Assembly (NCBI RefSeq): GCF_000513895.2
Contig: NZ_CP165782.1
Location: 372,001 to 436,000, forward strand
Direction: 5' to 3'
From: Ensifer sp. WSM1721
Lineage (GTDB): Bacteria > Pseudomonadota > Alphaproteobacteria > Rhizobiales > Rhizobiaceae
DNA: 64,000 nt
Shown here: positions 1 to 64,000 of the stretch, one piece after another
How positions within the stretch are numbered: the stretch's first letter is position 1
How the letters are laid out: the number at the start of each line of letters is the position of its first letter
Position numbers and translations under genes: made by a program
The notes under the pieces: generated by a model
Databases searched by the model: none
What the model was told of the DNA's origin: nothing
What the model saw: only the letters and a program-made list of their open reading frames with translations

Positions 1-21
1 CGAGACCACCCAACCGTACCA
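1..21 (+). tRNA. 3' end of a probable tRNA gene (partial, cut by window edge)
   Basis: The first 21 bases read as a tRNA 3' end: the last part of a T-loop (CGAGA), a T-stem 3' strand (CCACC), a seven-base acceptor strand (CAACCGT), discriminator A and encoded CCA. Only this fragment is inside the window, so the anticodon is not visible and no isotype can be given. The duplicated att core starts inside it, which fits phage integration into the 3' end of a tRNA gene. The call is inference from 21 bases. Confidence 0.45.
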
Positions 22-23
22 TT
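6..23. repeat. attL core of the prophage
   Basis: The 18-bp sequence CCACCCAACCGTACCATT recurs exactly at 41961-41978 in direct orientation, about 42 kb away. The integrase gene starts just inside this copy, and everything between the two copies is phage-like. This is the expected layout of a site-specifically integrated prophage, so this copy is taken as attL. Confidence 0.85.
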
Positions 24-100
24 CATTTTTCCCATAACGGATTGTAATTATTTAGCTTTTCAGCTTTACCGCTGGCCCCGTATTGACGTTTTCCGATTTT

Positions 101-116
101 TTGCACTACAAAACGC
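101..116 (+). promoter_or_regulatory. putative integrase arm-type site (left)
   Basis: TTGCACTACAAAACGC at 101-116 closely matches TTGCACTACAAAATGC at 41891-41906 inside the other prophage end. A third TTGCACTAC lies at 41879-41887. Short repeats near both ends of a prophage are typical arm-binding sites of lambda-type integrases. The site sits just upstream of the preferred integrase start, so it could also affect integrase expression. The function is inferred. Confidence 0.5.
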
Positions 117-187
117 ACAACAAGGCTGTTGCGCGGGGGTGCGAATTGGCGAGGAAAGCGGACGGGAAAAACGGCGCCCCAGATCCT

Positions 188-1504
188 ATGCGGTATCTGA
201 AGGACCGCGGCGGAAATTGGCATTACGTGCGCCGCGTGCCCTCCCATGTCGCCTTTCTCGACAATCGCGGCACCATACAGGCTTCCCTGAAAACCCGATC
301 CCTCGAAGTGGCGAAGCTTCGCCGCGACGCGCATGAGCGCGCCGATGATCTCTACTGGCAAGGGCTCGCCTCCACAGATGGCGCCGGCGTCGTCGCCTCC
401 TACGAGGCGGCGCGATCGCGTGCGCGCGTTCTCGGCTTCGAATACAAGGCCGCGGCCGATCTCGCGGCCTCGGCGCCGATCGAGGAGCTGCTGCGCCGGC
501 TGGATGTGGCGCACAAGGGCGGCGAGCGCGAAACGGTCGCCGTGACGGGGCAAGCCGATGAGCCGAAGCTCTCGGTGACGAAAGCGATGACGTTCTACTT
601 GGAGACCATCGCGATCGGCGAAACCAAGGGCATGAGCGAGAACCAGGTCCGCAAGCGCGAGGAAAAGAAAAAGGCGGCGGCAGCGAAGTTCGTCGAGATC
701 GTCGGCCATGACGGGCCGCTGCTCGACGTCCCTAGGGCAGACGCGGTCAAATATCACAAGTGGTGGATGGACCGCGTGCTCGGCAAGGACGGGCGGAAGA
801 AGACATCCGGCAACACGGCCAATCGGTCGTTCGGCAGCATGCGGAAGCTCTTTCGAGAATACGCCAACTATCTCCACCTCGAACTCAAGAATCCGTTCGA
901 CGGGCTTACCTTCCCGGATCGCAAATCGCAGAAGCGCGTGGTGCCGCCCTTCGAGACGGAGTTCATTCGGGACAAGATCCTTGCGGTCGGGGCGCACGAA
1001 GGCCTCAACCGGGAAGCACTCGCGATCATGCTGGTGCTGGTTGAGACGGGGGCACGCCCGTCGGAGATCTGCAACCTACCTCCGGAGCGCATTCACCTGA
1101 AGGCCAACGTGCCTTACATCACCGTCGACTATCAGGAAGAGCGAGTAATCAAGACGGAATCCTCGACGCGCGATATCCCGTTGATGGGCCTGGCGCTGTC
1201 GGTGATGCGGAAGTTCCCGAACGGCTTTCCGCGCTACCGCGACAAGGAAGACACGCTCTCGGCCACGCTGATGAAGCATTTGAGGGCGAAGGAACTGCTG
1301 CCGACGCCGGCGCACAAGGTTTATTCCTTCCGTCACTCCTTCGAAAAGCGCATGCTGGAAGCGGGGCTCGATTACGAGTTTCGCAAGGCAGCCCTCGGCC
1401 ACAGCGTCGATCGCGAGAAGTATGGTGACGGCGGTTCTATGGCCTGGCGGCTGGAGCAACTGCAGAAGATCGAGCTGCCGTTCGATCAGTCGATTGTGCC
1501 GTGA
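188..1504 (+). CDS. int: prophage tyrosine integrase
   Basis: Site-specific tyrosine recombinase that inserts and excises the prophage. The N-terminus (YLKDRGGNWHYVRRVP) resembles the arm-binding domain of rhizobial phage integrases (DUF6538 type). The catalytic domain shows ETGARPSE with the first catalytic Arg near residue 289, an RHSFEKRM box near 380, and LGHSVDREKYG with the nucleophilic Tyr near 411. The frame is open from a TTG at 83, but ATG at 188 begins the conserved domain and leaves the putative arm site untranslated, so I use 188 (438 aa). The gene lies directly inside attL and reads inward. Its 3' end overlaps the convergent gene ending at 1437. Confidence 0.93.
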   Translation: MRYLKDRGGNWHYVRRVPSHVAFLDNRGTIQASLKTRSLEVAKLRRDAHERADDLYWQGLASTDGAGVVASYEAARSRARVLGFEYKAAADLAASAPIEELLRRLDVAHKGGERETVAVTGQADEPKLSVTKAMTFYLETIAIGETKGMSENQVRKREEKKKAAAAKFVEIVGHDGPLLDVPRADAVKYHKWWMDRVLGKDGRKKTSGNTANRSFGSMRKLFREYANYLHLELKNPFDGLTFPDRKSQKRVVPPFETEFIRDKILAVGAHEGLNREALAIMLVLVETGARPSEICNLPPERIHLKANVPYITVDYQEERVIKTESSTRDIPLMGLALSVMRKFPNGFPRYRDKEDTLSATLMKHLRAKELLPTPAHKVYSFRHSFEKRMLEAGLDYEFRKAALGHSVDREKYGDGGSMAWRLEQLQKIELPFDQSIVP

Positions 1505-1685
1505 CGCGGGCTTTCGCCGCGGCGATCCGGTCTTTCTTGCCGATCGCCTTCTCCCGTTCGGCCTCAAGTCGGTCGAAGAGCAGCCAAAGCCTCTCCTCCA
1601 TGTGCGGATATCGCTCGATCAACTCGGCGCACTGCGCGAGGCCGATATCGATGTTCTCGATCGTGGGGGCATAATCGCGTCTCAT
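1437..1685 (-). CDS. small hypothetical phage protein
   Basis: An 82-residue charged protein, last gene of the leftward operon. Its start ATG overlaps the stop of the upstream HNH gene (ATGA), which fixes the start at 1685; a longer reading into 1820 only shadows that gene. The middle (ERLWLLFDRLEAEREKAIGKKDRIAAAKARV) is predicted helical. The 3' end overlaps the convergent integrase gene by 68 bp. I do not recognise a family. Confidence 0.6.
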   Translation of the reverse strand: MRRDYAPTIENIDIGLAQCAELIERYPHMEERLWLLFDRLEAEREKAIGKKDRIAAAKARVTAQSTDRTAARSSAVAPAARP

Positions 1686-2056
1686 CCGCGCTGCACCTCC
1701 TCGCATTCGAATGCCGGTCCGCCGTTGTGGCCGATCATGCCGCGCTTCGCCTGTTCGCGGCGCTTGGCGTTTTCCCTGCGGGTGACCATCTCGACGTGAT
1801 CCTTTTCCGGCCGGACGCACAGGCGGTTACGGCAGGCGTGATCGAGTTCTTTCTTGCCGGGGATGTAGCCGTGCTCGTTGGTCCACATGGCGATGTGGAC
1901 GGCGACGGTCTGGCCGTCGAGCGACATGCGCGGATAGCCCTTGCCGCGACCTTTCTTGCCTGAATCAGGGCCGGTCCACTCCCAGCAGCCGGTTACCGGA
2001 TCAATCCGGACGCGTGCCATGATCTTTGCGCGGATACGATCGCGACGGCTGCTCAT
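1682..2056 (-). CDS. HNH endonuclease-like protein
   Basis: A 124-residue protein of the small phage HNH type. It has an N-terminal part with CWEWTG, then HIAMWTNEHG, then the metal-finger core LDHACRNRLCVRPEKDH near residues 80-96 with the HNH His and paired Cys residues. The usual PEHLE element is here PEKDHVE. Such proteins are homing-type or packaging-associated nickases; the role here cannot be decided. It overlaps both neighbours by four bases, so it is translationally coupled in the leftward operon. Confidence 0.75.
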   Translation of the reverse strand: MSSRRDRIRAKIMARVRIDPVTGCWEWTGPDSGKKGRGKGYPRMSLDGQTVAVHIAMWTNEHGYIPGKKELDHACRNRLCVRPEKDHVEMVTRRENAKRREQAKRGMIGHNGGPAFECEEVQRG

Positions 2057-2577
2057 CCCTGGCGCCTCCAGGCATCAAAGGCGCTGCGCAGGTCATGCCA
2101 GCGGGCAGCCGCGGCGGCATCGTCGTTCAGCTCGGCGCGCGAGCGAATGTTTAGGATCGAACGGACCTTGATGGCGACGCGATCGTCGGTCAGCGGGCGT
2201 GCCAGGCCGTGGCACTCCTCGAGGAACTTCTTGAAGGCGGGCTCGGCGCATTTCATCGCGCATTCGGCGGCGTAGTCTTTGTTCGGCTGCCGCTGCTGCG
2301 GACCCGGGCGGGCCATTCCGCGCGTTAGCTCGCGGTAGCGCCTCACCAGGGCGTCATAGGCAGAAAGCAGCCAACGCAGATCGTCCGGCGCGTGGCAGAT
2401 CAGCTCGCAGTCGTCGAAGCCGGCGGTTTTTTCGAAGGTGGCGATGATCTCGCCTTGGCCGGCTGTCAGGCAGAAGGTGTCGGATGCCGTCACTCCCCAG
2501 TCTTTGGCGGCGAGTGCTACGCGGTTGCGGATTGCGTCAAGCCGCTTCTGTTGTGGCGATGCCTGCGGGTGGCTCAT
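2053..2577 (-). CDS. hypothetical phage protein
   Basis: A 174-residue soluble protein with no motif I can name. The N-terminal half contains ITATFEK/ELICHAPDDLRWLLSAYD-like text typical of uncharacterised rhizobial prophage proteins, and the C-terminal third has two Cys residues (ECAMKCAEP). It overlaps the DUF4326 gene upstream and the HNH gene downstream by four bases each, so it is part of the same transcript. Confidence 0.6.
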   Translation of the reverse strand: MSHPQASPQQKRLDAIRNRVALAAKDWGVTASDTFCLTAGQGEIIATFEKTAGFDDCELICHAPDDLRWLLSAYDALVRRYRELTRGMARPGPQQRQPNKDYAAECAMKCAEPAFKKFLEECHGLARPLTDDRVAIKVRSILNIRSRAELNDDAAAAARWHDLRSAFDAWRRQG

Positions 2578-2948
2578 CGACCGACCTCGTCGGTGTTAGG
2601 GCGATTGGCGAGTTCGAGCAGCACGTCGCCATGGCAGGGCGCGCCAGGCCTGCACCAACAGGCGAGGTTTTTGCCGCGCAGCTCATCGACATTCTCGGCG
2701 GCGAAGCGACGGGTGCGCTCAAGCGCTTCGAGATCCGGATCGGCGCCGACGCGCAGCAGGCCGGCTAGCAGTGCCTTGTAGAGATCGACGCAATAGGCGG
2801 CGTCGCCGTGCTTACCGACGACGAAGGGATTGCCCCACGGGCCGGGGCGGCCGACGTGAACGGCTTCGAGGTCGTTAATGGACTTCGAATGCGTCTGCAG
2901 GTCGAAGCCCTTTCGGCGGGAAAGCTGGAGGCGGACCGGCTTCGTCAT
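2574..2948 (-). CDS. DUF4326 domain protein
   Basis: A 124-residue protein carrying the DUF4326 signature: VHVGRPGPWGNPF near residue 33, then a Cys-rich tail NLACWCRPGAPCHGDVLLELAN. The family is common in phages and its function is unknown. I place the start at 2948 (MTKPVRL) because that ATG overlaps the TGA of the upstream sulfotransferase gene; an in-frame ATG at 2981 would run well into that gene. Confidence 0.8.
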   Translation of the reverse strand: MTKPVRLQLSRRKGFDLQTHSKSINDLEAVHVGRPGPWGNPFVVGKHGDAAYCVDLYKALLAGLLRVGADPDLEALERTRRFAAENVDELRGKNLACWCRPGAPCHGDVLLELANRPNTDEVGR

Positions 2949-3556
2949 ATGGCTTCGCCCTCGCATGCTCGGAAATCCCAATTGAAAAACTTGTGGCAGT
3001 GCGCCAATGCCTCCGGCGTGAGGTCAGGAACCGGCTCCGCCTGCGTCTTGTTGACGTGGCGGGCGAGATAGACGCCGAAACGCTCCTCAATCGCGGCCAT
3101 GTCGGAGAACTGAAGTATCTCGGTGCCGAGGTCGGGCCGCAGGTACATGAACTGGCTCTTGCGGTTTTCCGGCAGGGGATGCCGAACCGTATACTGCGGC
3201 CAGAACCGGCCGTAGCCGGCGGAATCGTAAGGCGTGGTAAAAGGCACGCGGTTGTTGACGATCCACTCGCTGAAGGACATGGAGACGCTATCACGCATCG
3301 CAGCGATGTAGGCCTGGTCATGGTCACCGTCGAAGGTGCGCAGGAACTTGTAAAGGCTCCAAAGGCGCGCCACGGGGTGACGCACTACGCCAACCTTGCG
3401 CCAGCGATCGTAGCCCGCCGGCACGCCGTCGGCTTCCATGTGGCGATAGATCAGCGTCGATCGCGGATATCGGTCGGCTATCGCGCGGCGCAGCGAACCC
3501 GAGCCAGTGCGCGGCACGAGGATGATCACGGTTTCGCGTTCTGGTACGAGGATCAT
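2945..3556 (-). CDS. sulfotransferase family protein
   Basis: A 203-residue protein with the two PAPS-binding elements of cytosolic-type sulfotransferases: PRTGSGSLRR at residues 15-24 (5'-phosphosulfate loop) and VVRHPVARLWSLYKF with Arg59 and Ser67 (3'-phosphate motif). The family moves sulfate from PAPS to a hydroxyl or amine. The acceptor cannot be read from sequence. The protein is short for the family but has both motifs and a folded C-terminus, so it does not look truncated. It lies in the middle of the leftward phage operon. A role in modifying host surface polysaccharide or a phage component is inference. Confidence 0.75.
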   Translation of the reverse strand: MILVPERETVIILVPRTGSGSLRRAIADRYPRSTLIYRHMEADGVPAGYDRWRKVGVVRHPVARLWSLYKFLRTFDGDHDQAYIAAMRDSVSMSFSEWIVNNRVPFTTPYDSAGYGRFWPQYTVRHPLPENRKSQFMYLRPDLGTEILQFSDMAAIEERFGVYLARHVNKTQAEPVPDLTPEALAHCHKFFNWDFRACEGEAI

Positions 3557-3861
3557 TGCCGCGGCCCTCCGATAACGACCGTCTGGCAGTGGCCGTTACC
3601 TCTTGCGATCGCCTCGGCCAGCGCTCGAGGAAGCGCACGCTCCATCGCCTTGCGCAGTTCTTTTCGGTTGTGCGGATCGGCGACGGAAGAAAGCACAGCT
3701 GCCTGCACAGTGACCAGCGCGCCGCACAGGGCATTCATAATTGGCGCGTCGAAGTGTTTTGCCGTTTCTTGGATTGCCGCGTCGATCGCGTCCGCAAGGA
3801 TCTGCGCCTGGCGCGCCTCTTCGGCTTTCCATGCTTTGAGCGCTTCTGGAGTTGGGCTCAC
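3553..3861 (-). CDS. hypothetical phage protein, helical
   Basis: A 102-residue protein, almost entirely predicted alpha-helix and Ala-rich, ending in GNGHCQTVVIGGPRQ. No family is recognised. Four-base overlaps with the DUF5131 gene upstream and the sulfotransferase gene downstream tie it into the operon. Confidence 0.6.
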   Translation of the reverse strand: MSPTPEALKAWKAEEARQAQILADAIDAAIQETAKHFDAPIMNALCGALVTVQAAVLSSVADPHNRKELRKAMERALPRALAEAIARGNGHCQTVVIGGPRQ

Positions 3862-5051
3862 CGCCGCACCTCCGGAAAGCCGTTATGCTCGATGCCGTCT
3901 AGCAGTCGGCCGGCAGCTTTCTTGCCGACGTCGAAAGCGAACACTGCTTCGGGCGGGTCGGCGATGTCGTGACCGACGAGATAACGACCATCCCTTGCGA
4001 CGACGGCATGCTTCCCGTTGATCGTCTTGTTGGGAGCCTGATCGAGCGGCAGCCAGTTTCCCCATTGCTTGAACAGGTGCGGCACGTCTGCGGCCGCGCA
4101 CTGATCCCGGAGCGAGAGCGCCCAATGGGGATGCATCGGGCGGGCGCCAGGGCCGCTCTCGCCTCCGACGACGACCCAGTCGATCATTGATCTGACCGGG
4201 ATGGTCGGATGCACTTTGGTGAACCTGCCGACCTCACGATCTATCCAGTCGGCCGGCGGCTCCATGCTCATCATGCGAGAGTCCGCTTCGGTCCAGCCTG
4301 GCTTGCAGCGGCAGTTGCCGCAGTTGGGGCAGGCGAGCGTCCAGGCGCCTCCATCCTTGTGCTCGCACGGGTCGGCGTTGTGCAGCCAAAACGGCTGCTT
4401 GCATTGCTTAAAGGTGACCTCAGCGGTGGCTGTCCAACGTCCGATATCCACCGGCCCGAGCAGCGGCTCGGCGCTGATCCAGCGGACGGCGGCCGGCGTG
4501 TCGAGCAGGATCGGGATGCGTTCGTCGGCGCGCTTCTGATCCTCGACCGAGACGCCGAGCCAGACGTTGGGGAGGGGAATGTGTGGCCAGCGGCCGGGCG
4601 ACGGCACGGGGAACTCGAGCTGCACCTGCGCCGCGGCAAGACGATGCTCCAGAAGGCTGCCGGTCAGATACTCGCGCATCCGCTCCGGCCGCTTGGTCAG
4701 CACCTGGAATGTATGCTGAGGGCAAAACGCCATGACGGCAAAGACCTGGTCGATCCACTCGTCCGGCACGCCCTCGGCGAAGAGATCGCCATGGGCGCAG
4801 ACGAAGATCATGCGCGGCTTCGTCCAGCGGAGCGGCTGGTAGAGCCACTCACGGTTGAAGCGCACCTCGCCGGTCCAGACCGGGCCGGCCTTGGTGTCCT
4901 TCGTCAGGTCCTTGCGGCTTTCGTGGTTCTTCAGCCGCGTGCCGGCGAGCTTCATCGCGTAGCAATTGGTACAGCCCGGCGAGACGACGGCGCAGCCAGT
5001 GATCGGGTTCCAGGTGGCGTCCGTCCATTCGATCTTCGTGCCGTCAGCCAT
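3858..5051 (-). CDS. DUF5131 / phage Gp37-Gp68 family protein
   Basis: A 397-residue protein opening with the family signature: KIEWTDATWNPITGC, then a C-x6-C-x2-C cluster (Cys20, 27, 30). It is followed by FAVMAFCPQHTFQVLTKRPERM and GGESGPGARPMHPHW. The N-terminal cysteine cluster resembles an Fe-S ligand set and the family is often treated as radical-SAM-like; no activity is established here. A second Cys group (CPNCGNCRC near residues 215-223) may bind zinc. ATG at 5051 is chosen because it lies within the stop region of the acyl carrier protein gene (8-bp overlap) and starts the conserved domain; a longer frame into 5264 only shadows that gene. Confidence 0.8.
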   Translation of the reverse strand: MADGTKIEWTDATWNPITGCAVVSPGCTNCYAMKLAGTRLKNHESRKDLTKDTKAGPVWTGEVRFNREWLYQPLRWTKPRMIFVCAHGDLFAEGVPDEWIDQVFAVMAFCPQHTFQVLTKRPERMREYLTGSLLEHRLAAAQVQLEFPVPSPGRWPHIPLPNVWLGVSVEDQKRADERIPILLDTPAAVRWISAEPLLGPVDIGRWTATAEVTFKQCKQPFWLHNADPCEHKDGGAWTLACPNCGNCRCKPGWTEADSRMMSMEPPADWIDREVGRFTKVHPTIPVRSMIDWVVVGGESGPGARPMHPHWALSLRDQCAAADVPHLFKQWGNWLPLDQAPNKTINGKHAVVARDGRYLVGHDIADPPEAVFAFDVGKKAAGRLLDGIEHNGFPEVRR

Positions 5052-5301
5052 TGAGCCGCTCCTCGATGAAGGCGGCGAAGTCGCCGACGGTTTTGCCCTG
5101 GAAGGTGCCGACCTCGATTTCCTTGCCGGTGATTTCCTCGACCTCGATCTCCATCGCGATAAGATCGACGCTGTCGGCGCCGAGCTCCTCGAAGGTGTCG
5201 TCGATGGCGCCGGGATAATTGCCGAGCACCTTCTCGACGATCTCCATTGCGTGTTTGCGCGCAAAGATGCGCTCTGGGGTAAGCTCGGCCGTATCAGCCA
5301 T
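5044..5301 (-). CDS. acyl carrier protein, phage-borne
   Basis: An 85-residue acidic four-helix protein with the ACP attachment motif GADSVDLIAMEIEVEE; Ser44 is the expected phosphopantetheine site. Length and pattern match the AcpP family, which carries acyl chains as thioesters for fatty acid, lipid or rhizobial signal synthesis. The start at 5301 overlaps the upstream 56-aa gene by eight bases, in the same AATGGCTGA context seen at the next junction. No acyltransferase or ketosynthase is encoded nearby, so it must work with host enzymes or have another role. Confidence 0.85.
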   Translation of the reverse strand: MADTAELTPERIFARKHAMEIVEKVLGNYPGAIDDTFEELGADSVDLIAMEIEVEEITGKEIEVGTFQGKTVGDFAAFIEERLNG

Positions 5302-5464
5302 TTGCCTTCTCTCTGATGATCTTGACCTTGCGGATGGCGCCGGCGGGGACTCCGCGGCGGGTGGCGGCGAGCTGGCGCGCGGCTTCGGCATCGCGCGCGT
5401 CGAGATCGATCGGAGCGATCTCCGGATCTTCGAAATGGATGCGGAACGGCAGGAGCTTATGCAT
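5294..5464 (-). CDS. small hypothetical phage protein (56 aa)
   Basis: An open frame of 56 codons beginning MHKLLPFRIHFEDPE and ending KVKIIREKANG. It overlaps the ACP gene downstream by eight bases and the 98-aa gene upstream by eight. The regular overlaps and its coding character in a tight operon argue that it is real. No family recognised. Confidence 0.6.
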   Translation of the reverse strand: MHKLLPFRIHFEDPEIAPIDLDARDAEAARQLAATRRGVPAGAIRKVKIIREKANG

Positions 5465-5753
5465 CGAGATGCTCCTCGGTGAAGCCGGCCTCGGCGTTGA
5501 CGCATTCGACGATGAAGAGCGCGATCGCCAGCGCCTCGTCGTCGGGGCGATCGTTGTTCACGTCGACGGTGAAGACATCGCAGCCGTGGCGATCGAGTAC
5601 GACGCCGATATCCTCCTCGGAGAGGCGGAGGGGCAGCTCGACGTTCTGATCAAGGAAGGCGGTGCGGATGGTGCGGTGGCTGACTGGCTTGGCCAGGTCG
5701 GCTGCCGCGTTGAAGGTGAGAATTGCGGCGCGATGAGGGGTGCCGATGCTCAT
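5457..5753 (-). CDS. hypothetical phage protein
   Basis: A 98-residue acidic protein starting MSIGTPHRAAILTF. The start at 5753 is just downstream of the Lar-like gene stop (5756). It contains RLSEEDIGVVLDRHGCDVFTV and an acidic C-terminus. It sits in the leftward operon between a Lar-like gene and the ACP region. Function unknown. Confidence 0.6.
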   Translation of the reverse strand: MSIGTPHRAAILTFNAAADLAKPVSHRTIRTAFLDQNVELPLRLSEEDIGVVLDRHGCDVFTVDVNNDRPDDEALAIALFIVECVNAEAGFTEEHLDA

Positions 5754-5755
5754 GG

Positions 5756-6403
5756 CTACACCTCCCCGTTGCGGCCGGCTCGCTCGGGAACGGTAGCGTT
5801 CCATATCGCGGCCTGTTCCGGCTTCATTCCTTGGTAGGTTTCCGCGATCAGCCGTTCCATGTACTTCGGGTTGAGATAGTTGCAGTCCTTTAGAGCCCAT
5901 GAGAACGCATTCTCGATGATGCGGTGAGTGAAATCCCGCTCACGCTGCCAAGCTGCCAGCAGCCGCTCGACGATCTGCTGGCCGGCGTCCTCGTCCTGGT
6001 CGCCATACTCGTCGTCGCGATAGTTGATGGCGGTGTAGATCAGTTCCTGATCGTCCGGCCTCCAATCAACGTTGCGCTTCGGACCTTCGAAGTTCGACCA
6101 ATCGAGCGCCTGCGCGTGCAATTGGGGGGAGGCAGTGTCCACCGGCGGCTGCGCGGTTGCTGACACGGCGGCAATGACGGACGTGGCGATTGTGCCCGGC
6201 GAAAAGTCGCGGCGGTTCCAGCTTGCTGCGATCTTTTCGGCGGTGGCCTCGCACGGCATCGCGTTGTGCGTGCCGTACAGGACGCAGTCGTCGGTGTGCT
6301 CGCAACTGATGGTCCAGCCATGCTCGAAGGCAGGGAAGGCGTTGTAAGCGTGCGCCGGTGCGCAGCAGAATGGGCATGACAGCAGTCGTATCGCAGTGCT
6401 CAT
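5756..6403 (-). CDS. Lar-like zinc-ribbon protein (restriction alleviation family)
   Basis: A 215-residue protein whose N-terminal 60 residues match the Lar family pattern: CPFC (Cys10, Cys13), a second Cys pair (Cys34, Cys40) and the closing AEKIAASWNRR. In Rac prophage, Lar modifies host type I restriction; most phage homologues are uncharacterised and may simply be small zinc proteins. The C-terminal 140 residues form an extra helical region of unknown role, longer than a typical Lar protein. The start at 6403 overlaps the upstream gene by four bases. Confidence 0.65.
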   Translation of the reverse strand: MSTAIRLLSCPFCCAPAHAYNAFPAFEHGWTISCEHTDDCVLYGTHNAMPCEATAEKIAASWNRRDFSPGTIATSVIAAVSATAQPPVDTASPQLHAQALDWSNFEGPKRNVDWRPDDQELIYTAINYRDDEYGDQDEDAGQQIVERLLAAWQRERDFTHRIIENAFSWALKDCNYLNPKYMERLIAETYQGMKPEQAAIWNATVPERAGRNGEV

Positions 6404-6705
6404 ACCCGCGCCTCCATGGCCTTGACGTGCATCGAAATGCGCGGAAGCGAGATCTGGATTTCGCGATAGCCGTTGTCGCTGATGGCGATGACGGTGTGGA
6501 CGATCTTGCGGGCGTTGGTCGCGATCTGCGCCGGCGGCTGGTTGCGCCAGCGGTCGACGCGGCGGCGGAGGTATTCGGCCATGCCGCCTTCGGAGACGCC
6601 GTAGCGCTCGGCCATTTCGGCGCGGCTGACGCCGTTCTTCCAGTCGCGATAGACGATGCTCTCGGCGGGCATGGTACCGCGCCTTTTGATCAGGTGGGAC
6701 ATCAT
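6400..6705 (-). CDS. small HTH-containing phage protein
   Basis: A 101-residue protein with a helix-turn-helix-like segment (WKNGVSRAEMAERYGVSEGG) near residues 22-41, followed by Arg-rich text. Two adjacent ATGs exist (6705 and 6702); 6705 overlaps the upstream TAA by one base. It may bind DNA as an operon regulator, but the target is unknown. Confidence 0.6.
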   Translation of the reverse strand: MMSHLIKRRGTMPAESIVYRDWKNGVSRAEMAERYGVSEGGMAEYLRRRVDRWRNQPPAQIATNARKIVHTVIAISDNGYREIQISLPRISMHVKAMEARV

Positions 6706-6950
6706 TAGGTCCTTCGGGTGGGCTGGAGGAAGAGATCGAACCAAAGCTCCTGTAGGCGCTCGCGGTCCATGCCGTGCGTCGTGGCGATTTCGAGAAAGGT
6801 GCGGTCCGGGGTGGCGTAGCAGTCGAGCAGCGCCGAGCGCTCGGCGACGGTGAGATCATGGCCGCGAAGCGCGGCGATCGGCACGGCGCTGGCGCGCTCG
6901 CGGCGCGTGGCGGCATCGTGCCCGACGGGGAAGGGGACGGGCTGGGCCAT
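6705..6950 (-). CDS. small hypothetical phage protein, possible HTH
   Basis: An 81-residue protein. The part LTVAERSALLDCYATPDRTFLEIATTHGMDRERLQELWF could form a helix-turn-helix. The start at 6950 overlaps the upstream TGA by one base (TGATG). Function unknown. Confidence 0.55.
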   Translation of the reverse strand: MAQPVPFPVGHDAATRRERASAVPIAALRGHDLTVAERSALLDCYATPDRTFLEIATTHGMDRERLQELWFDLFLQPTRRT

Positions 6951-7123
6951 CAGACGCGCGCCTGCGAAGCGAACTGCCATTCCTTGCGGAAGGCTGTGGT
7001 GCCGGCCAACGCTGCGGACATGAGCAGCGCGATCGAAAGCGCGAGAATGGCGCAGGCGAGGAAGAAGCGATCGGGGCGGCCTTCGAGCCGCGCCTTGTTG
7101 TATCCGGTGAGATGCTCGTTCAT
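6950..7123 (-). CDS. small single-span membrane protein
   Basis: A 57-residue protein starting MNEHLTGYNKARLEG, with one hydrophobic segment (FFLACAILALSIALLMSAAL, residues about 23-42). The start at 7123 overlaps the TGA of the upstream 39-aa gene (ATGA). Probably an inner-membrane protein; no family recognised. Confidence 0.55.
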   Translation of the reverse strand: MNEHLTGYNKARLEGRPDRFFLACAILALSIALLMSAALAGTTAFRKEWQFASQARV

Positions 7124-7239
7124 GGCCAGAGGCTCCAGAGCAGGATCAGGTGAAGGGGAAGAGTGAAGGCGAGGCCGGCGAGCGCGCCGCACGTGAACCA
7201 CAGGGGCATGGGTCCGCGGCGACGCGCCCTCTTCGCCAT
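7120..7239 (-). CDS. very small membrane protein (39 aa)
   Basis: A 39-codon frame: a basic N-terminus (MAKRARRRG) followed by a hydrophobic stretch that ends in LWSLWP. Its TGA overlaps the next gene's ATG. The position inside an otherwise gapless operon and the basic-then-hydrophobic layout support it, but evidence is thin. Confidence 0.45.
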   Translation of the reverse strand: MAKRARRRGPMPLWFTCGALAGLAFTLPLHLILLWSLWP

Positions 7240-7244
7240 GGCGG

Positions 7245-7427
7245 TTACGCCGCGTGGGCCATGGCGGTGGCGAGCTCGGTGGCCTTAGGGCCGAAAACGT
7301 CGATCTGGCGCTCGGTGAAGCCCTTCAGGAGAAGATCATCCTTGGTGCATCCGTCGCCGATCGAGCGCATCGCCTCGGCCATTCGGTTGATGGTGTTTCG
7401 GGTATTGATTCCGCCGTTCGGCTGCAT
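7245..7427 (-). CDS. first gene of the leftward operon, small hypothetical protein
   Basis: A 60-residue protein (MQPNGGINTRNTINRM...) preceded by a good Shine-Dalgarno (GGAGA). It is the promoter-proximal gene of the minus-strand operon that runs to 1437. Helical C-terminus; the segment GFTERQIDVFGPKATELA suggests a DNA-binding fold but no family is recognised. Two copies of the 17-bp operator lie 96-146 bp upstream of its start. Confidence 0.6.
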   Translation of the reverse strand: MQPNGGINTRNTINRMAEAMRSIGDGCTKDDLLLKGFTERQIDVFGPKATELATAMAHAA

Positions 7428-7522
7428 CGTTCGTCTCCGGGTTAGAGGAAGAACCTCCCGGCCGTGGCGGAGACTTTTCTGTGGGTTTCCGCACGCGTCA
7501 CAGGGAGGTGACGGCGGAAAAG

Positions 7523-7586
7523 GTTGCATAACTTGCAACTTTCGTCAACGATCAAAGTTGCAAGTTATGCAACTTCGATGTTGCAA
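7523..7586. promoter_or_regulatory. operator cluster OL (leftward early promoter)
   Basis: Two inverted copies of a 17-bp palindrome: GTTGCATAACTTGCAAC (7523-7539) and GTTGCAAGTTATGCAAC (7557-7573), centred 34 bp apart, plus a half-site GTTGCAA (7580-7586). The same element recurs at 9047-9063 beside the repressor gene. The spacing of about three helical turns suggests cooperative repressor binding. It lies upstream of the leftward operon. Confidence 0.75.
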
Positions 7587-7710
7587 GAAATGCTACCACT
7601 GGAGGGTTACGTTGACCAGCGGCAATGAGAAGGCGAGTGATTCTGCCCGCATCCTGGCGCGCCAGGCGGCAATGATTCTTTCTCAGATCGGTAGAAGTGT
7701 AACGAGCGCC

Positions 7711-7932
7711 TTAACGGCGGGTTTTCTTATCCAGCGATGTAATGAGCTGGTGAACGAACTCGTCGATGATGCTCTTGGCCTCGGCCGGCACGCTTTCGCG
7801 CGAGAAAGTCGATTCCAGGCGCGCGACGATCTCGGACGTCATGGTCCGGTGATTGCGCGCTGCGGCGTCCTCAATCCTGCTCTTGAGGTCTTCCGGTAAC
7901 CGCAAACGGAAATGGGGGTCTTGTCTCGCCAT
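7711..7932 (-). CDS. Arc-type ribbon-helix-helix DNA-binding protein
   Basis: A 73-residue protein with the Arc-family pattern FRLRLPEDLKSRIEDAAARN and MTSEIVARLE: a short beta strand followed by two helices. Such proteins are phage regulators (P22 Arc/Mnt type). ATG at 7932 is the natural start; upstream in-frame text shadows the divergent gene. A second ribbon-helix-helix gene starts at 8036 on the other strand and a tandem 11-bp repeat lies between them. Confidence 0.8.
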   Translation of the reverse strand: MARQDPHFRLRLPEDLKSRIEDAAARNHRTMTSEIVARLESTFSRESVPAEAKSIIDEFVHQLITSLDKKTRR

Positions 7933-7966
7933 GGCGGACAAATGACACAAATTATGATTGACGGAT

Positions 7967-8005
7967 ATGCCGCACGGATGCCACACCAATGCCACACCGA
8001 TGCCA
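7967..8005. repeat. tandem 11-bp repeat between divergent RHH genes (likely operator)
   Basis: The unit ATGCC(A/G)CAC.. starts at 7967, 7978, 7989 and (partial, ATGCCA) 8000, an exact 11-bp period, one per helical turn. It lies in the 103-bp gap between the divergent genes 7711-7932 and 8036-8224, both ribbon-helix-helix proteins. These proteins often bind direct repeats of this spacing, so it is likely their operator. Confidence 0.6.
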
Positions 8006-8035
8006 TGAAGGCACGGTGAAGCGCTGGAGGGTAAG

Positions 8036-8224
8036 ATGGGTGAGATAAGAAAAACGGTTCGTCTTCCGGTTGACGTGGCACAGTATCTGACCGAGCAGTC
8101 CAAGTGGAATTTCACCTCGATCAATGCGGAGGTGGTACGCTCCGTTAGGGAGAGAATGAGCGCCGAGGAAGCGGCGCGCGCCGATGCGGGAAGCGCACCG
8201 GCGTCAGGTGGTCAGAAGGAGTAA
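8036..8224 (+). CDS. small ribbon-helix-helix-like protein
   Basis: A 62-residue protein beginning MGEIRKTVRLPVDVAQYLTEQSKWNFTS, which fits an Arc/MetJ-type strand followed by INAEVVRSVRERMS helices. Strong Shine-Dalgarno GGAGGG upstream. The stop overlaps the next start (TAATG). Probably a regulator acting at the tandem repeat just upstream. Confidence 0.7.
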   Translation: MGEIRKTVRLPVDVAQYLTEQSKWNFTSINAEVVRSVRERMSAEEAARADAGSAPASGGQKE

Positions 8225-8583
8225 TGATGGCGCATGTGGAAAGGGCCGCTCAAGATGCGGAAGAAATCGAAGGCGGCTGTCCCGCTGCGGCGGCGCGAAT
8301 GACTGAGGATGATCCGATCTTAAAGGCGATCGTCGACTTTCGATCGGCGCTGGAGGATTACAATGCAAACGCCCCAAGCCAGGATAGCGGGGCGGAGATC
8401 TACGCGGAAAGGACCTACCGGCGTCCTCGTCGCGTGATCGTAAATTGGGAGACTGGCGCGCGCACCCGGAGAGGGGCCGTGGAGGCGCTGAAGCTCGCAA
8501 ACGACGCCGATCGGGATGGCGACTACGTTATTATCGGCCCAATGGTGAGGGCCGCTCTTTCCTATCTCGAAAACACCATCTGA
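8224..8583 (+). CDS. hypothetical phage protein
   Basis: A 119-residue acidic protein, coupled to the ribbon-helix-helix gene by a one-base overlap. The middle (TYRRPRRVIVNWETGARTRRG) is basic. No family recognised. It points towards the convergent repressor gene. Confidence 0.55.
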   Translation: MMAHVERAAQDAEEIEGGCPAAAARMTEDDPILKAIVDFRSALEDYNANAPSQDSGAEIYAERTYRRPRRVIVNWETGARTRRGAVEALKLANDADRDGDYVIIGPMVRAALSYLENTI

Positions 8584-8633
8584 GGTTTCACGCACGCCTG
8601 TTGCCATTCGAGGCCGCGGCGTGCGTCTCTCTT

Positions 8634-8978
8634 TCAGCCGCCCGTGCCGGTCTTGTCGTGCTCTCTGAAGAATATCCGGAGCATTTCGATGGCGCGCTCC
8701 TTCTGCTCTTCCGTCTTGTCGCGAAAGAACTTCGCCAGCCAGTCGTCATCCGGGTGGCGGAAAAGTCCGTGGACATCCGTGCCGAAGAGTGCGGCAAGCC
8801 TCTCCAAATACTCGGCCTTCGGCAGGGTGCCGTCGAACCATCGCGACACGAGGCTCTTGTCGACGCCGATCTCGCGGACGATGTCGGCCTGGCTCAAATT
8901 GCGCTTATCCGCCCACTCCGGAAGGTAGTGGATCCGGATCGGGCTTTTGCCGCCGTGTATCTCTTCGATGTTGCTCAT
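8634..8978 (-). CDS. XRE-family prophage repressor (CI-like, no peptidase domain)
   Basis: A 114-residue protein with a clear XRE helix-turn-helix: LPEWADKRNLSQADIVREIG, then VDKSLVSRWFDGTLPKAEYLERLAALFG. It lacks an S24 self-cleavage domain, so induction would need another route. The start at 8978 follows directly after an operator half-site (8979-8986), so autoregulation is likely. It is divergent from the Cro-like gene at 9075, which is the classic lysogeny-switch arrangement. Confidence 0.85.
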   Translation of the reverse strand: MSNIEEIHGGKSPIRIHYLPEWADKRNLSQADIVREIGVDKSLVSRWFDGTLPKAEYLERLAALFGTDVHGLFRHPDDDWLAKFFRDKTEEQKERAIEMLRIFFREHDKTGTGG

Positions 8979-9063
8979 GTTGCAACTATAAACAATCCGT
9001 GAGGACATATCGTTAGCTCCTCGTGCAACTGGATGGCTTGAAAAAGGTTGCAACTTATGCAAC
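8979..9063. promoter_or_regulatory. operator/promoter region OR between repressor and Cro-like genes
   Basis: It holds GTTGCAAC at 8979-8986, GTGCAAC at 9023-9029 and the full palindrome-like GTTGCAACTTATGCAAC at 9047-9063. The last differs by one base from the OL copy at 7557-7573. The 96-bp divergent gap must contain both the repressor and cro promoters. Confidence 0.75.
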
Positions 9064-9074
9064 TACTCTGCGCC

Positions 9075-9317
9075 ATGGAAACGAAGCAGGCAATCACCCC
9101 CGCCATAGCTCTTTATCGTGAGCAGCGCGACCGGATGTCCCTTGCGGACTTCGGCAAGCTCTTCACGCCGCCCGTCGACAAGTCGACTGTTTCGCGCTGG
9201 GAGCGCGGGCAGATCTCGCCGAAGAGAGCGGTCATGGTCGAGAAGGTGACGGGTATTCCGCGCCAGGCTCTGCTTCCCGAAGTGTTCGGTCCTCTCCTTA
9301 CGGAGGCGGCCGAGTGA
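9075..9317 (+). CDS. Cro/YdaS-like transcriptional regulator
   Basis: An 80-residue helix-turn-helix protein: SLADFGKLFTPPVDKSTVSRWERGQISPKRAVMVEKVTGIPRQ. This matches the YdaS/Cro pattern in which a short N-terminal region is followed by an XRE-type helix-turn-helix. ATG at 9075 (METKQAI) is preferred because an upstream in-frame ATG at 9048 would place the operator inside the coding sequence. First gene of the rightward early transcript and likely antagonist of the minus-strand repressor. Confidence 0.8.
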   Translation: METKQAITPAIALYREQRDRMSLADFGKLFTPPVDKSTVSRWERGQISPKRAVMVEKVTGIPRQALLPEVFGPLLTEAAE

Positions 9318-9375
9318 TGATGTTCCCTGAGCAAGGCACCGGTCTCCTCCTCCCAACTGGCGACCTTGCCACCTG

Positions 9376-9418
9376 GCAGGGACGCGCTCGCACCGGGCGC
9401 GTCCCTGCCTTTTCTCTT
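9376..9418 (+). terminator. rho-independent terminator after the Cro-like gene
   Basis: A perfect 12-bp stem (GCAGGGACGCGC, 9376-9387, with GCGCGTCCCTGC, 9397-9408), a nine-base loop and a T-rich tail (CTTTTCTCTT). It lies 59 bp after the Cro-like stop. It would make expression of the genes from 9546 onward depend on read-through or a separate promoter. Confidence 0.8.
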
Positions 9419-9545
9419 CTGTCTGCGTATGCATGCGGGCCTCCTGAACTGATGGGCTGACCCTACGCGCGGGGCTCTCGCGCTTCACTGAATCCTTTGT
9501 CGGTTTTCTTTCATTGATCTCCACGGCTTTTCCGGGGGTGTTTTC

Positions 9546-10010
9546 GTGCGCACTATTCTTGATGCAGACGTGCTGGCGCTGAAGGGCGCGACCGAAGCGA
9601 GTTTTGTTCTCGGCAAGGGTCTCACGTCATTTGCCAACTTCACCCGCGTGGGTGTCTCGACGCTCTCGAAGTACGCATCGGGAAGCGAAGAATTTCGCGA
9701 CAACGTGATCCCCGTCGATATCGCCGTTGAGGCCGACCGGCGCGCGGGCTCTCCCATCATCATCGGAGAGGCTGCGCGGCAGCTCGGTTACGGGCTATCG
9801 CCGCTCGTCGGCCAGGCCGAAGGTCGGCCGGTGACCGAGGCGGCGGCCCTCAGGGTGCTGCACGAGGCCAACGATGTCTCCCGCGCCATCGTCGAGGCGA
9901 TCGCCGACGGCAAGGTCGACGCGCTCGACCGGAAGAAGATCGCACAGGAGACGCGCGAGGCAATTCGCGCGCTGCAGGAAGTGCTCGCCGGGCTGGAGGG
10001 CGCGGAGTGA
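9546..10010 (+). CDS. putative phage regulator (CII-like?)
   Basis: A 154-residue protein with a GTG start. The N-terminal half (KGLTSFANFTRVGVSTLSKYASG) resembles a degenerate helix-turn-helix, followed by VDIAVEADRRAGSPII, a pattern seen in phage CII-type regulators. The C-terminal half is helical. It lies after a terminator at the head of the replication operon, a place where lambdoid phages encode CII. The assignment is tentative. Confidence 0.5.
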   Translation: MRTILDADVLALKGATEASFVLGKGLTSFANFTRVGVSTLSKYASGSEEFRDNVIPVDIAVEADRRAGSPIIIGEAARQLGYGLSPLVGQAEGRPVTEAAALRVLHEANDVSRAIVEAIADGKVDALDRKKIAQETREAIRALQEVLAGLEGAE

Positions 10011-10159
10011 GCACGCTTTCCCGACAGGTCCTCGTCGAGCGAGTGCTGATGCTCTGGTTTCAGGAACGTCGCGACACGCACTCGATCGCCGCTGAAGTCG
10101 GCATCGACGAAGACGAGGTCTGCAAGATCATCGAACAATCGGAAGGAAGAAGGCCGTGA
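10007..10159 (+). CDS. small HTH-like protein (50 aa)
   Basis: A 50-codon frame starting GTG within the stop of the previous gene (GTGA) and itself ending in the GTGA that starts the next gene. The text TLSRQVLVERVLMLWFQERR then THSIAAEVGIDEDEVCKIIEQ looks like a small helix-turn-helix. The double coupling makes it likely to be real. Confidence 0.6.
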   Translation: MSTLSRQVLVERVLMLWFQERRDTHSIAAEVGIDEDEVCKIIEQSEGRRP

Positions 10160-10965
10160 GGGCAGTCCAGGCATTGCAGTTTCCTGACGTGCAGCCAGCC
10201 GAGATCGTCTCGGCGCCGCCGGAGGTGCGGATGGTTCCGCCGTCCGAGCTTTGGGTGGATGAGTCTTACCAGCGCGGTCTCTCCGACCGATCGATGCGCC
10301 TGATACGCAAGATCGTCAGCGAATGGGACTGGACGGCATTCAAGCCGCCCGTGGTCGTCGAGGTCGATGGCAAGCTGCAAGTGATCGACGGGCAACACAC
10401 GGCGATCGGCGCCGTTACGCATGGCGCGATCGAGCAGCTTCCCGTGCTCGTCGTCAAGGCAGACCGGCAGGAGCTGCGCGCCAACGCCTTCGTGCGGCAC
10501 AACCGCGATCGCATTCAGGTCACGCCGACGCAACTGCATACGGCGATGGTGGCGGCCGGCGACGAGGATGCGCTGACGATCGCGCAGGTTTGCGAGCGGG
10601 CAGGCGCCACGATCTTGAAGAACGCGCCTCCGTTAGCGCGATTCAAGGCAGGCGAGACGATGGCGATCAGCACGATCGCCGCGCTCGTTAACCGCCGCCA
10701 TGCGGCTGGCGCGCGCAAGGTGCTCGAAGTCTGCGTCAAAGGGGGGGCAGCCCCGGTATCCGCCGCCATGATCAGGGCCGTCGAGCACCTGCTCTTCGCC
10801 AAGGAATACGCCGGAGAAATAGAGCCGGAGCGCATTTCGCTGCTGATCTCCTCGCGGCTTTCAACTCTGGAAACGGAAGCGCAACGCTTCGCCACGGAGC
10901 GAAAAATGCCTCTCTGGCGGGCGCTCGCCTCGGTGATCTACATGAACCGGCGAAAGGCGCGCTGA
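10156..10965 (+). CDS. ParB-like nuclease/partition domain protein
   Basis: A 269-residue protein with a ParB-type N-terminal domain: VPPSELWVDESYQRGLS, KPPVVVEVDGKLQVIDGQHTAIGAV (box II GQHT, the variant of the GxHR motif) and a helical central part. The domain binds nucleotide in ParB/Srx proteins. Without a ParA gene nearby a partition role is unlikely; phage members of this family more often act in replication or DNA modification. GTG start coupled to the previous gene. Confidence 0.7.
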   Translation: MRAVQALQFPDVQPAEIVSAPPEVRMVPPSELWVDESYQRGLSDRSMRLIRKIVSEWDWTAFKPPVVVEVDGKLQVIDGQHTAIGAVTHGAIEQLPVLVVKADRQELRANAFVRHNRDRIQVTPTQLHTAMVAAGDEDALTIAQVCERAGATILKNAPPLARFKAGETMAISTIAALVNRRHAAGARKVLEVCVKGGAAPVSAAMIRAVEHLLFAKEYAGEIEPERISLLISSRLSTLETEAQRFATERKMPLWRALASVIYMNRRKAR

Positions 10966-11324
10966 TGGACAGGATCATCATGGACCTGCAGCGCGAAGTC
11001 GCCATTCTGCGTGAGCGTGTTCGCCAGCTGGAAGAGGTGCTGGCGCCGAGCACTGTCCCGATCCCGCTCGAATTCAGGCTGACGAGCAGCGAGGCTCGCG
11101 TGTTCGCGCATCTCGCCAGCCGCGACATTGCGACCAAGCAGTCCGTCATGCTCGCGCTCTACAGCGATCGGCATGACGTCGAGCCGGAGCCCAAGATCGT
11201 CGATGTCTTCGTCTGCAAGATGCGGAAGAAGCTGGCGCGCTACGGCGTCACGATCGAGACCGTGTGGGGGCAGGGCTACCGACTGCTGAACCGGCACGAG
11301 TACTGCACGGGGAGGGCGGCGTGA
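10965..11324 (+). CDS. receiverless PhoB-type winged-helix protein
   Basis: A 119-residue protein with an N-terminal coiled coil (DLQREVAILRERVRQLEEVL). A PhoB/OmpR-type winged helix follows: FRLTSSEARVFAHLASRD, then PKIVDVFVCKMRKKLARYGV and the wing VWGQGYRLL. The receiver domain is absent, so activity cannot depend on phosphorylation; the coiled coil may drive dimerisation. The DNA-binding part resembles CtrA-class regulators of alphaproteobacteria. Confidence 0.75.
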   Translation: MDRIIMDLQREVAILRERVRQLEEVLAPSTVPIPLEFRLTSSEARVFAHLASRDIATKQSVMLALYSDRHDVEPEPKIVDVFVCKMRKKLARYGVTIETVWGQGYRLLNRHEYCTGRAA

Positions 11325-11524
11325 TGCTCGACGGCCGCACAACCACCCAATCCCGCATCCTGGCGGAGATCGAGGCTCATGGCAGCTACCGTTGCCGGAA
11401 ACCGAGCGAGCTGACGGCGGCGCGCCATCTGAACGCCAAGGGGCTGATCCGCCGCGACCGGAAGGACGGGTATCTCTGGCATCATCCGGCGAGGCTCGCT
11501 GCAGCTGAAGGTGGGGTGAGATGA
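11324..11524 (+). CDS. small hypothetical protein, winged-helix-like
   Basis: A 66-residue protein, [20 protein letters not shown] onward, with [27 protein letters not shown] resembling a helix plus wing. One-base overlap with the upstream stop and four with the next gene. Function unknown, possibly DNA-binding. Confidence 0.55.
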
Positions 11525-11883
11525 GCGAATTCGACCCCATGGCGGTGCGCGGCAAAGCGGCAGCCGCCGACGACGATACGCCGCCGCCTTCCTCCTCTGC
11601 GACCGGTCGGCCCGGGCACCAAGTTTCCTCCAACCAGGTGGCGCGCGACCAGCTGCGCGCCTTCGTCGAGCGCGTCGAGCGGCTGGAGGAGGAGAAGAAG
11701 CAGGTCGCCGACGACATCAAGCTTGTCTACGGCGAGGCGAAGGCCATGGGCTTCGATTCCAAGGCGCTGCGCGCGATCGTCCGCATCCGCAAGAAAGACT
11801 TCAGCGAGTTCGAGAACGAACAGGCGGTGCTCGACTCCTATCTGGCGGCCCTCGGCATGATCCCGGGAGGCTTCGATGAGTGA
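11521..11883 (+). CDS. DUF2312 (GapR-family) nucleoid-associated protein
   Basis: A 120-residue protein whose C-terminal 80 residues carry the DUF2312 signature: [40 protein letters not shown] and [13 protein letters not shown]. Chromosomal GapR binds overtwisted AT-rich DNA ahead of replication forks in alphaproteobacteria. The phage copy has an extra 40-residue low-complexity N-terminus. It sits in the replication operon, so a role on replicating phage DNA is plausible but inferred. Confidence 0.85.
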
Positions 11884-14410
11884 GTCTGAATTCTCAGCAA
11901 AGATCGGCAACAATGATTTGCCGGTGGCGTTGCGGATCAGCCAGATCCACGTCGGGCACCGGCTTCGCGTTGTCGATCAGGCTAAGGTTGACGCTCTCAA
12001 GGCTTCGATCGAGGAACTTGGCCTGCGCACGCCGATCTCCGTCGTCGGGTCCACGCTCGCGGCCAGCACGCCCTTGCAGATGGTGACGCTCGCCGCCGGC
12101 GCGCACCGTCTCGAGGCGATGAAGCAGCTCGGCCGCGAACATATCGCTGCGATCATCCGCAACGAGGACGATCTCGACGCCGAGCTTTGGGAGATCGACG
12201 AGAACCTTTGCCGCGCGGAACTGACGCCGGCGGACCGGGCGCTCTTCGTGTTTCGCAGGAAAGAAATCTACCTGCTCAAGCATCCGGACACGGCGCACGG
12301 GGCAGTCGGCAACGGACGCGAGAAGAGTCGCCAAGTTGGCGACTCTACCGACGAGCCAAAGCGCTTCACTGCGGCGACGGCAGAGGCGACCGGGCAATCC
12401 GAGCGGGCCATCCAGCGCGACGCCGAGCGCGGCGAGAAGATCTCCGCGAAGGCGCTGCGCATGCTCCGCGGCACGCGCCATGACAAGGGCGTCGTGCTCG
12501 ACCGGCTGAAAAGCCTTCGCGACGAAGAGCAGGAAGTCTATGTCCGGGCGCTGTTCGAGGCGGACAAGGCCAAGGAAGCGGAAGCGCACGAGATCCGCTC
12601 GGACAAGATGGCGACGAAGCGAGCCGTCCGCATCGGCATCATCAACGCGATCGCCGAGCACGGCCAGCGGGTGGCCGGCGAAATGCCGCGCGCCGCCTAT
12701 GCCGTCGGCTATGCCGATCCGCCGTGGGAGCAGGAAGCCTGGAGCGACGAGACCGGGCAGGACAAGGGCCTGATGTACCCGCCGATGCCGCTCGAGGAAA
12801 TCAAGGCGCTTTGTGCCGGCGAGAAAAGCCCGTTCACGCGCGACGCGATCCTCTTCCTGTGGGTGACGACGAACCGTCTCGACGACGGGATCTCGGTTCT
12901 GAAATCCTGGGGCTTCGAGTTTGTCTCGGCGATCACCTGGGACAAGCAGCATATCGGCATGGGGCGCTGGGTGCGCGACCGCACCGAGCACCTGCTGATC
13001 GGCAAGCGCGGCGACTTTCCCGGCCTCATCATGGGCACGCAGCCGGAAAGCCTCTACTCAGAGGCCAAGGGCGGGCATAGCCGCAAGCCGGTGTGGTTTG
13101 CCGAGCAGATCGACCGGCTGTTTCCGGAGATGCGGAAGCTGGAGCTTTTCCAGCGGCGGGAAAGCCTCGGCGAGGGCGATATCCGGCTGAACGGGCTTTG
13201 GGATTTCTGGGGGTTCGAGGCTGGCGGTGACGATGCGGAGCCATCTGCAGAGGCGCCTGTAGAGCAACCTGCAGAGCCGGCCGCGGTTGCGCAAGGTGGT
13301 GATCCATTGGCAGAGGCCATTATTGCGGCCGGGCTCGCGCCAAGCGCCTATATTCTGAACCTCAATCGAGGTTTGACGAACCCTGCGACCCTCGACCTTC
13401 CGTCGAGACTGTTTCGATTCCCTGTCGAGTTCATGGCTGCCGATCGAAGCGGCGGCGAAAGCCGCCTTCTGCTGCGTCATCCTCTGCTTTGGCAGATTCT
13501 TCAGGTTTCCGATTTTCTTGCCGAGATCGAACAGAAAATCGGCGTTCGGCCGACATGGGAGCCGCTCGACGAGTTCGGTCGCGACTTCGGAGAGCAGTGG
13601 CGGTGGTACCACTCCGTCGACCTTTGCAACGACCAGCACTGGCAAGGATTGCTCAAGACCCAGCGATTTACCGACCGCGACAAGATTTTTACCGCCGTGC
13701 AACTCGGGCTCGAAAGCAAAAGTTTGTCGGTGAAGAACGCGCGATCGGTGATGGCGGAACTGGAGAGCATCGAGCCTGCAAGATCTGCAAGCGTCGAGCT
13801 GATGCTCGGCAACGTGCTGATGCCCTACCGACACGACAAGGGCAAGCTCATCTCGCCGAACATATCGGAGCGTAATGAAATCGGCGCGTGGCTCGTCATC
13901 CACGGGCTTGAAGATGGTTTCTTCAATTACGCCGGTAGTTACCTGTCGGTGACGGCCGATGGCATGGCGCGTCGCGAAAAAGTGGAGAATGTTCCCGCGC
14001 CTACGACGGAAGAGTCGGCGCCGCAGGCGGAGCCGGCATCGAAGCTGCCGCCCGGACCCGGCAAGAAGGCGCCTGTGGAGTTCCATGTCGGCGGCATGCG
14101 CAAGGGCAGCTTCGCGCGCTTCGCCGTGCATCTGAACGATGACGGCACGCACTCGATCTCGGCCGCCTACGACATCAAGGACTATGCCGGCGGCACGAGC
14201 GAGCGGATCGGCAATCTCTCGACATTTGCCGGGGCGTTGCGGATGGGACTTGCCGAGCTGGCCGGGCGCCTGCGGCCGATCCTGAAGGACGAGTCGGCGG
14301 CCTGCACATCGGCGCACCGGGCGTGCGCGCGGGCCGGGCTAAAATGGATCGAGGCGCGCTTCGAGGAATGGGGCCTTGGCGCCGTCGCCCCGGAAAGCGA
14401 GGCGGCATGA
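11876..14410 (+). CDS. ParB domain - MT-A70 methyltransferase fusion with long C-terminal extension
   Basis: An 844-residue protein. Residues about 20-110 are a ParB-like domain ([39 protein letters not shown]). Residues about 120-260 are helical and follow the usual post-ParB region. Residues about 275-450 are an MT-A70 adenine methyltransferase with YADPPW at 279-284 and [13 protein letters not shown]. The last about 390 residues have no recognised catalytic motif, with a Pro/Glu-rich linker near 460 and again near 690. It probably makes N6-methyladenine in DNA, with the ParB domain giving target or partner choice. The start overlaps the DUF2312 gene by eight bases. Confidence 0.8.
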
Positions 14411-14721
14411 CGGCGATGCTTCCGATCATCGAAGAGCTGGCCGACGCGCCGGACCATGCGGCGCGGGGGCGGTGGCTGCTCGAAACGCCGCTGACTGTTC
14501 TGATCCGCGATCAGGTGGCGATTACCCGGCTGCTCTCCGCGGCCGGTTTTCATGAAGGCCTTGCCTATCTCGCAGCCGAGATCGCGGCGCTCTCGGCGGT
14601 GCGCGGGCCTGATGGTTTGGCTGCTTTCACAGTTCGAATGATGCGGGAGCATGCCCGCATCGGAATTCAGGTCATTGCGCGCGGGGGCGCGGGAGAGGGG
14701 CAACATGCTGCAATTGGCTGA
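14407..14721 (+). CDS. hypothetical phage protein
   Basis: A 104-residue protein, [17 protein letters not shown] onward, mostly helical and Ala-rich. The start overlaps the stop of the methyltransferase gene (ATGA). It may assist replication but nothing specific can be read from it. Confidence 0.6.
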   Translation: MTAMLPIIEELADAPDHAARGRWLLETPLTVLIRDQVAITRLLSAAGFHEGLAYLAAEIAALSAVRGPDGLAAFTVRMMREHARIGIQVIARGGAGEGQHAAIG

Positions 14722-14911
14722 CAGGCGCCGGTCGCGCTCGGCCGCGGTGATGAGCGGCAAGATGGATGAGCGGCAGGCGATCGCCGCCCTCATCCTATGG
14801 AAATCCGGTCACTTCGACACGCTCGACATTGCTGATGTGCTCGGCTGCGGCGAGGACGCCGTATGCCGCACGCTGCAGGCGGCGCGGCATGTGGAAAGGG
14901 GGAAGGCGTGA
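14705..14911 (+). CDS. small HTH-like phage protein
   Basis: A 68-residue protein. ALILWKSGHFDTLDIADVLGCGEDAVCRTLQAARHVE resembles a sigma-70 region 4 type helix-turn-helix. It overlaps the previous gene by 17 bp and the next by four (GTGA). Confidence 0.6.
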   Translation: MLQLADRRRSRSAAVMSGKMDERQAIAALILWKSGHFDTLDIADVLGCGEDAVCRTLQAARHVERGKA

Positions 14912-16209
14912 GCATCGCCATCATGTCACAGCTCTTCAGGGCGCATCTCGGCTCGACCGGGCGCAAGATGCTGGCCCTGCGCCTAGCGGACTTCGCAGAC
15001 GACGACGGCAAGGGCATCTGGCCGACGGTCAGGAAGCTTTCTCAGGAGACGGAGCTTTCCGAGCGCACCGTCCAGCGCATCCTCGCCGAGTTCGTCGACG
15101 AGGGGCTCCTGCTCGTGGTGAAGAAGGGCGGCAGCAAGCCAGGTGAGGCGACGCGATACGATTTCAACATGGCGGCGATCGCGCGCCTGCCGTCCGCAAA
15201 ATCGGTAGCCGACGGGTGTCATGGTGTCACCCATGACACAGTGTCACCCGTGACACCGGCGACAGAGACGGGTGACACTGACGACGCCGACGGGTGTCAC
15301 GGTGTCACCCAAACCGTAATAGAACCACCAATAGAACCATCAGAGAGAGAGGGTGCGCGCGAAGGCGATTTGAAGGATCAGGACGATCCGGCAAAGTTCG
15401 TCCAGCGGGTGAAGGCTCTCGAAATGGGCAGGGCGAACAATCCGTGGCCCGGTGCGATCGCCTCGTCGACGGCATGGGCGCTGCAGCAGTTCGAGAAGCT
15501 GACGCCGGAGGAGCGGCGTTTGGCTGAGGAACGGCGGGATGCCTACCTCGCCGAATGCAAGGCGCAGAAGGTCAAGAACGTCGCGCTGGGCGTCTACCTG
15601 CGGGACAAGAAATTCCTCGATGTGGTGCCTTCCGCCGTGAAGGCGCAGGCGGCCGGCGCGAAGATTCCGGTTGCTCCCTTCGGTCCAGTTTGGGCCGGCA
15701 TGAGGGCGCTGGCGCTGCTCGATGGGCCGGAGCCTGTCGAGGTGCCGCTCGATGTTCGCGATCGCGTCAGGCAGACGTTTGAGGTCATGCGCCGAAGCAG
15801 CGAGGCGAGGGCGCTGGCCTACCTGCACGGCAAAGGGATCGGGCTCGCCGACGGCGACCAGCTGATCTTCCCGGATGACTTCGACCAGGCGGAGCTGCGT
15901 CGCCGCGTCGTGGAGGACGGTTATCCGCGGGCAAAGGAGCTGCACCAGCAGGCGAAGGGCCGCGAGCGCGGCGTAGCCGAGGCGCGCTTCGAAGTGCTTG
16001 CCGATCTCTGTGAGCCGGTGCCAGTCGGCTCCGATCTCTTCGAGTGCTGGCGAGACTATCACGAGGAGGAAGGCTGGCCGTTCGTGCCAGATCCCGGACA
16101 GATGCCGGTCGTCTATTTCCCGAAGGGCGGCCCGGAAGGACTTCACGATTTCGAAATCGCCGCACGCGCGGCACTGAGACAGGAGCGGAGAGATGACCAT
16201 GCAGCGTAG
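14908..16209 (+). CDS. replication-initiator-like winged-helix protein
   Basis: A 433-residue protein starting at GTG 14908, coupled to the upstream stop. Residues about 30-75 are a wHTH_36-type winged helix (WPTVRKLSQETELSERTVQRILAEFVDEGLLLVV). Residues about 100-135 are a Thr/Asp-rich linker encoded by the iteron-like repeats at 15216-15307. The C-terminal 280 residues are a helical domain without a recognised motif. Layout (DNA-binding N-terminus, repeats inside the gene, early-operon position) parallels lambda O and other theta initiators. No helicase or loader motif is visible, so the host DnaB system would be needed. Confidence 0.65.
   Translation: MSIAIMSQLFRAHLGSTGRKMLALRLADFADDDGKGIWPTVRKLSQETELSERTVQRILAEFVDEGLLLVVKKGGSKPGEATRYDFNMAAIARLPSAKSVADGCHGVTHDTVSPVTPATETGDTDDADGCHGVTQTVIEPPIEPSEREGAREGDLKDQDDPAKFVQRVKALEMGRANNPWPGAIASSTAWALQQFEKLTPEERRLAEERRDAYLAECKAQKVKNVALGVYLRDKKFLDVVPSAVKAQAAGAKIPVAPFGPVWAGMRALALLDGPEPVEVPLDVRDRVRQTFEVMRRSSEARALAYLHGKGIGLADGDQLIFPDDFDQAELRRRVVEDGYPRAKELHQQAKGRERGVAEARFEVLADLCEPVPVGSDLFECWRDYHEEEGWPFVPDPGQMPVVYFPKGGPEGLHDFEIAARAALRQERRDDHAA
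15216..15307. repeat. iteron-like cluster, candidate replication origin
   Basis: Eight copies of GTGTCA or its complement TGACAC occur in 92 bp: 15216, 15224, 15241, 15294 and 15302 direct; 15234, 15251 and 15273 inverted (first base of each). A 19-bp unit GGGTGTCA(t/c)GGTGTCACCC occurs twice (15214-15232, 15292-15310). The cluster lies inside the initiator-like gene, as in lambda ori. A slightly A-rich stretch follows at 15311-15350. Confidence 0.6.
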
Positions 16210-16840
16210 GATCTTCACCGGTAGCCCGATTGCGCTGCAGGGCCGCGAGCGTTTCGAGGACCGGATGCGCCGAATCACAGAAAGAAGCTTGAGGGCTGCC
16301 TCCATGAAATTTACCGAAAAGAACCCCGAATCGGCTCGCTGGTACTGCCTGCTCGTGAAGCGGGGCCGAGAATTCGATGTGGAAAACTCTCTGAGGGAGG
16401 CAAACGTCGAGGCATTTATGCCGCGCGAGCGGGTCATCAAGGTCCGTCACGGACGGAAAATCGAGGGCGATATTCCCTATTTCCCGAGCTACATGCTGGT
16501 GAGATGCGTGCCGTCGCCCGAGGCTTTCCTCGGCCTTCGGCGGCACAAGAATGTGCTCGATATCGTCGGGGGAGCAACGGGCTATCACATCGTCAGAGAC
16601 GAGAATGTTGCAATGTTTAAAAGGGTTTGCGAGGGGGCCGAGGTGCCGCGCATTGCGACGGACAAGACGTTCCAGCAAGGCGACAGTGCCGACATCGTGC
16701 TCGGTCCCTTCGCCGGCTTCATGTGCATCGTCACGGCAGTGAAGTGGTGCCGGCAGGCGAAGGCGAGCGTCCGCATCGACGTGCATGGGCGCCCGTTCGA
16801 CATCGACAGCATGCCTCTTGCGTTTTTGAAAAAGCTGTGA
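16193..16840 (+). CDS. NusG/RfaH-family antitermination protein, phage-encoded
   Basis: A 215-residue protein. The N-terminal 55 residues are an extra charged region. Then comes a NusG N-terminal domain (SARWYCLLVKRGREFDVENSLREANVEAFMP, GDIPYFPSYMLVRC) and a C-terminal KOW-like domain (FQQGDSADIVLGPFAGFMCIV, IDVHGRPFDIDSMPLAFL). NusG proteins bind RNA polymerase and change pausing and termination. This one is the last early gene, directly before a structured leader with a terminator and the late operon, so it most likely lets polymerase read into the late genes, a functional counterpart of lambda Q. It overlaps the previous gene by 17 bp. Confidence 0.8.
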   Translation: MTMQRRIFTGSPIALQGRERFEDRMRRITERSLRAASMKFTEKNPESARWYCLLVKRGREFDVENSLREANVEAFMPRERVIKVRHGRKIEGDIPYFPSYMLVRCVPSPEAFLGLRRHKNVLDIVGGATGYHIVRDENVAMFKRVCEGAEVPRIATDKTFQQGDSADIVLGPFAGFMCIVTAVKWCRQAKASVRIDVHGRPFDIDSMPLAFLKKL

Positions 16841-17048
16841 GAGTCATTCTCCAACGGACGAACCGGATACCGTAACCCTCCGATCCCCTTGTCTCGATAC
16901 AAGGGCAGAGCAGGCGAAGAGCCTCAGGGAACAACGCCCCGGTCCCGCACCCTGACAGCCTCGAAAGAGAGGCACCGACTCAGGGCCAGTGCGCAAGCTA
17001 TGACCAGATGACAGGCGGCCGAGAGGTCGCCTTTTTTCGTTTAAGGTT
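16841..17048 (+). ncRNA. structured late-operon leader (untranslated)
   Basis: 208 bases without an ORF between the NusG-like gene and the first late gene. It can form several hairpins: CCCTTGT/ACAAGGG (16886-16892 with 16899-16905), GCCTC/GAGGC around GAAAGA (about 16960-16975), CTCAGGG/CCCTGA pairings, and the terminator at 17014-17037. I do not recognise a named RNA family. Its position suggests a target for the NusG paralogue. Confidence 0.5.
17014..17037 (+). terminator. rho-independent terminator before the late operon
   Basis: A seven-pair stem GGCGGCC (17014-17020) with GGTCGCC (17025-17031), GAGA tetraloop, then six T residues (17032-17037). It ends 11 bp before the first late gene start, so late transcription from upstream must pass it. 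Confidence 0.85.
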
Positions 17049-17825
17049 ATGGAGTTCCAGTTCCAGAGCAACATTGCCGAGTGGACGAAGAACCTGGAGG
17101 ACATCTACCGGCGGCAGATACCGTTCGCGACGGCGCAAGCGCTGAACGACACGGTCGAGGATCTGCGCGAACACCATCGCATGATCCTGCCGGTCACCTT
17201 CGATCGGCCGACCCGCTACACGTTGAACAGCCTGCGCATCCTGAAGGCGAGCACGCGACGTGATCTGGTCGCCGGCATCTACTTCAAGGAAAGTAATCGC
17301 AGCGGCCAGCACTATCTCATGCCGCAGGTTGAAGGGGGCGGCAGGCCGCACAAGGCCTTCGAGCGGTGGCTTATTCAGCGTGGCATCATGGCATCGAACG
17401 AATACGCGGTGCCAGCCTCCGGCCTGAAGCTCGATGCCTATGGCAACGTCTCCGGTAGCGTGATCACCAGCATCTTGTCGCAGCTCTACGCTTCACCTGA
17501 TGCGCATCAATGGGAGACGGCTCGATCGCGCAAGCGCGCCGGTCCAGCGCGCAATCGCTACTTCGTGCCGCAACCGGGCAGCTCGCTTCGGCGCGGCATC
17601 TGGCGGCGGAAGGGAAAGAAGACGATAGAGCCTGTCTTCGTCTTCGTTTCCTCGGTCGCATACCAGGCGCGGTATCCGTTCTTCGATATCAGCATGGAAC
17701 GTGCACGCATCTATTTCCCGATGAACTTCGAACGGCGCTTGCTCGCCGGCATCGAAGACCAGCGGTCATATCGCATGAGCCAAGGCATGGCCGCCCCTGC
17801 TTCGAATTGGTCGATGTCGACCTGA
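17049..17825 (+). CDS. putative minor tail protein (lambda gpZ / tail-completion-like)
   Basis: A 258-residue basic protein. The N-terminus (SNIAEWTKNLEDIYRRQIPFATAQALNDTVEDLREHH) has the pattern of lambda gpZ-type minor tail proteins, and no membrane segment is seen. It is the first gene after the terminator and lies upstream of the terminase genes, an unusual place for a tail protein. Function by weak similarity only. The 167 bp downstream hold no ORF that I trust. Confidence 0.5.
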   Translation: MEFQFQSNIAEWTKNLEDIYRRQIPFATAQALNDTVEDLREHHRMILPVTFDRPTRYTLNSLRILKASTRRDLVAGIYFKESNRSGQHYLMPQVEGGGRPHKAFERWLIQRGIMASNEYAVPASGLKLDAYGNVSGSVITSILSQLYASPDAHQWETARSRKRAGPARNRYFVPQPGSSLRRGIWRRKGKKTIEPVFVFVSSVAYQARYPFFDISMERARIYFPMNFERRLLAGIEDQRSYRMSQGMAAPASNWSMST

Positions 17826-17992
17826 CCGGAAGGCGGAAACCCCGGCCGAGGCACATGCGACCCCTCGATCAGCCCATCACGGGTCCTTCCAGCGATTTAA
17901 GGCCCCGCGAGGTAGTTCGAACCCCGATTTGTTTGACTATTTGGTGCGGCCGATGGGCTGCTTTTTCCATTGTTGTTGTTGTGGTCCCCTGA

Positions 17993-18649
17993 ATGACCGA
18001 TGAAGGCAACGCACTGACCGAAAGTCAGGTGCTCGACCTCGTGGCGCGCTATCCGCTGCCAGAGGGCGTGGTCGATTGCGTCATGACGCGGGAAGAGCTT
18101 GCTGAAGCGGTTGCTGTTTCGCTTCCGACCATCACCGAATGGATCGGCAAGGGGATGCCGGTCAAGGAAATGGGCGGGCAGGGCCGACCGTATCAGCTCG
18201 TGCTTTCGCACTGCTGGGCCTGGCGGCAGGCGTGGAAGGCGCAAGAGGACCTGCGGTCCGAGCAGGTGAAGCGGACGCAGGCGGCAATGCGCCTCGCGCT
18301 TGTCGGCGGCTCGGCCGGTGACAGCGAAATGGCGCTCGACCCGAAAACGCGGCGCGAGATACTTGCGGTGCAGATCGAGCAGGAGCGCTTCCAGCGCGAG
18401 CGCAACGAACTGCTGCGCCGGGGTGACGTCTCCGAAACCTTCGATACCCTGCTCGGCATCATTCGCGACACGATGGAGAGCGCCCCCGACCGAGTCGAGC
18501 GTCGGCAGGCGATTCCGCCAAAAGTCACCGACATGCTCGTCGAGATCTGCGACGAGATGCTCGCCGAGCTGCGCAGGCGGATCGAGGATTTCTGGGACAA
18601 GCGGCAGGTGCGCGACATTCGGCAGGCGCGGGATCTGTTCGATGCATAG
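17993..18649 (+). CDS. terminase small subunit (Nu1/DUF1441-like)
   Basis: A 218-residue DNA-recognition subunit. MTREELAEAVAVSLPTITEWIGKGMPVKEMGGQGRPYQL is the winged-helix region of Nu1-type proteins (residues about 30-70). It is followed by a long helical region for assembly with the large subunit. The stop overlaps the large-subunit start by eight bases. Confidence 0.85.
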   Translation: MTDEGNALTESQVLDLVARYPLPEGVVDCVMTREELAEAVAVSLPTITEWIGKGMPVKEMGGQGRPYQLVLSHCWAWRQAWKAQEDLRSEQVKRTQAAMRLALVGGSAGDSEMALDPKTRREILAVQIEQERFQRERNELLRRGDVSETFDTLLGIIRDTMESAPDRVERRQAIPPKVTDMLVEICDEMLAELRRRIEDFWDKRQVRDIRQARDLFDA

Positions 18650-20765
18650 CACTCCCGCCTGGTTGCGGTTTCTGCCGCCAGTGCCGCCGCCGAAGTTTGC
18701 TGATCCTGGTGATCTCATCATCGAGCGGCTCGGCACCTTGCGGCCGGCGCTCAGAATAGACGTTCCGACGTGGGCTGAAAGCAGCCGGCGTCTGTCGACA
18801 AAGGAGTATCAGGGTCTCTGGAGGAATGACTTTGCGCCGTACATGACCGAGCCATCGCGCATGGTGACGTCGCGGAAGTACAGGGCGGTCGTTTTTGCCG
18901 GCCCGGCGCGAACGTCGAAATCGGAAAGCCTTGTCCTGAATGGCATCGGTCACCGTATCGCCTGTGCGCCGGCCGATACCCTGGTGGTCTGCCAGACGAA
19001 GGACAGCGCCAAGGCATTCTCGGAGAAGAAGCTGGCGCCGATGCTCCGGGCGAACCGCGACCTTGCCGCCAAGCAATTGACGAGCCGGGGTGCGGACAAC
19101 ATTCACGAGAAGAAGTTCCAGGGGAACATGAACCTCGTGATCGGCTGGCCGGTCATCGGCTACTTCAGCCAGAACGAATACACCTTCGTCATCCTGACCG
19201 ATCGCGATCGTATGCCCGACGATGTCGACGGCGAAGGTGATCCGATGACGCTGGCGAAAAAGCGGACGCAACAGGCCGGCTCGCTCGGCATGGTCATAGA
19301 GGAGAGTTCTCCGGGCCGAGTGATCGAGCAGGACGATTGGAAGCCGGGGACGCCGCATGAGGCGCCGCCGTGCTCGGGTATCCTGGGCGATTACAATCTC
19401 GGGACGCGTGGCGCGTTCTACTGGACTTGTCCTTCCTGCAATGAGCCGTTCCGGCCGGAATTCGATCGCTTGCAGTGGGAAACGAAGGCGACGCCCAGCG
19501 AGAGCGCGCAGACCGTCGAGATGGTTTGCCCGAACGGCTGCTGTATCCCGCAGTCGCACAAGTTCGAATGCAACCGGGCCGGCTTCTGGTTGCACGAGAC
19601 CAGCGACGGCAAGGACGTGTGCGAGATCGATGATCCGAACGTTCGTGATGCCGAGATCGTGTCCTATCGGTGCGAGGGGCCGATCGCCGCGATGCAGAGT
19701 TGGGAACAGCTCGTTTCCACCTACCTCGAGGCAAAGGAGAAGTTCGACGCCACCGGCGACGATACCTCGCTGAAAGCGACGATCACCCTCGACCAGGGCA
19801 AGCCTTACCTGCCGCTCGTCAGGAGCATCGGCGAGTCGGTGTCGGAAGATACGCTGCGGGCGCTCGCCGAGCGCTATCCACTCCGGATCGTCCCGGCAGA
19901 GGCGCGGTTCCTGACGGTTCAGATCGACATCCAGGGCAACCGTTTCGTTGTCCATGTCGATGCCTGGGGCGAGGGGCTGGAGCGCTGGCTGATCGACCGC
20001 TTCGACATCGCGCAGCCGCCGGAGACGGCGCCCGGCGGCCAGCGCGACGAGAAGGGCAACGCCCGCCGCGCGATCGACCCGGCTCGGTATTTCGAGGATT
20101 GGGCCGATCTGCCGGCGTTGCTGCACAAGGCCTATCCGGTCGAGGGCAGCGAATTCTCGCTGATGCCGGTTGCGATGATCATTGACTCGGCCGGTCGGCC
20201 GGGCGTCACGCCGAACGCCTATCGCTTCCTGCGCAAGATGAAGCGCGAAGGCCTTGGGCAGCGCGTGTTCCTGGCGAAGGGCAGTTCCCGCCTCGATGAT
20301 CGCGCCCGGCACGTCGAACCGGAAAAGGTGCTCCAGCAGAAGGGCCGCAAGATCAGCGATATCAAGCTGGTTTTCGTCGGAACCGACAAGCTGAAAGATG
20401 AGGTCATCCTGGCGGTCACCCGCAAGGAAGCGGGGCCGGGCAAGTATCATCTCAGCGAGCATCTGCCGGCGCAGGTCTTTGCGGAGATGACCGCCGAAGT
20501 CCGGACAGAAAAGGGCTGGGAGCGCCGGAAGAGCGGCGCTCCCAACGAAGCCTTCGACCTGTCGGTCTACGGAAAAGCGCTCGTCATCATCCTGAAGGGC
20601 GAGAAGATCGACTGGGGCAATCCGCATACCGTCCCGCATTGGGCGCGGCCAGCCAACGAGAATTCCTTCGCCGTGCGGCAGCAGCAGGGCGCGGCGCAGA
20701 AGTCCGAACTGATCCATCCCGCGCCGGTCCGCCGGCGCAGGGTCCTCTCACAGGGTATCCGCTAA
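18642..20765 (+). CDS. terminase large subunit (GpA family)
   Basis: A 707-residue packaging motor and nuclease of the lambda gpA class. A deviant Walker A (GPARTSKSE, residues about 87-95) resembles the lambda form, and the Walker B-like region reads FVILTDRDRMPDDVDGEGDP. A Cys cluster (CPSCNEPF ... CPNGCC) near 265-305 may bind zinc. The C-terminal nuclease part includes FLTVQIDIQGNRFVVHVDAWG, IIDSAGRP and the end near 690. The start at 18642 is fixed by overlap with the small subunit. It cuts and packages the genome, probably at cos-type sites. Confidence 0.93.
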   Translation: MHSTPAWLRFLPPVPPPKFADPGDLIIERLGTLRPALRIDVPTWAESSRRLSTKEYQGLWRNDFAPYMTEPSRMVTSRKYRAVVFAGPARTSKSESLVLNGIGHRIACAPADTLVVCQTKDSAKAFSEKKLAPMLRANRDLAAKQLTSRGADNIHEKKFQGNMNLVIGWPVIGYFSQNEYTFVILTDRDRMPDDVDGEGDPMTLAKKRTQQAGSLGMVIEESSPGRVIEQDDWKPGTPHEAPPCSGILGDYNLGTRGAFYWTCPSCNEPFRPEFDRLQWETKATPSESAQTVEMVCPNGCCIPQSHKFECNRAGFWLHETSDGKDVCEIDDPNVRDAEIVSYRCEGPIAAMQSWEQLVSTYLEAKEKFDATGDDTSLKATITLDQGKPYLPLVRSIGESVSEDTLRALAERYPLRIVPAEARFLTVQIDIQGNRFVVHVDAWGEGLERWLIDRFDIAQPPETAPGGQRDEKGNARRAIDPARYFEDWADLPALLHKAYPVEGSEFSLMPVAMIIDSAGRPGVTPNAYRFLRKMKREGLGQRVFLAKGSSRLDDRARHVEPEKVLQQKGRKISDIKLVFVGTDKLKDEVILAVTRKEAGPGKYHLSEHLPAQVFAEMTAEVRTEKGWERRKSGAPNEAFDLSVYGKALVIILKGEKIDWGNPHTVPHWARPANENSFAVRQQQGAAQKSELIHPAPVRRRRVLSQGIR

Positions 20766-20990
20766 ATGGCCGGCATCACTCTCGACCAGGCACAAGCGCA
20801 GCTTGACCTGTGGCTTGCAGCCTCCGCCGCGGTGGCGAAAAAGCAGTCCTACTCGATCGCGGGGCGTTCGCTGACGCTCGCAGACGCGGCCGACATCCAG
20901 CGGAACATCGAATACTGGAATTCGATGGTGCAGAAGCTCACTGCCGCTGCGACCGGACGCGGCCGGCTTCGTTACGGAGTCGCCGAATGA
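20766..20990 (+). CDS. DUF6148 / gpW-like head completion protein
   Basis: A 74-residue protein: GITLDQAQAQLDLWLAASAAV then SYSIAGRSLTLADAADIQRNIEYWN. This matches the short gpW-type protein that sits between terminase and portal in lambdoid phages and joins head to tail. Immediately follows the terminase stop and overlaps the portal start by four bases. Confidence 0.8.
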   Translation: MAGITLDQAQAQLDLWLAASAAVAKKQSYSIAGRSLTLADAADIQRNIEYWNSMVQKLTAAATGRGRLRYGVAE

Positions 20991-22558
20991 AGCTGCCACC
21001 TCGCGCATCGATGACGCTGCTCGATCGCGCCATCGCGGTTTTCGACCCCGTGCGGGCGGTGCGTCGTCACCAGGCGCGGCAGGTGCTGGCGCTCGCGACC
21101 GGCGGCTACAAGGGCGGCAAGAAGAACCGTCGGCAGACTCAAAACTGGAATGCCGAAGACGGAAGCGCCAACGCCGATACCGTGCCGGATCTGCCGACGC
21201 TTCGTGCCCGCTCGCGCGACCTGCGCCGGAACGTGCCGATCGCCACCGGCGCGATCGCGACGCGCATCACCAATGTGATCGGCGAGGGGCTGAAGGTCTA
21301 CCCGCAGATCGACCGCAAGGCGCTCGGTCTTTCGGTCAAGCAGGCCCGAGAATGGAACCGGAAGGCCAAGGCGGAATTCGAGCTTGCCGCCTGGACGGCC
21401 GATTTTACCGGCGTGCAGAGCTTCGGCGAGCTGCAGGCGCTCGTCTTCGGGGCGACGGACGAATCCGGCGACGTGCTCGCAATCCGCCGCTATCGCAAGG
21501 ATGCCGGCGACACCTATGGCACGAAGCTGCAGATCGTCGAGGCGGATCGGCTATCCAATCCGAACTTCGGCATGGATACCGACACGCTCGTCGCCGGCGT
21601 CGAGACGAACGAAAGCGGCGTCGTGAAAGCCTATCACGTGAGCGATCGTCACCCGGGCGATCTGTTCCGCAAGGCGATGACCTGGCGCCGCGTGCCTGCT
21701 TACTACAACGATGGGCGGCCGATCGTGCTGCACCTCTTCAAGCGGCTTCGCCCGGACCAGGCGAGGGGCGTGCCTTATCTGGCTCCCGTCGTCGAGATCC
21801 TGAGGCAATTCGGCGAATACACCGATGCCGAGGTGCAGGCGGCCGTCATCTCGGCCTTCTTCACGGTTTTCGTGAAGGGGTCGCCGGACGGATCGACCGG
21901 CCCGCTTCCGACCTCGGATGCCGGATCGGCCTCGGGCGCCGAGGAAGTGAAACTCGGCGCCGGCGCGATCGTTAGCCTTGCCGATGGCGAGGATATCGCG
22001 ATCGCCAATCCGAACCGGCCGAACCCGAATTTCGACGCCTTTGCAATGGCGCTGCTGCGGCAGATCGGGGTGGCGCTGGAGATCCCGTTCGAGCTGCTGA
22101 TCAAGCACTTCACGGCCAGCTATTCAGCGAGCCGGGCCGCGCTGGAAATGGCGTGGCAGACGTTCCGGCGTGAACGCGCGTGGCTGGTCAAGAGCTTCTG
22201 CCAGCCCTTCTACGAATGGGTGATCGAAGAGGCGATCCTGATCGGTCGCCTGGAGGCGCCGGGCTTCTTCGACGATCCGGCGCGCCGTGGCGCCTGGCTG
22301 AAAACCGATTGGTACGGTCCGACAAAGGTCTCGCTCGATCCGAAGAAGGATGCCGAAGCCGATCGGCAGGACCTCGAGAACCGCACCAAGACGCGCCAGC
22401 AGATCATCATGGAGCGCACCGGCGGCGATCTGGAAAGCAAGTTTGAGCAGCTCGGCGTCGAGGAACGGCTGGCCGAAGAGAACCGCCTCTCGGCGCCGGC
22501 CGCAACCTCGGGCGTAGACGAGACGGCAAGCGAAGACGATGAGGAGAAAGAGGAATGA
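20987..22558 (+). CDS. portal protein (lambda gpB family)
   Basis: A 523-residue protein with the lambda portal pattern: RARSRDLRRNVPIATGAIATRITNVIGEGL near residues 70-105, then LQIVEADRLSNP, GVPYLAPVVEILRQFGEYTDAEVQAAVISAFFTVFV and FELLIKHFTASYSASRAALEMAW. It forms the dodecameric ring at the head vertex through which DNA enters. Start at 20987 from the four-base overlap with the upstream gene. Confidence 0.93.
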   Translation: MKLPPRASMTLLDRAIAVFDPVRAVRRHQARQVLALATGGYKGGKKNRRQTQNWNAEDGSANADTVPDLPTLRARSRDLRRNVPIATGAIATRITNVIGEGLKVYPQIDRKALGLSVKQAREWNRKAKAEFELAAWTADFTGVQSFGELQALVFGATDESGDVLAIRRYRKDAGDTYGTKLQIVEADRLSNPNFGMDTDTLVAGVETNESGVVKAYHVSDRHPGDLFRKAMTWRRVPAYYNDGRPIVLHLFKRLRPDQARGVPYLAPVVEILRQFGEYTDAEVQAAVISAFFTVFVKGSPDGSTGPLPTSDAGSASGAEEVKLGAGAIVSLADGEDIAIANPNRPNPNFDAFAMALLRQIGVALEIPFELLIKHFTASYSASRAALEMAWQTFRRERAWLVKSFCQPFYEWVIEEAILIGRLEAPGFFDDPARRGAWLKTDWYGPTKVSLDPKKDAEADRQDLENRTKTRQQIIMERTGGDLESKFEQLGVEERLAEENRLSAPAATSGVDETASEDDEEKEE

Positions 22559-23916
22559 ACACCGCCACGCTCTCGCTTATTCAAGGCTTTCTCCAGCAGA
22601 TCGGTGGACGTGGGCCGCAGGGGCTCTCGCCTTGGGCGATCCGCGAAGACGCCATCGCAGCATCCTTGCAGACAGTCCGCGCTATTCGCTCGCCGCAGTC
22701 TATGGGAGAGGCTGCAACAAACGTCGTGTCGATCAACCGTCGCGGTTCCCCGATCGCCAACGGCAGCTTCGCCACGCGCGTCGGGAACGTGGCCATAGTC
22801 CCCGTCATTGGACCGCTCGTTTCCCGGTTCAGCTGGCAATATTGGTCCTACGACGAGATCGTGCGAGACCTTCGCCTCGTCGGTTCGATGCCTGACATCG
22901 AGGCGACGATTCTCGACATGGATACACCCGGCGGCATGGTCGACAACGTCGATTCCGTGCCGGCTGAAATCGCCCGTCTCAGGGAAAAGATGCCGGTCTA
23001 TGCTCACGCGAATTTCTGCTGCAGCGCCGGCTATTGGATTGCCTCCGCGGCAGAAAAGATCGTCGCCAGCAAGACGGGCCTCGTTGGTTCGGTCGGGGCG
23101 TTGATCCGCTATGTCGAGATGGAAGGCATCCTGACGCGGCTCGGCGCCAACGTCGTCGAGATCATTGCCGAGCAAAGCCCGAACAAGCGGCTTTCCCGAG
23201 ACAGCGATGAAGGCAAGGCAGAGCTGCAGGCGATCGCCGACGACGGCGCGGAGCTGTTCATTCAGGGAATCGTCGCCAATCGCGGCATCACACGAGACGC
23301 TGTTCTCGAAAAGTACGGGCAAGGCCTCGTCTTCACGGCCGGCGAAGCGCTGCGGCGCGGGCTGGTCGATGAAATCGCCTCCCTCGAAGATGTTCTGACG
23401 GAACTGGCGGGCCGTCGGGAGAGTACAAGCCTCGCGGCCTCCGCCACCGCGAAAGCCGGAACCGAAAAGGAATCCACCATGCTTACACTTGATCAACTGA
23501 AGGCGGAGCATCCGGATCTCGTTTCCGCCCTTCGCGCGGAGGGTGCCGCTGATGCGGCGCAGGCCGAGCGCGATCGGCTTCTCGGGATCGAAGAGCACGC
23601 GGCCGGTCTCGTCGGCCACGACGAGCTCGTCAAGAAACTGAAGGCAGACGGCAAGACGACGCCGGCCGAAGCGGCCGCGCAGATCCTTGCCGCGGAGAAG
23701 GTGAAGAACGCCGATCGGCTGAAGGGGCTCGAGCAGCTCGACCAGGCCGCCGCCGGCGTGAACAGCACGCTTTCGGGCGGCGCAGAAGGTGGCCCGCAGA
23801 AGTTTCCGCAGACGGCCGAAGGCTGGAAAGCCGAGTGGGAAGCGACGCCGAAGCTCCAGCAGGAGTTCCCGACCGCCGAGTCCTACGTCGCCACCATGAA
23901 GCGCAAGGCGGCCTGA
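22555..23916 (+). CDS. S49-type capsid protease with C-terminal scaffold domain (lambda gpC-like)
   Basis: A 453-residue protein. Residues about 75-290 are an S49 (SppA/ClpP-fold) peptidase with ILDMDTPGGMVDNVD and the nucleophile region CCSAGYWIAS (Ser157), then GSVGALIRYVEMEG. Residues about 305-453 are helical and acidic, the typical scaffold part. It matures the prohead by cleaving scaffold. An internal in-frame start at 23479 probably makes the scaffold alone. Overlaps the portal gene by four bases. Confidence 0.9.
   Translation: MNTATLSLIQGFLQQIGGRGPQGLSPWAIREDAIAASLQTVRAIRSPQSMGEAATNVVSINRRGSPIANGSFATRVGNVAIVPVIGPLVSRFSWQYWSYDEIVRDLRLVGSMPDIEATILDMDTPGGMVDNVDSVPAEIARLREKMPVYAHANFCCSAGYWIASAAEKIVASKTGLVGSVGALIRYVEMEGILTRLGANVVEIIAEQSPNKRLSRDSDEGKAELQAIADDGAELFIQGIVANRGITRDAVLEKYGQGLVFTAGEALRRGLVDEIASLEDVLTELAGRRESTSLAASATAKAGTEKESTMLTLDQLKAEHPDLVSALRAEGAADAAQAERDRLLGIEEHAAGLVGHDELVKKLKADGKTTPAEAAAQILAAEKVKNADRLKGLEQLDQAAAGVNSTLSGGAEGGPQKFPQTAEGWKAEWEATPKLQQEFPTAESYVATMKRKAA
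23479..23916 (+). CDS. nested scaffold protein (Nu3-like, internal start)
   Basis: An in-frame ATG at 23479 (MLTLDQLKAEHPDL) is preceded by AAAAGGAATCCACC, a good ribosome binding site, inside the protease gene. The 145-residue product equals the helical scaffold domain. Lambda C/Nu3 uses the same in-frame nested arrangement. Not proven for this phage. Confidence 0.6.
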   Translation: MLTLDQLKAEHPDLVSALRAEGAADAAQAERDRLLGIEEHAAGLVGHDELVKKLKADGKTTPAEAAAQILAAEKVKNADRLKGLEQLDQAAAGVNSTLSGGAEGGPQKFPQTAEGWKAEWEATPKLQQEFPTAESYVATMKRKAA

Positions 23917-23981
23917 CCGGGCGCCCGTCCATCATTTCTGGGCCGCGTTGCGGGCCCTTTCCAGAACAAAGGACTTTGGAC

Positions 23982-24533
23982 ATGAAGACCGTGTTTTTCG
24001 CAGTCGGACTTGCGGTGCTGGCCGTTGCCTGCGCCACGCTCATCTATACGCCGGACGTGGCGACGCACCTGGCGGTGATTTCTCCCGCCGACGGCATTGG
24101 CTTCGCGATGGCGACGCTTGCCGCGAACAAGCAGCGCGACTACCAGCTCGGCGACAAGGAAGAATATCCTGTCGTTGCGGCCGACATCATCTATCAGGGT
24201 GCCGCCGTCGGCGAGAATGGTTCTGGTTACGCCCGTCCGCTCGTCGCCGCCGATCCTTTCCTCGGATTCGCGGAAGCCATTGCCGACAACTCCGTCGGCG
24301 CGGCTGGCGCCGTCACCGTAAACGTCAAAAAAAGCGGCAACATCGTCCTGCCGATCTCCGGCATTGCCGTTACCGCTAACGACCGTCCGGCCGTTTATGC
24401 CAGTGACGACGACACCTTCACGCTCACAGCGACGGGCAACAGCCTGATCGGCTACGTCTCGCGCTGGGTCTCGACTGGCGTTGCCGTCGTTGAGTTCGAC
24501 GCGGCGCTCTGCAAGGCCGCACTGCAGGCCTGA
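23982..24533 (+). CDS. capsid decoration/cement-like protein with hydrophobic N-terminus
   Basis: A 183-residue protein between scaffold and major capsid genes. Residues about 55-183 (DYQLGDKEEYPVVAADIIY ... VSTGVAVVEFDAA) are beta-rich like DUF2190-type capsid cement proteins. The first 25 residues (MKTVFFAVGLAVLAVACATL) form a hydrophobic signal- or anchor-like segment, odd for a virion protein. The start is backed by an AAAGGA site at good spacing; no better start lies after the hydrophobic part except an ATG near residue 43. Confidence 0.65.
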   Translation: MKTVFFAVGLAVLAVACATLIYTPDVATHLAVISPADGIGFAMATLAANKQRDYQLGDKEEYPVVAADIIYQGAAVGENGSGYARPLVAADPFLGFAEAIADNSVGAAGAVTVNVKKSGNIVLPISGIAVTANDRPAVYASDDDTFTLTATGNSLIGYVSRWVSTGVAVVEFDAALCKAALQA

Positions 24534-24602
24534 TTTCTTCTTCTGAAAACCTGACCGCATTTCATCGACGGGGCACGCCCCCGGTTTCGAAAGGACACTT
24601 CG

Positions 24603-25535
24603 ATGCTTCCACAGCAGTTTGACAAAATCACCACACGGGGCGTGCGCGGTCTTATCCTCGCTCGTCTCGATACCGGCCCGATTGCCTGGGTCGGTTCCGT
24701 CGCGATGCGCATGCAGTCCGACCAGGCGGTCGAGACCTACGCCTGGCTCGGGAATGCGCCGGCGCTGCGCGAATTCATCGGCGGTCGCACGCCAGCGGAG
24801 TTGAAGGAAAACGGTTTCCAGATCTCCAACAAGGACTATGAAGGCTCAATCACCATCAAGTCCAAGGATATGCGCCGCGACAAGCTGGGCATGATCACCA
24901 TCCGAGTCAACCAGCTCGCCGATCGCGCGCTCGATCATCCGGCAAAGCTATTGTCGACGCTGATCATGAACGGCGAGTCGACGCTGTGCTACGATGGCCA
25001 GTATTTCTTCGATACCGACCACTCGGACGGCGCCAGCGGCACGCTTTCGAACGACATCGAGCACGACGTGACGACGACCACGGCGCCGACTGCCGACGAG
25101 TTCGCTGAGGCGATCCTGAAGGCCATCCAGCAGATGTACGGCTTCAAGGATGATCGCGGCGAGCCGATCAATCAGTCGGCGACGGAATTCACCGTCATGG
25201 TGCCGACCGTCTTCATGGGCGTGGCGCTGAAGGCCGTCACCGCCATCCTCGGCACGGGCGGGGCGAGTGCGACCCTGCCGGCGCTCGACAAGTATTTCAA
25301 GATCACCGTCGTTCCCAATCCGCGGCTCACCTGGACCACGAAGTTTGCCGTGTTCCGCACCGACGAGGCGGCAAAGCCCTTCATCCTGCAGGAGGAGACA
25401 ATTCCGGATGTCATCGCCCTTGGCGAAGGCAGCGAGTACGAGCAGCTCAACAAGGAGCAACTGTACGGCATCGATTGGACCGGCAACGTCGGCTACGCCT
25501 GGTGGCAGCACGCCTGCCTCGTGACCTTCATCTGA
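24603..25535 (+). CDS. major capsid protein (Mu gpT family)
   Basis: A 310-residue protein with the Mu gpT pattern: KENGFQISNKDYEGSITIKSKDMRRDKLGM, LIMNGESTLCYDGQYFFDTDHSDGASG and the C-terminal NVGYAWWQHACLVTF. It forms the HK97-fold shell. Combining a lambda-type portal and protease with a Mu-type capsid is seen in other alphaproteobacterial phages. Preceded by GAAAGGAC. Confidence 0.9.
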   Translation: MLPQQFDKITTRGVRGLILARLDTGPIAWVGSVAMRMQSDQAVETYAWLGNAPALREFIGGRTPAELKENGFQISNKDYEGSITIKSKDMRRDKLGMITIRVNQLADRALDHPAKLLSTLIMNGESTLCYDGQYFFDTDHSDGASGTLSNDIEHDVTTTTAPTADEFAEAILKAIQQMYGFKDDRGEPINQSATEFTVMVPTVFMGVALKAVTAILGTGGASATLPALDKYFKITVVPNPRLTWTTKFAVFRTDEAAKPFILQEETIPDVIALGEGSEYEQLNKEQLYGIDWTGNVGYAWWQHACLVTFI

Positions 25536-25609
25536 TCCTGATCAGGTGTTGCCGCCCGGCCTGTGCTGGCCGGGCGGTGGGATCTCCACCAAGACAAGGA
25601 AACATGGTC

Positions 25610-26077
25610 ATGAAGTACACGGTAACCGGGCGCGTATGCGCCTTCGGGGAGGGTCAGAAGCTCAAGCTTTCGTCTGACCAGATCGACGCCCGCCGACATG
25701 CGCTCGAAGTCGTCGACGAGAAGAGCGGCAAGGTCATCACGAAATCGGAAGTGCAGTTCAAATCCGGCGAGACGATCGATCTCGACCAGGCCGAAGACGA
25801 TCTGCCGTCGAGCCTGGCGGCCGTGTTGACGGCGGGTGCCGCTTCCAAGGGAAAGCCAGGGAAGGGGAGGTCAGCGAAGAAAGCCGATGTGGAACCGGAT
25901 CTCGACGCGCTGGAAGCTGAGCTCGAGGCGGCGGAAAAGGAATTCGATGCTGCTTTGGTGAAGCATGGCATCAGCGTCTTCGATGAAGTGTCAGACGAGC
26001 AAAAGGCGCTCGTCACAGACGAAATGGAGCGCCTCGCGAAGGCAAAGGCTGCATTCGACGCTGCGGTTGGTGAATAA
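25610..26077 (+). CDS. hypothetical structural-region protein, coiled coil
   Basis: A 155-residue protein. An N-terminal beta part (MKYTVTGRVCAFGEGQKLKL) is followed by an acidic coiled coil (DLDALEAELEAAEKEFDAAL). The position after the capsid gene suggests a head-tail junction or capsid accessory role. ATG at 25610 is nine bases from AAGGA; ATG at 25604 is in frame but only three bases away. Confidence 0.6.
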   Translation: MKYTVTGRVCAFGEGQKLKLSSDQIDARRHALEVVDEKSGKVITKSEVQFKSGETIDLDQAEDDLPSSLAAVLTAGAASKGKPGKGRSAKKADVEPDLDALEAELEAAEKEFDAALVKHGISVFDEVSDEQKALVTDEMERLAKAKAAFDAAVGE

Positions 26078-26079
26078 TC

Positions 26080-26412
26080 GTGGCGATCGAAACGGATGAG
26101 GATCGGCTGATCTTCGTCGATCCGGATGACTTCGGAGCGCTTGCCGTCTGGACCTCGGCGAGCGGCGCGAAGCCGGCGGTCTCCTGCATCTTCGACGATA
26201 CTTTCATCGCTTTGTCGGCCGGAGACCTCGACCTGGCGCAAGAGGGCGGCCGGGTCCAGATCACCCTGCGATCGAGTGACGTGCCCGGCGATGCGGCGCA
26301 CGAGGACGCAATCGAGATCACCGGCGACGTTCTCGGCACCAAGACATTCACGGTGCTTGAATTCCAGCCGGACGGCACGGGAATGACCGTTGTTCGCCTG
26401 CAGGAGGCCTGA
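26080..26412 (+). CDS. head-tail joining protein (gpFII-like)
   Basis: A 110-residue beta-rich protein starting GTG. The order (capsid, this gene, tail-terminator-like gene, tail tube) and the size match the lambda FII-type head-tail joining protein. LIFVDPDDFGALAVW at the N-terminus fits this family. Confidence 0.65.
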   Translation: MAIETDEDRLIFVDPDDFGALAVWTSASGAKPAVSCIFDDTFIALSAGDLDLAQEGGRVQITLRSSDVPGDAAHEDAIEITGDVLGTKTFTVLEFQPDGTGMTVVRLQEA

Positions 26413-26414
26413 TC

Positions 26415-26855
26415 TTGGCTCACATTCGATCCGCCATCCGCACCTACGTCGGCGACATGATCAAGGGCAGCGGCCTTGTTGGCGCGCGTGTCCATGTCGC
26501 CCGGGCGCGCCCTTTGGGCCGCAACGAACTGACATCAGCCTTCGTCTACACCGCCGCCGAGCAGTCCGAAGATCTCGATACGGATGGAACGCAGGGCCGG
26601 CGCATTCGGATCAAGATTGACGCCGTGACGAAGGGAGAGGAGGCGGGGCGGCAGGACGATCTCGACGGCTTCGCCCTCTATGTCGAGCAGAAATTCGCGG
26701 ACGATCCCCATCTCGGTGGCCTGGCGAGCGCGACCGAGTATCGATCGACCGACTTCGGCGCCAATGCCGATGGCGAAAAGGTGCTTCAGGTGATGTCGAT
26801 CACCTACGAAATCACCGCCCTCACTCTCAACTCCGATCCTGAAACCACCCTCTAG
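26415..26855 (+). CDS. putative tail terminator/completion protein
   Basis: A 146-residue protein with a TTG start right after the joining protein. MAHIRSAIRTYVGDMIKG then RIRIKIDAVTK and VLQVMSITYEITALT match the fold order of tail terminators (gpU-like) that close the tube at the head side. Family inferred from position and pattern. Confidence 0.6.
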   Translation: MAHIRSAIRTYVGDMIKGSGLVGARVHVARARPLGRNELTSAFVYTAAEQSEDLDTDGTQGRRIRIKIDAVTKGEEAGRQDDLDGFALYVEQKFADDPHLGGLASATEYRSTDFGANADGEKVLQVMSITYEITALTLNSDPETTL

Positions 26856-26866
26856 AGGAGGCTCCG

Positions 26867-27259
26867 ATGGCAGTCCATCATGGCAAGAACGGCAAGGTAA
26901 AGCTCGGCAGCAATGCCGTCGCGGCCGTCCAGAAATTCTCCGTCAACCAGAACGTCGAGGCCGCTGATACGACGGTGATGGGCGACACCTGGCAGACGCA
27001 TCTGACCGGCATTCCCGGCTGGTCCGGTTCGGTCGAATGCCTTTACGATCCTGCCGACACCAACGGCCAGGTGGCGCTCGAAATAGGCGACTCTGTCACA
27101 GTCGGCCTCTATACCGACGGTGATGCGACCGGGAAGAAGTACCTGACCGGCACGGCGTCGGTGACCAGCATTCCGATCGAGACCGACATGAAAGGCGCGG
27201 TCAAAATCAGCTTCAACTTCCAGGGCAACGGCGCCCTGACCGTCTCGACGGTGGCCTGA
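26867..27259 (+). CDS. major tail tube protein
   Basis: A 130-residue protein: HHGKNGKVKLGSNAVAAVQKFSVNQNVEAADTTVMGDTW, then GSVECLYDP and VKISFNFQGNGALTV. This is typical of compact gpV-like tube subunits. Strong Shine-Dalgarno AGGAGG. It overlaps the tail chaperone start by one base. Confidence 0.85.
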   Translation: MAVHHGKNGKVKLGSNAVAAVQKFSVNQNVEAADTTVMGDTWQTHLTGIPGWSGSVECLYDPADTNGQVALEIGDSVTVGLYTDGDATGKKYLTGTASVTSIPIETDMKGAVKISFNFQGNGALTVSTVA

Positions 27260-27633
27260 TGAGCAGCGTCATTTCGAGTGCCAAGGCGCACTTCTCCGGA
27301 CAGAGGTTGCGCCACCACAACGTTCCGGAGTGGGGCTCCGCCGGAAAGCCTCTGAAGGTCCACTTCGGGCCTCTGACGGTCGCACAGCGTCGCAGGATCT
27401 GGCGTGACGAAAGCGGCGCCACCGTCGACGGCAATGTCGCCGTGGTGCGGGCGGTGTTGTTCAATGCACTCGACGCAAGCGGAAAGCGCCTTTTCGACGA
27501 CATGGACGAGCACGCGCTGATGCATGAAGTCGACAGCGATGTCGTTTCCCGCATCGGTGCCTTGATCCTCGGCTTTGCCAAGGGCCAGCCGGTTTCGGCC
27601 GAACAGCAGATCGACGACGCAAAAAACGACTGA
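27259..27633 (+). CDS. tail assembly chaperone, zero-frame product (gpG-like)
   Basis: A 124-residue protein located between tail tube and tape measure, the place of gpG. It contains KVHFGPLTVAQRRRIWRDES and a helical C-terminus. The last sense codons contain a slippery heptamer, so a fraction of ribosomes should make the longer product listed next. Confidence 0.8.
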   Translation: MSSVISSAKAHFSGQRLRHHNVPEWGSAGKPLKVHFGPLTVAQRRRIWRDESGATVDGNVAVVRAVLFNALDASGKRLFDDMDEHALMHEVDSDVVSRIGALILGFAKGQPVSAEQQIDDAKND

Positions 27634-27767
27634 GCGGCGATGTGGAGCTGATGCTGATGTATTCGCTCGCCGCAAAACTGAACAAGACGCTCTCCGAAAT
27701 CGAGGCGATGACGGTCGACGAGTTCGTCGGCTGGATCGCCTATTTCGAAGTCACCAAGCCGGCATAG
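27621..27767 (+). CDS. -1 frameshift extension of the tail assembly chaperone (gpGT-like)
   Basis: The heptamer A AAA AAC lies at 27621-27627 in the correct zero-frame phase (GCA AAA AAC), nine bases before the stop. The -1 frame then stays open to a TAG at 27765-27767, adding about 47 residues ending VDEFVGWIAYFEVTKPA. This C-terminal text is typical of the T part of tail chaperones. The fused product would start at 27259 and be about 170 residues. Confidence 0.75.
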   Translation, partial: KKRLSGDVELMLMYSLAAKLNKTLSEIEAMTVDEFVGWIAYFEVTKPA

Positions 27768-27803
27768 CCGCCGGCGCTTTCCCCTCGAAGCGAAGGAACG
27801 ATC

Positions 27804-29582
27804 ATGGCCGGGCAGATGTCCGATCTGATGTTCAATATCGTCGCGCAGGACCGAACCCGCGCGGCGTTCAACGCGGCCAACAGCAATGCCGATGCCTTCG
27901 CCAAGAAGGGGGCTGCCGCGGCGCGCGACGCGTCCAAGGGGCTCGACATGGCCCGGGGCAGTGTTGCGAATCTGGCGGCGCAGTTCAGCGACATCGGCGT
28001 GCAACTCTCCGGCGGCCAGAGTCCGCTGTTGATTGCGCTCCAGCAGGGCTCGCAGATCAGCCAGGTGCTGGGGCCGCTGGGCGCTGCTGGTGCCGCGCAA
28101 GCGCTCGGCTCTGCCTTCATGTCGATGCTGTCGCCGGTCAACCTGTTGACGATCGGAGTGATCGCACTTGGCGGTGCAGCGTTTACGTACCTGACCGATC
28201 TCGTTTCGGGGAGCGAGAACGCCGAGGAGACCCTCGAGCGCCAGCGCGACTTGATCGAGCAGGTCGTCAGCCGCTGGGGCGACGCCGTTCCGGCCTTGCA
28301 GGAATATGTTGCTGCGCTCGATCAGGCGGATCGGATATCGCAGATCGTCGACGCCAACAATGCGGCGGCCAGCAATCAGTGGACGGGGCTGCGCAGCCAG
28401 GCAGCGGAACTGAACATAGAGTTCGCGGACCTGCTTTCATTGCTTCAAGCGGCAGGTGCCGAAACCGACAGCATCTCCGCGCTCCAGTCCGCCTTCAACG
28501 ATCTTTCTGACGGGATCTCCGATGGCACGGCGACCGCTGAGGACGCGGAAGCCGTGCAGTCGGCCCTGTTCGCGCTGTTTCAGCAAACGGGCATTCCGGC
28601 CGTCGACGCGCTGATGGGACGCTTTGCCGGTCTGGCCGCGCAGATCGCCAACGCCAGCAATGCGGCGGCGAAGTTCAACCTGACCGGCGCCTACCCGAGC
28701 CGGGGCGCCTATGGCAACGTGGAGCGGAGCGCCGACGGCCGCATCCAGGGCAGCGGCGCTGATCTGCTGCCGAACGGCGAAATCCCCGTGCCGGAGTCGC
28801 GCGGGACGCCGGAGCTTTCGGGATTTCCTTTCGAGAGCATCGGCGGCCGGCGCAGCCGCCGTGGTGGCGGAGGGGGTGGCAAGAGCGACGAAGAGCGCCA
28901 GGCGGAGAATATCCAGAAGATCGTCCAATCGCTCGAGGACGAACAGGCAGCGCTTGGAAAATCGAAAACCGAGCAGCGGATCATGCAGGCGCTGCGGCGT
29001 GCTGATGTCGACGCGACCTCCGTGCAGGGGCAGCAGATCGCCAACCTGATCACGCAGATCGAGGCCGAAAAGGAATCGCTTAAAGCCGCTTCCGATGCCG
29101 CCGATTTCATGCGCGACGCATTGAAGGACAGCTTTTCCGAGTTGATACCGGAAATCGAAACCGGCAATCGAGCGCTGGACAGCTTCATCAACAAACTGAT
29201 CCAGGCGAGCGCCGAAGCGATGTTCTTCGGCTCTGGGCCGCTGGCGAGCTTCTTTGGCGGAAGTGGCGGAGGCTTCCTCTCCGGTCTCTTCGGCGGCGGG
29301 CGTGCCGTTGGTGGCGGTGTTGACCCTTGGCGCGACTATCTCGTCGGCGAAAATGGTCCGGAGATTGTCCGGATCGGCAGCCGTGGCGGCCGTGTGGGTG
29401 AGGCGAGCGTGGGTGAAGGTGGCGGCTACACTTATGCGCCGAAGTACAATATCGACGCGCGCGGGGCCGATCAGGCGGCGATTGCGCGGCTGGAGCGGGG
29501 GCTGGCGGAGCGCGACCGGACCGAGGCGAAGCGCTGGGCCGGTTATGAGCATACGCGCACGACGCGGAACACGAGGGCCTGA
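27804..29582 (+). CDS. tail tape measure protein
   Basis: A 592-residue protein: the N-terminus (SDLMFNIVAQDRTRAAFNAAN) and FSDIGVQLSGGQSPLLIALQQGSQISQVLG are tape measure signatures. A hydrophobic stretch follows near 120-135, then a coiled-coil region (SLEDEQAALGKSKTEQRIMQAL) and a Gly-rich C-terminus. It sets tail length; 592 residues predict a tail of roughly 90 nm at 0.15 nm per residue. Confidence 0.88.
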   Translation: MAGQMSDLMFNIVAQDRTRAAFNAANSNADAFAKKGAAAARDASKGLDMARGSVANLAAQFSDIGVQLSGGQSPLLIALQQGSQISQVLGPLGAAGAAQALGSAFMSMLSPVNLLTIGVIALGGAAFTYLTDLVSGSENAEETLERQRDLIEQVVSRWGDAVPALQEYVAALDQADRISQIVDANNAAASNQWTGLRSQAAELNIEFADLLSLLQAAGAETDSISALQSAFNDLSDGISDGTATAEDAEAVQSALFALFQQTGIPAVDALMGRFAGLAAQIANASNAAAKFNLTGAYPSRGAYGNVERSADGRIQGSGADLLPNGEIPVPESRGTPELSGFPFESIGGRRSRRGGGGGGKSDEERQAENIQKIVQSLEDEQAALGKSKTEQRIMQALRRADVDATSVQGQQIANLITQIEAEKESLKAASDAADFMRDALKDSFSELIPEIETGNRALDSFINKLIQASAEAMFFGSGPLASFFGGSGGGFLSGLFGGGRAVGGGVDPWRDYLVGENGPEIVRIGSRGGRVGEASVGEGGGYTYAPKYNIDARGADQAAIARLERGLAERDRTEAKRWAGYEHTRTTRNTRA

Positions 29583-30304
29583 TGGGACGGTTGATTTCGA
29601 TGCCGAACGGGCTCTGGCCGCGTTCGATGCAGCCGCTTTCCGGCCCCCGTGCCGTCGGCGGGGCAGCGAACACGTCAATCGGCAATTTCATGCAGACGGT
29701 CTCTTCGCCCTTCGGCGGCTGGCGGTGGCAGTTCGTGTTCCCGGTTTCGAAGAATGCGAAGTTCCGGCGCTATCGCGGCTGGGTGACGGCGCTGCATGGG
29801 GGCGCCAATGCGACGCGCGTGCCGTTCGGCGATCCAGACATGATGACGCTCCTCGAGGCGGGGATGACGGTGACCACGGCACAGGAGCGGTTCGGGCTGC
29901 CGTGGAGCAATGGCGAGCCGTGGAGCAACGGGCAGAACTGGAAGGTGACGGCGCCGAACGTGCCGGTGGCCGCAGCCGCGACGCGCGATGCCACGATCAT
30001 CCGGCTCGCGGATGCGTTCTGGGGCTATCGGCTGCAGATGGGTGATTACCTCGGTTTCTTCCCGCTTCACTTCGGGCTCTACACGATCACGCAGGAGCTC
30101 GGCGACGGCGAATATCGGATCTGGCCGCCGCTGCGCAAGGCGCTCACGATCGGGGACTTTGCGACGCTGTATCCGACCATGGCGATGCGACTCGAAAACG
30201 AGGATGCGGCGAGTGCTGCGCGTGGCGTAGGCTATGCCGAAGAGGCGACCGTGACGCTGGTCGAAGTTTTCGATTACGACGTGCGGGATTATTTCGCGGA
30301 CTGA
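29582..30304 (+). CDS. putative distal tail protein
   Basis: A 240-residue protein directly after the tape measure (one-base overlap, TGATG). It has aromatic beta-rich text (GGWRWQFVFPVSKNAKFRRYRGW) and ends VEVFDYDVRDYFAD. The order tape measure - this - next - peptidase - large tip protein parallels gene transfer agent genes 11-15, in which this position is the distal tail protein. Family not recognised directly. Confidence 0.55.
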   Translation: MGRLISMPNGLWPRSMQPLSGPRAVGGAANTSIGNFMQTVSSPFGGWRWQFVFPVSKNAKFRRYRGWVTALHGGANATRVPFGDPDMMTLLEAGMTVTTAQERFGLPWSNGEPWSNGQNWKVTAPNVPVAAAATRDATIIRLADAFWGYRLQMGDYLGFFPLHFGLYTITQELGDGEYRIWPPLRKALTIGDFATLYPTMAMRLENEDAASAARGVGYAEEATVTLVEVFDYDVRDYFAD

Positions 30305-30306
30305 TC

Positions 30307-30891
30307 ATGGCAAACCTGTTTTCAGCCGACGACATGGCGTTCCTGCGCCGGCCGCACATTGCGCGGGCTTGGTTTGCGGATCTCGATCTCCCTTCCGGCC
30401 GCTGGCGGCTGCACAATGGCGTCGGGCGCAAGACCGTCGGTGGTTTCGAGTGGCGCGGGGTTTCTGATCCCGCCGGCGGGCAGCTCGTGTCGATCAGCGC
30501 CGTCGAGGATCCGCGTTTCGGGCAGGCGGCGAAGATCGACATCGTAATTGCGGGGGTCAATCTCGACTTCGTGCGGTCCGTCAAGGATCAGGGGCGCCAG
30601 ATCGAAGGGCGGCTTGCGGATGTCTACTGGTGTGCCTTCGACCAGGAGACGCAGGAGGTCTGGTCGTCGGGACTGAAGAAGCTCTTTCCTGGCTATCTCT
30701 CCTCGCCGAAGATCCGCTGGAGCGGCATTGGTGTGCGCACGGTCTCCTTCACCATCGAGAGCCTCTGGCACTCGCAGAACTTCCCTTTCGGCGGCAAGTG
30801 GACGCCGGCGGACCAGCAGGCGCGCTATCCCGGCGACAAGGGGCTCGAATTCGTCGGGGTGAAGGTGCAGGAGATCATCCGTGCGGACTGA
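30307..30891 (+). CDS. putative tail hub/baseplate protein (DUF2163-like position)
   Basis: A 194-residue protein (FSADDMAFLRRPHIARAWFADLD ... VSISAVEDPRFGQAAKIDIVIAG). Its size and place before a Cys-peptidase gene match the hub protein of alphaproteobacterial siphovirus and GTA tail tips. It overlaps the next start by 11 bp. Confidence 0.55.
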   Translation: MANLFSADDMAFLRRPHIARAWFADLDLPSGRWRLHNGVGRKTVGGFEWRGVSDPAGGQLVSISAVEDPRFGQAAKIDIVIAGVNLDFVRSVKDQGRQIEGRLADVYWCAFDQETQEVWSSGLKKLFPGYLSSPKIRWSGIGVRTVSFTIESLWHSQNFPFGGKWTPADQQARYPGDKGLEFVGVKVQEIIRAD

Positions 30892-31282
30892 TTTGATCGA
30901 GCCGCTGCGGACCTTCGTCGAGGAGGCGCAGGAGAGCGAAAGCGTCTGGGGCGTTTCCGATTGCACCAGGTGGGCGGCGGATTGGGTAGAGCAGGTGCAT
31001 GGCCGCTCGCTCGAGCTGCCGCGCTGGTCGAGCCGCGAGGAGGCTCATCAGCTGATCGCGGCGGCGGGATCGCTGGAGGCGCTGTGGTCGCGTTCGCTGG
31101 CTGATTTCCGCCTGTTCGAGACCGGGCGCCCGCAGCTCGGCGACGTCGGTGTCATCGACACAGGCCGCTATGGGCAGGTCGGCGGCCTCTTTCTTCATGG
31201 GGAATATTTCGCGTGGCGCGCCGAGACGGGCGTCGCCTTCCTGGTTCCCCGGATCATCGTCAAGGCCTGGTCGGTGCTATGA
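30881..31282 (+). CDS. tail-associated Cys peptidase-like protein (DUF6950/NlpC-P60-like)
   Basis: A 133-residue protein with GTG start. WGVSDCTRWAADWVEQVHG (Cys near residue 28) and QVGGLFLHGEYFAWR match the small NlpC/P60-type proteins next to the tail tip gene. They are thought to cut peptidoglycan peptide during DNA entry. Overlaps the J-like gene by four bases. Confidence 0.65.
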   Translation: MRTDLIEPLRTFVEEAQESESVWGVSDCTRWAADWVEQVHGRSLELPRWSSREEAHQLIAAAGSLEALWSRSLADFRLFETGRPQLGDVGVIDTGRYGQVGGLFLHGEYFAWRAETGVAFLVPRIIVKAWSVL

Positions 31283-33465
31283 AATCCGTCAGATTGCTGT
31301 TTGCCAGCGGCGCTTCCTACGTCGCGATGACGGCGCATGCGCACGCGGACCCGGTGTCGCTGATCGCGACGGCCATTCACGGCTTTCTGCTGTCGAGCAC
31401 GGCGGTTGCCGCCACGGCCGCCGGCACGATCGCCACCTTCGCCGCGAATGCGATCGTCGCCGGCGCGATCGCCGGGCTATCGCTCGTCGGCGCCGGCCAG
31501 CGGCCGACAGGCACTGTGAAGGCGGCGGACGCAAAGAACACCTTCGAGAGTGGCGAAAGCTCGGTGATCGAGGGGCTCGGCCGCGTGCGCGTCGGCGGCC
31601 TCAAGGCTTTTGGCAATACGGACGGTTCGACGCGCTGGAGGCTTGTCTGCCGGCTGCAGGGGCCGATCGACGCCGTCGAGGCATATTTCGTTGGCGGCCG
31701 CGAAGTGACGGTCGATCCCGACGGCACGGTTTCCTCGCCGCCCTGGTCCCGCGCCGGTGGCTCCTGGATGAAGTGGGAGGACAAGAAAGGCGACGGGACG
31801 GAAACGGCTTGGCCGGCGCTGATGAGCGCTTTTCCGGCGCTCTGGACCAGCGCGCACCGCGTGCGCGGCATAGCGCAGTCGTTGGTGACCTTCTTCAATC
31901 CGGGGCTCACCTCGTCGAAGTATCTCTCGCTCTACCAGGGCGGCGTGCCGGACACCGAACAGGTTAAGCGCGCCTCGCTGATCTATGATCCGCGCGATGA
32001 GGACCAGGACCCCGACGACAAGACCACCTGGAGGTGGAACGAAAACGGCATTCTTGGTGCGGCACATGTGCTTCGCCGAGATCCGGCATTCACATCCGAT
32101 CGCTTTGACTGGCCGCTGATCACCACGCAGGCGGTGAAGGCTGATGTGTCGGTTGCAACAAAGACGGGCACGGAAAAGCGGGCGCGGTGCTGGGGCATGT
32201 GGGCCTGGGAGGGTGCGCGCAAGGAAACGATGGAGGACATCCTTCGCTCGATCGGCGCCGAGATCCGGCTGACGGCGCAAGGCAAGATCTGGTTCGAACT
32301 GATCGACGACGATCCGACTCCGGAAATCTCGTTTGAACCAAGCGATGTTGTCGATCTCGAATGGATGTCCGGTCCGGAGGCTGTCGAGCGGCCGAACATC
32401 TGCCGCATCAAATACTATTCGCCGGAGCGCAATTACGAGCTGGCCGACATCGACATGACGGGCATCGCCTGGGCGCGCATCGACGATGAGGTGACGCGCT
32501 ACGGCCCGAAATATTTCGATGTCGAGCTGCCCTTCTGCCCCTCGGCGAGCCAGGCGCAGCGGATCGCGCGGCGTCTTTTCCTGCAGGCGAGGGCGGACAC
32601 AGGCGTCGCAGTGACCAACATGGTCGGGCTCGCCGCCTGGGGGCTTTATTACGGCGAAGTGGAGCTGCCGGATCTCGGAGATGTGGAAAGGGTGCGGCTC
32701 TCGCCGCCGCGCGTCGACGATAGCCGCGGGACGGTGGAAATTCCATTCTCCGTTTGGCCGTCTCTGTCCGCGTGGAACCCTGCGACCGACGAAGCGGACG
32801 CGCCTGAGTCTCTGCCGGACATGCAGTATGAAAGTGACCTGCCGACGCCGAACGCGCCGGTTGGCGCCGTGCAGGTGACCTATCCGGGCGGAGCGAAGGA
32901 ATTCCGCATCGGCTACAGCCTGCCGGCCGTGAGCTACAACACGATCGAGGCGACCTACCGGATCTATAGCGGTGGGTTACCGGGTTCCTGGAGCGGCATG
33001 ACGGAAGCGGCGACGGTTGCCTATGTCGCAGCCGACCTGCTTGGCGCCGAGATCGACGCCCGCGTGCGCATCTTCAGGGGCGACGACGGAAGCTATTTCT
33101 CTCCGCTGCTCCACACCGTCGTCGGCATCGACAACTCGCCCTGCGGTGCGCCGTCGGTCGTTTCTGGCGGGGCGGAGAGCGGGCTTCCGACTGCAACGCT
33201 CGATGTGGACGTGACGATCGCGGAGATCCGCGGCGCTGCGGTTAAGCTGGAGCGGCGGCGCGAACTATCCGGCGGGGGCGGATGGACGGCCTGGACGACG
33301 ATAGGCCAGCAGAACGCCCGCCCAAACCAGAACCTGCACTTCGCCGACAGCTACACGAACGCCAATCCCACCGGAATTGCCGTTGAGTGGCGCTTCACCA
33401 CCCTGACCAGCGACGGAACACCGGGGGCGGCCCTGATCCTCTCGGCCGTCGCACAGGGCTCATAG
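31279..33465 (+). CDS. tail tip / host specificity protein (gpJ-like)
   Basis: A 728-residue protein. The N-terminus contains two hydrophobic stretches (residues about 5-65), as in lambda gpI/J-like tip proteins. The middle holds VEAYFVGGREVTVDPDG, LTAQGKIWFELIDDDPTPEISF and YDVELP-like hub domains. The C-terminal 200 residues include fibronectin-like beta text (PNAPVGAVQVTYPGGAKEFR). It should assemble at the tail tip and contact the host surface. Confidence 0.8.
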   Translation: MKSVRLLFASGASYVAMTAHAHADPVSLIATAIHGFLLSSTAVAATAAGTIATFAANAIVAGAIAGLSLVGAGQRPTGTVKAADAKNTFESGESSVIEGLGRVRVGGLKAFGNTDGSTRWRLVCRLQGPIDAVEAYFVGGREVTVDPDGTVSSPPWSRAGGSWMKWEDKKGDGTETAWPALMSAFPALWTSAHRVRGIAQSLVTFFNPGLTSSKYLSLYQGGVPDTEQVKRASLIYDPRDEDQDPDDKTTWRWNENGILGAAHVLRRDPAFTSDRFDWPLITTQAVKADVSVATKTGTEKRARCWGMWAWEGARKETMEDILRSIGAEIRLTAQGKIWFELIDDDPTPEISFEPSDVVDLEWMSGPEAVERPNICRIKYYSPERNYELADIDMTGIAWARIDDEVTRYGPKYFDVELPFCPSASQAQRIARRLFLQARADTGVAVTNMVGLAAWGLYYGEVELPDLGDVERVRLSPPRVDDSRGTVEIPFSVWPSLSAWNPATDEADAPESLPDMQYESDLPTPNAPVGAVQVTYPGGAKEFRIGYSLPAVSYNTIEATYRIYSGGLPGSWSGMTEAATVAYVAADLLGAEIDARVRIFRGDDGSYFSPLLHTVVGIDNSPCGAPSVVSGGAESGLPTATLDVDVTIAEIRGAAVKLERRRELSGGGGWTAWTTIGQQNARPNQNLHFADSYTNANPTGIAVEWRFTTLTSDGTPGAALILSAVAQGS

Positions 33466-33496
33466 CCGCTCGCCTTATAACAACCGGAGAATTTGA

Positions 33497-35605
33497 ATGT
33501 CTCTTTTCACGAAGACGGCAGAGGATACCTTTGCGCCCTACGACAGCGCCGGCAATCCCCGTGAGATCGTGCCGCAGGAAGCGCAGGTCTGGGGGAGCGA
33601 AGTCGAGCGGCTTATTACGTCCTTCCAAGCGGGCGGCGGCATCATCTTTCCAGACAAGGCGACGATGGATGCGACGCTCACCTATGCCGCAAATCAGATG
33701 GCATGGGTGATGGGCGATGGTGCTGGCATCTATCGCAAAATTGGGGCCTCCGGCACGGGATCGTGGCAGCGGCTCGGCGACCTGCCGTACAGCTTCGTCA
33801 AGCTGGTCGATGTCGGCGCGGGAACAGCGAACGCAATCCAGCTCGCGAGCGCCATTCCGACCTCTCCGTCCGTACTTCGCGTGGCCAACATCTTCGAGGC
33901 CAATACCGGAAACGTCACCGTCTCGGAGAACGGCGCCGCGGCCAAGTCGCTTTTGACAAACAGTGGAAACCAGATCGCGCCTGGCGGCTTAACCGCGGGC
34001 ATGATGATCACCTATGTCGACGATGGTGCGGCGTTCCGTCTTCTGAACGATCAGGTTTCGGCCGCGATCGTGGCTGCTGCAGAGGCGCTACTTGAGGAAT
34101 TCCAGAGCACTTATCTGGGCGCTTATGCCAGCGATCCTACGACCGACCCTAACGGCAATCCTCTGATCGTTGGTGCCTTCTATTTCAACACCACGTCGAA
34201 CCAGCCTCGGATATGGAATGGCACTGTTTTCGTTCCGATCCAGGCGCCAGACCCTTACGCGAGCCAAGCCGAGGCGGCGGCAGGTACGGCTACGAACCGC
34301 AGCATGAACCCGCTGCGAGTGGCGCAGGCGATAGAGGAATACCAGTTCCAAGCACAAAATACGGGCGCCACCTCAAAGAGCTCGGTTACGCAGCGCTACG
34401 GAGACGTCCCCAACCTCATTCGGGATTTTGGGGCTCCAACGGATGGCAGCGATTGCTCGGCGGCCTTCAACACCGCCCTCACTCAGGTCGCCGCCAATGG
34501 GGGGAAGGAGCTGTTCGTCCCAGCCGCCACCTATACGTGGACGGGCGGCGCTGTTTCTATGCGGAAATTGAAGCTTCGCGGCGCCGGCATGGACACCGCG
34601 CGTATAGTCGTAAAAAAGACCAATAGCACGATTTTTCGGTTCGACACTGTTATCGGATATCCGGAGATTTCCGACCTGCATATCTCTCAAGATGCAGCGA
34701 CCCCGGCGACGGCTGGCGCGGCCTTCCATTTCACGGAAAAGGGTGTCCTTGGCCCTAAGCTCGCGCGTATCAAAACGAATGATCTGTGGCAGGCAATGTC
34801 GTGCGATGTTGGTGTCGGTAGCGCCGGCGCCGGCGTCAATGGTGCTGTCATTGAAGACTGCTCCTTCGACGGCTGCAAGAAGTATGGGTGGTATCTGATT
34901 GGCGCCGTGAACTGGGTGTTCAAGGGCGGTTACACGACCATGTCCAGTTTCGCGTCGAACACGGCGGCTTGTGTGCTGGACAGCAACTGTGAGGGCATCC
35001 TGCTCTCTCAGCATTTTGCTCTCGCCGGCGAGTATCCGTTCATCATGCAGAATTCCCAGAGTGGTGGCGTGCCGCCGAAGGAATGCATGTTCAGCCAGTT
35101 CACTTTTGATGGTGGGGCAGGCGCAAGCGCAGCTGCCAAGATTGCTGCGGGAAGGCGAAACCATTTCGCCCAATGCTGGGTTTCCAATCAAAATGGGGTT
35201 GGAATCGATTGGAATAATCCGAGCGGAGATGCATCAGCTCTCCTTGGCAATTCGTGGGTTGGTGGCACTCTGATCAACATCGGCAGAAACGCAATGGAGC
35301 TCCACGGGAAGGTCAACGGCCTGAGGGTCATTGGCGCACACTTCGGCTCGTGGGGCCTTTTGGCGGCGAACACCTATTCCGGCGTTTACGCCACGGCTGA
35401 TGTCGACACAGCTTTCGACATCTCTCATAACTTCTTCGGCGATGATGACGACGTGCCGGCCAATTCGTGGAATGGAATTACCGTCAACAGCGGAACCTAT
35501 AGGCGATACATCATCACCCGAAACATGAATCTTGGCCTCACGGGTTCGCTTGTGAGCGACGGCGGAACTGCCAGCGTTGCCAAGGATGTTTCGACCAACC
35601 TCTAG
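33497..35605 (+). CDS. tailspike, beta-helix (pectate-lyase-like) protein
   Basis: A 702-residue protein. The N-terminal 300 residues (adaptor and coiled part, FYFNTTSNQPRIWNGT) precede YGDVPNLIRDFGAPTDGSDCSAAFNTALTQVAANGGKELFVPAATY, the standard opening of a right-handed beta-helix. Repeated short strands continue to near 690. It probably binds and may cut surface polysaccharide. Shine-Dalgarno CCGGAG upstream. The 3' end overlaps a convergent methyltransferase gene by 68 bp. Confidence 0.85.
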   Translation: MSLFTKTAEDTFAPYDSAGNPREIVPQEAQVWGSEVERLITSFQAGGGIIFPDKATMDATLTYAANQMAWVMGDGAGIYRKIGASGTGSWQRLGDLPYSFVKLVDVGAGTANAIQLASAIPTSPSVLRVANIFEANTGNVTVSENGAAAKSLLTNSGNQIAPGGLTAGMMITYVDDGAAFRLLNDQVSAAIVAAAEALLEEFQSTYLGAYASDPTTDPNGNPLIVGAFYFNTTSNQPRIWNGTVFVPIQAPDPYASQAEAAAGTATNRSMNPLRVAQAIEEYQFQAQNTGATSKSSVTQRYGDVPNLIRDFGAPTDGSDCSAAFNTALTQVAANGGKELFVPAATYTWTGGAVSMRKLKLRGAGMDTARIVVKKTNSTIFRFDTVIGYPEISDLHISQDAATPATAGAAFHFTEKGVLGPKLARIKTNDLWQAMSCDVGVGSAGAGVNGAVIEDCSFDGCKKYGWYLIGAVNWVFKGGYTTMSSFASNTAACVLDSNCEGILLSQHFALAGEYPFIMQNSQSGGVPPKECMFSQFTFDGGAGASAAAKIAAGRRNHFAQCWVSNQNGVGIDWNNPSGDASALLGNSWVGGTLINIGRNAMELHGKVNGLRVIGAHFGSWGLLAANTYSGVYATADVDTAFDISHNFFGDDDDVPANSWNGITVNSGTYRRYIITRNMNLGLTGSLVSDGGTASVAKDVSTNL

Positions 35606-36302
35606 CATCGATCTTGCTTTCAAACGGCTTAATCAACGTCCAGACGGACCAATAATTGTACTCTTTGAAGAAGGTCGTTGGGTTTCCCATTGTGGGCCCG
35701 TAGCCAGAGCGGACAAAGCGGTTATACGCCTCAACATCGAAAAAGAGGCCGTGTTTTTGGAACAGGCGTGTCCAGTAGGAGATTGGCTGTATATTCACAT
35801 GCGTCGGGTCGCCCATGTACTGCTCTTTAGTCTCTCCATCGCGTACAGCATCCAGGACGATGAAAGCCCTTCCGCCCGGCCTAAGGATGCGATCGAACTC
35901 ACGCATCACCTGTTCAGTAAATTCATCAGGGATGTGCTCAAGGACCTGATGTGAGTGAAGCAGGCTCACCGAACCAGTCTCCACATGGATGTCCGTCAAT
36001 GAGCCTGCGACGAGTTCGTGGTTGCCAAATTGGAAGTGGGTTCGTCCCAAGCGGACCATATGCTCGGTGATGTCTACACCGAAGATGCGTGCATAGGCGC
36101 CGGTCTGACGAAAGCCGTTCAACTGAGTGCCGCATGCAGACCCCGCATCGACGACGAATGGGGCGTCATAGGTGTATTGAAGCGTAGCCTCGGTGACCAT
36201 CCTGGCGTACGATTCCTGCCAGTACCCGTAGGCAAGATAGTCTAGACCATCGGCCTTGTGCTCTTCGTAGTAGGCCTGATCGTAGACCGTTGACTTGAGC
36301 AT
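35538..36302 (-). CDS. class I SAM-dependent methyltransferase (cargo gene)
   Basis: A 254-residue protein with a SAM-binding fold: VVDAGSACGTQLNGF (motif I), FGVDITEHMVRLG (motif II), SVSLLHSHQVLEHIPDEFTEQVMREFDRILRPGGRAFIV (the methyltransferase-11 post-motif). The long C-terminal part with Trp-rich text (EYNYWSVWTLIK) resembles methyltransferases of glycan and O-antigen clusters. It is on the opposite strand to the late genes next to the tailspike, so it is probably a lysogenic-conversion gene. Target unknown. Confidence 0.8.
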   Translation of the reverse strand: MLKSTVYDQAYYEEHKADGLDYLAYGYWQESYARMVTEATLQYTYDAPFVVDAGSACGTQLNGFRQTGAYARIFGVDITEHMVRLGRTHFQFGNHELVAGSLTDIHVETGSVSLLHSHQVLEHIPDEFTEQVMREFDRILRPGGRAFIVLDAVRDGETKEQYMGDPTHVNIQPISYWTRLFQKHGLFFDVEAYNRFVRSGYGPTMGNPTTFFKEYNYWSVWTLIKPFESKIDARGWSKHPWQRWQFRRRSQANP

Positions 36303-36352
36303 CGCGCCCCTCCTGAGTTCCTGCTGTTCGAGCTGCCGCCCGCCGATCGGTG

Positions 36353-37117
36353 TTATGCTTTCTCTATATCAGGCCAATTTGGCAGGTCGGCTGATCCGCC
36401 TAGTACGAGATAGCCGTGGACCAACCGCTTGTAGACATGGATCAATTTATCGACGACTTCTGACGTCAGCTTGATCCTTAGGATGCGCCCTTTTCGCGTG
36501 TAAAAGAACTCTCGCGTACTCTCGTCAAAGCTGTTCATAATGATGCCGGAAGATCCCGCGGCTTTTTTCATCAAAGGCACCTGCAAACCCTCGGTCGAGG
36601 CGTGTCTCTCCATATCGTCCGGGATTTCGTACATGTGGGCCACTGCGTGCCTAATATCTCTAATATTCGGAAACTGCCGGCGGAAGGTATCGAGGGCGTC
36701 CCTTGCAATTGCAGAGTCAATGCCATGAGCTTCGATCCATTCCGGCAGGCGCTCAAGCTGCCTCTGATACTCGTTTATAGCCATGATGGCCGCGCTGGCC
36801 GCGAATCCAGGCCACCGATTCACCAAAACAACTCTTTCGTATGCGGCATCCCGTTGAGCGCTCAACTCGTTGTAACCAGCGCCAAATGATCTCTGTCTTA
36901 GGAAAGCGCGCCACTCATCGGTTACGTTATCGCTTTCGCTTGACGCTATGGCGCCCTGACGCAACGCATGGTCGAGAAGAGAGACGGCAGATTCCAAGTG
37001 ATCGATGGCCGAAGTGCCGTCGTTTATTTTGTCGAAAACATCCCACCATATCCGCTTCTGCTCTAACGGCCGGTCCCACTCGGGAAGGAACCTGTAGTGA
37101 AAACGAGTTCTGATCAT
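36353..37117 (-). CDS. unknown protein with HEPN-like RX4H motif (cargo gene)
   Basis: A 254-residue, largely helical protein. ATG at 37117 has a strong GGAGGG site. Residues 156-161 read RHAVAH in the context IRDIRHAVAHMYEIPDD, an exact Arg-x4-His, the catalytic pattern of HEPN ribonucleases, in the right setting (after a helix rich in hydrophobic residues). No partner nucleotidyltransferase is present. It lies between a minus-strand methyltransferase and the lysis genes, on its own transcript. A phage-exclusion role is speculative. Confidence 0.6.
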   Translation of the reverse strand: MIRTRFHYRFLPEWDRPLEQKRIWWDVFDKINDGTSAIDHLESAVSLLDHALRQGAIASSESDNVTDEWRAFLRQRSFGAGYNELSAQRDAAYERVVLVNRWPGFAASAAIMAINEYQRQLERLPEWIEAHGIDSAIARDALDTFRRQFPNIRDIRHAVAHMYEIPDDMERHASTEGLQVPLMKKAAGSSGIIMNSFDESTREFFYTRKGRILRIKLTSEVVDKLIHVYKRLVHGYLVLGGSADLPNWPDIEKA

Positions 37118-37229
37118 TGGCCCTCCACCCAGCTGTGAAACCGGCCACAACTATTCAGCGCGATTTCTGTGGCGTCAACCCAAGGATCGCTCCGTAATCC
37201 TCTGATCTCCAACCAACAGGAACCCCTAA

Positions 37230-38048
37230 ATGGATAAAACCGTGCCTCCCGGCGCGGCGATCCTGCTCGACTTTATCCGTGCAACGGAAGTCGGGCGGAG
37301 CGACCGCGCCTCGTACGACGTGATCTACGGCCACAACCAGGACAAGCTAGCGAAGGCGCTCACGGCCATGACCTATGGCGAGGTGGTCGATGCGCAGAAG
37401 GACTGGTCGAAGGAGTTCGGGTCGAGCGCTGCCGGCGGCTACCAGTTTCTAAAGGCGACGCTGCAGGCGCTCGCGAGGGAGAACCTGAGCGAGATCGGCG
37501 GCGCTATGCTGTTCACGCCCGACCTGCAGGATCGGCTCGGCTACAAGCTGCTGGTCAAGCGGGGCTATGCGAAGTTCATCGTCGGCCAGATCAGCCTCGT
37601 CGAGTTCGCCGAGAACCTGGCGATGGAGTGGGCTTCCCTCCCCGTGTTAAAGGCGACCAAAGGTCATAAGCGGCAGGTGAAGCGCGGCCAGTCCTACTAT
37701 GCCGGCGACGGGCTTAACAAGGCGCTAGTAAAGCCAGAAAAGGTCGAGGCGATGCTGAAGCTGGTCCTCGATGCGGCGCGCCGGCCGCAGGAGGTGGAAG
37801 AGGACGCGGCGCCGGTGCCCATTCCCGTTCCGAGGTCCGAACCGCAGCGCAAGCCGGTGCGCAAGTCCGGCCGGTTCTGGACGTGGCTGCTGACGGCCGG
37901 CGGCACGATCGTGACCGCGCTCAAGGAACTGAACCTGGTGGCGCTCGACTGGCGGGTGCAGCTCGCGATCCTCGTCGCGATCGTCGGCTTCGCGGTCTAC
38001 GCGATCACCTCCATGCCGGCCGTGCGCGAGGGGCTGGGGCTCAAGTGA
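37230..38048 (+). CDS. endolysin (lysozyme-fold, lambda gpR/GH104-like)
   Basis: A 272-residue protein. The N-terminal 160 residues carry FIRATEVGRSDRASYDVIYGHNQ with Glu20 as likely catalytic acid, SSAAGGYQFLKATL, LQDRLGYKLLVKRGYAKF and LAMEWASLP, a pattern close to lambda endolysin. Residues about 190-215 are a Pro/Arg-rich linker and the C-terminus has one or two hydrophobic segments (VQLAILVAIVGFAVYAITS), so it may be membrane-tethered. Confidence 0.8.
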   Translation: MDKTVPPGAAILLDFIRATEVGRSDRASYDVIYGHNQDKLAKALTAMTYGEVVDAQKDWSKEFGSSAAGGYQFLKATLQALARENLSEIGGAMLFTPDLQDRLGYKLLVKRGYAKFIVGQISLVEFAENLAMEWASLPVLKATKGHKRQVKRGQSYYAGDGLNKALVKPEKVEAMLKLVLDAARRPQEVEEDAAPVPIPVPRSEPQRKPVRKSGRFWTWLLTAGGTIVTALKELNLVALDWRVQLAILVAIVGFAVYAITSMPAVREGLGLK

Positions 38049-38290
38049 TGGTCGACTGGCCGAAGATCCTGGGCGGCGTGCTCGTGCTCGCCGCCATCGC
38101 CTGGGCCGTCCTCGAGATCCGCGAGGATGGCGCCCAATCCATCAAGAACGCAGTCGAAAGGCAGAACAATGAAGCGGCGAACCGCGCTGATACGAAGCGC
38201 CTTGATTATGATTCCTGCCTTGCTGCTGGCGGGCTGTGGAACTTCGGGGCCGGGAAGTGCGACGGGCCTAAGAAACGTGGTGGGGACTGA
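38048..38290 (+). CDS. putative i-spanin (Rz-like)
   Basis: An 80-residue protein with an N-terminal membrane segment (ILGGVLVLAAIAWAVLE) and a short coiled-coil/charged part. An outer-membrane lipoprotein gene starts inside it in another frame, the hallmark of spanin pairs. It is short for Rz. It overlaps the endolysin stop. Confidence 0.6.
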   Translation: MVDWPKILGGVLVLAAIAWAVLEIREDGAQSIKNAVERQNNEAANRADTKRLDYDSCLAAGGLWNFGAGKCDGPKKRGGD

Positions 38291-38414
38291 TCTGATCGGC
38301 GCGCGCGGCGCGACGCCGGCGGATCAAAGAAAGATCGACCGGACCGTCGTCGGCATCTGCGCCGCGGCGGTCTGGACGCAGGCGGAATGCGCGAGGCACG
38401 GGGAAGGGCGCTGA
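38169..38414 (+). CDS. putative o-spanin lipoprotein (Rz1-like)
   Basis: An 81-residue protein in a different frame overlapping the Rz-like gene. MKRRTALIRSALIMIPALLLAGC is a lipoprotein signal with lipobox LLAGC (Cys23). The mature part is short and Gly/Ala-rich. It would span the periplasm with the inner-membrane partner in the last step of lysis. Confidence 0.6.
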   Translation: MKRRTALIRSALIMIPALLLAGCGTSGPGSATGLRNVVGTDLIGARGATPADQRKIDRTVVGICAAAVWTQAECARHGEGR

Positions 38415-38743
38415 TGTCGCAGAAATACACGTCTTTGATTGAGCTGCTCAATGCCTGGTTCGGCGGTGCGGCAACCACGATGATCGGCGCGCTGGTCGGC
38501 CGGCTCATGTGGCACACGAACGAAGTCCGGAAGATGCGCCGGAAGTTCTTCGGAAAGGAGCTGCTCTGGGAAATGCCGATCGCCGTCGGTATGGCTTTCA
38601 TCGGCGAGGCGCTTGCGTCCTGGCTGCAGCTTGAGCAGCCGATGGCGACAGGCCTAATTGCGGCGCTGGCCTATCTCGGGCCGCGCGGCTCGGAAGTGCT
38701 GTTCATGCGATGGTTTGGGGCGAGGGTGGAGAAAGGCGGCTAA
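38414..38743 (+). CDS. putative holin
   Basis: A 109-residue protein with three probable membrane segments (WFGGAATTMIGALVGRLM, MPIAVGMAFIGEALASWL, MATGLIAALAYLGPRG), which fits LydA-type holins. It ends the lysis cassette (endolysin - spanins - holin) and is coupled to the previous stop (TGATG). The stop lies inside a terminator hairpin. Confidence 0.7.
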   Translation: MSQKYTSLIELLNAWFGGAATTMIGALVGRLMWHTNEVRKMRRKFFGKELLWEMPIAVGMAFIGEALASWLQLEQPMATGLIAALAYLGPRGSEVLFMRWFGARVEKGG

Positions 38744-38756
38744 CAGCCGCCTTTCT
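38729..38756. terminator. convergent (bidirectional) terminator after the holin
   Basis: A perfect 13-bp stem GAGAAAGGCGGCT (38729-38741) with AGCCGCCTTTCTC (38744-38756 region), tiny loop AAC. It overlaps the holin stop and faces the minus-strand gene ending at 38760, so it can stop transcription from both sides. Confidence 0.75.
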
Positions 38757-38759
38757 CAA

Positions 38760-38960
38760 TTAGTCGGAAACTACTATCCGCGGGTGATCGACGTCCACTA
38801 TGACGTGGACAGGAACGGGGGAGGAAACTCGGATAGCAGAATCGCGCATAATGGCGGCGACGTTGCCGACATCCGACGCGGAGTTGACCGTCAGCACTTG
38901 AGCGTTGGCGGTATCGCGATACGTTAGCGTAGCATCCGATGTCATTTGATAATTGATCAT
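38760..38960 (-). CDS. small hypothetical protein paired with the protease gene
   Basis: A 66-residue beta-rich protein (MINYQMTSDATLTYRDTANAQ ... VHVIVDVDHPRIVVSD). Its start overlaps the stop of the upstream protease gene (ATGA), so the two are co-translated. It lacks a membrane segment and has no recognised family. Possibly a partner or substrate adaptor of the protease. Confidence 0.55.
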   Translation of the reverse strand: MINYQMTSDATLTYRDTANAQVLTVNSASDVGNVAAIMRDSAIRVSSPVPVHVIVDVDHPRIVVSD

Positions 38961-39961
38961 ATCTTCTTCCACCCCTCGAATGATCGTTGGTCCGTCACAA
39001 CTACCGACACGCCAGCTGGGTCAGCGGGATTCGGAACTTGCGAGCGCACTAGCGTACCTTCTGACACAAATCCATAGCTATTCTTGCCTGTCGGGCTTTC
39101 AATAAGACCGCGCACCAGGCGATAGTTCGCAGATGCCGCCGGTCCAAGCTCCACATTTGGGTTGAATGGCTGCAGCAGCTTCATCTCTTCAGTGTAACTC
39201 TTATGAAGCTTCTTTAAAATCCCGTAAAACTCTGTGGTTGGCTTGACAACGGGAAGGCCTAGCCCCTCGGCCTCGCGTCGGTTAATTGTGTAGTCGTGGC
39301 TTCCGGAATCCGCGCACAGGAAATCAATGATCGCCTTGACCTTTTCCGCGTCTTGCACGTGGTGACGGAGTAGCTTGTCTGCAAGAAAGCGGATCTGCTC
39401 CCTGGACCGGAAAATCTCACCCAGGACCAGCGGGTGAACCTTGTTGGAAAGATCCATTAGGATTGCGCCGAGAGTGTGCGCATCGGTGATCTTCAGTTCC
39501 TCTGCAGCATCGAGATACCCTCGAACAGCCTCGACACTCACGGGGATGCGAGCCATCTGATTGCCCATTGGGATCAGCGGTCCGAGAGCATGCGTGAGAC
39601 TCGGATCGATTGGTCCAAGTACGGCCTGCTTCGACATTACGATCTCGCTGGCGCCGAGAGATATGAGTGTGCCGGCGCTCATCGCCTTCAGAGGGATCAA
39701 GACTTCGAACTTTTCGCAAAAAGACTTGATAAGATTGACCAGCTGCCATGCTGCGGCTGTTTGCCCTCCATTGGTGTGGAGGACCAGCGAGATTTTGTCA
39801 GTCGGTCCGATCTCATCAAGGATGTCGACGAACATCGCGACGCAGTCGTGAGCAATCTGTGTCTCTGCGCCGGCTCGATCGCTGGTCACAAACGCGATCA
39901 CCTTGGAATTGCGCTCTTTCTCAATTGCCGCGTAGAGGCGGCGTCGCGCTGCGAAGTTCAT
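38957..39961 (-). CDS. ClpP-class serine protease (SDH_sah / SppA-like), cargo gene
   Basis: A 334-residue protein with a ClpP-fold core: ISLVLHTNGGQTAAAWQLVNLIK, then LIPLKAMSAGTLISLGASEIVMS with the likely nucleophile Ser95, and LGPIDPSLTH. It has no signal peptide. This matches the serine dehydrogenase proteinase (SDH_sah) group. ATG at 39961 follows GGAAGGGGAC; a longer frame to 40006 is less likely. The gene is isolated from phage modules and forms a two-gene unit with the 66-aa protein. Confidence 0.8.
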   Translation of the reverse strand: MNFAARRRLYAAIEKERNSKVIAFVTSDRAGAETQIAHDCVAMFVDILDEIGPTDKISLVLHTNGGQTAAAWQLVNLIKSFCEKFEVLIPLKAMSAGTLISLGASEIVMSKQAVLGPIDPSLTHALGPLIPMGNQMARIPVSVEAVRGYLDAAEELKITDAHTLGAILMDLSNKVHPLVLGEIFRSREQIRFLADKLLRHHVQDAEKVKAIIDFLCADSGSHDYTINRREAEGLGLPVVKPTTEFYGILKKLHKSYTEEMKLLQPFNPNVELGPAASANYRLVRGLIESPTGKNSYGFVSEGTLVRSQVPNPADPAGVSVVVTDQRSFEGWKKI

Positions 39962-40119
39962 GTGTCCCCTTCCATTTTTGCGCGAGCATTGACACAGGGT
40001 TCTCATATGTCAAGGTTGTGCGGGCTCTTCTGCACAATCGAGTTTAGAGACTTGGACCTTGCGCGACGCTGAATTTGCGGCGGGGCTGGTAGAGGCCGGC
40101 TTGATCTCCGCTAGCGCAC

Positions 40120-40479
40120 TTACTCGACGCATTCCAACTCCTGCAGTGCGTCGATTTCGCTATGAGTGATCCTGTGGGGCTCAAGCCAGATTACGCGCTC
40201 CGCCCACTGGAGTTCCTGATCAAGAAGAGGGTCCCCGGTCACCGAGATCAAGTCCCAGGTGTCCGTCTTCCTGCCTTTCCGGAGAAAACGCAGGAGCGTC
40301 TTGCCGGCCCGGGTGCGAGCGATGCAAAGCTCATCGATCAGATCATCATTTGGTTTTCGTCTGCGGCTTGAGATGAACGCCCACCAGCCGTCCCGGATCG
40401 CTCCCATCGAATAGCCGCGAACGGAAAAGGCGGCCGCGTCCTGAGCGTCGAAGGCTGCGGGGCTCATCATCTTGTTCAT
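40120..40479 (-). CDS. S24/LexA-type peptidase domain protein without DNA-binding domain
   Basis: A 119-residue protein that consists only of an S24-like fold: FSVRGYSMGAIRDGWWAFI (Ser24 in GYSM equals the LexA nucleophile) and ELCIARTRAGKTLLRFLRKGRKTDTWDLISVTGDPLLD. The usual catalytic Lys position seems to be Arg in LLRFLRKG, though Lys60 is near. No helix-turn-helix is present. ATG at 40479 has GGAG at seven bases. It could be a partner for the short repressor at 8634-8978. Confidence 0.65.
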   Translation of the reverse strand: MNKMMSPAAFDAQDAAAFSVRGYSMGAIRDGWWAFISSRRRKPNDDLIDELCIARTRAGKTLLRFLRKGRKTDTWDLISVTGDPLLDQELQWAERVIWLEPHRITHSEIDALQELECVE

Positions 40480-40555
40480 TTCCAATCTCCGGAATCTGTG
40501 GAACCGGCTTGCGCCTGTAGTTGTTCTCTGTTCGTTCCTATATTATCTGGCTGTC

Positions 40556-40822
40556 ATGGTCGAGACGATCGGAGAAGCATTCAGCCTTGGCTGGCAGTTG
40601 CGGGCGCGCTGCGCATATGGCAACCGCGAGGGTTTGAAGTCCGTCCGACAGTGCGTCTGGACCTATGATCTCGACATGCTCACGCTGGTCGCGACGCGCG
40701 GCCGAGACTTCCCGCTCTCGATGGTCGCCAGTCGGCTTCGCTGTCCGCGGTGCGGATCAAGAACGGTGTCCGTCGTGTTCATGCCTCCGTCGCAGGGAGA
40801 CAGGCGAAGGGGAGCGGCGTGA
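40556..40822 (+). CDS. hypothetical protein with C-terminal zinc ribbon
   Basis: An 88-residue protein, MVETIGEAFSLGWQLRARC onward, ending with LRCPRCGSRTVSVVFMPP (one CxxC). Proteins of this type are widespread in rhizobia, often in several copies, and have no known function. An in-frame ATG at 40472 would add a hydrophobic segment but overlaps the divergent S24 gene start, so 40556 is preferred. Confidence 0.6.
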   Translation: MVETIGEAFSLGWQLRARCAYGNREGLKSVRQCVWTYDLDMLTLVATRGRDFPLSMVASRLRCPRCGSRTVSVVFMPPSQGDRRRGAA

Positions 40823-40893
40823 GACACGCAAAGGTCTGCTAACCCCTTTGTGCAGCTATTGCTAATGAACGACATCGATTACGATCTCCGTTC

Positions 40894-41868
40894 GTGGCAA
40901 GAACAAAATCGAAGAAGCCTACCGACAAACCGCCGCCGGATCCTATGCCGGCACGCGTAGATCCCTGCCTCGCTATGCTCGTCGACAAGCCACCGAAGGG
41001 GCCCGATTGGGCCTTCGAGGTGAAATGGGACGGCTACCGCCTCGCCGTTCATATCGAGCCCGGTCGAGTGCGCATCATCACGCGCGGCGGCTACGACTGG
41101 ACCGATCGTTTCCCAACGATCGCCGACGACGCACGGCGGCTTGCGGTGAAGACGGCCATCCTCGACGGCGAGGCTGTCGTGCTCGACGACAAGGGCCGAT
41201 CGGACTTCGGCATGCTGCAGCGCGCTCTCGGGCGGCTGCCGTCTGCTGTCGAAGCTGGCGCCATCGTCCTTTATGCGTTCGATCTCCTCTATCTCGACGG
41301 CCGCGATCTGCGCCGGCTGCCGCAGCGCGAACGCCGTCGACTGCTGGAGCCGATCGTCGCCGGCCGGGAAGGGGCGGTTCGGCTCTCGGAAGAGGTTCAG
41401 GCGGACGGGGAGGAGTTTCTCCGCGTCGCCTGCGCGCACGGCCTCGAAGGCATCATCGCGAAACACCGCGAGAAGCCCTATCGCTCCGGTCGGAATGATT
41501 CGTGGCGGAAGATCACCTGCACCAGGCGCGACAGCTTCGTGATCGTGGGCTTCGAGCCTTCGACGGTACCCGGCGCGATCGGCCGGCTACTGCTGGCGGC
41601 GAGGAAGGGCGGCGAGCTGGTCTATGTCGGCGGCTGCGGGACAGGCTGGAGCCGACAGGAATCGGTGAAGCTGCGCGAGCTCCTCGAGGAGATCGTGACG
41701 AAGTCGCCGGCGGTGAGCCTCCGGCGGAAGAATGCCGTCTTCACCGGGCCAGTGCTTGTCGCAGAGGTCGAATATCGCGCCTGGACCGACGACGGGAAGC
41801 TGCGGCATCCGTCGTTCAAGGGGATCAGGGAGCGGGCGGACGATGCGTCCGTTTTCGAGCTTCCTTGA
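40894..41868 (+). CDS. ATP-dependent DNA ligase (LigC/LigD ligase-domain type)
   Basis: A 324-residue protein with GTG start. Adenylation motif I is EVKWDGYRL (Lys44 accepts AMP), followed by ILDGEAVVLDD (motif III), YAFDLLYLDG, GLEGIIAKHREKPYRSGR (motif IV) and WRKITC (motif V). The C-terminal 100 residues are an OB fold (VGFEPSTVPGAIGRLLLAARK, GGCGTGWS). It lacks the polymerase and nuclease domains of full LigD. It is the last gene before attR. Confidence 0.88.
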   Translation: MARTKSKKPTDKPPPDPMPARVDPCLAMLVDKPPKGPDWAFEVKWDGYRLAVHIEPGRVRIITRGGYDWTDRFPTIADDARRLAVKTAILDGEAVVLDDKGRSDFGMLQRALGRLPSAVEAGAIVLYAFDLLYLDGRDLRRLPQRERRRLLEPIVAGREGAVRLSEEVQADGEEFLRVACAHGLEGIIAKHREKPYRSGRNDSWRKITCTRRDSFVIVGFEPSTVPGAIGRLLLAARKGGELVYVGGCGTGWSRQESVKLRELLEEIVTKSPAVSLRRKNAVFTGPVLVAEVEYRAWTDDGKLRHPSFKGIRERADDASVFELP

Positions 41869-41878
41869 CCTTCGAATT

Positions 41879-41906
41879 TTGCACTACTGTTTGCACTACA
41901 AAATGC
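41879..41906 (+). promoter_or_regulatory. putative integrase arm-type sites (right)
   Basis: TTGCACTAC occurs at 41879-41887 and again at 41891-41899, 12 bp apart; the second continues as AAAATGC, nearly matching the left-end copy at 101-116. It lies 55-82 bp inside attR. Inferred integrase or excisionase contacts. Confidence 0.5.
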
Positions 41907-41960
41907 GTCGATCATGGTCCTAAGCGGTTGATTTTACGTCAGCGTGGTAGCGGCTCGAAC

Positions 41961-41978
41961 CCACCCAACCGTACCATT
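41961..41978. repeat. attR core of the prophage
   Basis: Exact copy of the 18-bp attL core. On its left is phage DNA that also mimics a T-arm (CTCGAACCCACC); on its right host DNA begins with the LysR gene 14 bp away. Confidence 0.85.
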
Positions 41979-41992
41979 TTCTTCCCAAAATC

Positions 41993-42874
41993 TCACACGA
42001 ATATCTGATGCTCCGCCGTCACCAGTTCCTGTAGGAATGAGACGACCGTGCGCACGCGCACGAGTTCGCGCGCGCTTTCATGATAGGTCGTCCAATAGGC
42101 GCGGCGGATCGTCGTTTCGGGCAAAAGGCGGGTGAGTTCCGGATATTGCCGGGCGATGTAGTTGTGCAGGATGCCGATGCCGGCGCTGGAGCGGACGGCC
42201 TCAGTCTGCCCGGTGGCGCTGGAGATCTCGAAGGAGGCGTCCCAGCTGCGCATGATCTCGGCCGAAAAATTGAGCGAGGGCGTGAAGATCAGGTCCTCGA
42301 CATAGCCGATGCGGCGATGGTTCTTGAGATCGTCGATCGTCTTGGGTGTGCCGTAGCGGGCGAGATAATCTGCCGATGCGTAGAGCCCGAGTGTATAATC
42401 GGTAAGCTTGGATGAAACGAGCCGGCCCTGTTCCGGACGTTCGATGGTGATCGCTATGTCGGCCTCGCGTTGCGACAGCGAGAAGGAACGCGGAACCGGA
42501 ACGAGTTGGAGCTTCAGCTCCGGGTGGCGCGCCGTAAGCGCCCCAAGACGCGGCGCCAGAAAGGAGACGCCGAAGCCGTCGGGCGCGCCGATGCGCACCG
42601 TGCCTGCTATCGCCGTGTCGATCCGCCCGATCTGCGATTGCGCGGCGAGCATTTCGGTTTCCATGCGCTCGGCGGCGGCGAGGAAGACCTCGCCCTCGGC
42701 GGTCAGTTCGCAGCCGTTGGGGCGCCGGATGAGGAGTCTCGTTTTCAGCGTTTCCTCGAGCGCCGTCACGCGCCGGCTGAGCGTCGCATGGTTGAGGCCG
42801 AGCCTTTTGGAAGCGGCGAGGATCTGGCCCGTTCGCGCGACCGTGAGAAACACCCTGACATCGTCCCAGTCCAT
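41993..42874 (-). CDS. LysR-family transcriptional regulator
   Basis: A 293-residue LysR protein: N-terminal winged helix (WDDVRVFLTVARTGQILAASKRLGLNHATLSRRVTALEE), then the effector domain (IDTAIAGTVRIGAPDGFGVSFLAP, LVPVPRSFSLSQREADIAI). It is divergent from mmsA with a 112-bp gap, so it probably regulates that gene. First host gene after attR; its 3' end lies only 14 bp from the integration core. Confidence 0.9.
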   Translation of the reverse strand: MDWDDVRVFLTVARTGQILAASKRLGLNHATLSRRVTALEETLKTRLLIRRPNGCELTAEGEVFLAAAERMETEMLAAQSQIGRIDTAIAGTVRIGAPDGFGVSFLAPRLGALTARHPELKLQLVPVPRSFSLSQREADIAITIERPEQGRLVSSKLTDYTLGLYASADYLARYGTPKTIDDLKNHRRIGYVEDLIFTPSLNFSAEIMRSWDASFEISSATGQTEAVRSSAGIGILHNYIARQYPELTRLLPETTIRRAYWTTYHESARELVRVRTVVSFLQELVTAEHQIFV

Positions 42875-42986
42875 GCCAATGCTCCAATGGGCTTTAATTT
42901 TTGCACAACGGTTCCTGAATTTCGGAAATTGATTTGTTGAAATCGTAGTGCGATCATGCGCTCAAGATCAAGACAGGAGGAGACCC

Positions 42987-44483
42987 ATGTACGAAATCGG
43001 TCATTTCATCGACGGCAAGCGCGTCACCGGCAAGAGCGGACGCGTCAGCAACATCTTCAACCCGGCAACGGGCGAAGTTCAGGGCACCGTGGCGCTAGCG
43101 AGCGATGCGGAGCTGGCCGCCGCCGTCGAAAGCGCGAAGGCTGCACAGCCGAAGTGGGCCGCCACCAACCCGCAGCGCCGCGCCCGCGTCTTCATGAAGT
43201 TCGTCCAACTCCTGAACGAGAACATGAACGAACTTGCCGAGATGCTCTCGCGCGAGCACGGCAAGACCATCGACGACGCCAAGGGTGATGTCGTTCGCGG
43301 CCTCGAAGTCTGCGAATTCGTCATCGGCATTCCGCATCTTCAGAAGAGCGAATTCACCGAAGGCGCCGGCCCCGGCATCGACATGTATTCGATCCGCCAG
43401 CCGGTCGGCATCGGCGCAGGGATCACGCCGTTCAACTTCCCGGCCATGATCCCGATGTGGATGTTCGCCCCGGCGATCGCCTGCGGCAATGCCTTCATCC
43501 TGAAGCCCTCCGAGCGCGATCCGTCCGTACCGATCCGCCTTGCCGAATTGATGATCGAGGCCGGGCTGCCGGCGGGTATCCTCAACGTTGTCAATGGCGA
43601 CAAGGGCGCGGTCGACGCTATCCTGACGCATCCGGATATCGCCGCCGTCTCCTTCGTCGGCTCGACCCCGATCGCCCGCTACGTCTATGGCACTGCGGCG
43701 ATGAACGGCAAGCGCGCCCAGTGCTTCGGCGGCGCCAAGAACCATATGATCATCATGCCGGATGCCGATCTCGACCAGGCCGCCAATGCGCTGATCGGCG
43801 CCGGCTACGGCTCTGCCGGCGAGCGCTGCATGGCGATCTCGGTCGCCGTCCCGGTCGGCGAGGAAACCGCAAACCGCCTCATCGACAAGCTGACGCCGAT
43901 GGTCGAGAGCCTGCGCGTCGGACCCTATATGGACGAGAAGGCCGATATGGGCCCGGTCGTCACCAAGGAGGCCGAACAGCGCATCCGGAGCCTCATCGAG
44001 AGTGGCATCGAGCAGGGCGCCAAGCTCGTCGTCGATGGTCGCGACTTCAAGCTGCAAGGCTACGAGAACGGCCACTTCATCGGCGGTTGCCTCTTCGACC
44101 ACGTCACTCCGGACATGGACATCTACAAGACGGAAATCTTCGGGCCTGTTCTCTCGGTCGTGCGTGCGAAGAATTACGAGGAAGCCCTGTCGCTGCCGAT
44201 GAAGCACGAATACGGCAACGGCGTCGCGATCTATACCCGCGACGGTGACGCGGCCCGCGACTTCGCGTCCCGTATCAATATCGGCATGGTCGGCGTCAAC
44301 GTGCCGATCCCCGTTCCGCTCGCCTATCACTCCTTCGGCGGCTGGAAGTCCTCGTCCTTCGGTGATCTCAACCAGCACGGGCCGGACTCGATCAAGTTCT
44401 GGACCCGCACGAAGACGATTACCGAGCGTTGGCCCTCGGGCATCAAGGATGGCGCGGAGTTCTCGATACCGACCATGCGGTAA
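42987..44483 (+). CDS. mmsA: CoA-acylating methylmalonate-semialdehyde dehydrogenase
   Basis: A 498-residue aldehyde dehydrogenase. It converts methylmalonate or malonate semialdehyde to propionyl-CoA or acetyl-CoA with CO2 and NADH in valine and myo-inositol breakdown; also called iolA in rhizobia. Signatures are FNFPAMIPMWM, PSERDPSVPIRLAEL, NGKRAQCFGGAKNHMI and the nucleophile region GSAGERCMAIS. ATG at 42987 follows GGAGGAGA. A strong terminator follows the stop. Confidence 0.95.
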   Translation: MYEIGHFIDGKRVTGKSGRVSNIFNPATGEVQGTVALASDAELAAAVESAKAAQPKWAATNPQRRARVFMKFVQLLNENMNELAEMLSREHGKTIDDAKGDVVRGLEVCEFVIGIPHLQKSEFTEGAGPGIDMYSIRQPVGIGAGITPFNFPAMIPMWMFAPAIACGNAFILKPSERDPSVPIRLAELMIEAGLPAGILNVVNGDKGAVDAILTHPDIAAVSFVGSTPIARYVYGTAAMNGKRAQCFGGAKNHMIIMPDADLDQAANALIGAGYGSAGERCMAISVAVPVGEETANRLIDKLTPMVESLRVGPYMDEKADMGPVVTKEAEQRIRSLIESGIEQGAKLVVDGRDFKLQGYENGHFIGGCLFDHVTPDMDIYKTEIFGPVLSVVRAKNYEEALSLPMKHEYGNGVAIYTRDGDAARDFASRINIGMVGVNVPIPVPLAYHSFGGWKSSSFGDLNQHGPDSIKFWTRTKTITERWPSGIKDGAEFSIPTMR

Positions 44484-44510
44484 ACGGAATACGATACCCT
44501 CCCCATTTGG

Positions 44511-44535
44511 AGCCTCCTTCGGAGGCTCTTTTTTG
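44511..44535 (+). terminator. rho-independent terminator after mmsA
   Basis: Stem GAGCCTCC (44511-44518) with GGAGGCTC (44522-44529), three-base loop and six T residues (44530-44535), 28 bp after the mmsA stop. The rest of the 336-bp gap to 44819 holds a RIME-like repeat. Confidence 0.9.
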
Positions 44536-44637
44536 TTGCATTGGCGATGCAAATACAACTAACGTCGCACGCGATCCGACGACGAAGAATTGCGCGGATC
44601 ACGGCGCGTGGCTGGCGCTTCGGGGATGTGCAACAGC

Positions 44638-44744
44638 CTACTGCATGTTTCCTTAAATCGTACCCGATTTAAGGACAAAAACATGCAGCAAATCAAAGTG
44701 CTACAGCGTCCTTTGTGCGTCTGAAAAGACGCACGGCGCTGTAG
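44638..44744 (+). repeat. RIME-like intergenic palindromic element, copy 1
   Basis: A 107-bp element starting CTACTGCATGTTTCCTTAAA and ending GCACGGCGCTGTAG. It contains two large palindromes: CATGTTT..TTAAATCG / CGATTTAAGG..AAACATG, and GTGCGTCTGAAAAGACGCAC with CTACAGCG../..CGCTGTAG. Two related copies lie at 56432-56536 and 61721-61830. This matches the rhizobial intergenic mosaic elements described in Sinorhizobium. Confidence 0.8.
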
Positions 44745-44818
44745 GCCTACAGTTTCGATCGGGCAGAGTGCGCCTTCCTGCCGTAATCTGGGAAGGGCTG
44801 GTTTGTAGAGGGGATATC

Positions 44819-45940
44819 ATGGCTTTGGTTGAGCCGTTGCCGGCGCAGAACGTCGGTCAGGTCAGCTTTGGATGCTCGGCTGAGGGAGGCTTCCAGCGCC
44901 TCTCCTTCACCGGCACCGGTAGCGAATATTTCGGTATCTGGATCGTCAATATCCTGCTGACGATCGTCACCCTCGGCATCTATTCCGCCTGGGCCAAGGT
45001 TCGCCGTAACCGCTATTTCTATGGCAACAGCGTGCTTCTCGGCCGTGGTTTCGAGTATCACGCGACCGGCAAGCAGATTCTGGTCGGCCGCCTGATCGTC
45101 TTTGCCTATCTGGTCCTCTATAACGTCATGCTGACATTCGTGCCCTATGTTGGCATCGGGCTTGGCGTGCTGATTCTGTTCTTCTTGCCATGGCTTCTCG
45201 CCCGCGGCCTGCGCTTCAGCGCGCGCGTAACGAGCTACCGCAATGTCCGTTTCGATTTCGTCGGTCGCGCCGGCGGTGCCTTCCTCGCCTTTATCGTCGG
45301 GCCGGTTATCGCGGTGCTGACGCTCGGGATCCTCGCGCCGCTCGCCAGCCGCTGGTCGTACCGGTATATCGGCAACAATCTGCGCTACGGCCAGAAGGCC
45401 TTTTCAACCGATCCCTCCGTCGGCGCGATATACAAGAGCTGGGCGATTTCGGCGGCTGTCGTCGTGCTCGGGCTGTTGATCATAGGCTTCATTGCATTTC
45501 TCAACATTGCGCTCATTACGACGGCGTTCGAGAACCCCGACCTCGCCGAGGCGGTCGGGATGCAGGTATCGCTTACGCTTCTGATAGTGATTGGCTACGT
45601 CCTCGTTTTCGCTATCTTCGGCGTTGCGGCTCTCATCTATCGCGCCGGGGTGCGCAACGTCGCCTGGTCCGCCGCCACCCTCGATGGCAAGCACCGGCTC
45701 CTGAGCGATCTCTCACGGCTGCGCTACACGTCGATCGCCGTCTCGAACTTGCTCCTCACGCTTGTTACACTCGGGCTGATGCGGCCATGGGCCGCTGTTC
45801 GGATGGTGCGTTACGTCAACGAACATACGGGCGTCCGCTTCGAGGGCAATGTTGGCGAAATCTTCTCTGCAATCGCGCAGGAAGGTTCCGCCGTCGGCGC
45901 CGAATTCATGGATATAGAAGGCTTCGACTTTGGATTCTGA
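44819..45940 (+). CDS. DUF898 (YjgN-type) inner-membrane protein
   Basis: A 373-residue polytopic protein with about eight hydrophobic segments. Family text LSFTGTGSEYFGIWIVNILLTIVTLGIYSAWAKVRRNRYFYGNS and a second half-repeat (SNLLLTLVTLGLMRPWAAVRMVRYVNEHT) are typical of DUF898. Function unknown. ATG at 44819; overlaps the M48 peptidase gene by 11 bp, a conserved pair. Confidence 0.88.
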   Translation: MALVEPLPAQNVGQVSFGCSAEGGFQRLSFTGTGSEYFGIWIVNILLTIVTLGIYSAWAKVRRNRYFYGNSVLLGRGFEYHATGKQILVGRLIVFAYLVLYNVMLTFVPYVGIGLGVLILFFLPWLLARGLRFSARVTSYRNVRFDFVGRAGGAFLAFIVGPVIAVLTLGILAPLASRWSYRYIGNNLRYGQKAFSTDPSVGAIYKSWAISAAVVVLGLLIIGFIAFLNIALITTAFENPDLAEAVGMQVSLTLLIVIGYVLVFAIFGVAALIYRAGVRNVAWSAATLDGKHRLLSDLSRLRYTSIAVSNLLLTLVTLGLMRPWAAVRMVRYVNEHTGVRFEGNVGEIFSAIAQEGSAVGAEFMDIEGFDFGF

Positions 45941-46994
45941 CAGTTCGGCCTTCGCGCGAGGCGAGTGGCATCCCGCAGGATCGAGCCGCTCGGTAGTCGC
46001 TGGTCTCAGCGAGGTCGGAGAGCGCGTGGTCGCCTGCGACGAAACCGGCGCCGAGCTCGCCGGCGGCAATTTTTCGGCGATCAGGATTTCCGCTCGGGTC
46101 GGACGCATCCCGCGACGCGTCACCTTTCCAGACGGCTCGCTGTTCGAAACCAACGACAACGATGCGATAGACCGGTTCCTGGCACGCAACGGTCGGGCCG
46201 GGGCAGGGACAGTCCATTGGCTGGAGCGATTCCATCCGCGGCTGGTCGCCTTTGTTGCCGCGACCATCCTGCTCGGAGCGCTGGTTTATCGCTACGCGCT
46301 GCCAGCCCTGGTGGAAGTCGCCGTCGCCGTCACGCCGCCGATCCTGCCACGCATCATGTCAGTGAGCACACTTGAAACCCTGGACAAGACGCTGCTCGGC
46401 GAGTCCAAGCTGGACGAGGCGCGGCGCGCCAGGATTCTCGACGGCTTCCAGCGCATCGCGGCACTTTCGGCCGCGGGTGAGGGGGGCTATACGCTGAACT
46501 TCCGTGAGGGTGGTCCGCTCGGCCCCAACGCCTTCGCGTTGCCCGACGGCACGCTGATCCTGACGGACGAACTCGTCGAGCTTGCAGGCAGCGACACCGA
46601 GATGATCGTCGGCGTTCTGGCGCACGAAATCGGTCATGTCGAGCACAAGCATAGCCTCAGGCAGATCTATCGAGCCGCAGGCGTTGCCGCACTCATCATG
46701 CTGGTCGCCGGCGATATCGGCTCGGGCGCCGAGGATATTCTGGTAGAAGGGGGTGGCCTGCTCGCACTCTCCTATTCGCGCTCGGCCGAAGCCGAGGCGG
46801 ACCGGCATTCCGTCGAGCTGATGATGAAGGCCGGTCTGGATCCCGCTGCGATCGCGCGGTTTTTCGAGTTGTTGGAGACGAAGCTCGAGGACCGTTCCGA
46901 AACGAGCATCTTTTCCACCCACCCCGGAACGCCGGAGAGGCGCAAGGCGATCCTGGACCTGATCGCCGAGCACGCGGGAGAGTCGATAAAATAA
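45930..46994 (+). CDS. M48-family membrane metallopeptidase
   Basis: A 354-residue protein with TTG start. One or two membrane segments (VAFVAATILLGALVYRYALPAL, residues about 105-130), then a zinc peptidase domain with ALPDGTLILTDELVELA, HEIGHVEHKHS (HExxH) and YSRSAEAEADRHSVELM (third ligand Glu). It is coupled with the DUF898 gene and likely acts on envelope proteins. Confidence 0.9.
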   Translation: MDSDSSAFARGEWHPAGSSRSVVAGLSEVGERVVACDETGAELAGGNFSAIRISARVGRIPRRVTFPDGSLFETNDNDAIDRFLARNGRAGAGTVHWLERFHPRLVAFVAATILLGALVYRYALPALVEVAVAVTPPILPRIMSVSTLETLDKTLLGESKLDEARRARILDGFQRIAALSAAGEGGYTLNFREGGPLGPNAFALPDGTLILTDELVELAGSDTEMIVGVLAHEIGHVEHKHSLRQIYRAAGVAALIMLVAGDIGSGAEDILVEGGGLLALSYSRSAEAEADRHSVELMMKAGLDPAAIARFFELLETKLEDRSETSIFSTHPGTPERRKAILDLIAEHAGESIK

Positions 46995-47020
46995 AGACAG
47001 CGAGCGTGAACCCGCTGTCT
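46988..47020 (-). terminator. terminator of fbpA (minus strand)
   Basis: AGACAGCG (46995-47002) pairs with CGCTGTCT (47013-47020). Read on the minus strand the stem is followed by TTTATTTTAT, so it ends the fbpA transcript and may serve the convergent M48 gene too. Confidence 0.7.
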
Positions 47021-47044
47021 CTGTCCGTCAACAACCGGTCCGCT

Positions 47045-48088
47045 TCAGTCCTGCGGGCCGTCGTTGTATCCGATCTTGTCGACCAGTTCCGACGCCTTCT
47101 TGCGGTTTGCCGCAATGTCGGCGAGCGGCAGCGTGTCCGGCTTGATCGGGCCGAAGGACTTCACCACTTCGGAGGGCTCGGCGCCCGGCAGGACGGGATA
47201 CTCGAAAACCTGCTCGGCATAGATCTTCTGCGCGTCGCCGGCCGAGAGGAATTCCATCAGTTTGATTGCATTCTCCTTGTTCGGAGCGTTCTTCGCGAGC
47301 GCCATGCCGGAGATGTTCACATGCGTGCCACGGTCCTTGGCGTTCGGGAACAGCACCTTGATGGCCGAGGCCCATTCCTTCTGCTGGGGCTCCTTCTCGT
47401 TCGTCAGCATCAGACCGACATAGTAGCTGTTGCCGAGCGCCAGATCGCATTCGCCGGCAAAAATGGCTTTCGCCTGGTCACGATCGCCGCCGTCCGGCTT
47501 CTTGGCGAGATTGTTCCTGAGGCCGGTCAGCCATTTCTCCGTTTCGGCTTCGCCGTGATGCGAGATCATCGAGGCGAACAGGCCGACATTGTAGGAGTGC
47601 TGGCCGTCGCGGGTGCAGACCTTGCCCTTCCACTTCGGATCGGCGAGTTCCTCATAGGTGATATCGTTCTGCGTCACCCGCTCTTTCGACGCGTAGACGA
47701 CGCGTCCGCGCGTGGTGAGCCCGAACCAGTTGCCGTCGGGATCGCGGAAATGCGCCGGGATATCCTTGTTAATCTCCTCGTTGACGAGCGACTGCGTCAC
47801 GCCGGCGTCCTTCGCCTCGGTCAGGCGGCTGATATCGACGGTGAGGATGACGTCCGCCGGCGAATTCGCGCCTTCGGCTTGAATGCGTTCGACAAGGCCC
47901 TTGTCGAGGAAGAGCACGTTGGTGGTGATACCGGTCTCCTTGGTGAAGGCATCCAGCAGCGGCTTGATGAGATCGGGCTGGCGATAGGAATAGACGTTGA
48001 CCTCGCCGTCGGCCCGTACCGATGCCGTGAAGGCTAGGAACGCTGCCGCCGCCGACAGGGTGCCGATCAGGGCTTTCGAGACTCGCAT
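47045..48088 (-). CDS. fbpA: periplasmic ferric iron-binding protein
   Basis: A 347-residue solute-binding protein of the FbpA/AfuA class with signal peptide (ALIGTLSAAAAFLAFTASVRA). It starts EVNVYSYRQPDLIKPLLDAF and has the iron-ligand Tyr pair in LGNSYYVGLML (near residue 220). It delivers Fe3+ to an ABC permease not present in this window. It is divergent from rirA, and in this neighbourhood is iron-controlled. Gene name by family. Confidence 0.85.
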   Translation of the reverse strand: MRVSKALIGTLSAAAAFLAFTASVRADGEVNVYSYRQPDLIKPLLDAFTKETGITTNVLFLDKGLVERIQAEGANSPADVILTVDISRLTEAKDAGVTQSLVNEEINKDIPAHFRDPDGNWFGLTTRGRVVYASKERVTQNDITYEELADPKWKGKVCTRDGQHSYNVGLFASMISHHGEAETEKWLTGLRNNLAKKPDGGDRDQAKAIFAGECDLALGNSYYVGLMLTNEKEPQQKEWASAIKVLFPNAKDRGTHVNISGMALAKNAPNKENAIKLMEFLSAGDAQKIYAEQVFEYPVLPGAEPSEVVKSFGPIKPDTLPLADIAANRKKASELVDKIGYNDGPQD

Positions 48089-48205
48089 GGTGTTATCTCC
48101 GTTGGATGTTTATAAGTTAACCGGGCCGGTCATATTTCTTACTTTGCCATGGACGACAGTCAACGAGAAACGGTGAAGTTGAGTGTGTTCGTATGTTTTT
48201 TCTTT

Positions 48206-48222
48206 TTTGGAATTGTTCCAAA
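48206..48222. promoter_or_regulatory. Irr-type (ICE-like) inverted repeat upstream of rirA
   Basis: TTTGGAATTGTTCCAAA is a perfect 7-3-7 inverted repeat, 52 bp before the rirA start and in the fbpA-rirA divergent gap. It resembles the iron control element TTTAGAA-N3-TTCTAAA bound by Irr in rhizobia, with G/C in place of A/T at one position per arm. Confidence 0.55.
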
Positions 48223-48274
48223 CTATGAACCGTCCTATATGATGAGGAACGAATTTTCGATTCCGGAGTGAATG

Positions 48275-48739
48275 ATGCGTCTGACGAAGCAAACAAACTA
48301 CGCCGTTCGCATGCTCATGTACTGCGCTGCCAACGGCGAGAAGCTCAGCCGCATTCCTGAGATCGCCAGGGCTTACGGCGTTTCCGAACTGTTCCTGTTC
48401 AAGATCCTGCAGCCGCTGACGAAGGCGGGCCTCGTCGAAACCGTGCGCGGCCGCAATGGCGGTGTTCGCCTGCCGAGGCCGGCATCGGAGATCAGCCTTT
48501 TCGACGTCGTGAAGGTGACGGAAGACAGCTTCGCCATGGCGGAGTGCTTCGAAGCGGGCGAGATCGACTGCCCGCTGGTGGATAGCTGCGGACTCAATGC
48601 GGCCCTGCGCAAAGCGTTGGACGCCTTCTTCGAGGTGCTGCAAGGCTACACGATCGACGATCTCGTCAAGGCCCGTCCGCAGATCAACTTCCTCCTCGGC
48701 CTCGAGGAGACGACGCGCGCCCAGACCTCGGCCGCCTGA
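48275..48739 (+). CDS. rirA: Rrf2-family iron-responsive regulator RirA
   Basis: A 154-residue protein nearly identical in pattern to rhizobial RirA: MRLTKQTNYAVRMLMYCAAN, a winged helix with SELFLFKILQPLTKAGLVETV, and the Fe-S cluster cysteines Cys91, Cys99 and Cys105 (ECFEAGEIDCPLVDSCGL). It senses iron through its cluster and represses uptake genes when iron is enough. Of two adjacent ATGs, 48275 has better spacing to GGAG. Confidence 0.95.
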   Translation: MRLTKQTNYAVRMLMYCAANGEKLSRIPEIARAYGVSELFLFKILQPLTKAGLVETVRGRNGGVRLPRPASEISLFDVVKVTEDSFAMAECFEAGEIDCPLVDSCGLNAALRKALDAFFEVLQGYTIDDLVKARPQINFLLGLEETTRAQTSAA

Positions 48740-48765
48740 ACTAGCTCGGTGATCAGTATGAGATC

Positions 48766-48801
48766 GCGCGTGCAGTCGCTCTGCACGCGCGTTGTCGTTT
48801 T
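48766..48801 (+). terminator. rho-independent terminator after rirA
   Basis: Perfect 10-bp stem GCGCGTGCAG (48766-48775) with CTGCACGCGC (48781-48790), five-base loop, then GTTGTCGTTTTTT. The following 180 bp to dppA contain its promoter region; nothing else is seen there. Confidence 0.85.
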
Positions 48802-48979
48802 TTGACGAACTTGTGCAGGTCTCTACTTGTGGAAGAATTTTTCGCCTAGACAAATTTCTGAAGCGACTTATTGCATTGCGACGCCAAATGTCGTTCCATC
48901 CGTTCGTTGACCGGATGGACAATTTCATGCCGCGTCAGGAAAAATACGAGAACAAAAAACAAATCTGGGAAGCAAGCTC

Positions 48980-50575
48980 ATGAAAAAGCTCACTACGCTC
49001 TTCGCAGCGACGGCGCTCGCCACGCTGATGGCCGGCACCGCCTGGTCAAAAACATTCGTCTACTGCTCCGAAGGTTCGCCGGAAGGCTTCGACCCCGGCC
49101 TCTACACGGCTGGCACGACGTTCGACGCTGCCGCGCACACAGTCTACAACCGCCTTCTGGAATTCAAGAAGGGCACGACCGAGACCGAGCCTGGGCTCGC
49201 CGAAAGCTGGACGATTTCCGACGACGGTCTCGAATACACCTTCAAACTCCGTCCGGGCGTCAAGTTCCAAACGACGGAATTCTTCACGCCGACCCGCGAA
49301 CTCAACGCCGACGACGTGATCTTCTCTCTCGAGCGTCAGTGGAAGTCCGATCATCCGTGGCATGGCTACGTGACCGGCGGTTCCTGGGAATATTTCGCCG
49401 GCATGGGCCTGCCGGACGTTCTCGAGTCGATCGAGAAGGTCGATGACATGACGGTAAAGATCAAGCTGAAGCGCAAGGAAGCGCCGTTCCTTGCCAACCT
49501 TGCCATGCCCTTCGCTTCGATCATCTCGAAGGAATATGCCGATAAGCTGCAGGCCGAAGGCAAGATGAACCAGCTCAACCAGATGCCGCTCGGCACCGGT
49601 CCGTTTGCCTTCGTGGGCTACCAGCAGGATGCGGTCATCCGTTACAAGGCACATCCGGACTATTGGGGCGGAAAGCAGAAGATCGACGACCTGGTATTCG
49701 CGATCACCACGGATGCAGCCGTTCGCTACCAGAAGCTGCAAGCCGGCGAATGCCACCTGATGCCCTACCCGAACGCGGCCGATGTCGAGGCGATGAAAGC
49801 CGATCCGAACCTCAAGGTGATGGAACAGGCGGGGCTCAACGTCGCCTATCTCGCCTACAACACGACCCAGCCTCCCTTCGACAAGGTTGAAGTCCGCAAG
49901 GCGCTGAACAAGGCGATCAACAAGCAGGCGATCGTCGATGCCGTTTTCCAGGGACAGGCGCAGCCGGCGACGAACCCAATCCCGCCGACGATGTGGTCCT
50001 ACAACGAACAGATCGAAGACGACACTTACGAGCCGGAAGTCGCCAAGAAGATGCTCGAGGATGCCGGCGTCAAGGACCTGTCGATGAAGGTCTGGGCGAT
50101 GCCGGTTGCGCGGCCCTATATGCTGAACGCCCGTCGCGCCGCCGAGCTGATGCAGGCCGACTTCGCCAAGATCGGCGTCAAGGTCGAGATCGTCTCCTAC
50201 GAATGGGCCGAATACCTCGAGAAGTCGAAGGCCAAGGACCGCGACGGTGCGGTGATCCTCGGCTGGACGGGTGACAATGGTGATCCGGACAACTTCCTCG
50301 ACACTCTGCTCGGTTGCGACGCTGTCGGCGGCAACAACCGCGCTCAATGGTGCAACAAGGAGTTCGATGACCTGGTCACCAAGGCCAAGGAAGCGACTGA
50401 CGTTGCAGAGCGCACCAAGCTCTACGAACAGGCGCAGGTGGTCTTTAAGCGTGAAGCGCCCTGGGCAACCATCGACCACTCGCTCTCGATCGTCCCGATG
50501 CGCAAGAATGTCGAAGGCTTCGTGCAGAGCCCGCTCGGCGACTTTGCTTTCGACGGCGTTGACATTGTAGAGTAA
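48980..50575 (+). CDS. dppA: dipeptide ABC transporter, periplasmic binding protein
   Basis: A 531-residue solute-binding protein (SBP_bac_5) with signal peptide (KKLTTLFAATALATLMAGTAWS). It starts FVYCSEGSPEGFDPGLYTAGTTFDAAAHTVYNRL and ends near GDNGDPDNFLDTLLGCDAVGGNN, typical DppA text with paired Cys residues. It binds dipeptides (or haem or 5-aminolevulinate in some bacteria) for the DppBCDF permease encoded downstream. Confidence 0.93.
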   Translation: MKKLTTLFAATALATLMAGTAWSKTFVYCSEGSPEGFDPGLYTAGTTFDAAAHTVYNRLLEFKKGTTETEPGLAESWTISDDGLEYTFKLRPGVKFQTTEFFTPTRELNADDVIFSLERQWKSDHPWHGYVTGGSWEYFAGMGLPDVLESIEKVDDMTVKIKLKRKEAPFLANLAMPFASIISKEYADKLQAEGKMNQLNQMPLGTGPFAFVGYQQDAVIRYKAHPDYWGGKQKIDDLVFAITTDAAVRYQKLQAGECHLMPYPNAADVEAMKADPNLKVMEQAGLNVAYLAYNTTQPPFDKVEVRKALNKAINKQAIVDAVFQGQAQPATNPIPPTMWSYNEQIEDDTYEPEVAKKMLEDAGVKDLSMKVWAMPVARPYMLNARRAAELMQADFAKIGVKVEIVSYEWAEYLEKSKAKDRDGAVILGWTGDNGDPDNFLDTLLGCDAVGGNNRAQWCNKEFDDLVTKAKEATDVAERTKLYEQAQVVFKREAPWATIDHSLSIVPMRKNVEGFVQSPLGDFAFDGVDIVE

Positions 50576-50594
50576 TCTTATCGACTGACCCGAA

Positions 50595-50635
50595 GGGGGC
50601 GTTTGCCGTTGGGCGAGCGCCCCTCTTCCTTTTTG
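50595..50635 (+). terminator. hairpin with T-tract between dppA and dppB (partial terminator)
   Basis: GGGGCG (50596-50601) pairs with CGCCCC (50618-50623) and is followed by TCTTCCTTTTT. A leaky terminator here would give more binding protein than permease, common in ABC operons. Confidence 0.55.
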
Positions 50636-50687
50636 CCGGTGCTGCCGCTCAAGCGAGTTCGCGGCCACGACGGCATGAGGTTTGACT

Positions 50688-51692
50688 ATGTTCCGATTTC
50701 TTCTGGGGCGCTTGGCAGTGTTGATCCCGACATTCATCGGGGTCTCCATCATCGCCTTCTCCTTCATCCGCCTGCTTCCTGGCGATCCGGTGGCGCTGCT
50801 GTCCGGCGAACGGGTGATGTCGCCGGAGCGGCACGCGGAAATTTCTCACCAGCTCGGTTTCGATCGCCCGATCGTCGTGCAGTATCTTGATTATCTCTGG
50901 GGCGTTCTTCAGGGCGATTTCGGGGTATCGATCGTCACCAAGGAGCCGGTGATCGATCAGTTCCTGCAGCTCTTCCCGGCAACGGTCGAGCTCTCGCTCT
51001 GCGCCATCATCTTTGCCGTCGTGGTCGGCATCCCCGCTGGCGTCATCGCGGCAATCAAGCGCGGCTCCATCTTCGACCAGATCATCATGGGCACGGCGCT
51101 CGTCGGCTTCTCGATGCCGATCTTCTGGTGGGGCCTGCTGCTGATCATCGTCGTTTCCGGCATCTTGCAGTGGACCCCAGTCTCCGGACGCATTTCGCTG
51201 ATGTTCTTCTTCCCTTCGGTCACCGGCTTCATGCTGATCGATTCGCTGTTGTCGGGACAGGCGGGGGCGTTCCAGTCGGCCGTCAATCACCTCGTTCTGC
51301 CGACGATCGTGCTCGGGACCATTCCGCTCGCCGTCATTGCGCGCCAGACGCGCTCTGCGATGCTGGAGGTGCTTTCTGAGGATTATGTCCGAACCGCACG
51401 CGCCAAGGGGCTCCCGACTTTCCGCGTGGTCGGCATCCACGCGCTCCGCAACGCAATGATCCCGGTCGTCACCACCATCGGCCTGCAGATCGGCGTGATG
51501 CTGGCAGGCGCCATCCTGACTGAGACGATCTTCTCCTGGCCGGGCATCGGCAAATGGATGGTCGATTCAGTGTTTCGGCGCGACTATGCCGTCATCCAGG
51601 GCGGGCTGTTGATCATCGCCGGCGTCATCATGCTGGTGAACCTCGCCGTGGACCTGCTCTACGGTCTGATCAACCCTCGTATCCGGCATTGA
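50688..51692 (+). CDS. dppB: dipeptide ABC transporter permease
   Basis: A 334-residue inner-membrane permease with six hydrophobic segments. MFRFLLGRLAVLIPTFIGVSIIAFSFIRLLPGDPV is the DppB N-terminus, and the EAA-type loop EDYVRTARAKGLPTFRVVGIHALRNAMIP is present. ATG at 50688 with GAGG at seven bases; an in-frame TTG at 50682 is less likely. Confidence 0.93.
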   Translation: MFRFLLGRLAVLIPTFIGVSIIAFSFIRLLPGDPVALLSGERVMSPERHAEISHQLGFDRPIVVQYLDYLWGVLQGDFGVSIVTKEPVIDQFLQLFPATVELSLCAIIFAVVVGIPAGVIAAIKRGSIFDQIIMGTALVGFSMPIFWWGLLLIIVVSGILQWTPVSGRISLMFFFPSVTGFMLIDSLLSGQAGAFQSAVNHLVLPTIVLGTIPLAVIARQTRSAMLEVLSEDYVRTARAKGLPTFRVVGIHALRNAMIPVVTTIGLQIGVMLAGAILTETIFSWPGIGKWMVDSVFRRDYAVIQGGLLIIAGVIMLVNLAVDLLYGLINPRIRH

Positions 51693-51702
51693 GGAAGGCG
51701 AT

Positions 51703-52611
51703 ATGACCGAAGTTACCGCAACAAGCCCCATATCGACCGATCCGTCCCGCCGTGCGAGGCTCGCCGAATTCTGGTTCTATTTTTCGGAGAACCGCGGCGC
51801 CGTCATTGGTCTCTTCTTCTTCCTGTTCCTGGTCGTTCTCGCCATTTGCGCTCCGCTCGTGGCACCGCATGATCCGACCATCCAGTTCCGCGAGTCCGTG
51901 TTGCTGCCGCCGTTCTGGCAGGAAGGCGGTCGCGTCGGGTTCCTTCTCGGAACCGATGCCGTCGGCCGCGACATGCTCTCCCGCCTCATCTATGGCACGC
52001 GCTTCTCGCTGTTCGTCGGCGTTATCGTGACCACCTTGTCTCTGACCGGCGGCATCCTCGTCGGGGTGATTGCCGGCTATTTCCGCGGGTGGGTCGACAC
52101 CGTCATCATGCGGATCATGGACATCATCTTGGCCTTCCCGTCGCTCTTGCTGGCGCTCGTCCTCGTGGCGGTGCTTGGGCCGGGGCTCACCAATGCGATG
52201 ATCGCGATCGCCCTCGTTTTCCAGCCACACTTCGTTCGCCTGACGCGAGCGGCGGTAATGACGGAAAAGACGCGCGATTACGTCGTGGCGGCAAAGGTCG
52301 CCGGAGCCGGCCACCTGAGGCTGATGTTCAAGACCATCCTGCCGAACTGCATGGCGCCACTCATCGTTCAGGCGACGCTGTCCTTTTCGAACGCGATCCT
52401 CGATGCCGCGGCTCTCGGCTTCCTCGGCATGGGCGCGCAGCCGCCGACGCCGGAATGGGGAACGATGCTGGCAGAAGCACGCGAATTCATTTTGCGTGCC
52501 TGGTGGGTCGTCACGCTCCCCGGTCTCGCTATCCTCGCGACCGTTCTCGCAATCAACCTGATGGGCGATGGCCTGCGCGATGCTCTCGACCCCAAGCTGA
52601 AGAGATCCTGA
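51703..52611 (+). CDS. dppC: dipeptide ABC transporter permease
   Basis: A 302-residue permease with one N-terminal segment (GAVIGLFFFLFLVVLAICAPLVAP), periplasmic text (LGTDAVGRDMLSRLIYGTRFSL) and the EAA loop RDYVVAAKVAGAGHLRLMFKTILPN. Pairs with DppB to form the channel. Confidence 0.93.
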   Translation: MTEVTATSPISTDPSRRARLAEFWFYFSENRGAVIGLFFFLFLVVLAICAPLVAPHDPTIQFRESVLLPPFWQEGGRVGFLLGTDAVGRDMLSRLIYGTRFSLFVGVIVTTLSLTGGILVGVIAGYFRGWVDTVIMRIMDIILAFPSLLLALVLVAVLGPGLTNAMIAIALVFQPHFVRLTRAAVMTEKTRDYVVAAKVAGAGHLRLMFKTILPNCMAPLIVQATLSFSNAILDAAALGFLGMGAQPPTPEWGTMLAEAREFILRAWWVVTLPGLAILATVLAINLMGDGLRDALDPKLKRS

Positions 52612-52612
52612 C

Positions 52613-53467
52613 ATGGCGCTTCTCGAAATCGAAAATCTCGTCGTCGAGTTCCAGACCGCAACAGGGCCGTTCCGGGCCGTCGATGGCGTCTCACTTAAGG
52701 TCGATGAGGGCGAGGTCCTGGCGATCGTCGGAGAATCGGGATCGGGCAAATCCGTGTCCATGCTCGCCGCGATGGGGCTTCTGCCTTGGACGGCGACGGT
52801 GACGGCGGACAAGCTCACCTTCAACGGGCGGGATCTCTTGAAAATGTCGTCGGCCGACCGCCGCAAGATCATCGGCAAGGATGTCGCGATGATCTTCCAG
52901 GAACCGATCGCAAGCCTCAATCCCTGCTTCACCGTCGGGTTCCAGATAGAGGAAGTGCTGCGCATTCATATGGGCCTCGACCGGGCGGCACGGCGCAAGC
53001 GCGCGATCGGGCTTTTCGAGGCCGTCGGCATTCCCGATCCGGCCGAGCGCCTCGGCCATTTTCCGCATCAGATGTCGGGCGGACAGTGCCAGCGCGTTAT
53101 GATCGCCATTGCCCTTGCCTGCAATCCGAAGCTGCTCATTGCGGATGAGCCAACGACCGCGCTCGATGTGACGATCCAGAAGCAGATTCTCGACCTTCTG
53201 ATGAAACTGCAGCGGGAATACCGCATGGGCCTGATCATGATCACGCACAATATGGGCGTGGTCGCGGAAACGGCGGATCGCGTCATCGTTCAATACAAGG
53301 GCCGCAAGATCGAGGAGGCGGATGTGCTGTCGCTCTTCGAATCGCCGAAGAGCAACTACACGCGAGCGCTTCTCGCAGCCCTGCCGGAGAATGCGACCGG
53401 TGACCGCCTGCCGACAATCTCCGAACTTTTCAAGGACCAGCAGATGCTCGAGGGAGCCGCTCGATGA
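52613..53467 (+). CDS. dppD: dipeptide ABC transporter ATPase
   Basis: A 284-residue ABC ATPase: Walker A GESGSGKS near residue 38, signature [19 protein letters not shown], Walker [15 protein letters not shown]. The C-terminal [11 protein letters not shown] is the oligopeptide-type tail. One base after dppC. Confidence 0.94.
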
Positions 53468-54291
53468 CCCACGTTCTCGAAGCTCGCAACCTGGTGCGCG
53501 ACTACCACATTCCCGGCAACCTGTTCCGCAAGGCGCGCACCGTTCATGCGCTGAAGGGCGTCAGCTTCACGGTCGACGAGGGCAAGACACTCGCGATCGT
53601 CGGCGAGAGCGGCTGCGGCAAGTCGACCCTCGGGCGTATCATCACGCTCATCGACCCAGCGACCGCGGGAGAGCTGTTGATCGATGGTCGGAAAGTTGAC
53701 ATGGCCCGCGAGGGGCTGACGCCGGAGATGCGCCGCAAGGTGCAGATCGTCTTCCAGAATCCCTATGGTTCCCTCAATCCGCGCCAGAAGATCGGCGATA
53801 TCCTCGCCGAGCCGCTCGTCATCAACACCAAAATACCGGCGAGCGAGCGCCGCGACCGGGCGATGACGATGCTGAAGAAGGTGGGCCTGGAGGAGAAGCA
53901 CTACAACCGCTATCCGCACATGTTCTCCGGCGGTCAGCGCCAGCGCATCGCCATCGCGCGCGCTCTGATGCTGAACCCGAAGCTCCTGGTGCTGGACGAG
54001 CCCGTTTCGGCGCTCGATCTTTCCGTCCAGGCGCAGGTCCTGAACCTGCTCGCCGATCTTCAGGATGAATTCAAGCTTACCTATGTCTTCATCAGTCACG
54101 ACCTGTCGGTGGTGCGTTACATCGCTGATGACGTCATGGTGATGTATTACGGTGAGGCCGTCGAGTATGGCAGCCGGGACGAGGTGTTTTCCAACCCACA
54201 GCACAGCTATACCAAGACCTTGTTCGCTGCTACGCCGCGGGCAGACGTCGCCAGCATCAAGGCCCGGCTTGCCCGGAAGAATGCCGCGTGA
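53464..54291 (+). CDS. dppF: dipeptide ABC transporter ATPase
   Basis: A 275-residue ABC ATPase: Walker A GESGCGKST, signature FSGGQRQRIAIARALMLNP, Walker B LLVLDEPVSALDLS, and tail HSYTKTLFAATPR. It overlaps dppD by four bases and completes the operon. Confidence 0.94.
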   Translation: MTHVLEARNLVRDYHIPGNLFRKARTVHALKGVSFTVDEGKTLAIVGESGCGKSTLGRIITLIDPATAGELLIDGRKVDMAREGLTPEMRRKVQIVFQNPYGSLNPRQKIGDILAEPLVINTKIPASERRDRAMTMLKKVGLEEKHYNRYPHMFSGGQRQRIAIARALMLNPKLLVLDEPVSALDLSVQAQVLNLLADLQDEFKLTYVFISHDLSVVRYIADDVMVMYYGEAVEYGSRDEVFSNPQHSYTKTLFAATPRADVASIKARLARKNAA

Positions 54292-54304
54292 GCGGCTCAG
54301 GCTT

Positions 54305-54332
54305 CTGCCGTCCGGTCTCCGCCGGACGGCAG
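54305..54332 (+). terminator. hairpin after dppF
   Basis: A perfect 10-bp stem CTGCCGTCCG (54305-54314) with CGGACGGCAG (54323-54332), 14 bp after dppF. It lacks a T-tract, so it may be a weak terminator or an mRNA-stabilising end. Confidence 0.5.
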
Positions 54333-54475
54333 GGCCGCCCTTCTGCAACCGACATTGACCCTCACGTGCGGCTTATTGGAGTTCTCACCGTAGTCGTGTA
54401 GAGCTTCCTCGCCGCCAATGAACTTGGCGCAGCCAGCCGCTATCGCCGGCAAATTCTGTTAGGCTCAACACCAGG

Positions 54476-54829
54476 ATGACGATTATGGAAATCAAGCGCT
54501 TTGAAACCGGCCCGCGGATGAGCCAGGCCGTGGTCTACAACAACACGGTCTATCTGGCCGGCCAGGTGGGCAATGCCGGCGACGACGTCGTCACCCAGAC
54601 GAAGCAGGCGCTGGCGGAGGTCGATCGTCTGCTCGCGCTCGCCGGCACCGACAAGACGCGCATCCTCTCCGCGACGATCTGGCTCGCCGATATGGCCGAC
54701 TTCGCCAAGATGAATTCCGTCTGGGACGCCTGGGTGCCCCAAGGGCGCACGCCCGCCCGAGCGACCGGCGAAGCAAAGCTCGCAACACCGGAATATCTCG
54801 TCGAAGTCATCGTGACGGCCGCCGTCTAG
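54476..54829 (+). CDS. RidA-family (YjgF/YER057c) protein
   Basis: A 117-residue protein: VVYNNTVYLAGQVGN, TKQALAEVDRLLALAGTDKTRILSATIWLADMADFAKMN and GRTPARATGEAKLATPEYLVEV. RidA proteins hydrolyse reactive enamine/imine intermediates; this one has an Ala-Arg-Ala context at the position of the catalytic Arg region. Start may also be ATG 54485 with better AGGA spacing. Confidence 0.85.
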   Translation: MTIMEIKRFETGPRMSQAVVYNNTVYLAGQVGNAGDDVVTQTKQALAEVDRLLALAGTDKTRILSATIWLADMADFAKMNSVWDAWVPQGRTPARATGEAKLATPEYLVEVIVTAAV

Positions 54830-54970
54830 ATCGCGATGATTGGGCCGAATCGGCCACCTCCTCATCTCGCTCTGAGCCGTTGCGCTCAGGCCTTTTGAGG
54901 CAGCGCAGAGCGAGCCTTCTCGTTCACGCCGCCGGTCGAAACGCCGGCGGCGTTCTGCTGTCGTAGTGCA

Positions 54971-54996
54971 GGAACGATTCCCCCCGGTAGAGCGTT
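54971..54996 (+). promoter_or_regulatory. RpoE2/EcfG-type promoter
   Basis: GGAAC (54971-54975), 17-bp spacer, CGTT (54993-54996): the general stress response promoter pattern of S. meliloti RpoE2. The small membrane protein gene starts 27 bp downstream of the -10. Confidence 0.7.
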
Positions 54997-55022
54997 TATC
55001 GGTCGCACTTGGAGGATGAAAC

Positions 55023-55193
55023 ATGCTCTACTGGCTGCCGCGGCTTTGCGTCTTGGTGCTTGCTGCGGTGGTGGTCGGTCTGGGCCTTTTCCCGCAGACG
55101 TCGGAAGGCGTGGCATTCACATTGCTGATGATCCTTGTGGGGTTGGGATTGCTTTCCGTCACGCTCCACATATTCCCGCCCGAGAAACATTGA
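55023..55193 (+). CDS. small two-span membrane protein
   Basis: A 56-residue protein (MLYWLPRLCVLVLAAVVVGL ... ending IFPPEKH) with two hydrophobic segments. It has an excellent site (GGAGG) and a stress promoter upstream. Likely a stress-induced inner-membrane protein; no family recognised. Confidence 0.7.
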   Translation: MLYWLPRLCVLVLAAVVVGLGLFPQTSEGVAFTLLMILVGLGLLSVTLHIFPPEKH

Positions 55194-55284
55194 GCAGGAG
55201 GCGCGACGCGGCCTACCGATGCGCGGCGCGTCCCGCGTGCGTGTCGCGTCCGAGGCGGAGGGACCATCCGAAAGGTAGGTGCCG

Positions 55285-56409
55285 ATGGACATAGCGAGGC
55301 GACCAACGGTTGACCGCAGACGCAAGCGCGAGGCGGAGAGGGAAATCGCCCTGGCGGAGGCATCGAAGCCGCGCAAACGCGATGGCGCCGACCCGCTGCT
55401 CACCTGGAGCATCGTCGGGCTGTTCGTCATTGCCTTGTCGGCAGCCGTTTACGCGATGGAAGCGATCCTGATGCCGATCGCCTTTGCGGTCATCATCGGT
55501 ATTGTTCTCGGCAGGGCAGCCGACGAATTGGAGCGGTTCGGTCTTCCCCCGATATTCGGCGGCCTGTTGCTGGCCTTCTTCTTCGTGGTGGGTCTTTTGT
55601 CCCTGATAAATGCTCTGCTCGGCCCGGTGACGGACGTCGCACGCGAGGCGCCGCGGCTCGCCCAAGGTCTTATGGAGCGGATACTGCCATATCTGAAACG
55701 TTTTGAATGGCTGGACATAGCGCTTGCTCGCGGTAACGGTGAGGAAGCGCTTGCGGACGCTATCGTCAAGAATGCGGGGCCGCTGCTTGGGGCGGTCGCG
55801 GCAAGCCTCACGCCGGCTCTGGTCCAGACATTGATCTTCCTTGCTGCGCTTGTCCTGTTTCTGCTTGGCCGTGTCCAGTTGCGCAGCACTATCATTCTTG
55901 CCTTTGCCAGCCGCGATGGTCGCTTGAGCGCGATCAGGATCATGAACGCGCTCGAAGACGCGCTTGCGCGCTATTTCTCGACGGCCAGCCTCATCTACCT
56001 GGCGCTCGGCGCGTTGACCATGGTGATCGCGCTGATCGGAGGACTGGCGGTGCCGCCGCTTTGGGGCCTCTTCGCTTTTGTTTCGAGTTTCATTCCCTAT
56101 CTCGGCGTCACCTTCATGACTCTGTCATTGCTCGTTGCCGGATTGATGACGCACGACGCGCTGCTCTTTGCGCTCGCGCCGGCTGTCGCCTTCTTCTTCG
56201 TTCATCTCGCCATGGAAAACCTGCTGGTGCCGGCGGTCCTTGGCCACCGCTTCGCCATCAACCCCTTTCTGGTTTTCGTCGCGATCATATTCTGGACGTG
56301 GATGTGGGGTGCCGTCGGGGCGATACTCGCTTTTCCCCTTTCGCTGATCGCAATGACCATTTTCGAGCAGGTGGTCGAGGCCCCGGCGGAACGGCAGTTG
56401 CCCGGCTGA
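55285..56409 (+). CDS. AI-2E family transporter
   Basis: A 374-residue polytopic protein with eight hydrophobic segments. ILMPIAFAVIIGIVLGRAADELERFG and the C-terminal FIPYLGVTFMTLSLL, FFFVHLAMENLLVPAVLGHRFAINPFLVFVAIIFWTWMWGAVGAILAFPLSLIAMTI are family-typical. Substrate unknown; the TqsA name does not imply autoinducer export here. ATG at 55285; an in-frame GTG at 55279 is possible. Confidence 0.88.
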   Translation: MDIARRPTVDRRRKREAEREIALAEASKPRKRDGADPLLTWSIVGLFVIALSAAVYAMEAILMPIAFAVIIGIVLGRAADELERFGLPPIFGGLLLAFFFVVGLLSLINALLGPVTDVAREAPRLAQGLMERILPYLKRFEWLDIALARGNGEEALADAIVKNAGPLLGAVAASLTPALVQTLIFLAALVLFLLGRVQLRSTIILAFASRDGRLSAIRIMNALEDALARYFSTASLIYLALGALTMVIALIGGLAVPPLWGLFAFVSSFIPYLGVTFMTLSLLVAGLMTHDALLFALAPAVAFFFVHLAMENLLVPAVLGHRFAINPFLVFVAIIFWTWMWGAVGAILAFPLSLIAMTIFEQVVEAPAERQLPG

Positions 56410-56431
56410 CGCCGGAAAGCGCAAACGGTGG

Positions 56432-56536
56432 CTACAGTGCCGTGCGTCTTCTCACGCACAAAGGACGCTGTGGCACTTCGAATTGCTGCATGTTTTTGTT
56501 CTCAAATCGGCTACGATTTAAGGAAACATGCAGTAG
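56432..56536 (-). repeat. RIME-like element, copy 2 (inverted)
   Basis: Reverse orientation relative to copy 1: begins CTACAGTGCCGTGCGTC and ends GGAAACATGCAGTAG. It fills most of the gap between the convergent AI-2E and response-regulator genes. Confidence 0.8.
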
Positions 56537-56563
56537 GGCGCGATAAGGAAGAGGGGGGCCTTA

Positions 56564-57358
56564 TCAGCCTCCCGCGTGCGCCTCTTCGTTAAAGAAGAGA
56601 GCCTGGCTGATCAGCGCTTTCACCGTTTCCGGGTTGAAGGGCTTGGTCACCAGGAAAGCGGGTTCCGGCTTCTTGCCGGTCAGGAGCCGCTCCGGAAAAG
56701 CGGTGATGAAGATGACGGGAACGGCCGCCTGCGTGAGAATGTCGTTGACGGCGTCGATGCCGGAACTGCCGTCGGCAAGCTGGATGTCGGCGAGAATCAT
56801 CTTTGGCGATGTTGCGCGGTAGAGATCGAGCGCTTCGGAGCGCGTGCGCGCAATCCCGGTCACCCGGTGCCCGAGGCTCCTCACCATGTCCTCGATGTCC
56901 ATCGCGATCAGCGGTTCATCTTCGATGATCAATACGTCGGTTGCCACCTGGCGCGAAATCTCCTCCGAGGCGCTGGCGAGCAGTTTGGAGAAGGCGCCTT
57001 GATCGAGCCCCATGATTTCGGCGGCTTCGCCGGTCGAGAATCCCTCGAGCGCAACGAGCAGAAATGCCTGCCGTCGTGGCGGCGCCATGATCGCCAGGTT
57101 GGCCGCAGCCCTCTGCTCCCAAGCAAACGGCGATGTGAACTGCGACAAGTCCACCTTCAGCTTGCCGAAGAGGGAACAGAAAAGCTTGTAGAGAGCGATG
57201 CGATCGCTGGAGGCGGCCGGAAAGAGCCCGATGTCGTCGATCAGCGCTTCCAGCACCGCCGCGACATAGGCATCGCCGGCCGCCTGCGAGCCGGTCACGG
57301 AGCGGGCATAGCGGCGCAGATAGGGCAGGTGGGGCGCAATCCTCGTGGAAAGTGACAT
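56564..57358 (-). CDS. rsiB2: PhyR-type general stress response regulator
   Basis: A 264-residue anti-anti-sigma factor. Residues about 1-135 are a sigma-like (ECF) domain (LPYLRRYARSVTGSQAAGDAYVAAVLEAL, GFSTGEAAEIMGLDQGAFSKLLA). Residues about 140-264 are a receiver (VLIIEDEPLIAMDIEDMVRSLGH, phospho-acceptor Asp in MILADIQLADG, FITAFPE, KPF). Once phosphorylated it captures NepR and frees the sigma factor. The locus order suggests RsiB2 of S. meliloti; the symbol rests on synteny. Confidence 0.9.
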   Translation of the reverse strand: MSLSTRIAPHLPYLRRYARSVTGSQAAGDAYVAAVLEALIDDIGLFPAASSDRIALYKLFCSLFGKLKVDLSQFTSPFAWEQRAAANLAIMAPPRRQAFLLVALEGFSTGEAAEIMGLDQGAFSKLLASASEEISRQVATDVLIIEDEPLIAMDIEDMVRSLGHRVTGIARTRSEALDLYRATSPKMILADIQLADGSSGIDAVNDILTQAAVPVIFITAFPERLLTGKKPEPAFLVTKPFNPETVKALISQALFFNEEAHAGG

Positions 57359-57540
57359 TTAGGCCTTCCTAAACTATTGTGCGTGTCGTCTCGTGCTGCT
57401 GAAGGTGCATGCAGCAGGATACGTCAAAGTTTTGAGCACGTCTTTTGGATTATGGAAATCCTCGAATATCGGATGACGGAAAATGGATTGAGAGCGGCCG
57501 GGAGCGCGGGTGTCGGGTCTCCGCCGCACGGAAGCGGAAA

Positions 57541-57726
57541 ATGAATGAAACCTCCAGTGGACGCAGAGCGCGAGGCGCATCCGCCGGCCGCGCCGAAAAA
57601 ACAGATCCCCACACGCAAATTGCTTCGAAGTTGAAGGCGCTTTATCAGGCGGTGGAGAGCGAGCCTGTGCCGCAGCATTTTATCGACCTCCTGCAGCGCC
57701 TCGATGAGGCCGAGAAGCGACGATAG
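57541..57726 (+). CDS. rsiA2: NepR-family anti-sigma factor
   Basis: A 61-residue protein with the NepR core IASKLKALYQAVESEPVPQHFIDLLQRLDEAE. It binds the EcfG/RpoE2 sigma factor until PhyR takes it away. It is divergent from the PhyR gene, but no ECF sigma gene follows. ATG at 57541. The 207 bp after it, to 57934, hold no ORF I trust. Confidence 0.88.
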   Translation: MNETSSGRRARGASAGRAEKTDPHTQIASKLKALYQAVESEPVPQHFIDLLQRLDEAEKRR

Positions 57727-57933
57727 CGCGGCTGAAATACCCCATGTGGCGCCGATATCCGCCGCCTTTCCTGCAAATGCATGGGCATGGACCGTCGCGG
57801 GTGTGAAGGCAGCACGCACCCCGGTCAGGAGCGACAGTGATCGCGAACGCGTCGAGATCAGCTCCCTCCGGAGTCCGTGACCCGAGCTACCGTAACCGGG
57901 TCGATGCCGCTTCCGCGTTAGCCACGCCCGCAA

Positions 57934-58182
57934 TCAGCACCGCGCGGTGTAGCGGCGGCCGTAGCGGTCGCGGTAGACGCAGTATCCGGGCTCGCTCGCA
58001 CGGCCGATGAGAGCGCCGGCAACGCCGCCGACGGCAGCGCCGACTGCAGCTCCCCTCACGTCGTTCGAAATGGCCCCGCCGATGATACCGCCGGAAGCGG
58101 CGCCGATTGCTGCGCCCCTTTCCGTTTGCGTGCAGGCGGCCAGGGGAAGGATCAGGCTTGCGACGAGAAGTATCTTCTTCAT
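57934..58182 (-). CDS. glycine-zipper outer-membrane lipoprotein
   Basis: An 82-residue protein: lipoprotein signal KKILLVASLILPLAAC (Cys17), then a glycine-zipper region (GAAIGAASGGIIGGAISN, GAAVGAAVGGVAGALIGRA) and YCVYRDRYGRRYTARC. It resembles 17-kDa-antigen/OmpA-linked lipoproteins of rhizobia. Confidence 0.8.
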   Translation of the reverse strand: MKKILLVASLILPLAACTQTERGAAIGAASGGIIGGAISNDVRGAAVGAAVGGVAGALIGRASEPGYCVYRDRYGRRYTARC

Positions 58183-58596
58183 GATGCGTTCCTATCCGAA
58201 CTTGGTTACCGAACTGCTGGAGACGCCGAACAGTGCCGCCCGGCCACCGGGACTTGCGACCGACCGGAATGACGACGATGGGGTGGAATCGCGGGTAAGC
58301 GCAGAGCTCGTGCCTCCGAGACGGGCGTCATCCCGCTGCGTTCCCGCCATTGCCGAGATGATCGTAGCAGGCGCCACGAAGGTTGGCATTCCTATCTCCC
58401 ACGGATGCCGCCGCCGCGGCGCTCGTCATTGTCGCCAAAACGCCGACTGGCGCCTTTTGTTCCGCGCCATAGGACGGTCGCGCGCATGGTTCTTGCCTCC
58501 CTCCGGTCACCGGTGCTCAACGCTTGACCGCCGGCCTCGTCGAATAGGCTCACATCATGATCGAAGTCGCCGCCGCTTTCGACCGGCAGGCGCCGT
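58183..58596. other. 414-bp stretch without a supported gene
   Basis: Short frames exist on both strands, but none has a good start site, a recognisable product or the coding pattern of its neighbours. No terminator, repeat or promoter motif stood out. Confidence 0.5.
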
Positions 58597-58791
58597 TCAA
58601 TTTCGCATCTTGCGTTCGGTTTGCTCCAGGCGCTCCAGAAGAGCCTGAAGGCGCATATTGTGTTTTTCCTCGGTATGCCGCTGGAGGTCCCGCATCGTTC
58701 TGCCGATATGCAGGTTTTGGTTCGACCGATCCGCCCTGTGTCGGGGGATATCGTTCACCGTTTTCCATATATGTCGCGAGGGAATCTTCAT
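58597..58791 (-). CDS. small basic hypothetical protein
   Basis: A 64-residue frame (MKIPSRHIWKTVNDIPRHRAD ... LLERLEQTERKMRN), rich in Arg/His with a helical C-terminus. GAAGAA precedes the ATG at 58791. A longer start at 58842 is possible. Not recognised; weak evidence. Confidence 0.35.
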   Translation of the reverse strand: MKIPSRHIWKTVNDIPRHRADRSNQNLHIGRTMRDLQRHTEEKHNMRLQALLERLEQTERKMRN

Positions 58792-58949
58792 TTCTTCCCG
58801 ACAACGCCGAGACCTGTCGAAGGTTCCTGTCACCCTGCTCATGAGCCGCTGTTTCCGCCGATTTCCAGTTTTCTTGGTTAATCAATGGTTTCGGAGCCGG
58901 GGCAAACATCCCAGAGATGTCCGCCGCGATTCGCCAGCGGCCCGATTCC

Positions 58950-58974
58950 GGAACAAGGCCGACCGCCACGCGTT
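58950..58974 (+). promoter_or_regulatory. RpoE2/EcfG-type promoter
   Basis: GGAAC (58950-58954), 16-bp spacer, CGTT (58971-58974), 34 bp before the DUF1328 start. Confidence 0.7.
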
Positions 58975-59007
58975 TTCAATTCGGTAACTGAGGCAAGGAG
59001 ATAGCAG

Positions 59008-59172
59008 ATGCTTTACTATGCTCTCGTGTTTCTGGTCATTGCAATCATAGCCGGTATCCTCGGTTTCGGCGGCATCGCCGGTGCGTCGGCTGGGATTGCC
59101 CAGGTTCTGTTCTTCCTGTTTCTCGTCCTTCTGGTGATATCGCTCGTGGCGGGTCTAATCCGCCGGACCTGA
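59008..59172 (+). CDS. DUF1328 small membrane protein
   Basis: A 54-residue protein ([20 protein letters not shown] ... VAGLIRRT) matching the DUF1328/UPF0391 family: two membrane segments around [12 protein letters not shown]. Site AAGGAG upstream. Often stress-induced in alphaproteobacteria. Confidence 0.88.
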
Positions 59173-59225
59173 GGCCGCAGGGCCTCCCCGGCGGCCGAAG
59201 TAGGCTTACCGAATTCACGCGTTTG

Positions 59226-59252
59226 AAGGGGTGAGCACAGAGCTCACCCCTT
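59226..59252 (+). terminator. hairpin terminator after the DUF1328 gene
   Basis: Perfect 11-bp stem AAGGGGTGAGC (59226-59236) with GCTCACCCCTT (59242-59252), five-base loop; short T-tract (TTT). It lies 53 bp after the stop. Confidence 0.65.
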
Positions 59253-59437
59253 TCGGTTGGGGCGACATCCTGGTCCCTTGCTCTGGCAGGTCCGCTTGGC
59301 TATTCATGCGGATAGCCCGCCCTTCTATGTCAGGAACAGCAGCATCCCATGAAATCCCTGGAACTTATTGTCGAGCGTATCATCCTCTCGAGCCGATGGC
59401 TCCTCGTCGTCTATGATCGCGCAAATGGGGATCGGCT

Positions 59438-60691
59438 ATGAAGACGGACGTGGTGGTACTCGGCGCGGGTATCGTGGGCATTTCCTCGGCCATCCACCTG
59501 GCGCGGCGCGGAAAATCGGTCGTCCTTCTCGACCGTCGCGGCCCGGGGGAGGAGACATCCTACGGCAATGCCGGCCTCATCCAGCGCGAGGGCGTTTTCC
59601 CTTATGGTTTTCCGCATGATTTCGGGGCGCTTTTTCGCTACGCGCTGAACAATACGATCGACGCCAGCTATCACTTCCGTGCATTGCCGGGACTGGTACC
59701 ATTCCTGGTGCGCTACTGGTGGCACTCCGGATTCACCCAGCACCAGCGGATCGCACATCTCTACGCCCCCCTCATCGAGCACTCGATTGCCGAACACAGG
59801 GATCTGATCGAGGCTTCGGGCGCCGGTGACCTCATTCGCAAGGAAGGCTGGATGAAGGTGTTCCGTACCGAGAAGGAGCGCGACGCGGCCTACAAGGATG
59901 CCGAACGGCTCTCCGCCGGGTTCGGCGTCAACCACCAGAAGCTTTCGACGAGCGAACTCAAGACGATCGAGCCGTCGATCCAGGTGGAGCTCGCCGGCGG
60001 TCTGCGCTGGACCGATCCCTGGTCGATTCGCGACCCGCACAGCCTGAACAAGGCTTATCTCGCCTATTTCCAATCGCTCGGCGGGCGGCTCGTTTCCGGC
60101 GATGCGGCCACTCTTGAACACATTCTCGAGGGGGCCGGTTGGCGCGTGGCGACACCGGAGGGTCCGCTGGAGACCAGGGAAGTCGTGGTCGCCCTCGGCC
60201 CCTGGGCCGACACGGTGACACGCAAGCTCGGCTATCATTTTCCGCTCGCGGTCAAGCGCGGCTATCACATGCATTATGGCACCAGGGACGGCGCCCAGCT
60301 CAACAACTGGGTGCTCGATGCCGAGATGGGTTATTTCCTGGCGCCGATGTTGCGCGGCATCCGCCTGACGACCGGCGCCGAATTCGCGCTGCGCGACGCG
60401 CCGAAAACGCCGGTGCAACTGACCCGGGCGGAGCGGGTCGCGCGCGAATTCTTCCCGCTGGCCGAGCGGCGAGACGAGGAGCCGTGGATGGGCGCACGCC
60501 CCTGCACGCCCGATATGATGCCGATCATCGGCAAGGCGCCGCGGCACGAGGGCCTGTGGTTCGCCTTCGGCCACGCGCATCACGGCATGACCCTCGGTCC
60601 GGTCACCGGCCGCGCGCTCGCGGAGGCGATGACCAGCGAGAAGACGGTGATCGACATCGCCCCCTATCGGCCGGAGCGTTTCCTCGCCTGA
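59438..60691 (+). CDS. FAD-dependent amino acid dehydrogenase/oxidoreductase (DadA-like)
   Basis: A 417-residue DAO-family flavoprotein. FAD-binding start VVVLGAGIVGISSAIHLARRGKSVVLLDRRGPGEETSYGNAGLIQ, then a substrate domain, and the C-terminal GARPCTPDMMPIIGKAPRHEGLWFAFGHAHHGMTLGPVTGRALAE. It resembles D-amino acid dehydrogenases; exact substrate unknown. The 265 bp upstream hold only the hairpin at 59226 and no clear promoter. Confidence 0.88.
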   Translation: MKTDVVVLGAGIVGISSAIHLARRGKSVVLLDRRGPGEETSYGNAGLIQREGVFPYGFPHDFGALFRYALNNTIDASYHFRALPGLVPFLVRYWWHSGFTQHQRIAHLYAPLIEHSIAEHRDLIEASGAGDLIRKEGWMKVFRTEKERDAAYKDAERLSAGFGVNHQKLSTSELKTIEPSIQVELAGGLRWTDPWSIRDPHSLNKAYLAYFQSLGGRLVSGDAATLEHILEGAGWRVATPEGPLETREVVVALGPWADTVTRKLGYHFPLAVKRGYHMHYGTRDGAQLNNWVLDAEMGYFLAPMLRGIRLTTGAEFALRDAPKTPVQLTRAERVAREFFPLAERRDEEPWMGARPCTPDMMPIIGKAPRHEGLWFAFGHAHHGMTLGPVTGRALAEAMTSEKTVIDIAPYRPERFLA

Positions 60692-60720
60692 GCAGAGCGG
60701 GATTCGCTCGAGGCGGAACG

Positions 60721-60740
60721 GCGGCGTCGCCGCTTTTTTT
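60721..60740 (+). terminator. rho-independent terminator after the oxidoreductase gene
   Basis: Stem GCGGC (60721-60725) with GCCGC (60729-60733), then seven T residues (60734-60740). Confidence 0.75.
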
Positions 60741-60752
60741 CGTCTCGGGTCG

Positions 60753-60777
60753 GGAACCAAACGGGAGGTCGAGTGTT
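60753..60777 (+). promoter_or_regulatory. possible RpoE2/EcfG-type promoter
   Basis: GGAAC (60753-60757), 16-bp spacer, TGTT (60774-60777), 71 bp before the gene at 60848. The -10 differs by one base from CGTT. Confidence 0.5.
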
Positions 60778-60847
60778 TCTCCCGCGGCTGAAGTCGATTT
60801 TCGGCCCGCTTGGGGTTTGCTCAGGCGAGGGAGGAGTTCCACACACG

Positions 60848-61096
60848 ATGAGCAAGCAGACGGTAGAGTTTGCCGGCGAGGCTGTCGGCGCGCTGGTCCC
60901 CGACAATGGTCAACTGCGTTTTCTGGCCGTCAAATACAGCGTCTGGTCCCTGGATGGACGGGTGTTCGCCACGCCCGACGAGGCCCGCAAAGCGATAGCC
61001 GCGCTCCATGTGCTGCAGCGACGGGCTCCGGTATTCAGGGCAGGCGGTCTCCCGTCTGCCGGTCCGGAGACCGCGGCCGCTTCGGGACTGTCGTAA
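60848..61096 (+). CDS. small hypothetical protein
   Basis: An 82-residue protein (MSKQTVEFAGEAVGALVPDN ... DEARKAIAALHVLQRRAPVF). Soluble, no family recognised. It has a possible stress promoter upstream. GGAGG lies 13 bases from the ATG. Confidence 0.6.
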   Translation: MSKQTVEFAGEAVGALVPDNGQLRFLAVKYSVWSLDGRVFATPDEARKAIAALHVLQRRAPVFRAGGLPSAGPETAAASGLS

Positions 61097-61131
61097 CCCC
61101 GCCCGGATGCGGGCGGTCCGCATTCGATCCG

Positions 61132-61695
61132 CTATCGTCGCTCCGAAGCCGCTTCGCTCCGCGCTGCGGAGTCTTTATCGCCCTGCTCGGCGGCGCTGTC
61201 CTGGAAGGACTCTTCCGGCTCCTTCCAATGCAGCGCGACCTCGAGCTTTCCGAGAACAAAAAGCACCACAAGGCTGGCGAAAGCGGCAAAAATGGCGATC
61301 AGCCACAAGCCGAAACCGATAGACAGCCCGGCTGCACCGGCGAGCCACATGCCGGCGCCCGTCGTCAGACCTTTCACCTCGCCCTTGGAAAAGACGATCA
61401 TGCCGGCCGCGAGAAAGGCCACCCCCGCGGTGACCGCTTCCACGACACGGATCGGATCGATGCGCACCTCGGGACCGGAAAGGCCCGTCTGATGCACGCT
61501 TTCGACGGCGATCACTGCGAGGATCGCTGAAGCGAGGCTGACGAGAATATGGGTCCTGAGACCCGCGGGGCGTTGCCGCTTCTCCCGCTCGATGCCGATG
61601 AGTCCGCCGAGCACGATGGCGCCGCAGAGACGCGCGAAGATCACCGGGTAGGGTGTATGCGTGGTAACGAGGATGTCGGAAACGATCTGATCCAT
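61132..61695 (-). CDS. MgtC/SapB family membrane protein
   Basis: A 187-residue protein with four or five membrane segments. Family text FARLCGAIVLGGLIGIEREKRQRPAGLRTHILVSLASAILAV and VTAGVAFLAAGMIVFSKGEVKGLTTGAGMWLAGAAGLSIG. The charged C-terminal tail (EEPEESFQDSAAEQGDKD-like) is specific. Role in Mg2+ starvation or acid stress is known for some members. ATG at 61695. Confidence 0.9.
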   Translation of the reverse strand: MDQIVSDILVTTHTPYPVIFARLCGAIVLGGLIGIEREKRQRPAGLRTHILVSLASAILAVIAVESVHQTGLSGPEVRIDPIRVVEAVTAGVAFLAAGMIVFSKGEVKGLTTGAGMWLAGAAGLSIGFGLWLIAIFAAFASLVVLFVLGKLEVALHWKEPEESFQDSAAEQGDKDSAARSEAASERR

Positions 61696-61720
61696 AGCCG
61701 GCGAACTCGGATGCTCCGAC

Positions 61721-61830
61721 CTACTGCTGCAGTTTTCCTTAGATCGGCACCGGTTTAAGGATGAGAACACGCAGCGGTTCAAAGTGCTACAGCAACGTTT
61801 GTGCGACTGAAAAGATGCACGGCGCTGTAG
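61721..61830 (+). repeat. RIME-like element, copy 3 (diverged)
   Basis: Same layout as copy 1: CTACTGC..TTTTCCTTAGATCG..GGTTTAAGGATGAGAACACGCAG then AAAGTGCTACAGC..GTGCGACTGAAAAGATGCACGGCGCTGTAG. It has more substitutions than the other copies, and the first palindrome is imperfect. Confidence 0.75.
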
Positions 61831-61897
61831 CGCTCACGCAAGAGCGGGATGGCGAGTGCATACGTCGTCCCGCTCGAAAGAGAGCCTCCCTTCAGGG

Positions 61898-62263
61898 CTA
61901 TTGCGCCGGAGTGCTCTGCGGCTGTGTCGGCGTGGCCGGAGCCGGCGTCTGCGGCTGCGTCTCAGGGGCGGCGGGCGTCGCCGTCCCGCCGGCCGGCGGC
62001 GTGGTCTGGTCGCCCGGTGCCGATTGGCCGGTGGGTGCGGTCGTCGTCGATTGACCAGGCGCGGCCGGTTCGTTCTCCGCATCCCTCGTCAACTCTGCAG
62101 GCAGCCACGCGATCAGCGCGAGCACAAGGCCCGCGAGGAGAATGATAAGCAATGGCCAGCTGCTGCGGCGCGATCTGGTTTCCACTTCGGGGGCCCGCGG
62201 GGTCGGTTGGCCTGTCGCAGGATCGAGCGGCGGTTTGTCCTTGATTTCTTCGTGCTGATTCAT
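61898..62263 (-). CDS. single-span membrane protein with Pro/Thr/Ala-rich tail
   Basis: A 121-residue protein: charged cytoplasmic N-terminus (MNQHEEIKDKPPLDP), membrane segment SWPLLIILLAGLVLALIAWLP (residues about 36-56), then a low-complexity periplasmic tail rich in Pro, Thr and Gln. Possible stress promoter upstream on the minus strand. Confidence 0.75.
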   Translation of the reverse strand: MNQHEEIKDKPPLDPATGQPTPRAPEVETRSRRSSWPLLIILLAGLVLALIAWLPAELTRDAENEPAAPGQSTTTAPTGQSAPGDQTTPPAGGTATPAAPETQPQTPAPATPTQPQSTPAQ

Positions 62264-62411
62264 CGCACACATCCTTTCTGGGCCTTCGTCCCCGCCAGCA
62301 ATCTTCGCGCGTGGATCCCTAAATCAGCAAGGACTTAAGGAGGGACTTCCGTGCCATCGCAAGTATAGTTGCGACATCGCTGCGGCCGGATGGCCGCACG
62401 ATAAAATATTA

Positions 62412-62436
62412 AACGCCCGAGAACTTGCAAGGTTCC
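62412..62436 (-). promoter_or_regulatory. RpoE2/EcfG-type promoter (minus strand)
   Basis: On the minus strand GGAAC (62436-62432), 16-bp spacer, CGTT (62415-62412), about 150 bp upstream of the gene at 61898-62263. Confidence 0.55.
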
Positions 62437-62553
62437 GTTGCATGGATGCCAGGCGCGCAACTTCTCGCTCGAAGGTGCTTTACAGGGAGGCACTTCAACT
62501 GCAAAAAGCGGTTGTCATTTCGACGGAAAACTGCGCGCAGGGGAGGAGACGCG

Positions 62554-63696
62554 ATGACTGATAGCTTTGAGACTGGAACTTTCGTCGGGCGCGCCTGGCG
62601 GCCGGATGTCGAAGGGCCGAGCCTCGTGACCGTCCGGCAGGGGCAGTTGGTCGACATCACCGCGAAGGAAACGCCGACAATGCGCGACCTTCTCGAACTC
62701 GAAGACCCCGCAGCCTACGCCCGCTCGGCCCCCGGCGAGATTATCGCCCCTCTTGGCGCCGTGATGGCGGCGGCGGAGCCGAGGGCAAGGAGCGAGGTCC
62801 ACCTGCTCGCCCCTTGCGATCTCCAGGCGATCAAGGCTTGCGGCGTCACCTTCGCCCGTTCGATGATCGAACGCGTCATCGAGGAGCGCGCCGCCGGAGA
62901 CGCCACGCGTGCCGAAGGCATTCGCGAACGGCTGACGGCGATCATCGGAGACAGCCTCAGGAACTTGAAGGCCGGCTCGTCCGAGGCAGCACGCGTCAAG
63001 GCGGCGCTGATCGAGGAGGGCGTCTGGTCACAATATCTCGAAGTTGGCATCGGTCCCGACGCCGAGGTCTTCACCAAGGCGCAGCCGCTCTCCTCCGTCG
63101 GCTGGGGCGCCGCCGTCGGTCTGCATCCGATTTCGCGCTGGAACAATCCGGAGCCGGAAATCGTGCTGGCGGTCGCTTCCGACGGCCGCGTCAAGGGTGC
63201 GACACTCGGCAACGACGTCAACCTGCGAGACGTCGAAGGCCGCTCGGCGCTGCTCCTGGGCAAAGCCAAGGACAACAATGCCTCCTGCTCGATCGGTCCG
63301 TTCATCCGCCTCTTTGACGAGACCTATTCGATCGACGACGTGCGTGAGGCCGATCTCGATCTCCTGATCGAGGGGCCGGACGGCTTCCGGCTCGAAGGCG
63401 CGAGCACCATGCGCGAGATTAGCCGCGACCCGCTTGACCTCGTCAGCCAGACGATCGGTCGGCATCACCAATATCCGGATGGTCTGATGCTCTTCATGGG
63501 CACGCTCTTCGCTCCCGTGGAGGATCGCGGCGAACCGGGGCAGGGTTTCACGCACAAAGTCGGCGACGTGGTGACGATCTCAAGCCCAGCGCTCGGAAGC
63601 CTCGTCAACCAGGTGCAGCTTTCGACCGACTGCCCGGCCTGGACCTTCGGCACGGCCACCCTGATGCGCAATTTGGCCAAACGCGGCCTGCTCTGA
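62554..63696 (+). CDS. fumarylacetoacetate hydrolase (FAH) family protein
   Basis: A 380-residue protein with an FAH-fold C-terminal domain: HPISRWNNPEPEIVLAVASDGRVKGATLGNDVNLRDVEGRSALLLGKAKDNNASCSIGPFIRL, containing the metal-binding acidic residues (EPEI, GNDVN). It cleaves or decarboxylates a beta-diketo-like substrate; exact reaction unknown. ATG at 62554 with GGGAGGAG. Confidence 0.88.
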   Translation: MTDSFETGTFVGRAWRPDVEGPSLVTVRQGQLVDITAKETPTMRDLLELEDPAAYARSAPGEIIAPLGAVMAAAEPRARSEVHLLAPCDLQAIKACGVTFARSMIERVIEERAAGDATRAEGIRERLTAIIGDSLRNLKAGSSEAARVKAALIEEGVWSQYLEVGIGPDAEVFTKAQPLSSVGWGAAVGLHPISRWNNPEPEIVLAVASDGRVKGATLGNDVNLRDVEGRSALLLGKAKDNNASCSIGPFIRLFDETYSIDDVREADLDLLIEGPDGFRLEGASTMREISRDPLDLVSQTIGRHHQYPDGLMLFMGTLFAPVEDRGEPGQGFTHKVGDVVTISSPALGSLVNQVQLSTDCPAWTFGTATLMRNLAKRGLL

Positions 63697-63805
63697 CCAA
63701 AGTCAGCAAAGGCGTGTGCACGCTCGTCTGTTTGGCAGGCGAGTTCTTCCGCGTCACGTCGGGAATATGCTAGTTTCGCGCTCGATCTGGAGATGGGTTG
63801 TGGGC

Positions 63806-64000
63806 ATGTATATGGTCGCAAAACTGGCATTCACCGGCGCGCTTCTCGTCGTTTCGACGGGTGAGCTTTGCGCGCAGCCATTGAACACGGTGGACGATCT
63901 CGGGGCGGCGCTCAGCAAATGCTGGACCCCGCCGGCCGGCTTCGAGGACTCTTTCGTCACGCTGAGATTCGCCTTCCGTGGCGACGGCACGCTGATGGGT
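63806..64000 (+). CDS. secreted protein, 3' end beyond window
   Basis: 65 codons of an open frame with a signal peptide (MYMVAKLAFTGALLVVSTGELCAQ) followed by LSKCWTPPAGFEDSFVTLRFAF. The mature start resembles periplasmic TonB/TolA C-terminal-type proteins of rhizobia, but too little is visible. Partial. Confidence 0.6.
   Translation, partial: MYMVAKLAFTGALLVVSTGELCAQPLNTVDDLGAALSKCWTPPAGFEDSFVTLRFAFRGDGTLMG

Follow-up and report, generated by a model that had tools for sequence, protein, structure and literature searches.

We analysed a stretch of 64,000 nucleotides from Ensifer sp. WSM1721 (the window, in whose coordinates all positions are given) that holds the border between the early and late genes of a prophage; the features from the replication gene to the terminases all lie on the forward strand. 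A phage-type replication initiation gene (14863–16209; open reading frame, phrog_270 at 4.3e-40) leads into the gene for a NusG paralogue (16193–16840), whose ATG lies inside the 3′ end of the replication gene, and this overlap of 17 nt suggests that the two probably form one early operon. They are followed by a structured leader (16841–17048) that extends to the first late gene, for a minor tail protein (17049–17825; phrog_1924, 2.6e-70), and then by the genes for the small and large terminase subunits (17993–20765; phrog_141 and phrog_15), with the late genes running in the order minor tail, terminases, head-tail adaptor, portal, protease, major head, tape measure and tail. An earlier note on this DNA, made from its letters alone, had placed the first late gene directly behind the leader, and the minor tail, terminase, head and tail genes identified downstream bear this out. 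In phi2LM21, PPF1, phi3LM21, MseS-P1 and Rivra, the position equivalent to that of the replication gene carries an annotated HTH or replication protein, and terminase genes come soon after the leader in the window, phi2LM21, phi3LM21, MseS-P1, Rivra, PPF1 and Nsp-JY10.

Further upstream, the window encodes a CII-like regulator (9546–10010) and, in a single frame (11876–14410), a fusion of ParB-like and DNA methyltransferase domains. A second non-coding gap (17826–17992) lies ahead of the small terminase gene; its second part is 86% conserved in phi3LM21, and it contains a terminator-like hairpin at 17946–17961. The record of phage PPF1 ends in the counterpart of this gap, which may thus hold cos.

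The NusG paralogue

The identification of the 215 aa protein draws on its open reading frame, on Pfam, phrog and profile matches and on a structural model. Its score against the Pfam NusG family (PF02357, 59 bits against a cut-off of 22.2) and its NGN domain followed by a KOW domain place it in the NusG superfamily, as the earlier note had proposed. That note had also described an extra N-terminal region of 55 residues, which is indeed present but measures about 48, with the NGN domain spanning residues from about 49 to 146 and the KOW β-barrel residues 165–214. In the AlphaFold2 model (mean pLDDT 90.2, from an alignment of 56 sequences), the KOW domain is predicted as a β-barrel and the extension contains helices at 21–34 and 38–43, the first 20 residues being of low confidence. 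The start codon is supported by the fact that many relatives begin M-x-MQ. A profile search of solved structures returned NusG as the closest (PDB 5ms0, 1.6e-35), with RfaH and 8f5g lower, the latter titled as a NusG-RNA complex, which we take to be LoaP. Within the KOW motif GPF, the Phe, a partner-contact residue, is retained as F173.

The protein falls below the cut-offs of the models for housekeeping NusG (TIGR00922, 50.2 against 135.7), LoaP (NF033641, 52.5 against 125 bits), RfaH (TIGR01955, 47.8 against 144.5) and UpxY (NF033644, 71.2 against 100). The only matches of the paralogue are to phrog_6386 and NusG-type models, and not to a Q protein. Another NusG-like gene is present in the genome of the window (G000:C1:1159354). 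Phage records already annotate the paralogue as an antitermination or NusG protein, and phrog_6386, to which it matches at 4.3e-53, is itself named “transcription antiterminator”; we rejected this family as a marker of the paralogue, as it also matches housekeeping NusG (364 of 397 genomes).

Leader RNA, GCTATG element and terminator

The 208 nt between the paralogue and the first late gene (16841–17048) hold no convincing gene, and the hairpins that the earlier note had seen in them can now be resolved, from an alignment of 31 leaders (A1), into seven covarying helices, namely P1 to P6 and the terminator stem. A conserved GGACGA (16856–16861), found as GG[AT][CT][AG]A in 148 of 161 leaders at 62–158 nt upstream of the RNA motif, marks the start of domain I (16862–16943). 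Here, P1 (16862–16866 with 16939–16943) encloses P2 (16876–16879/16926–16929), which closes a junction with P3 (16886–16891/16900–16905) and P4 (16912–16915/16921–16924). Domain II (16950–16985) consists of P5 (16950–16955/16980–16985) and P6 (16958–16962/16969–16973) with an asymmetric internal loop between them, and is described by both the covariation and a covariance model, R1, built from motif-selected sequences. The set of 161 leaders leaves out copies of the window (L001, L009, L040, L089, L199) and six matches judged to be chance (L101, L102, L119, L135, L142, L153).

The covariation analysis of related leaders that the earlier note had called for yields compensatory (both-side) changes in at least one pair of each of the seven helices. 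In A1, 30 of whose leaders were obtained via protein search and from which identical leaders were left out, 91.2% of the cells are paired and both-side changes occur in 16 of 38 pairs compared to 7.2 when shuffled, with 61 double-change cells compared to 16.3 in shuffled and at most 14 in slid versions, controls which, like the shuffles and permutations given below, leave shared ancestry in. The weak points are one P1 pair that is unpaired in 19 of 31 leaders and two P5 pairs unpaired in 15 and 10 of 31, which are real mismatches, mostly from one group of close relatives. For domain II, 90.8% of the cells are paired in a larger alignment (A2; 105 of 129 distinct sequences, near-identical ones being excluded by hand), with 75 double-change cells against 22.4 shuffled. 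P1 was examined by setting the 5′ strand of each leader against its own 3′ strand and those of other leaders, after exclusion of the 13 of 161 leaders lacking the GG[AT][CT][AG]A start and then of identical ones: 31 of 54 leaders fit their own strand fully or with one G-U, whereas 2000 permutations gave 5.8 on average and never more than 15. The fold energy of the leader (–70.2 kcal/mol, where dinucleotide shuffles average –59.6; z = –2.44, with 3 of 200 shuffles as good) is modest alone but decisive in combination with the covariation. No Rfam family reaches its gathering score in the leader, the three matches obtained (E 2.9–3.9) being far below theirs, and a known Rfam RNA was rejected as its identity on these grounds.

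We note that two existing annotations overlap this RNA: PPF1_92, a hypothetical protein of Rhizobium phage PPF1 (KJ746502; L036 6622–6774) that lies largely within it and may be spurious, and the annotated start of an HNH gene in Mesorhizobium phage vB_MseS-P1 (L038 6024), which also falls inside the conserved RNA.

Downstream of domain II lies GTGC-GCAA-GCTATG (16989–17002), a mini-hairpin of the form GC-NNNN-GC followed by TATG, and this 14-mer, GTGC-NNNN-GCTATG, is nearly invariant among leaders. By eye, five variant leaders (L248, L249, L289, L292, L299) carry A for T at the third stem position; this A would pair with the conserved T, so that the element can equally be an RNA hairpin. The stretch is possibly RNA hairpin P7, or else an ops-like pause and non-template DNA element, which would make an RfaH/ops-like element within the leader a possibility. 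The ops sequence itself (GGCGGTAGNNTG, with at most one mismatch) is absent from the leader and occurs at two places in the window, fewer than by chance. The loop reads GNNA or TACN in all 120 listed motif places with the gene (GNNA in 72 and TACN in 46 of the 118 leaders with proteins), and the protein tree requires at least 19 switches of loop class, compared to a mean of 36.5 and a minimum of 31 in shuffles. No protein residue was seen to track the loop class in a low-power test of the 25 most-informative columns, with at most 11 independent pairs each, among the rows listed; the idea that the protein recognises the loop specifically was rejected on this residue test, of little power, together with the repeated loop switching.

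The intrinsic terminator (17013–17037) comprises a stem at 17013–17032 and a T run to 17037, ending 11 nt before the late-gene ATG at 17049, just as the earlier note had it, and relatives carry one at a similar distance. By rule, such terminators are found in 107 of 133 distinct downstream stretches, compared to 3.6 expected from mononucleotide shuffles, and 93 of these 107 stems start 10–22 nt after GCTATG, the end of the RNA core. Their sequences are of the GGTCGCC type in 94 cases, and the 13 others comprise, by eye, two near this type, two that are doubtful and far away, and nine that are clearly unrelated (GAGCGCC...GGCGCTC, GCCCGG...CCGGGC and AGCCGGC...GCCGGCT, for example). The terminator is conserved as a position more than as a sequence. 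The 26 stretches failing the rule divide by eye into 12 that have a hairpin with a shorter T run and 14 with none, from which it follows that the terminator is not obligatory, and that in those 14 the system would need to have Rho or more remote sites as its target. Two of the 14, L138 (5346–5422) and L148 (1510–1586), have a tRNA-Met gene close behind the RNA, and we saw no terminator in their leaders. Finally, the genes that follow the leader fall into at least three groups unlinked at E 1e-5 (sizes 57, 40 and 18 of the 128 leaders with a frame, out of 161, of which 16 were cut and 17 had no frame), and the RNA is thus not the leader of a single gene.

Linkage of the RNA to the paralogue and its distribution

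We scanned viral contigs (at least 120 stretches) and 199 host-family genomes with a strict pattern that covers the 3′ portion of this RNA. Among the 133 motif places listed, 120 have a NusG-paralogue frame ending 83–151 nt upstream (110 distinct leader stretches, two being the window’s own copies), and the remaining 13 are made up of seven with too little upstream sequence and six judged to be chance matches, which lie within or beside unrelated frames and are without hairpins. The host family accounts for 13 motif places in 12 of the 199 genomes scanned. The strict form is carried by one of 385 genomes in a sample of the class and one of 398 in a sample of the phylum, in both cases the window’s own genome. 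R1 was found in two of 249 genomes of an order sample, both of the host family.

Starting from the protein instead, we retrieved 66 viral loci with three diverse queries, and R1 detects the RNA in all 66, one locus being cut by a contig end. As the scan for the RNA motif had supplied two of these queries (L079, L082), and L039, the third, was already known to be RNA-positive, the 66 loci are relatives of RNA carriers that overlap the motif set. They are included in 98 protein-first loci, all relatives of four RNA-positive queries and hence a partial check on motif selection, of which 87 (72 distinct leaders) contain the strict motif, the other 11 being ten close variants by eye and one that is cut; several contigs of the viral scan are also present among the loci fetched by protein. 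The strict pattern does miss variants, as in G187, which is RNA-positive by R1 and pattern-negative. The RNA core is retained at protein identities of 24–27% (Rivra, MseS-P1 and Nsp-JY10). We note that the linkage of protein and RNA may stem from operon adjacency alone.

The named carriers are contigs of Sinorhizobium, Rhizobium and Neorhizobium and phages of Sinorhizobium, Rhizobium, Agrobacterium and Mesorhizobium. Nostoc phage Nsp-JY10 (L203 4721–4791) has the same paralogue and RNA (77 bits), where all other named carriers are rhizobial or their phages, which points either to a wider host range or to a host label derived from a mixed culture. A plasmid search gave 29 records that encode NusG-family proteins, including a few from rhizobia, and one genome (G471) has three phage-type NusG paralogues (C4, C32, C51), with the strict RNA motif only on C4.

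A profile search of the family genomes led to 29 loci being examined, with the RNA present in 17 and absent from 12, namely four presumed housekeeping NusG loci (R1 in none of the four) and eight distant paralogues (L221, L222, L224–L227, L229, L230; R1 likewise in none). Inspected by eye, five of these eight leaders have GGACGA or GGATGA followed by a P1-like pair, and three have a P1-like pair with an altered motif. After this pair they diverge into other hairpins (GGTGAGGC...GCCTCACC in L221) and lack GCTATG, and they perhaps represent a second subtype of the RNA.

A candidate late antitermination switch and known systems

The earlier note had read this locus as a candidate late antitermination switch, and the comparison of loci supports such a reading through the linkage of RNA and gene (120 of 126 untruncated listed places and 66 of 66 loci), the covariation and the terminator (107 of 133 stretches). 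With a NusG paralogue gene just before a terminator, and a large, conserved RNA constantly beside it, an antiterminator favoured to act in cis is the simplest account, and we consider it likely that the locus encodes a cis-acting, phage-borne, LoaP-like processive antitermination switch with a larger RNA of its own. From these comparisons we infer that the protein would act through the leader RNA, and that the late genes would depend on the switch. The folded RNA starts 15 nt past the stop codon, so polymerase is expected to arrive from upstream via the early operon, and, given this start and the gene overlap, early transcription would pass through the paralogue gene into the leader, where RNA polymerase would at first halt at the terminator. 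Once made, the paralogue would load on polymerase that has just transcribed the leader, the loading signal probably being domains I and II of the folded RNA together with the GC-NNNN-GC/TATG element. By homology to NusG, the NGN domain would bind polymerase and the KOW domain host partners, and the polymerase so modified would read past the terminator into the virion genes. A more speculative elaboration, which we regard as possible but rather doubtful, is that loading is composite, requiring the two-domain nascent RNA, a pause and the GC-NNNN-GC mini-hairpin (as RNA or as non-template DNA), and so unites the RNA recruitment of LoaP with the DNA-hairpin recruitment of RfaH; the base of P5 lies 16 nt behind the RNA end when polymerase is at TATG.

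Alternatively, the RNA could antiterminate alone, in the manner of HK022 put, with the paralogue serving polarity suppression or transcription-translation coupling in the long late operon. Its size and strong conservation would suit such a role, and put works without a protein factor (PMC11658703, in the portion available); however, among the listed untruncated genuine loci the RNA is never found without the gene, a pairing for which an RNA working by itself would have no need (although adjacency could explain this too), and we think this alternative unlikely. We attach a similarly low probability to a reading in which the early operon ends in the leader, as a terminated 3′ untranslated region or a small RNA, and the late genes are served by their own promoter. 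That operon does end in a terminator, and while our scan for a sigma-70 consensus found no late promoter, this simple scan is blind to rhizobial and phage-specific ones. Against this stand the swapping of terminator sequences while the RNA core and the distance stay constant, the RNA without a terminator in 14 of 133 stretches, and the mere 11 nt between terminator and late gene in the window.

A further alternative is that conservation here reflects a DNA site, for example cos, which by chance lies at the early/late border; the terminase genes are indeed close by. The compensatory changes, however, track RNA pairing, and the linear PPF1 record starts and ends between the minor tail and terminase genes, corresponding to window 17826–17992 rather than to the leader, although record ends may be conventional. 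RNA covariation and the PPF1 record ends thus make cos, or another DNA element, unlikely, and we hold this to be very improbable indeed.

An antiterminator is named at the end of the early region of phiLM21, a phage of the same hosts (PMC12429752, in the parts consulted); we rejected this as the same system, as it has no Pfam NusG match and no R1 match and is a different protein. The terms NusG and antiterm- are absent from the main text, as consulted, of the paper on phi2LM21 and phi3LM21 (PMC5537653), and such a system goes unmentioned in the sections consulted of PMC7819879 and PMC2864571. Among the titles and abstracts of the open-access papers searched, we found no phage NusG paralogue described as a late antiterminator, nor this RNA. 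If the switch is real, a NusG paralogue with a dedicated RNA would join the known routes of phage late-gene activation, in phages whose hosts are nitrogen-fixing and plant-associated bacteria; for these phages, the literature found, as far as consulted, describes no such late control. It would also offer a compact, testable system for target finding by specialised NusG proteins, with natural variants of RNA, loop and terminator.

In phage lambda, the late antiterminator gene Q, the leader terminator (tR′) and the late genes lie in this order, and Q loads at the late promoter with qut. The order of (putative) antiterminator gene, leader terminator and late genes is the same here, but Q shares no ancestry with NusG and is loaded at a promoter of the late genes. 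In the present locus the simple scan found no promoter, and the RNA would have to be transcribed from upstream. HK022 put, as described in the accessible part of PMC11658703, is likewise a structured RNA that is part of a phage transcript and precedes terminators; unlike put, which needs no phage protein, the RNA here is preceded by a NusG paralogue gene.

The comparison with RfaH concerns both protein and nucleic acid. Each system has a NusG paralogue, and the ops loop G4–A7, closed by C3:G8 with TG at 11–12 (PMC5995543, in the part consulted), resembles the present GC-GNNA-GC then TATG in having a C-G-closed four-base loop followed by TG. Here, however, the closing pair is one base further from TG and there is extensive RNA structure, and, unlike the RfaH α-hairpin, the KOW domain is modelled as a β-barrel, although the model would be compatible with fold switching.

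The closest likeness in architecture is to LoaP of Bacillus velezensis, a NusG paralogue that binds a leader RNA hairpin and overrides the leader terminator (PMC12691694, in the portion consulted), and this precedent provides a model for the steps of the proposed switch. As in the dfn/mln leader, a NusG paralogue, a leader RNA hairpin and an intrinsic terminator precede a long operon, but LoaP acts on bacterial antibiotic operons through a small UNCG-type hairpin, whereas here the genes downstream are late genes of a phage, and the RNA has two domains, measures about 150 nt and includes a GNNA/UACN mini-hairpin. The earlier note had called its candidate a different solution from known late switches; judged from the consulted part of PMC12691694, the combination of NusG paralogue, leader hairpin and terminator is already known from LoaP. 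Specialised NusG antitermination is thus known, whereas a phage late switch of such a build, together with its RNA, appears to be new.
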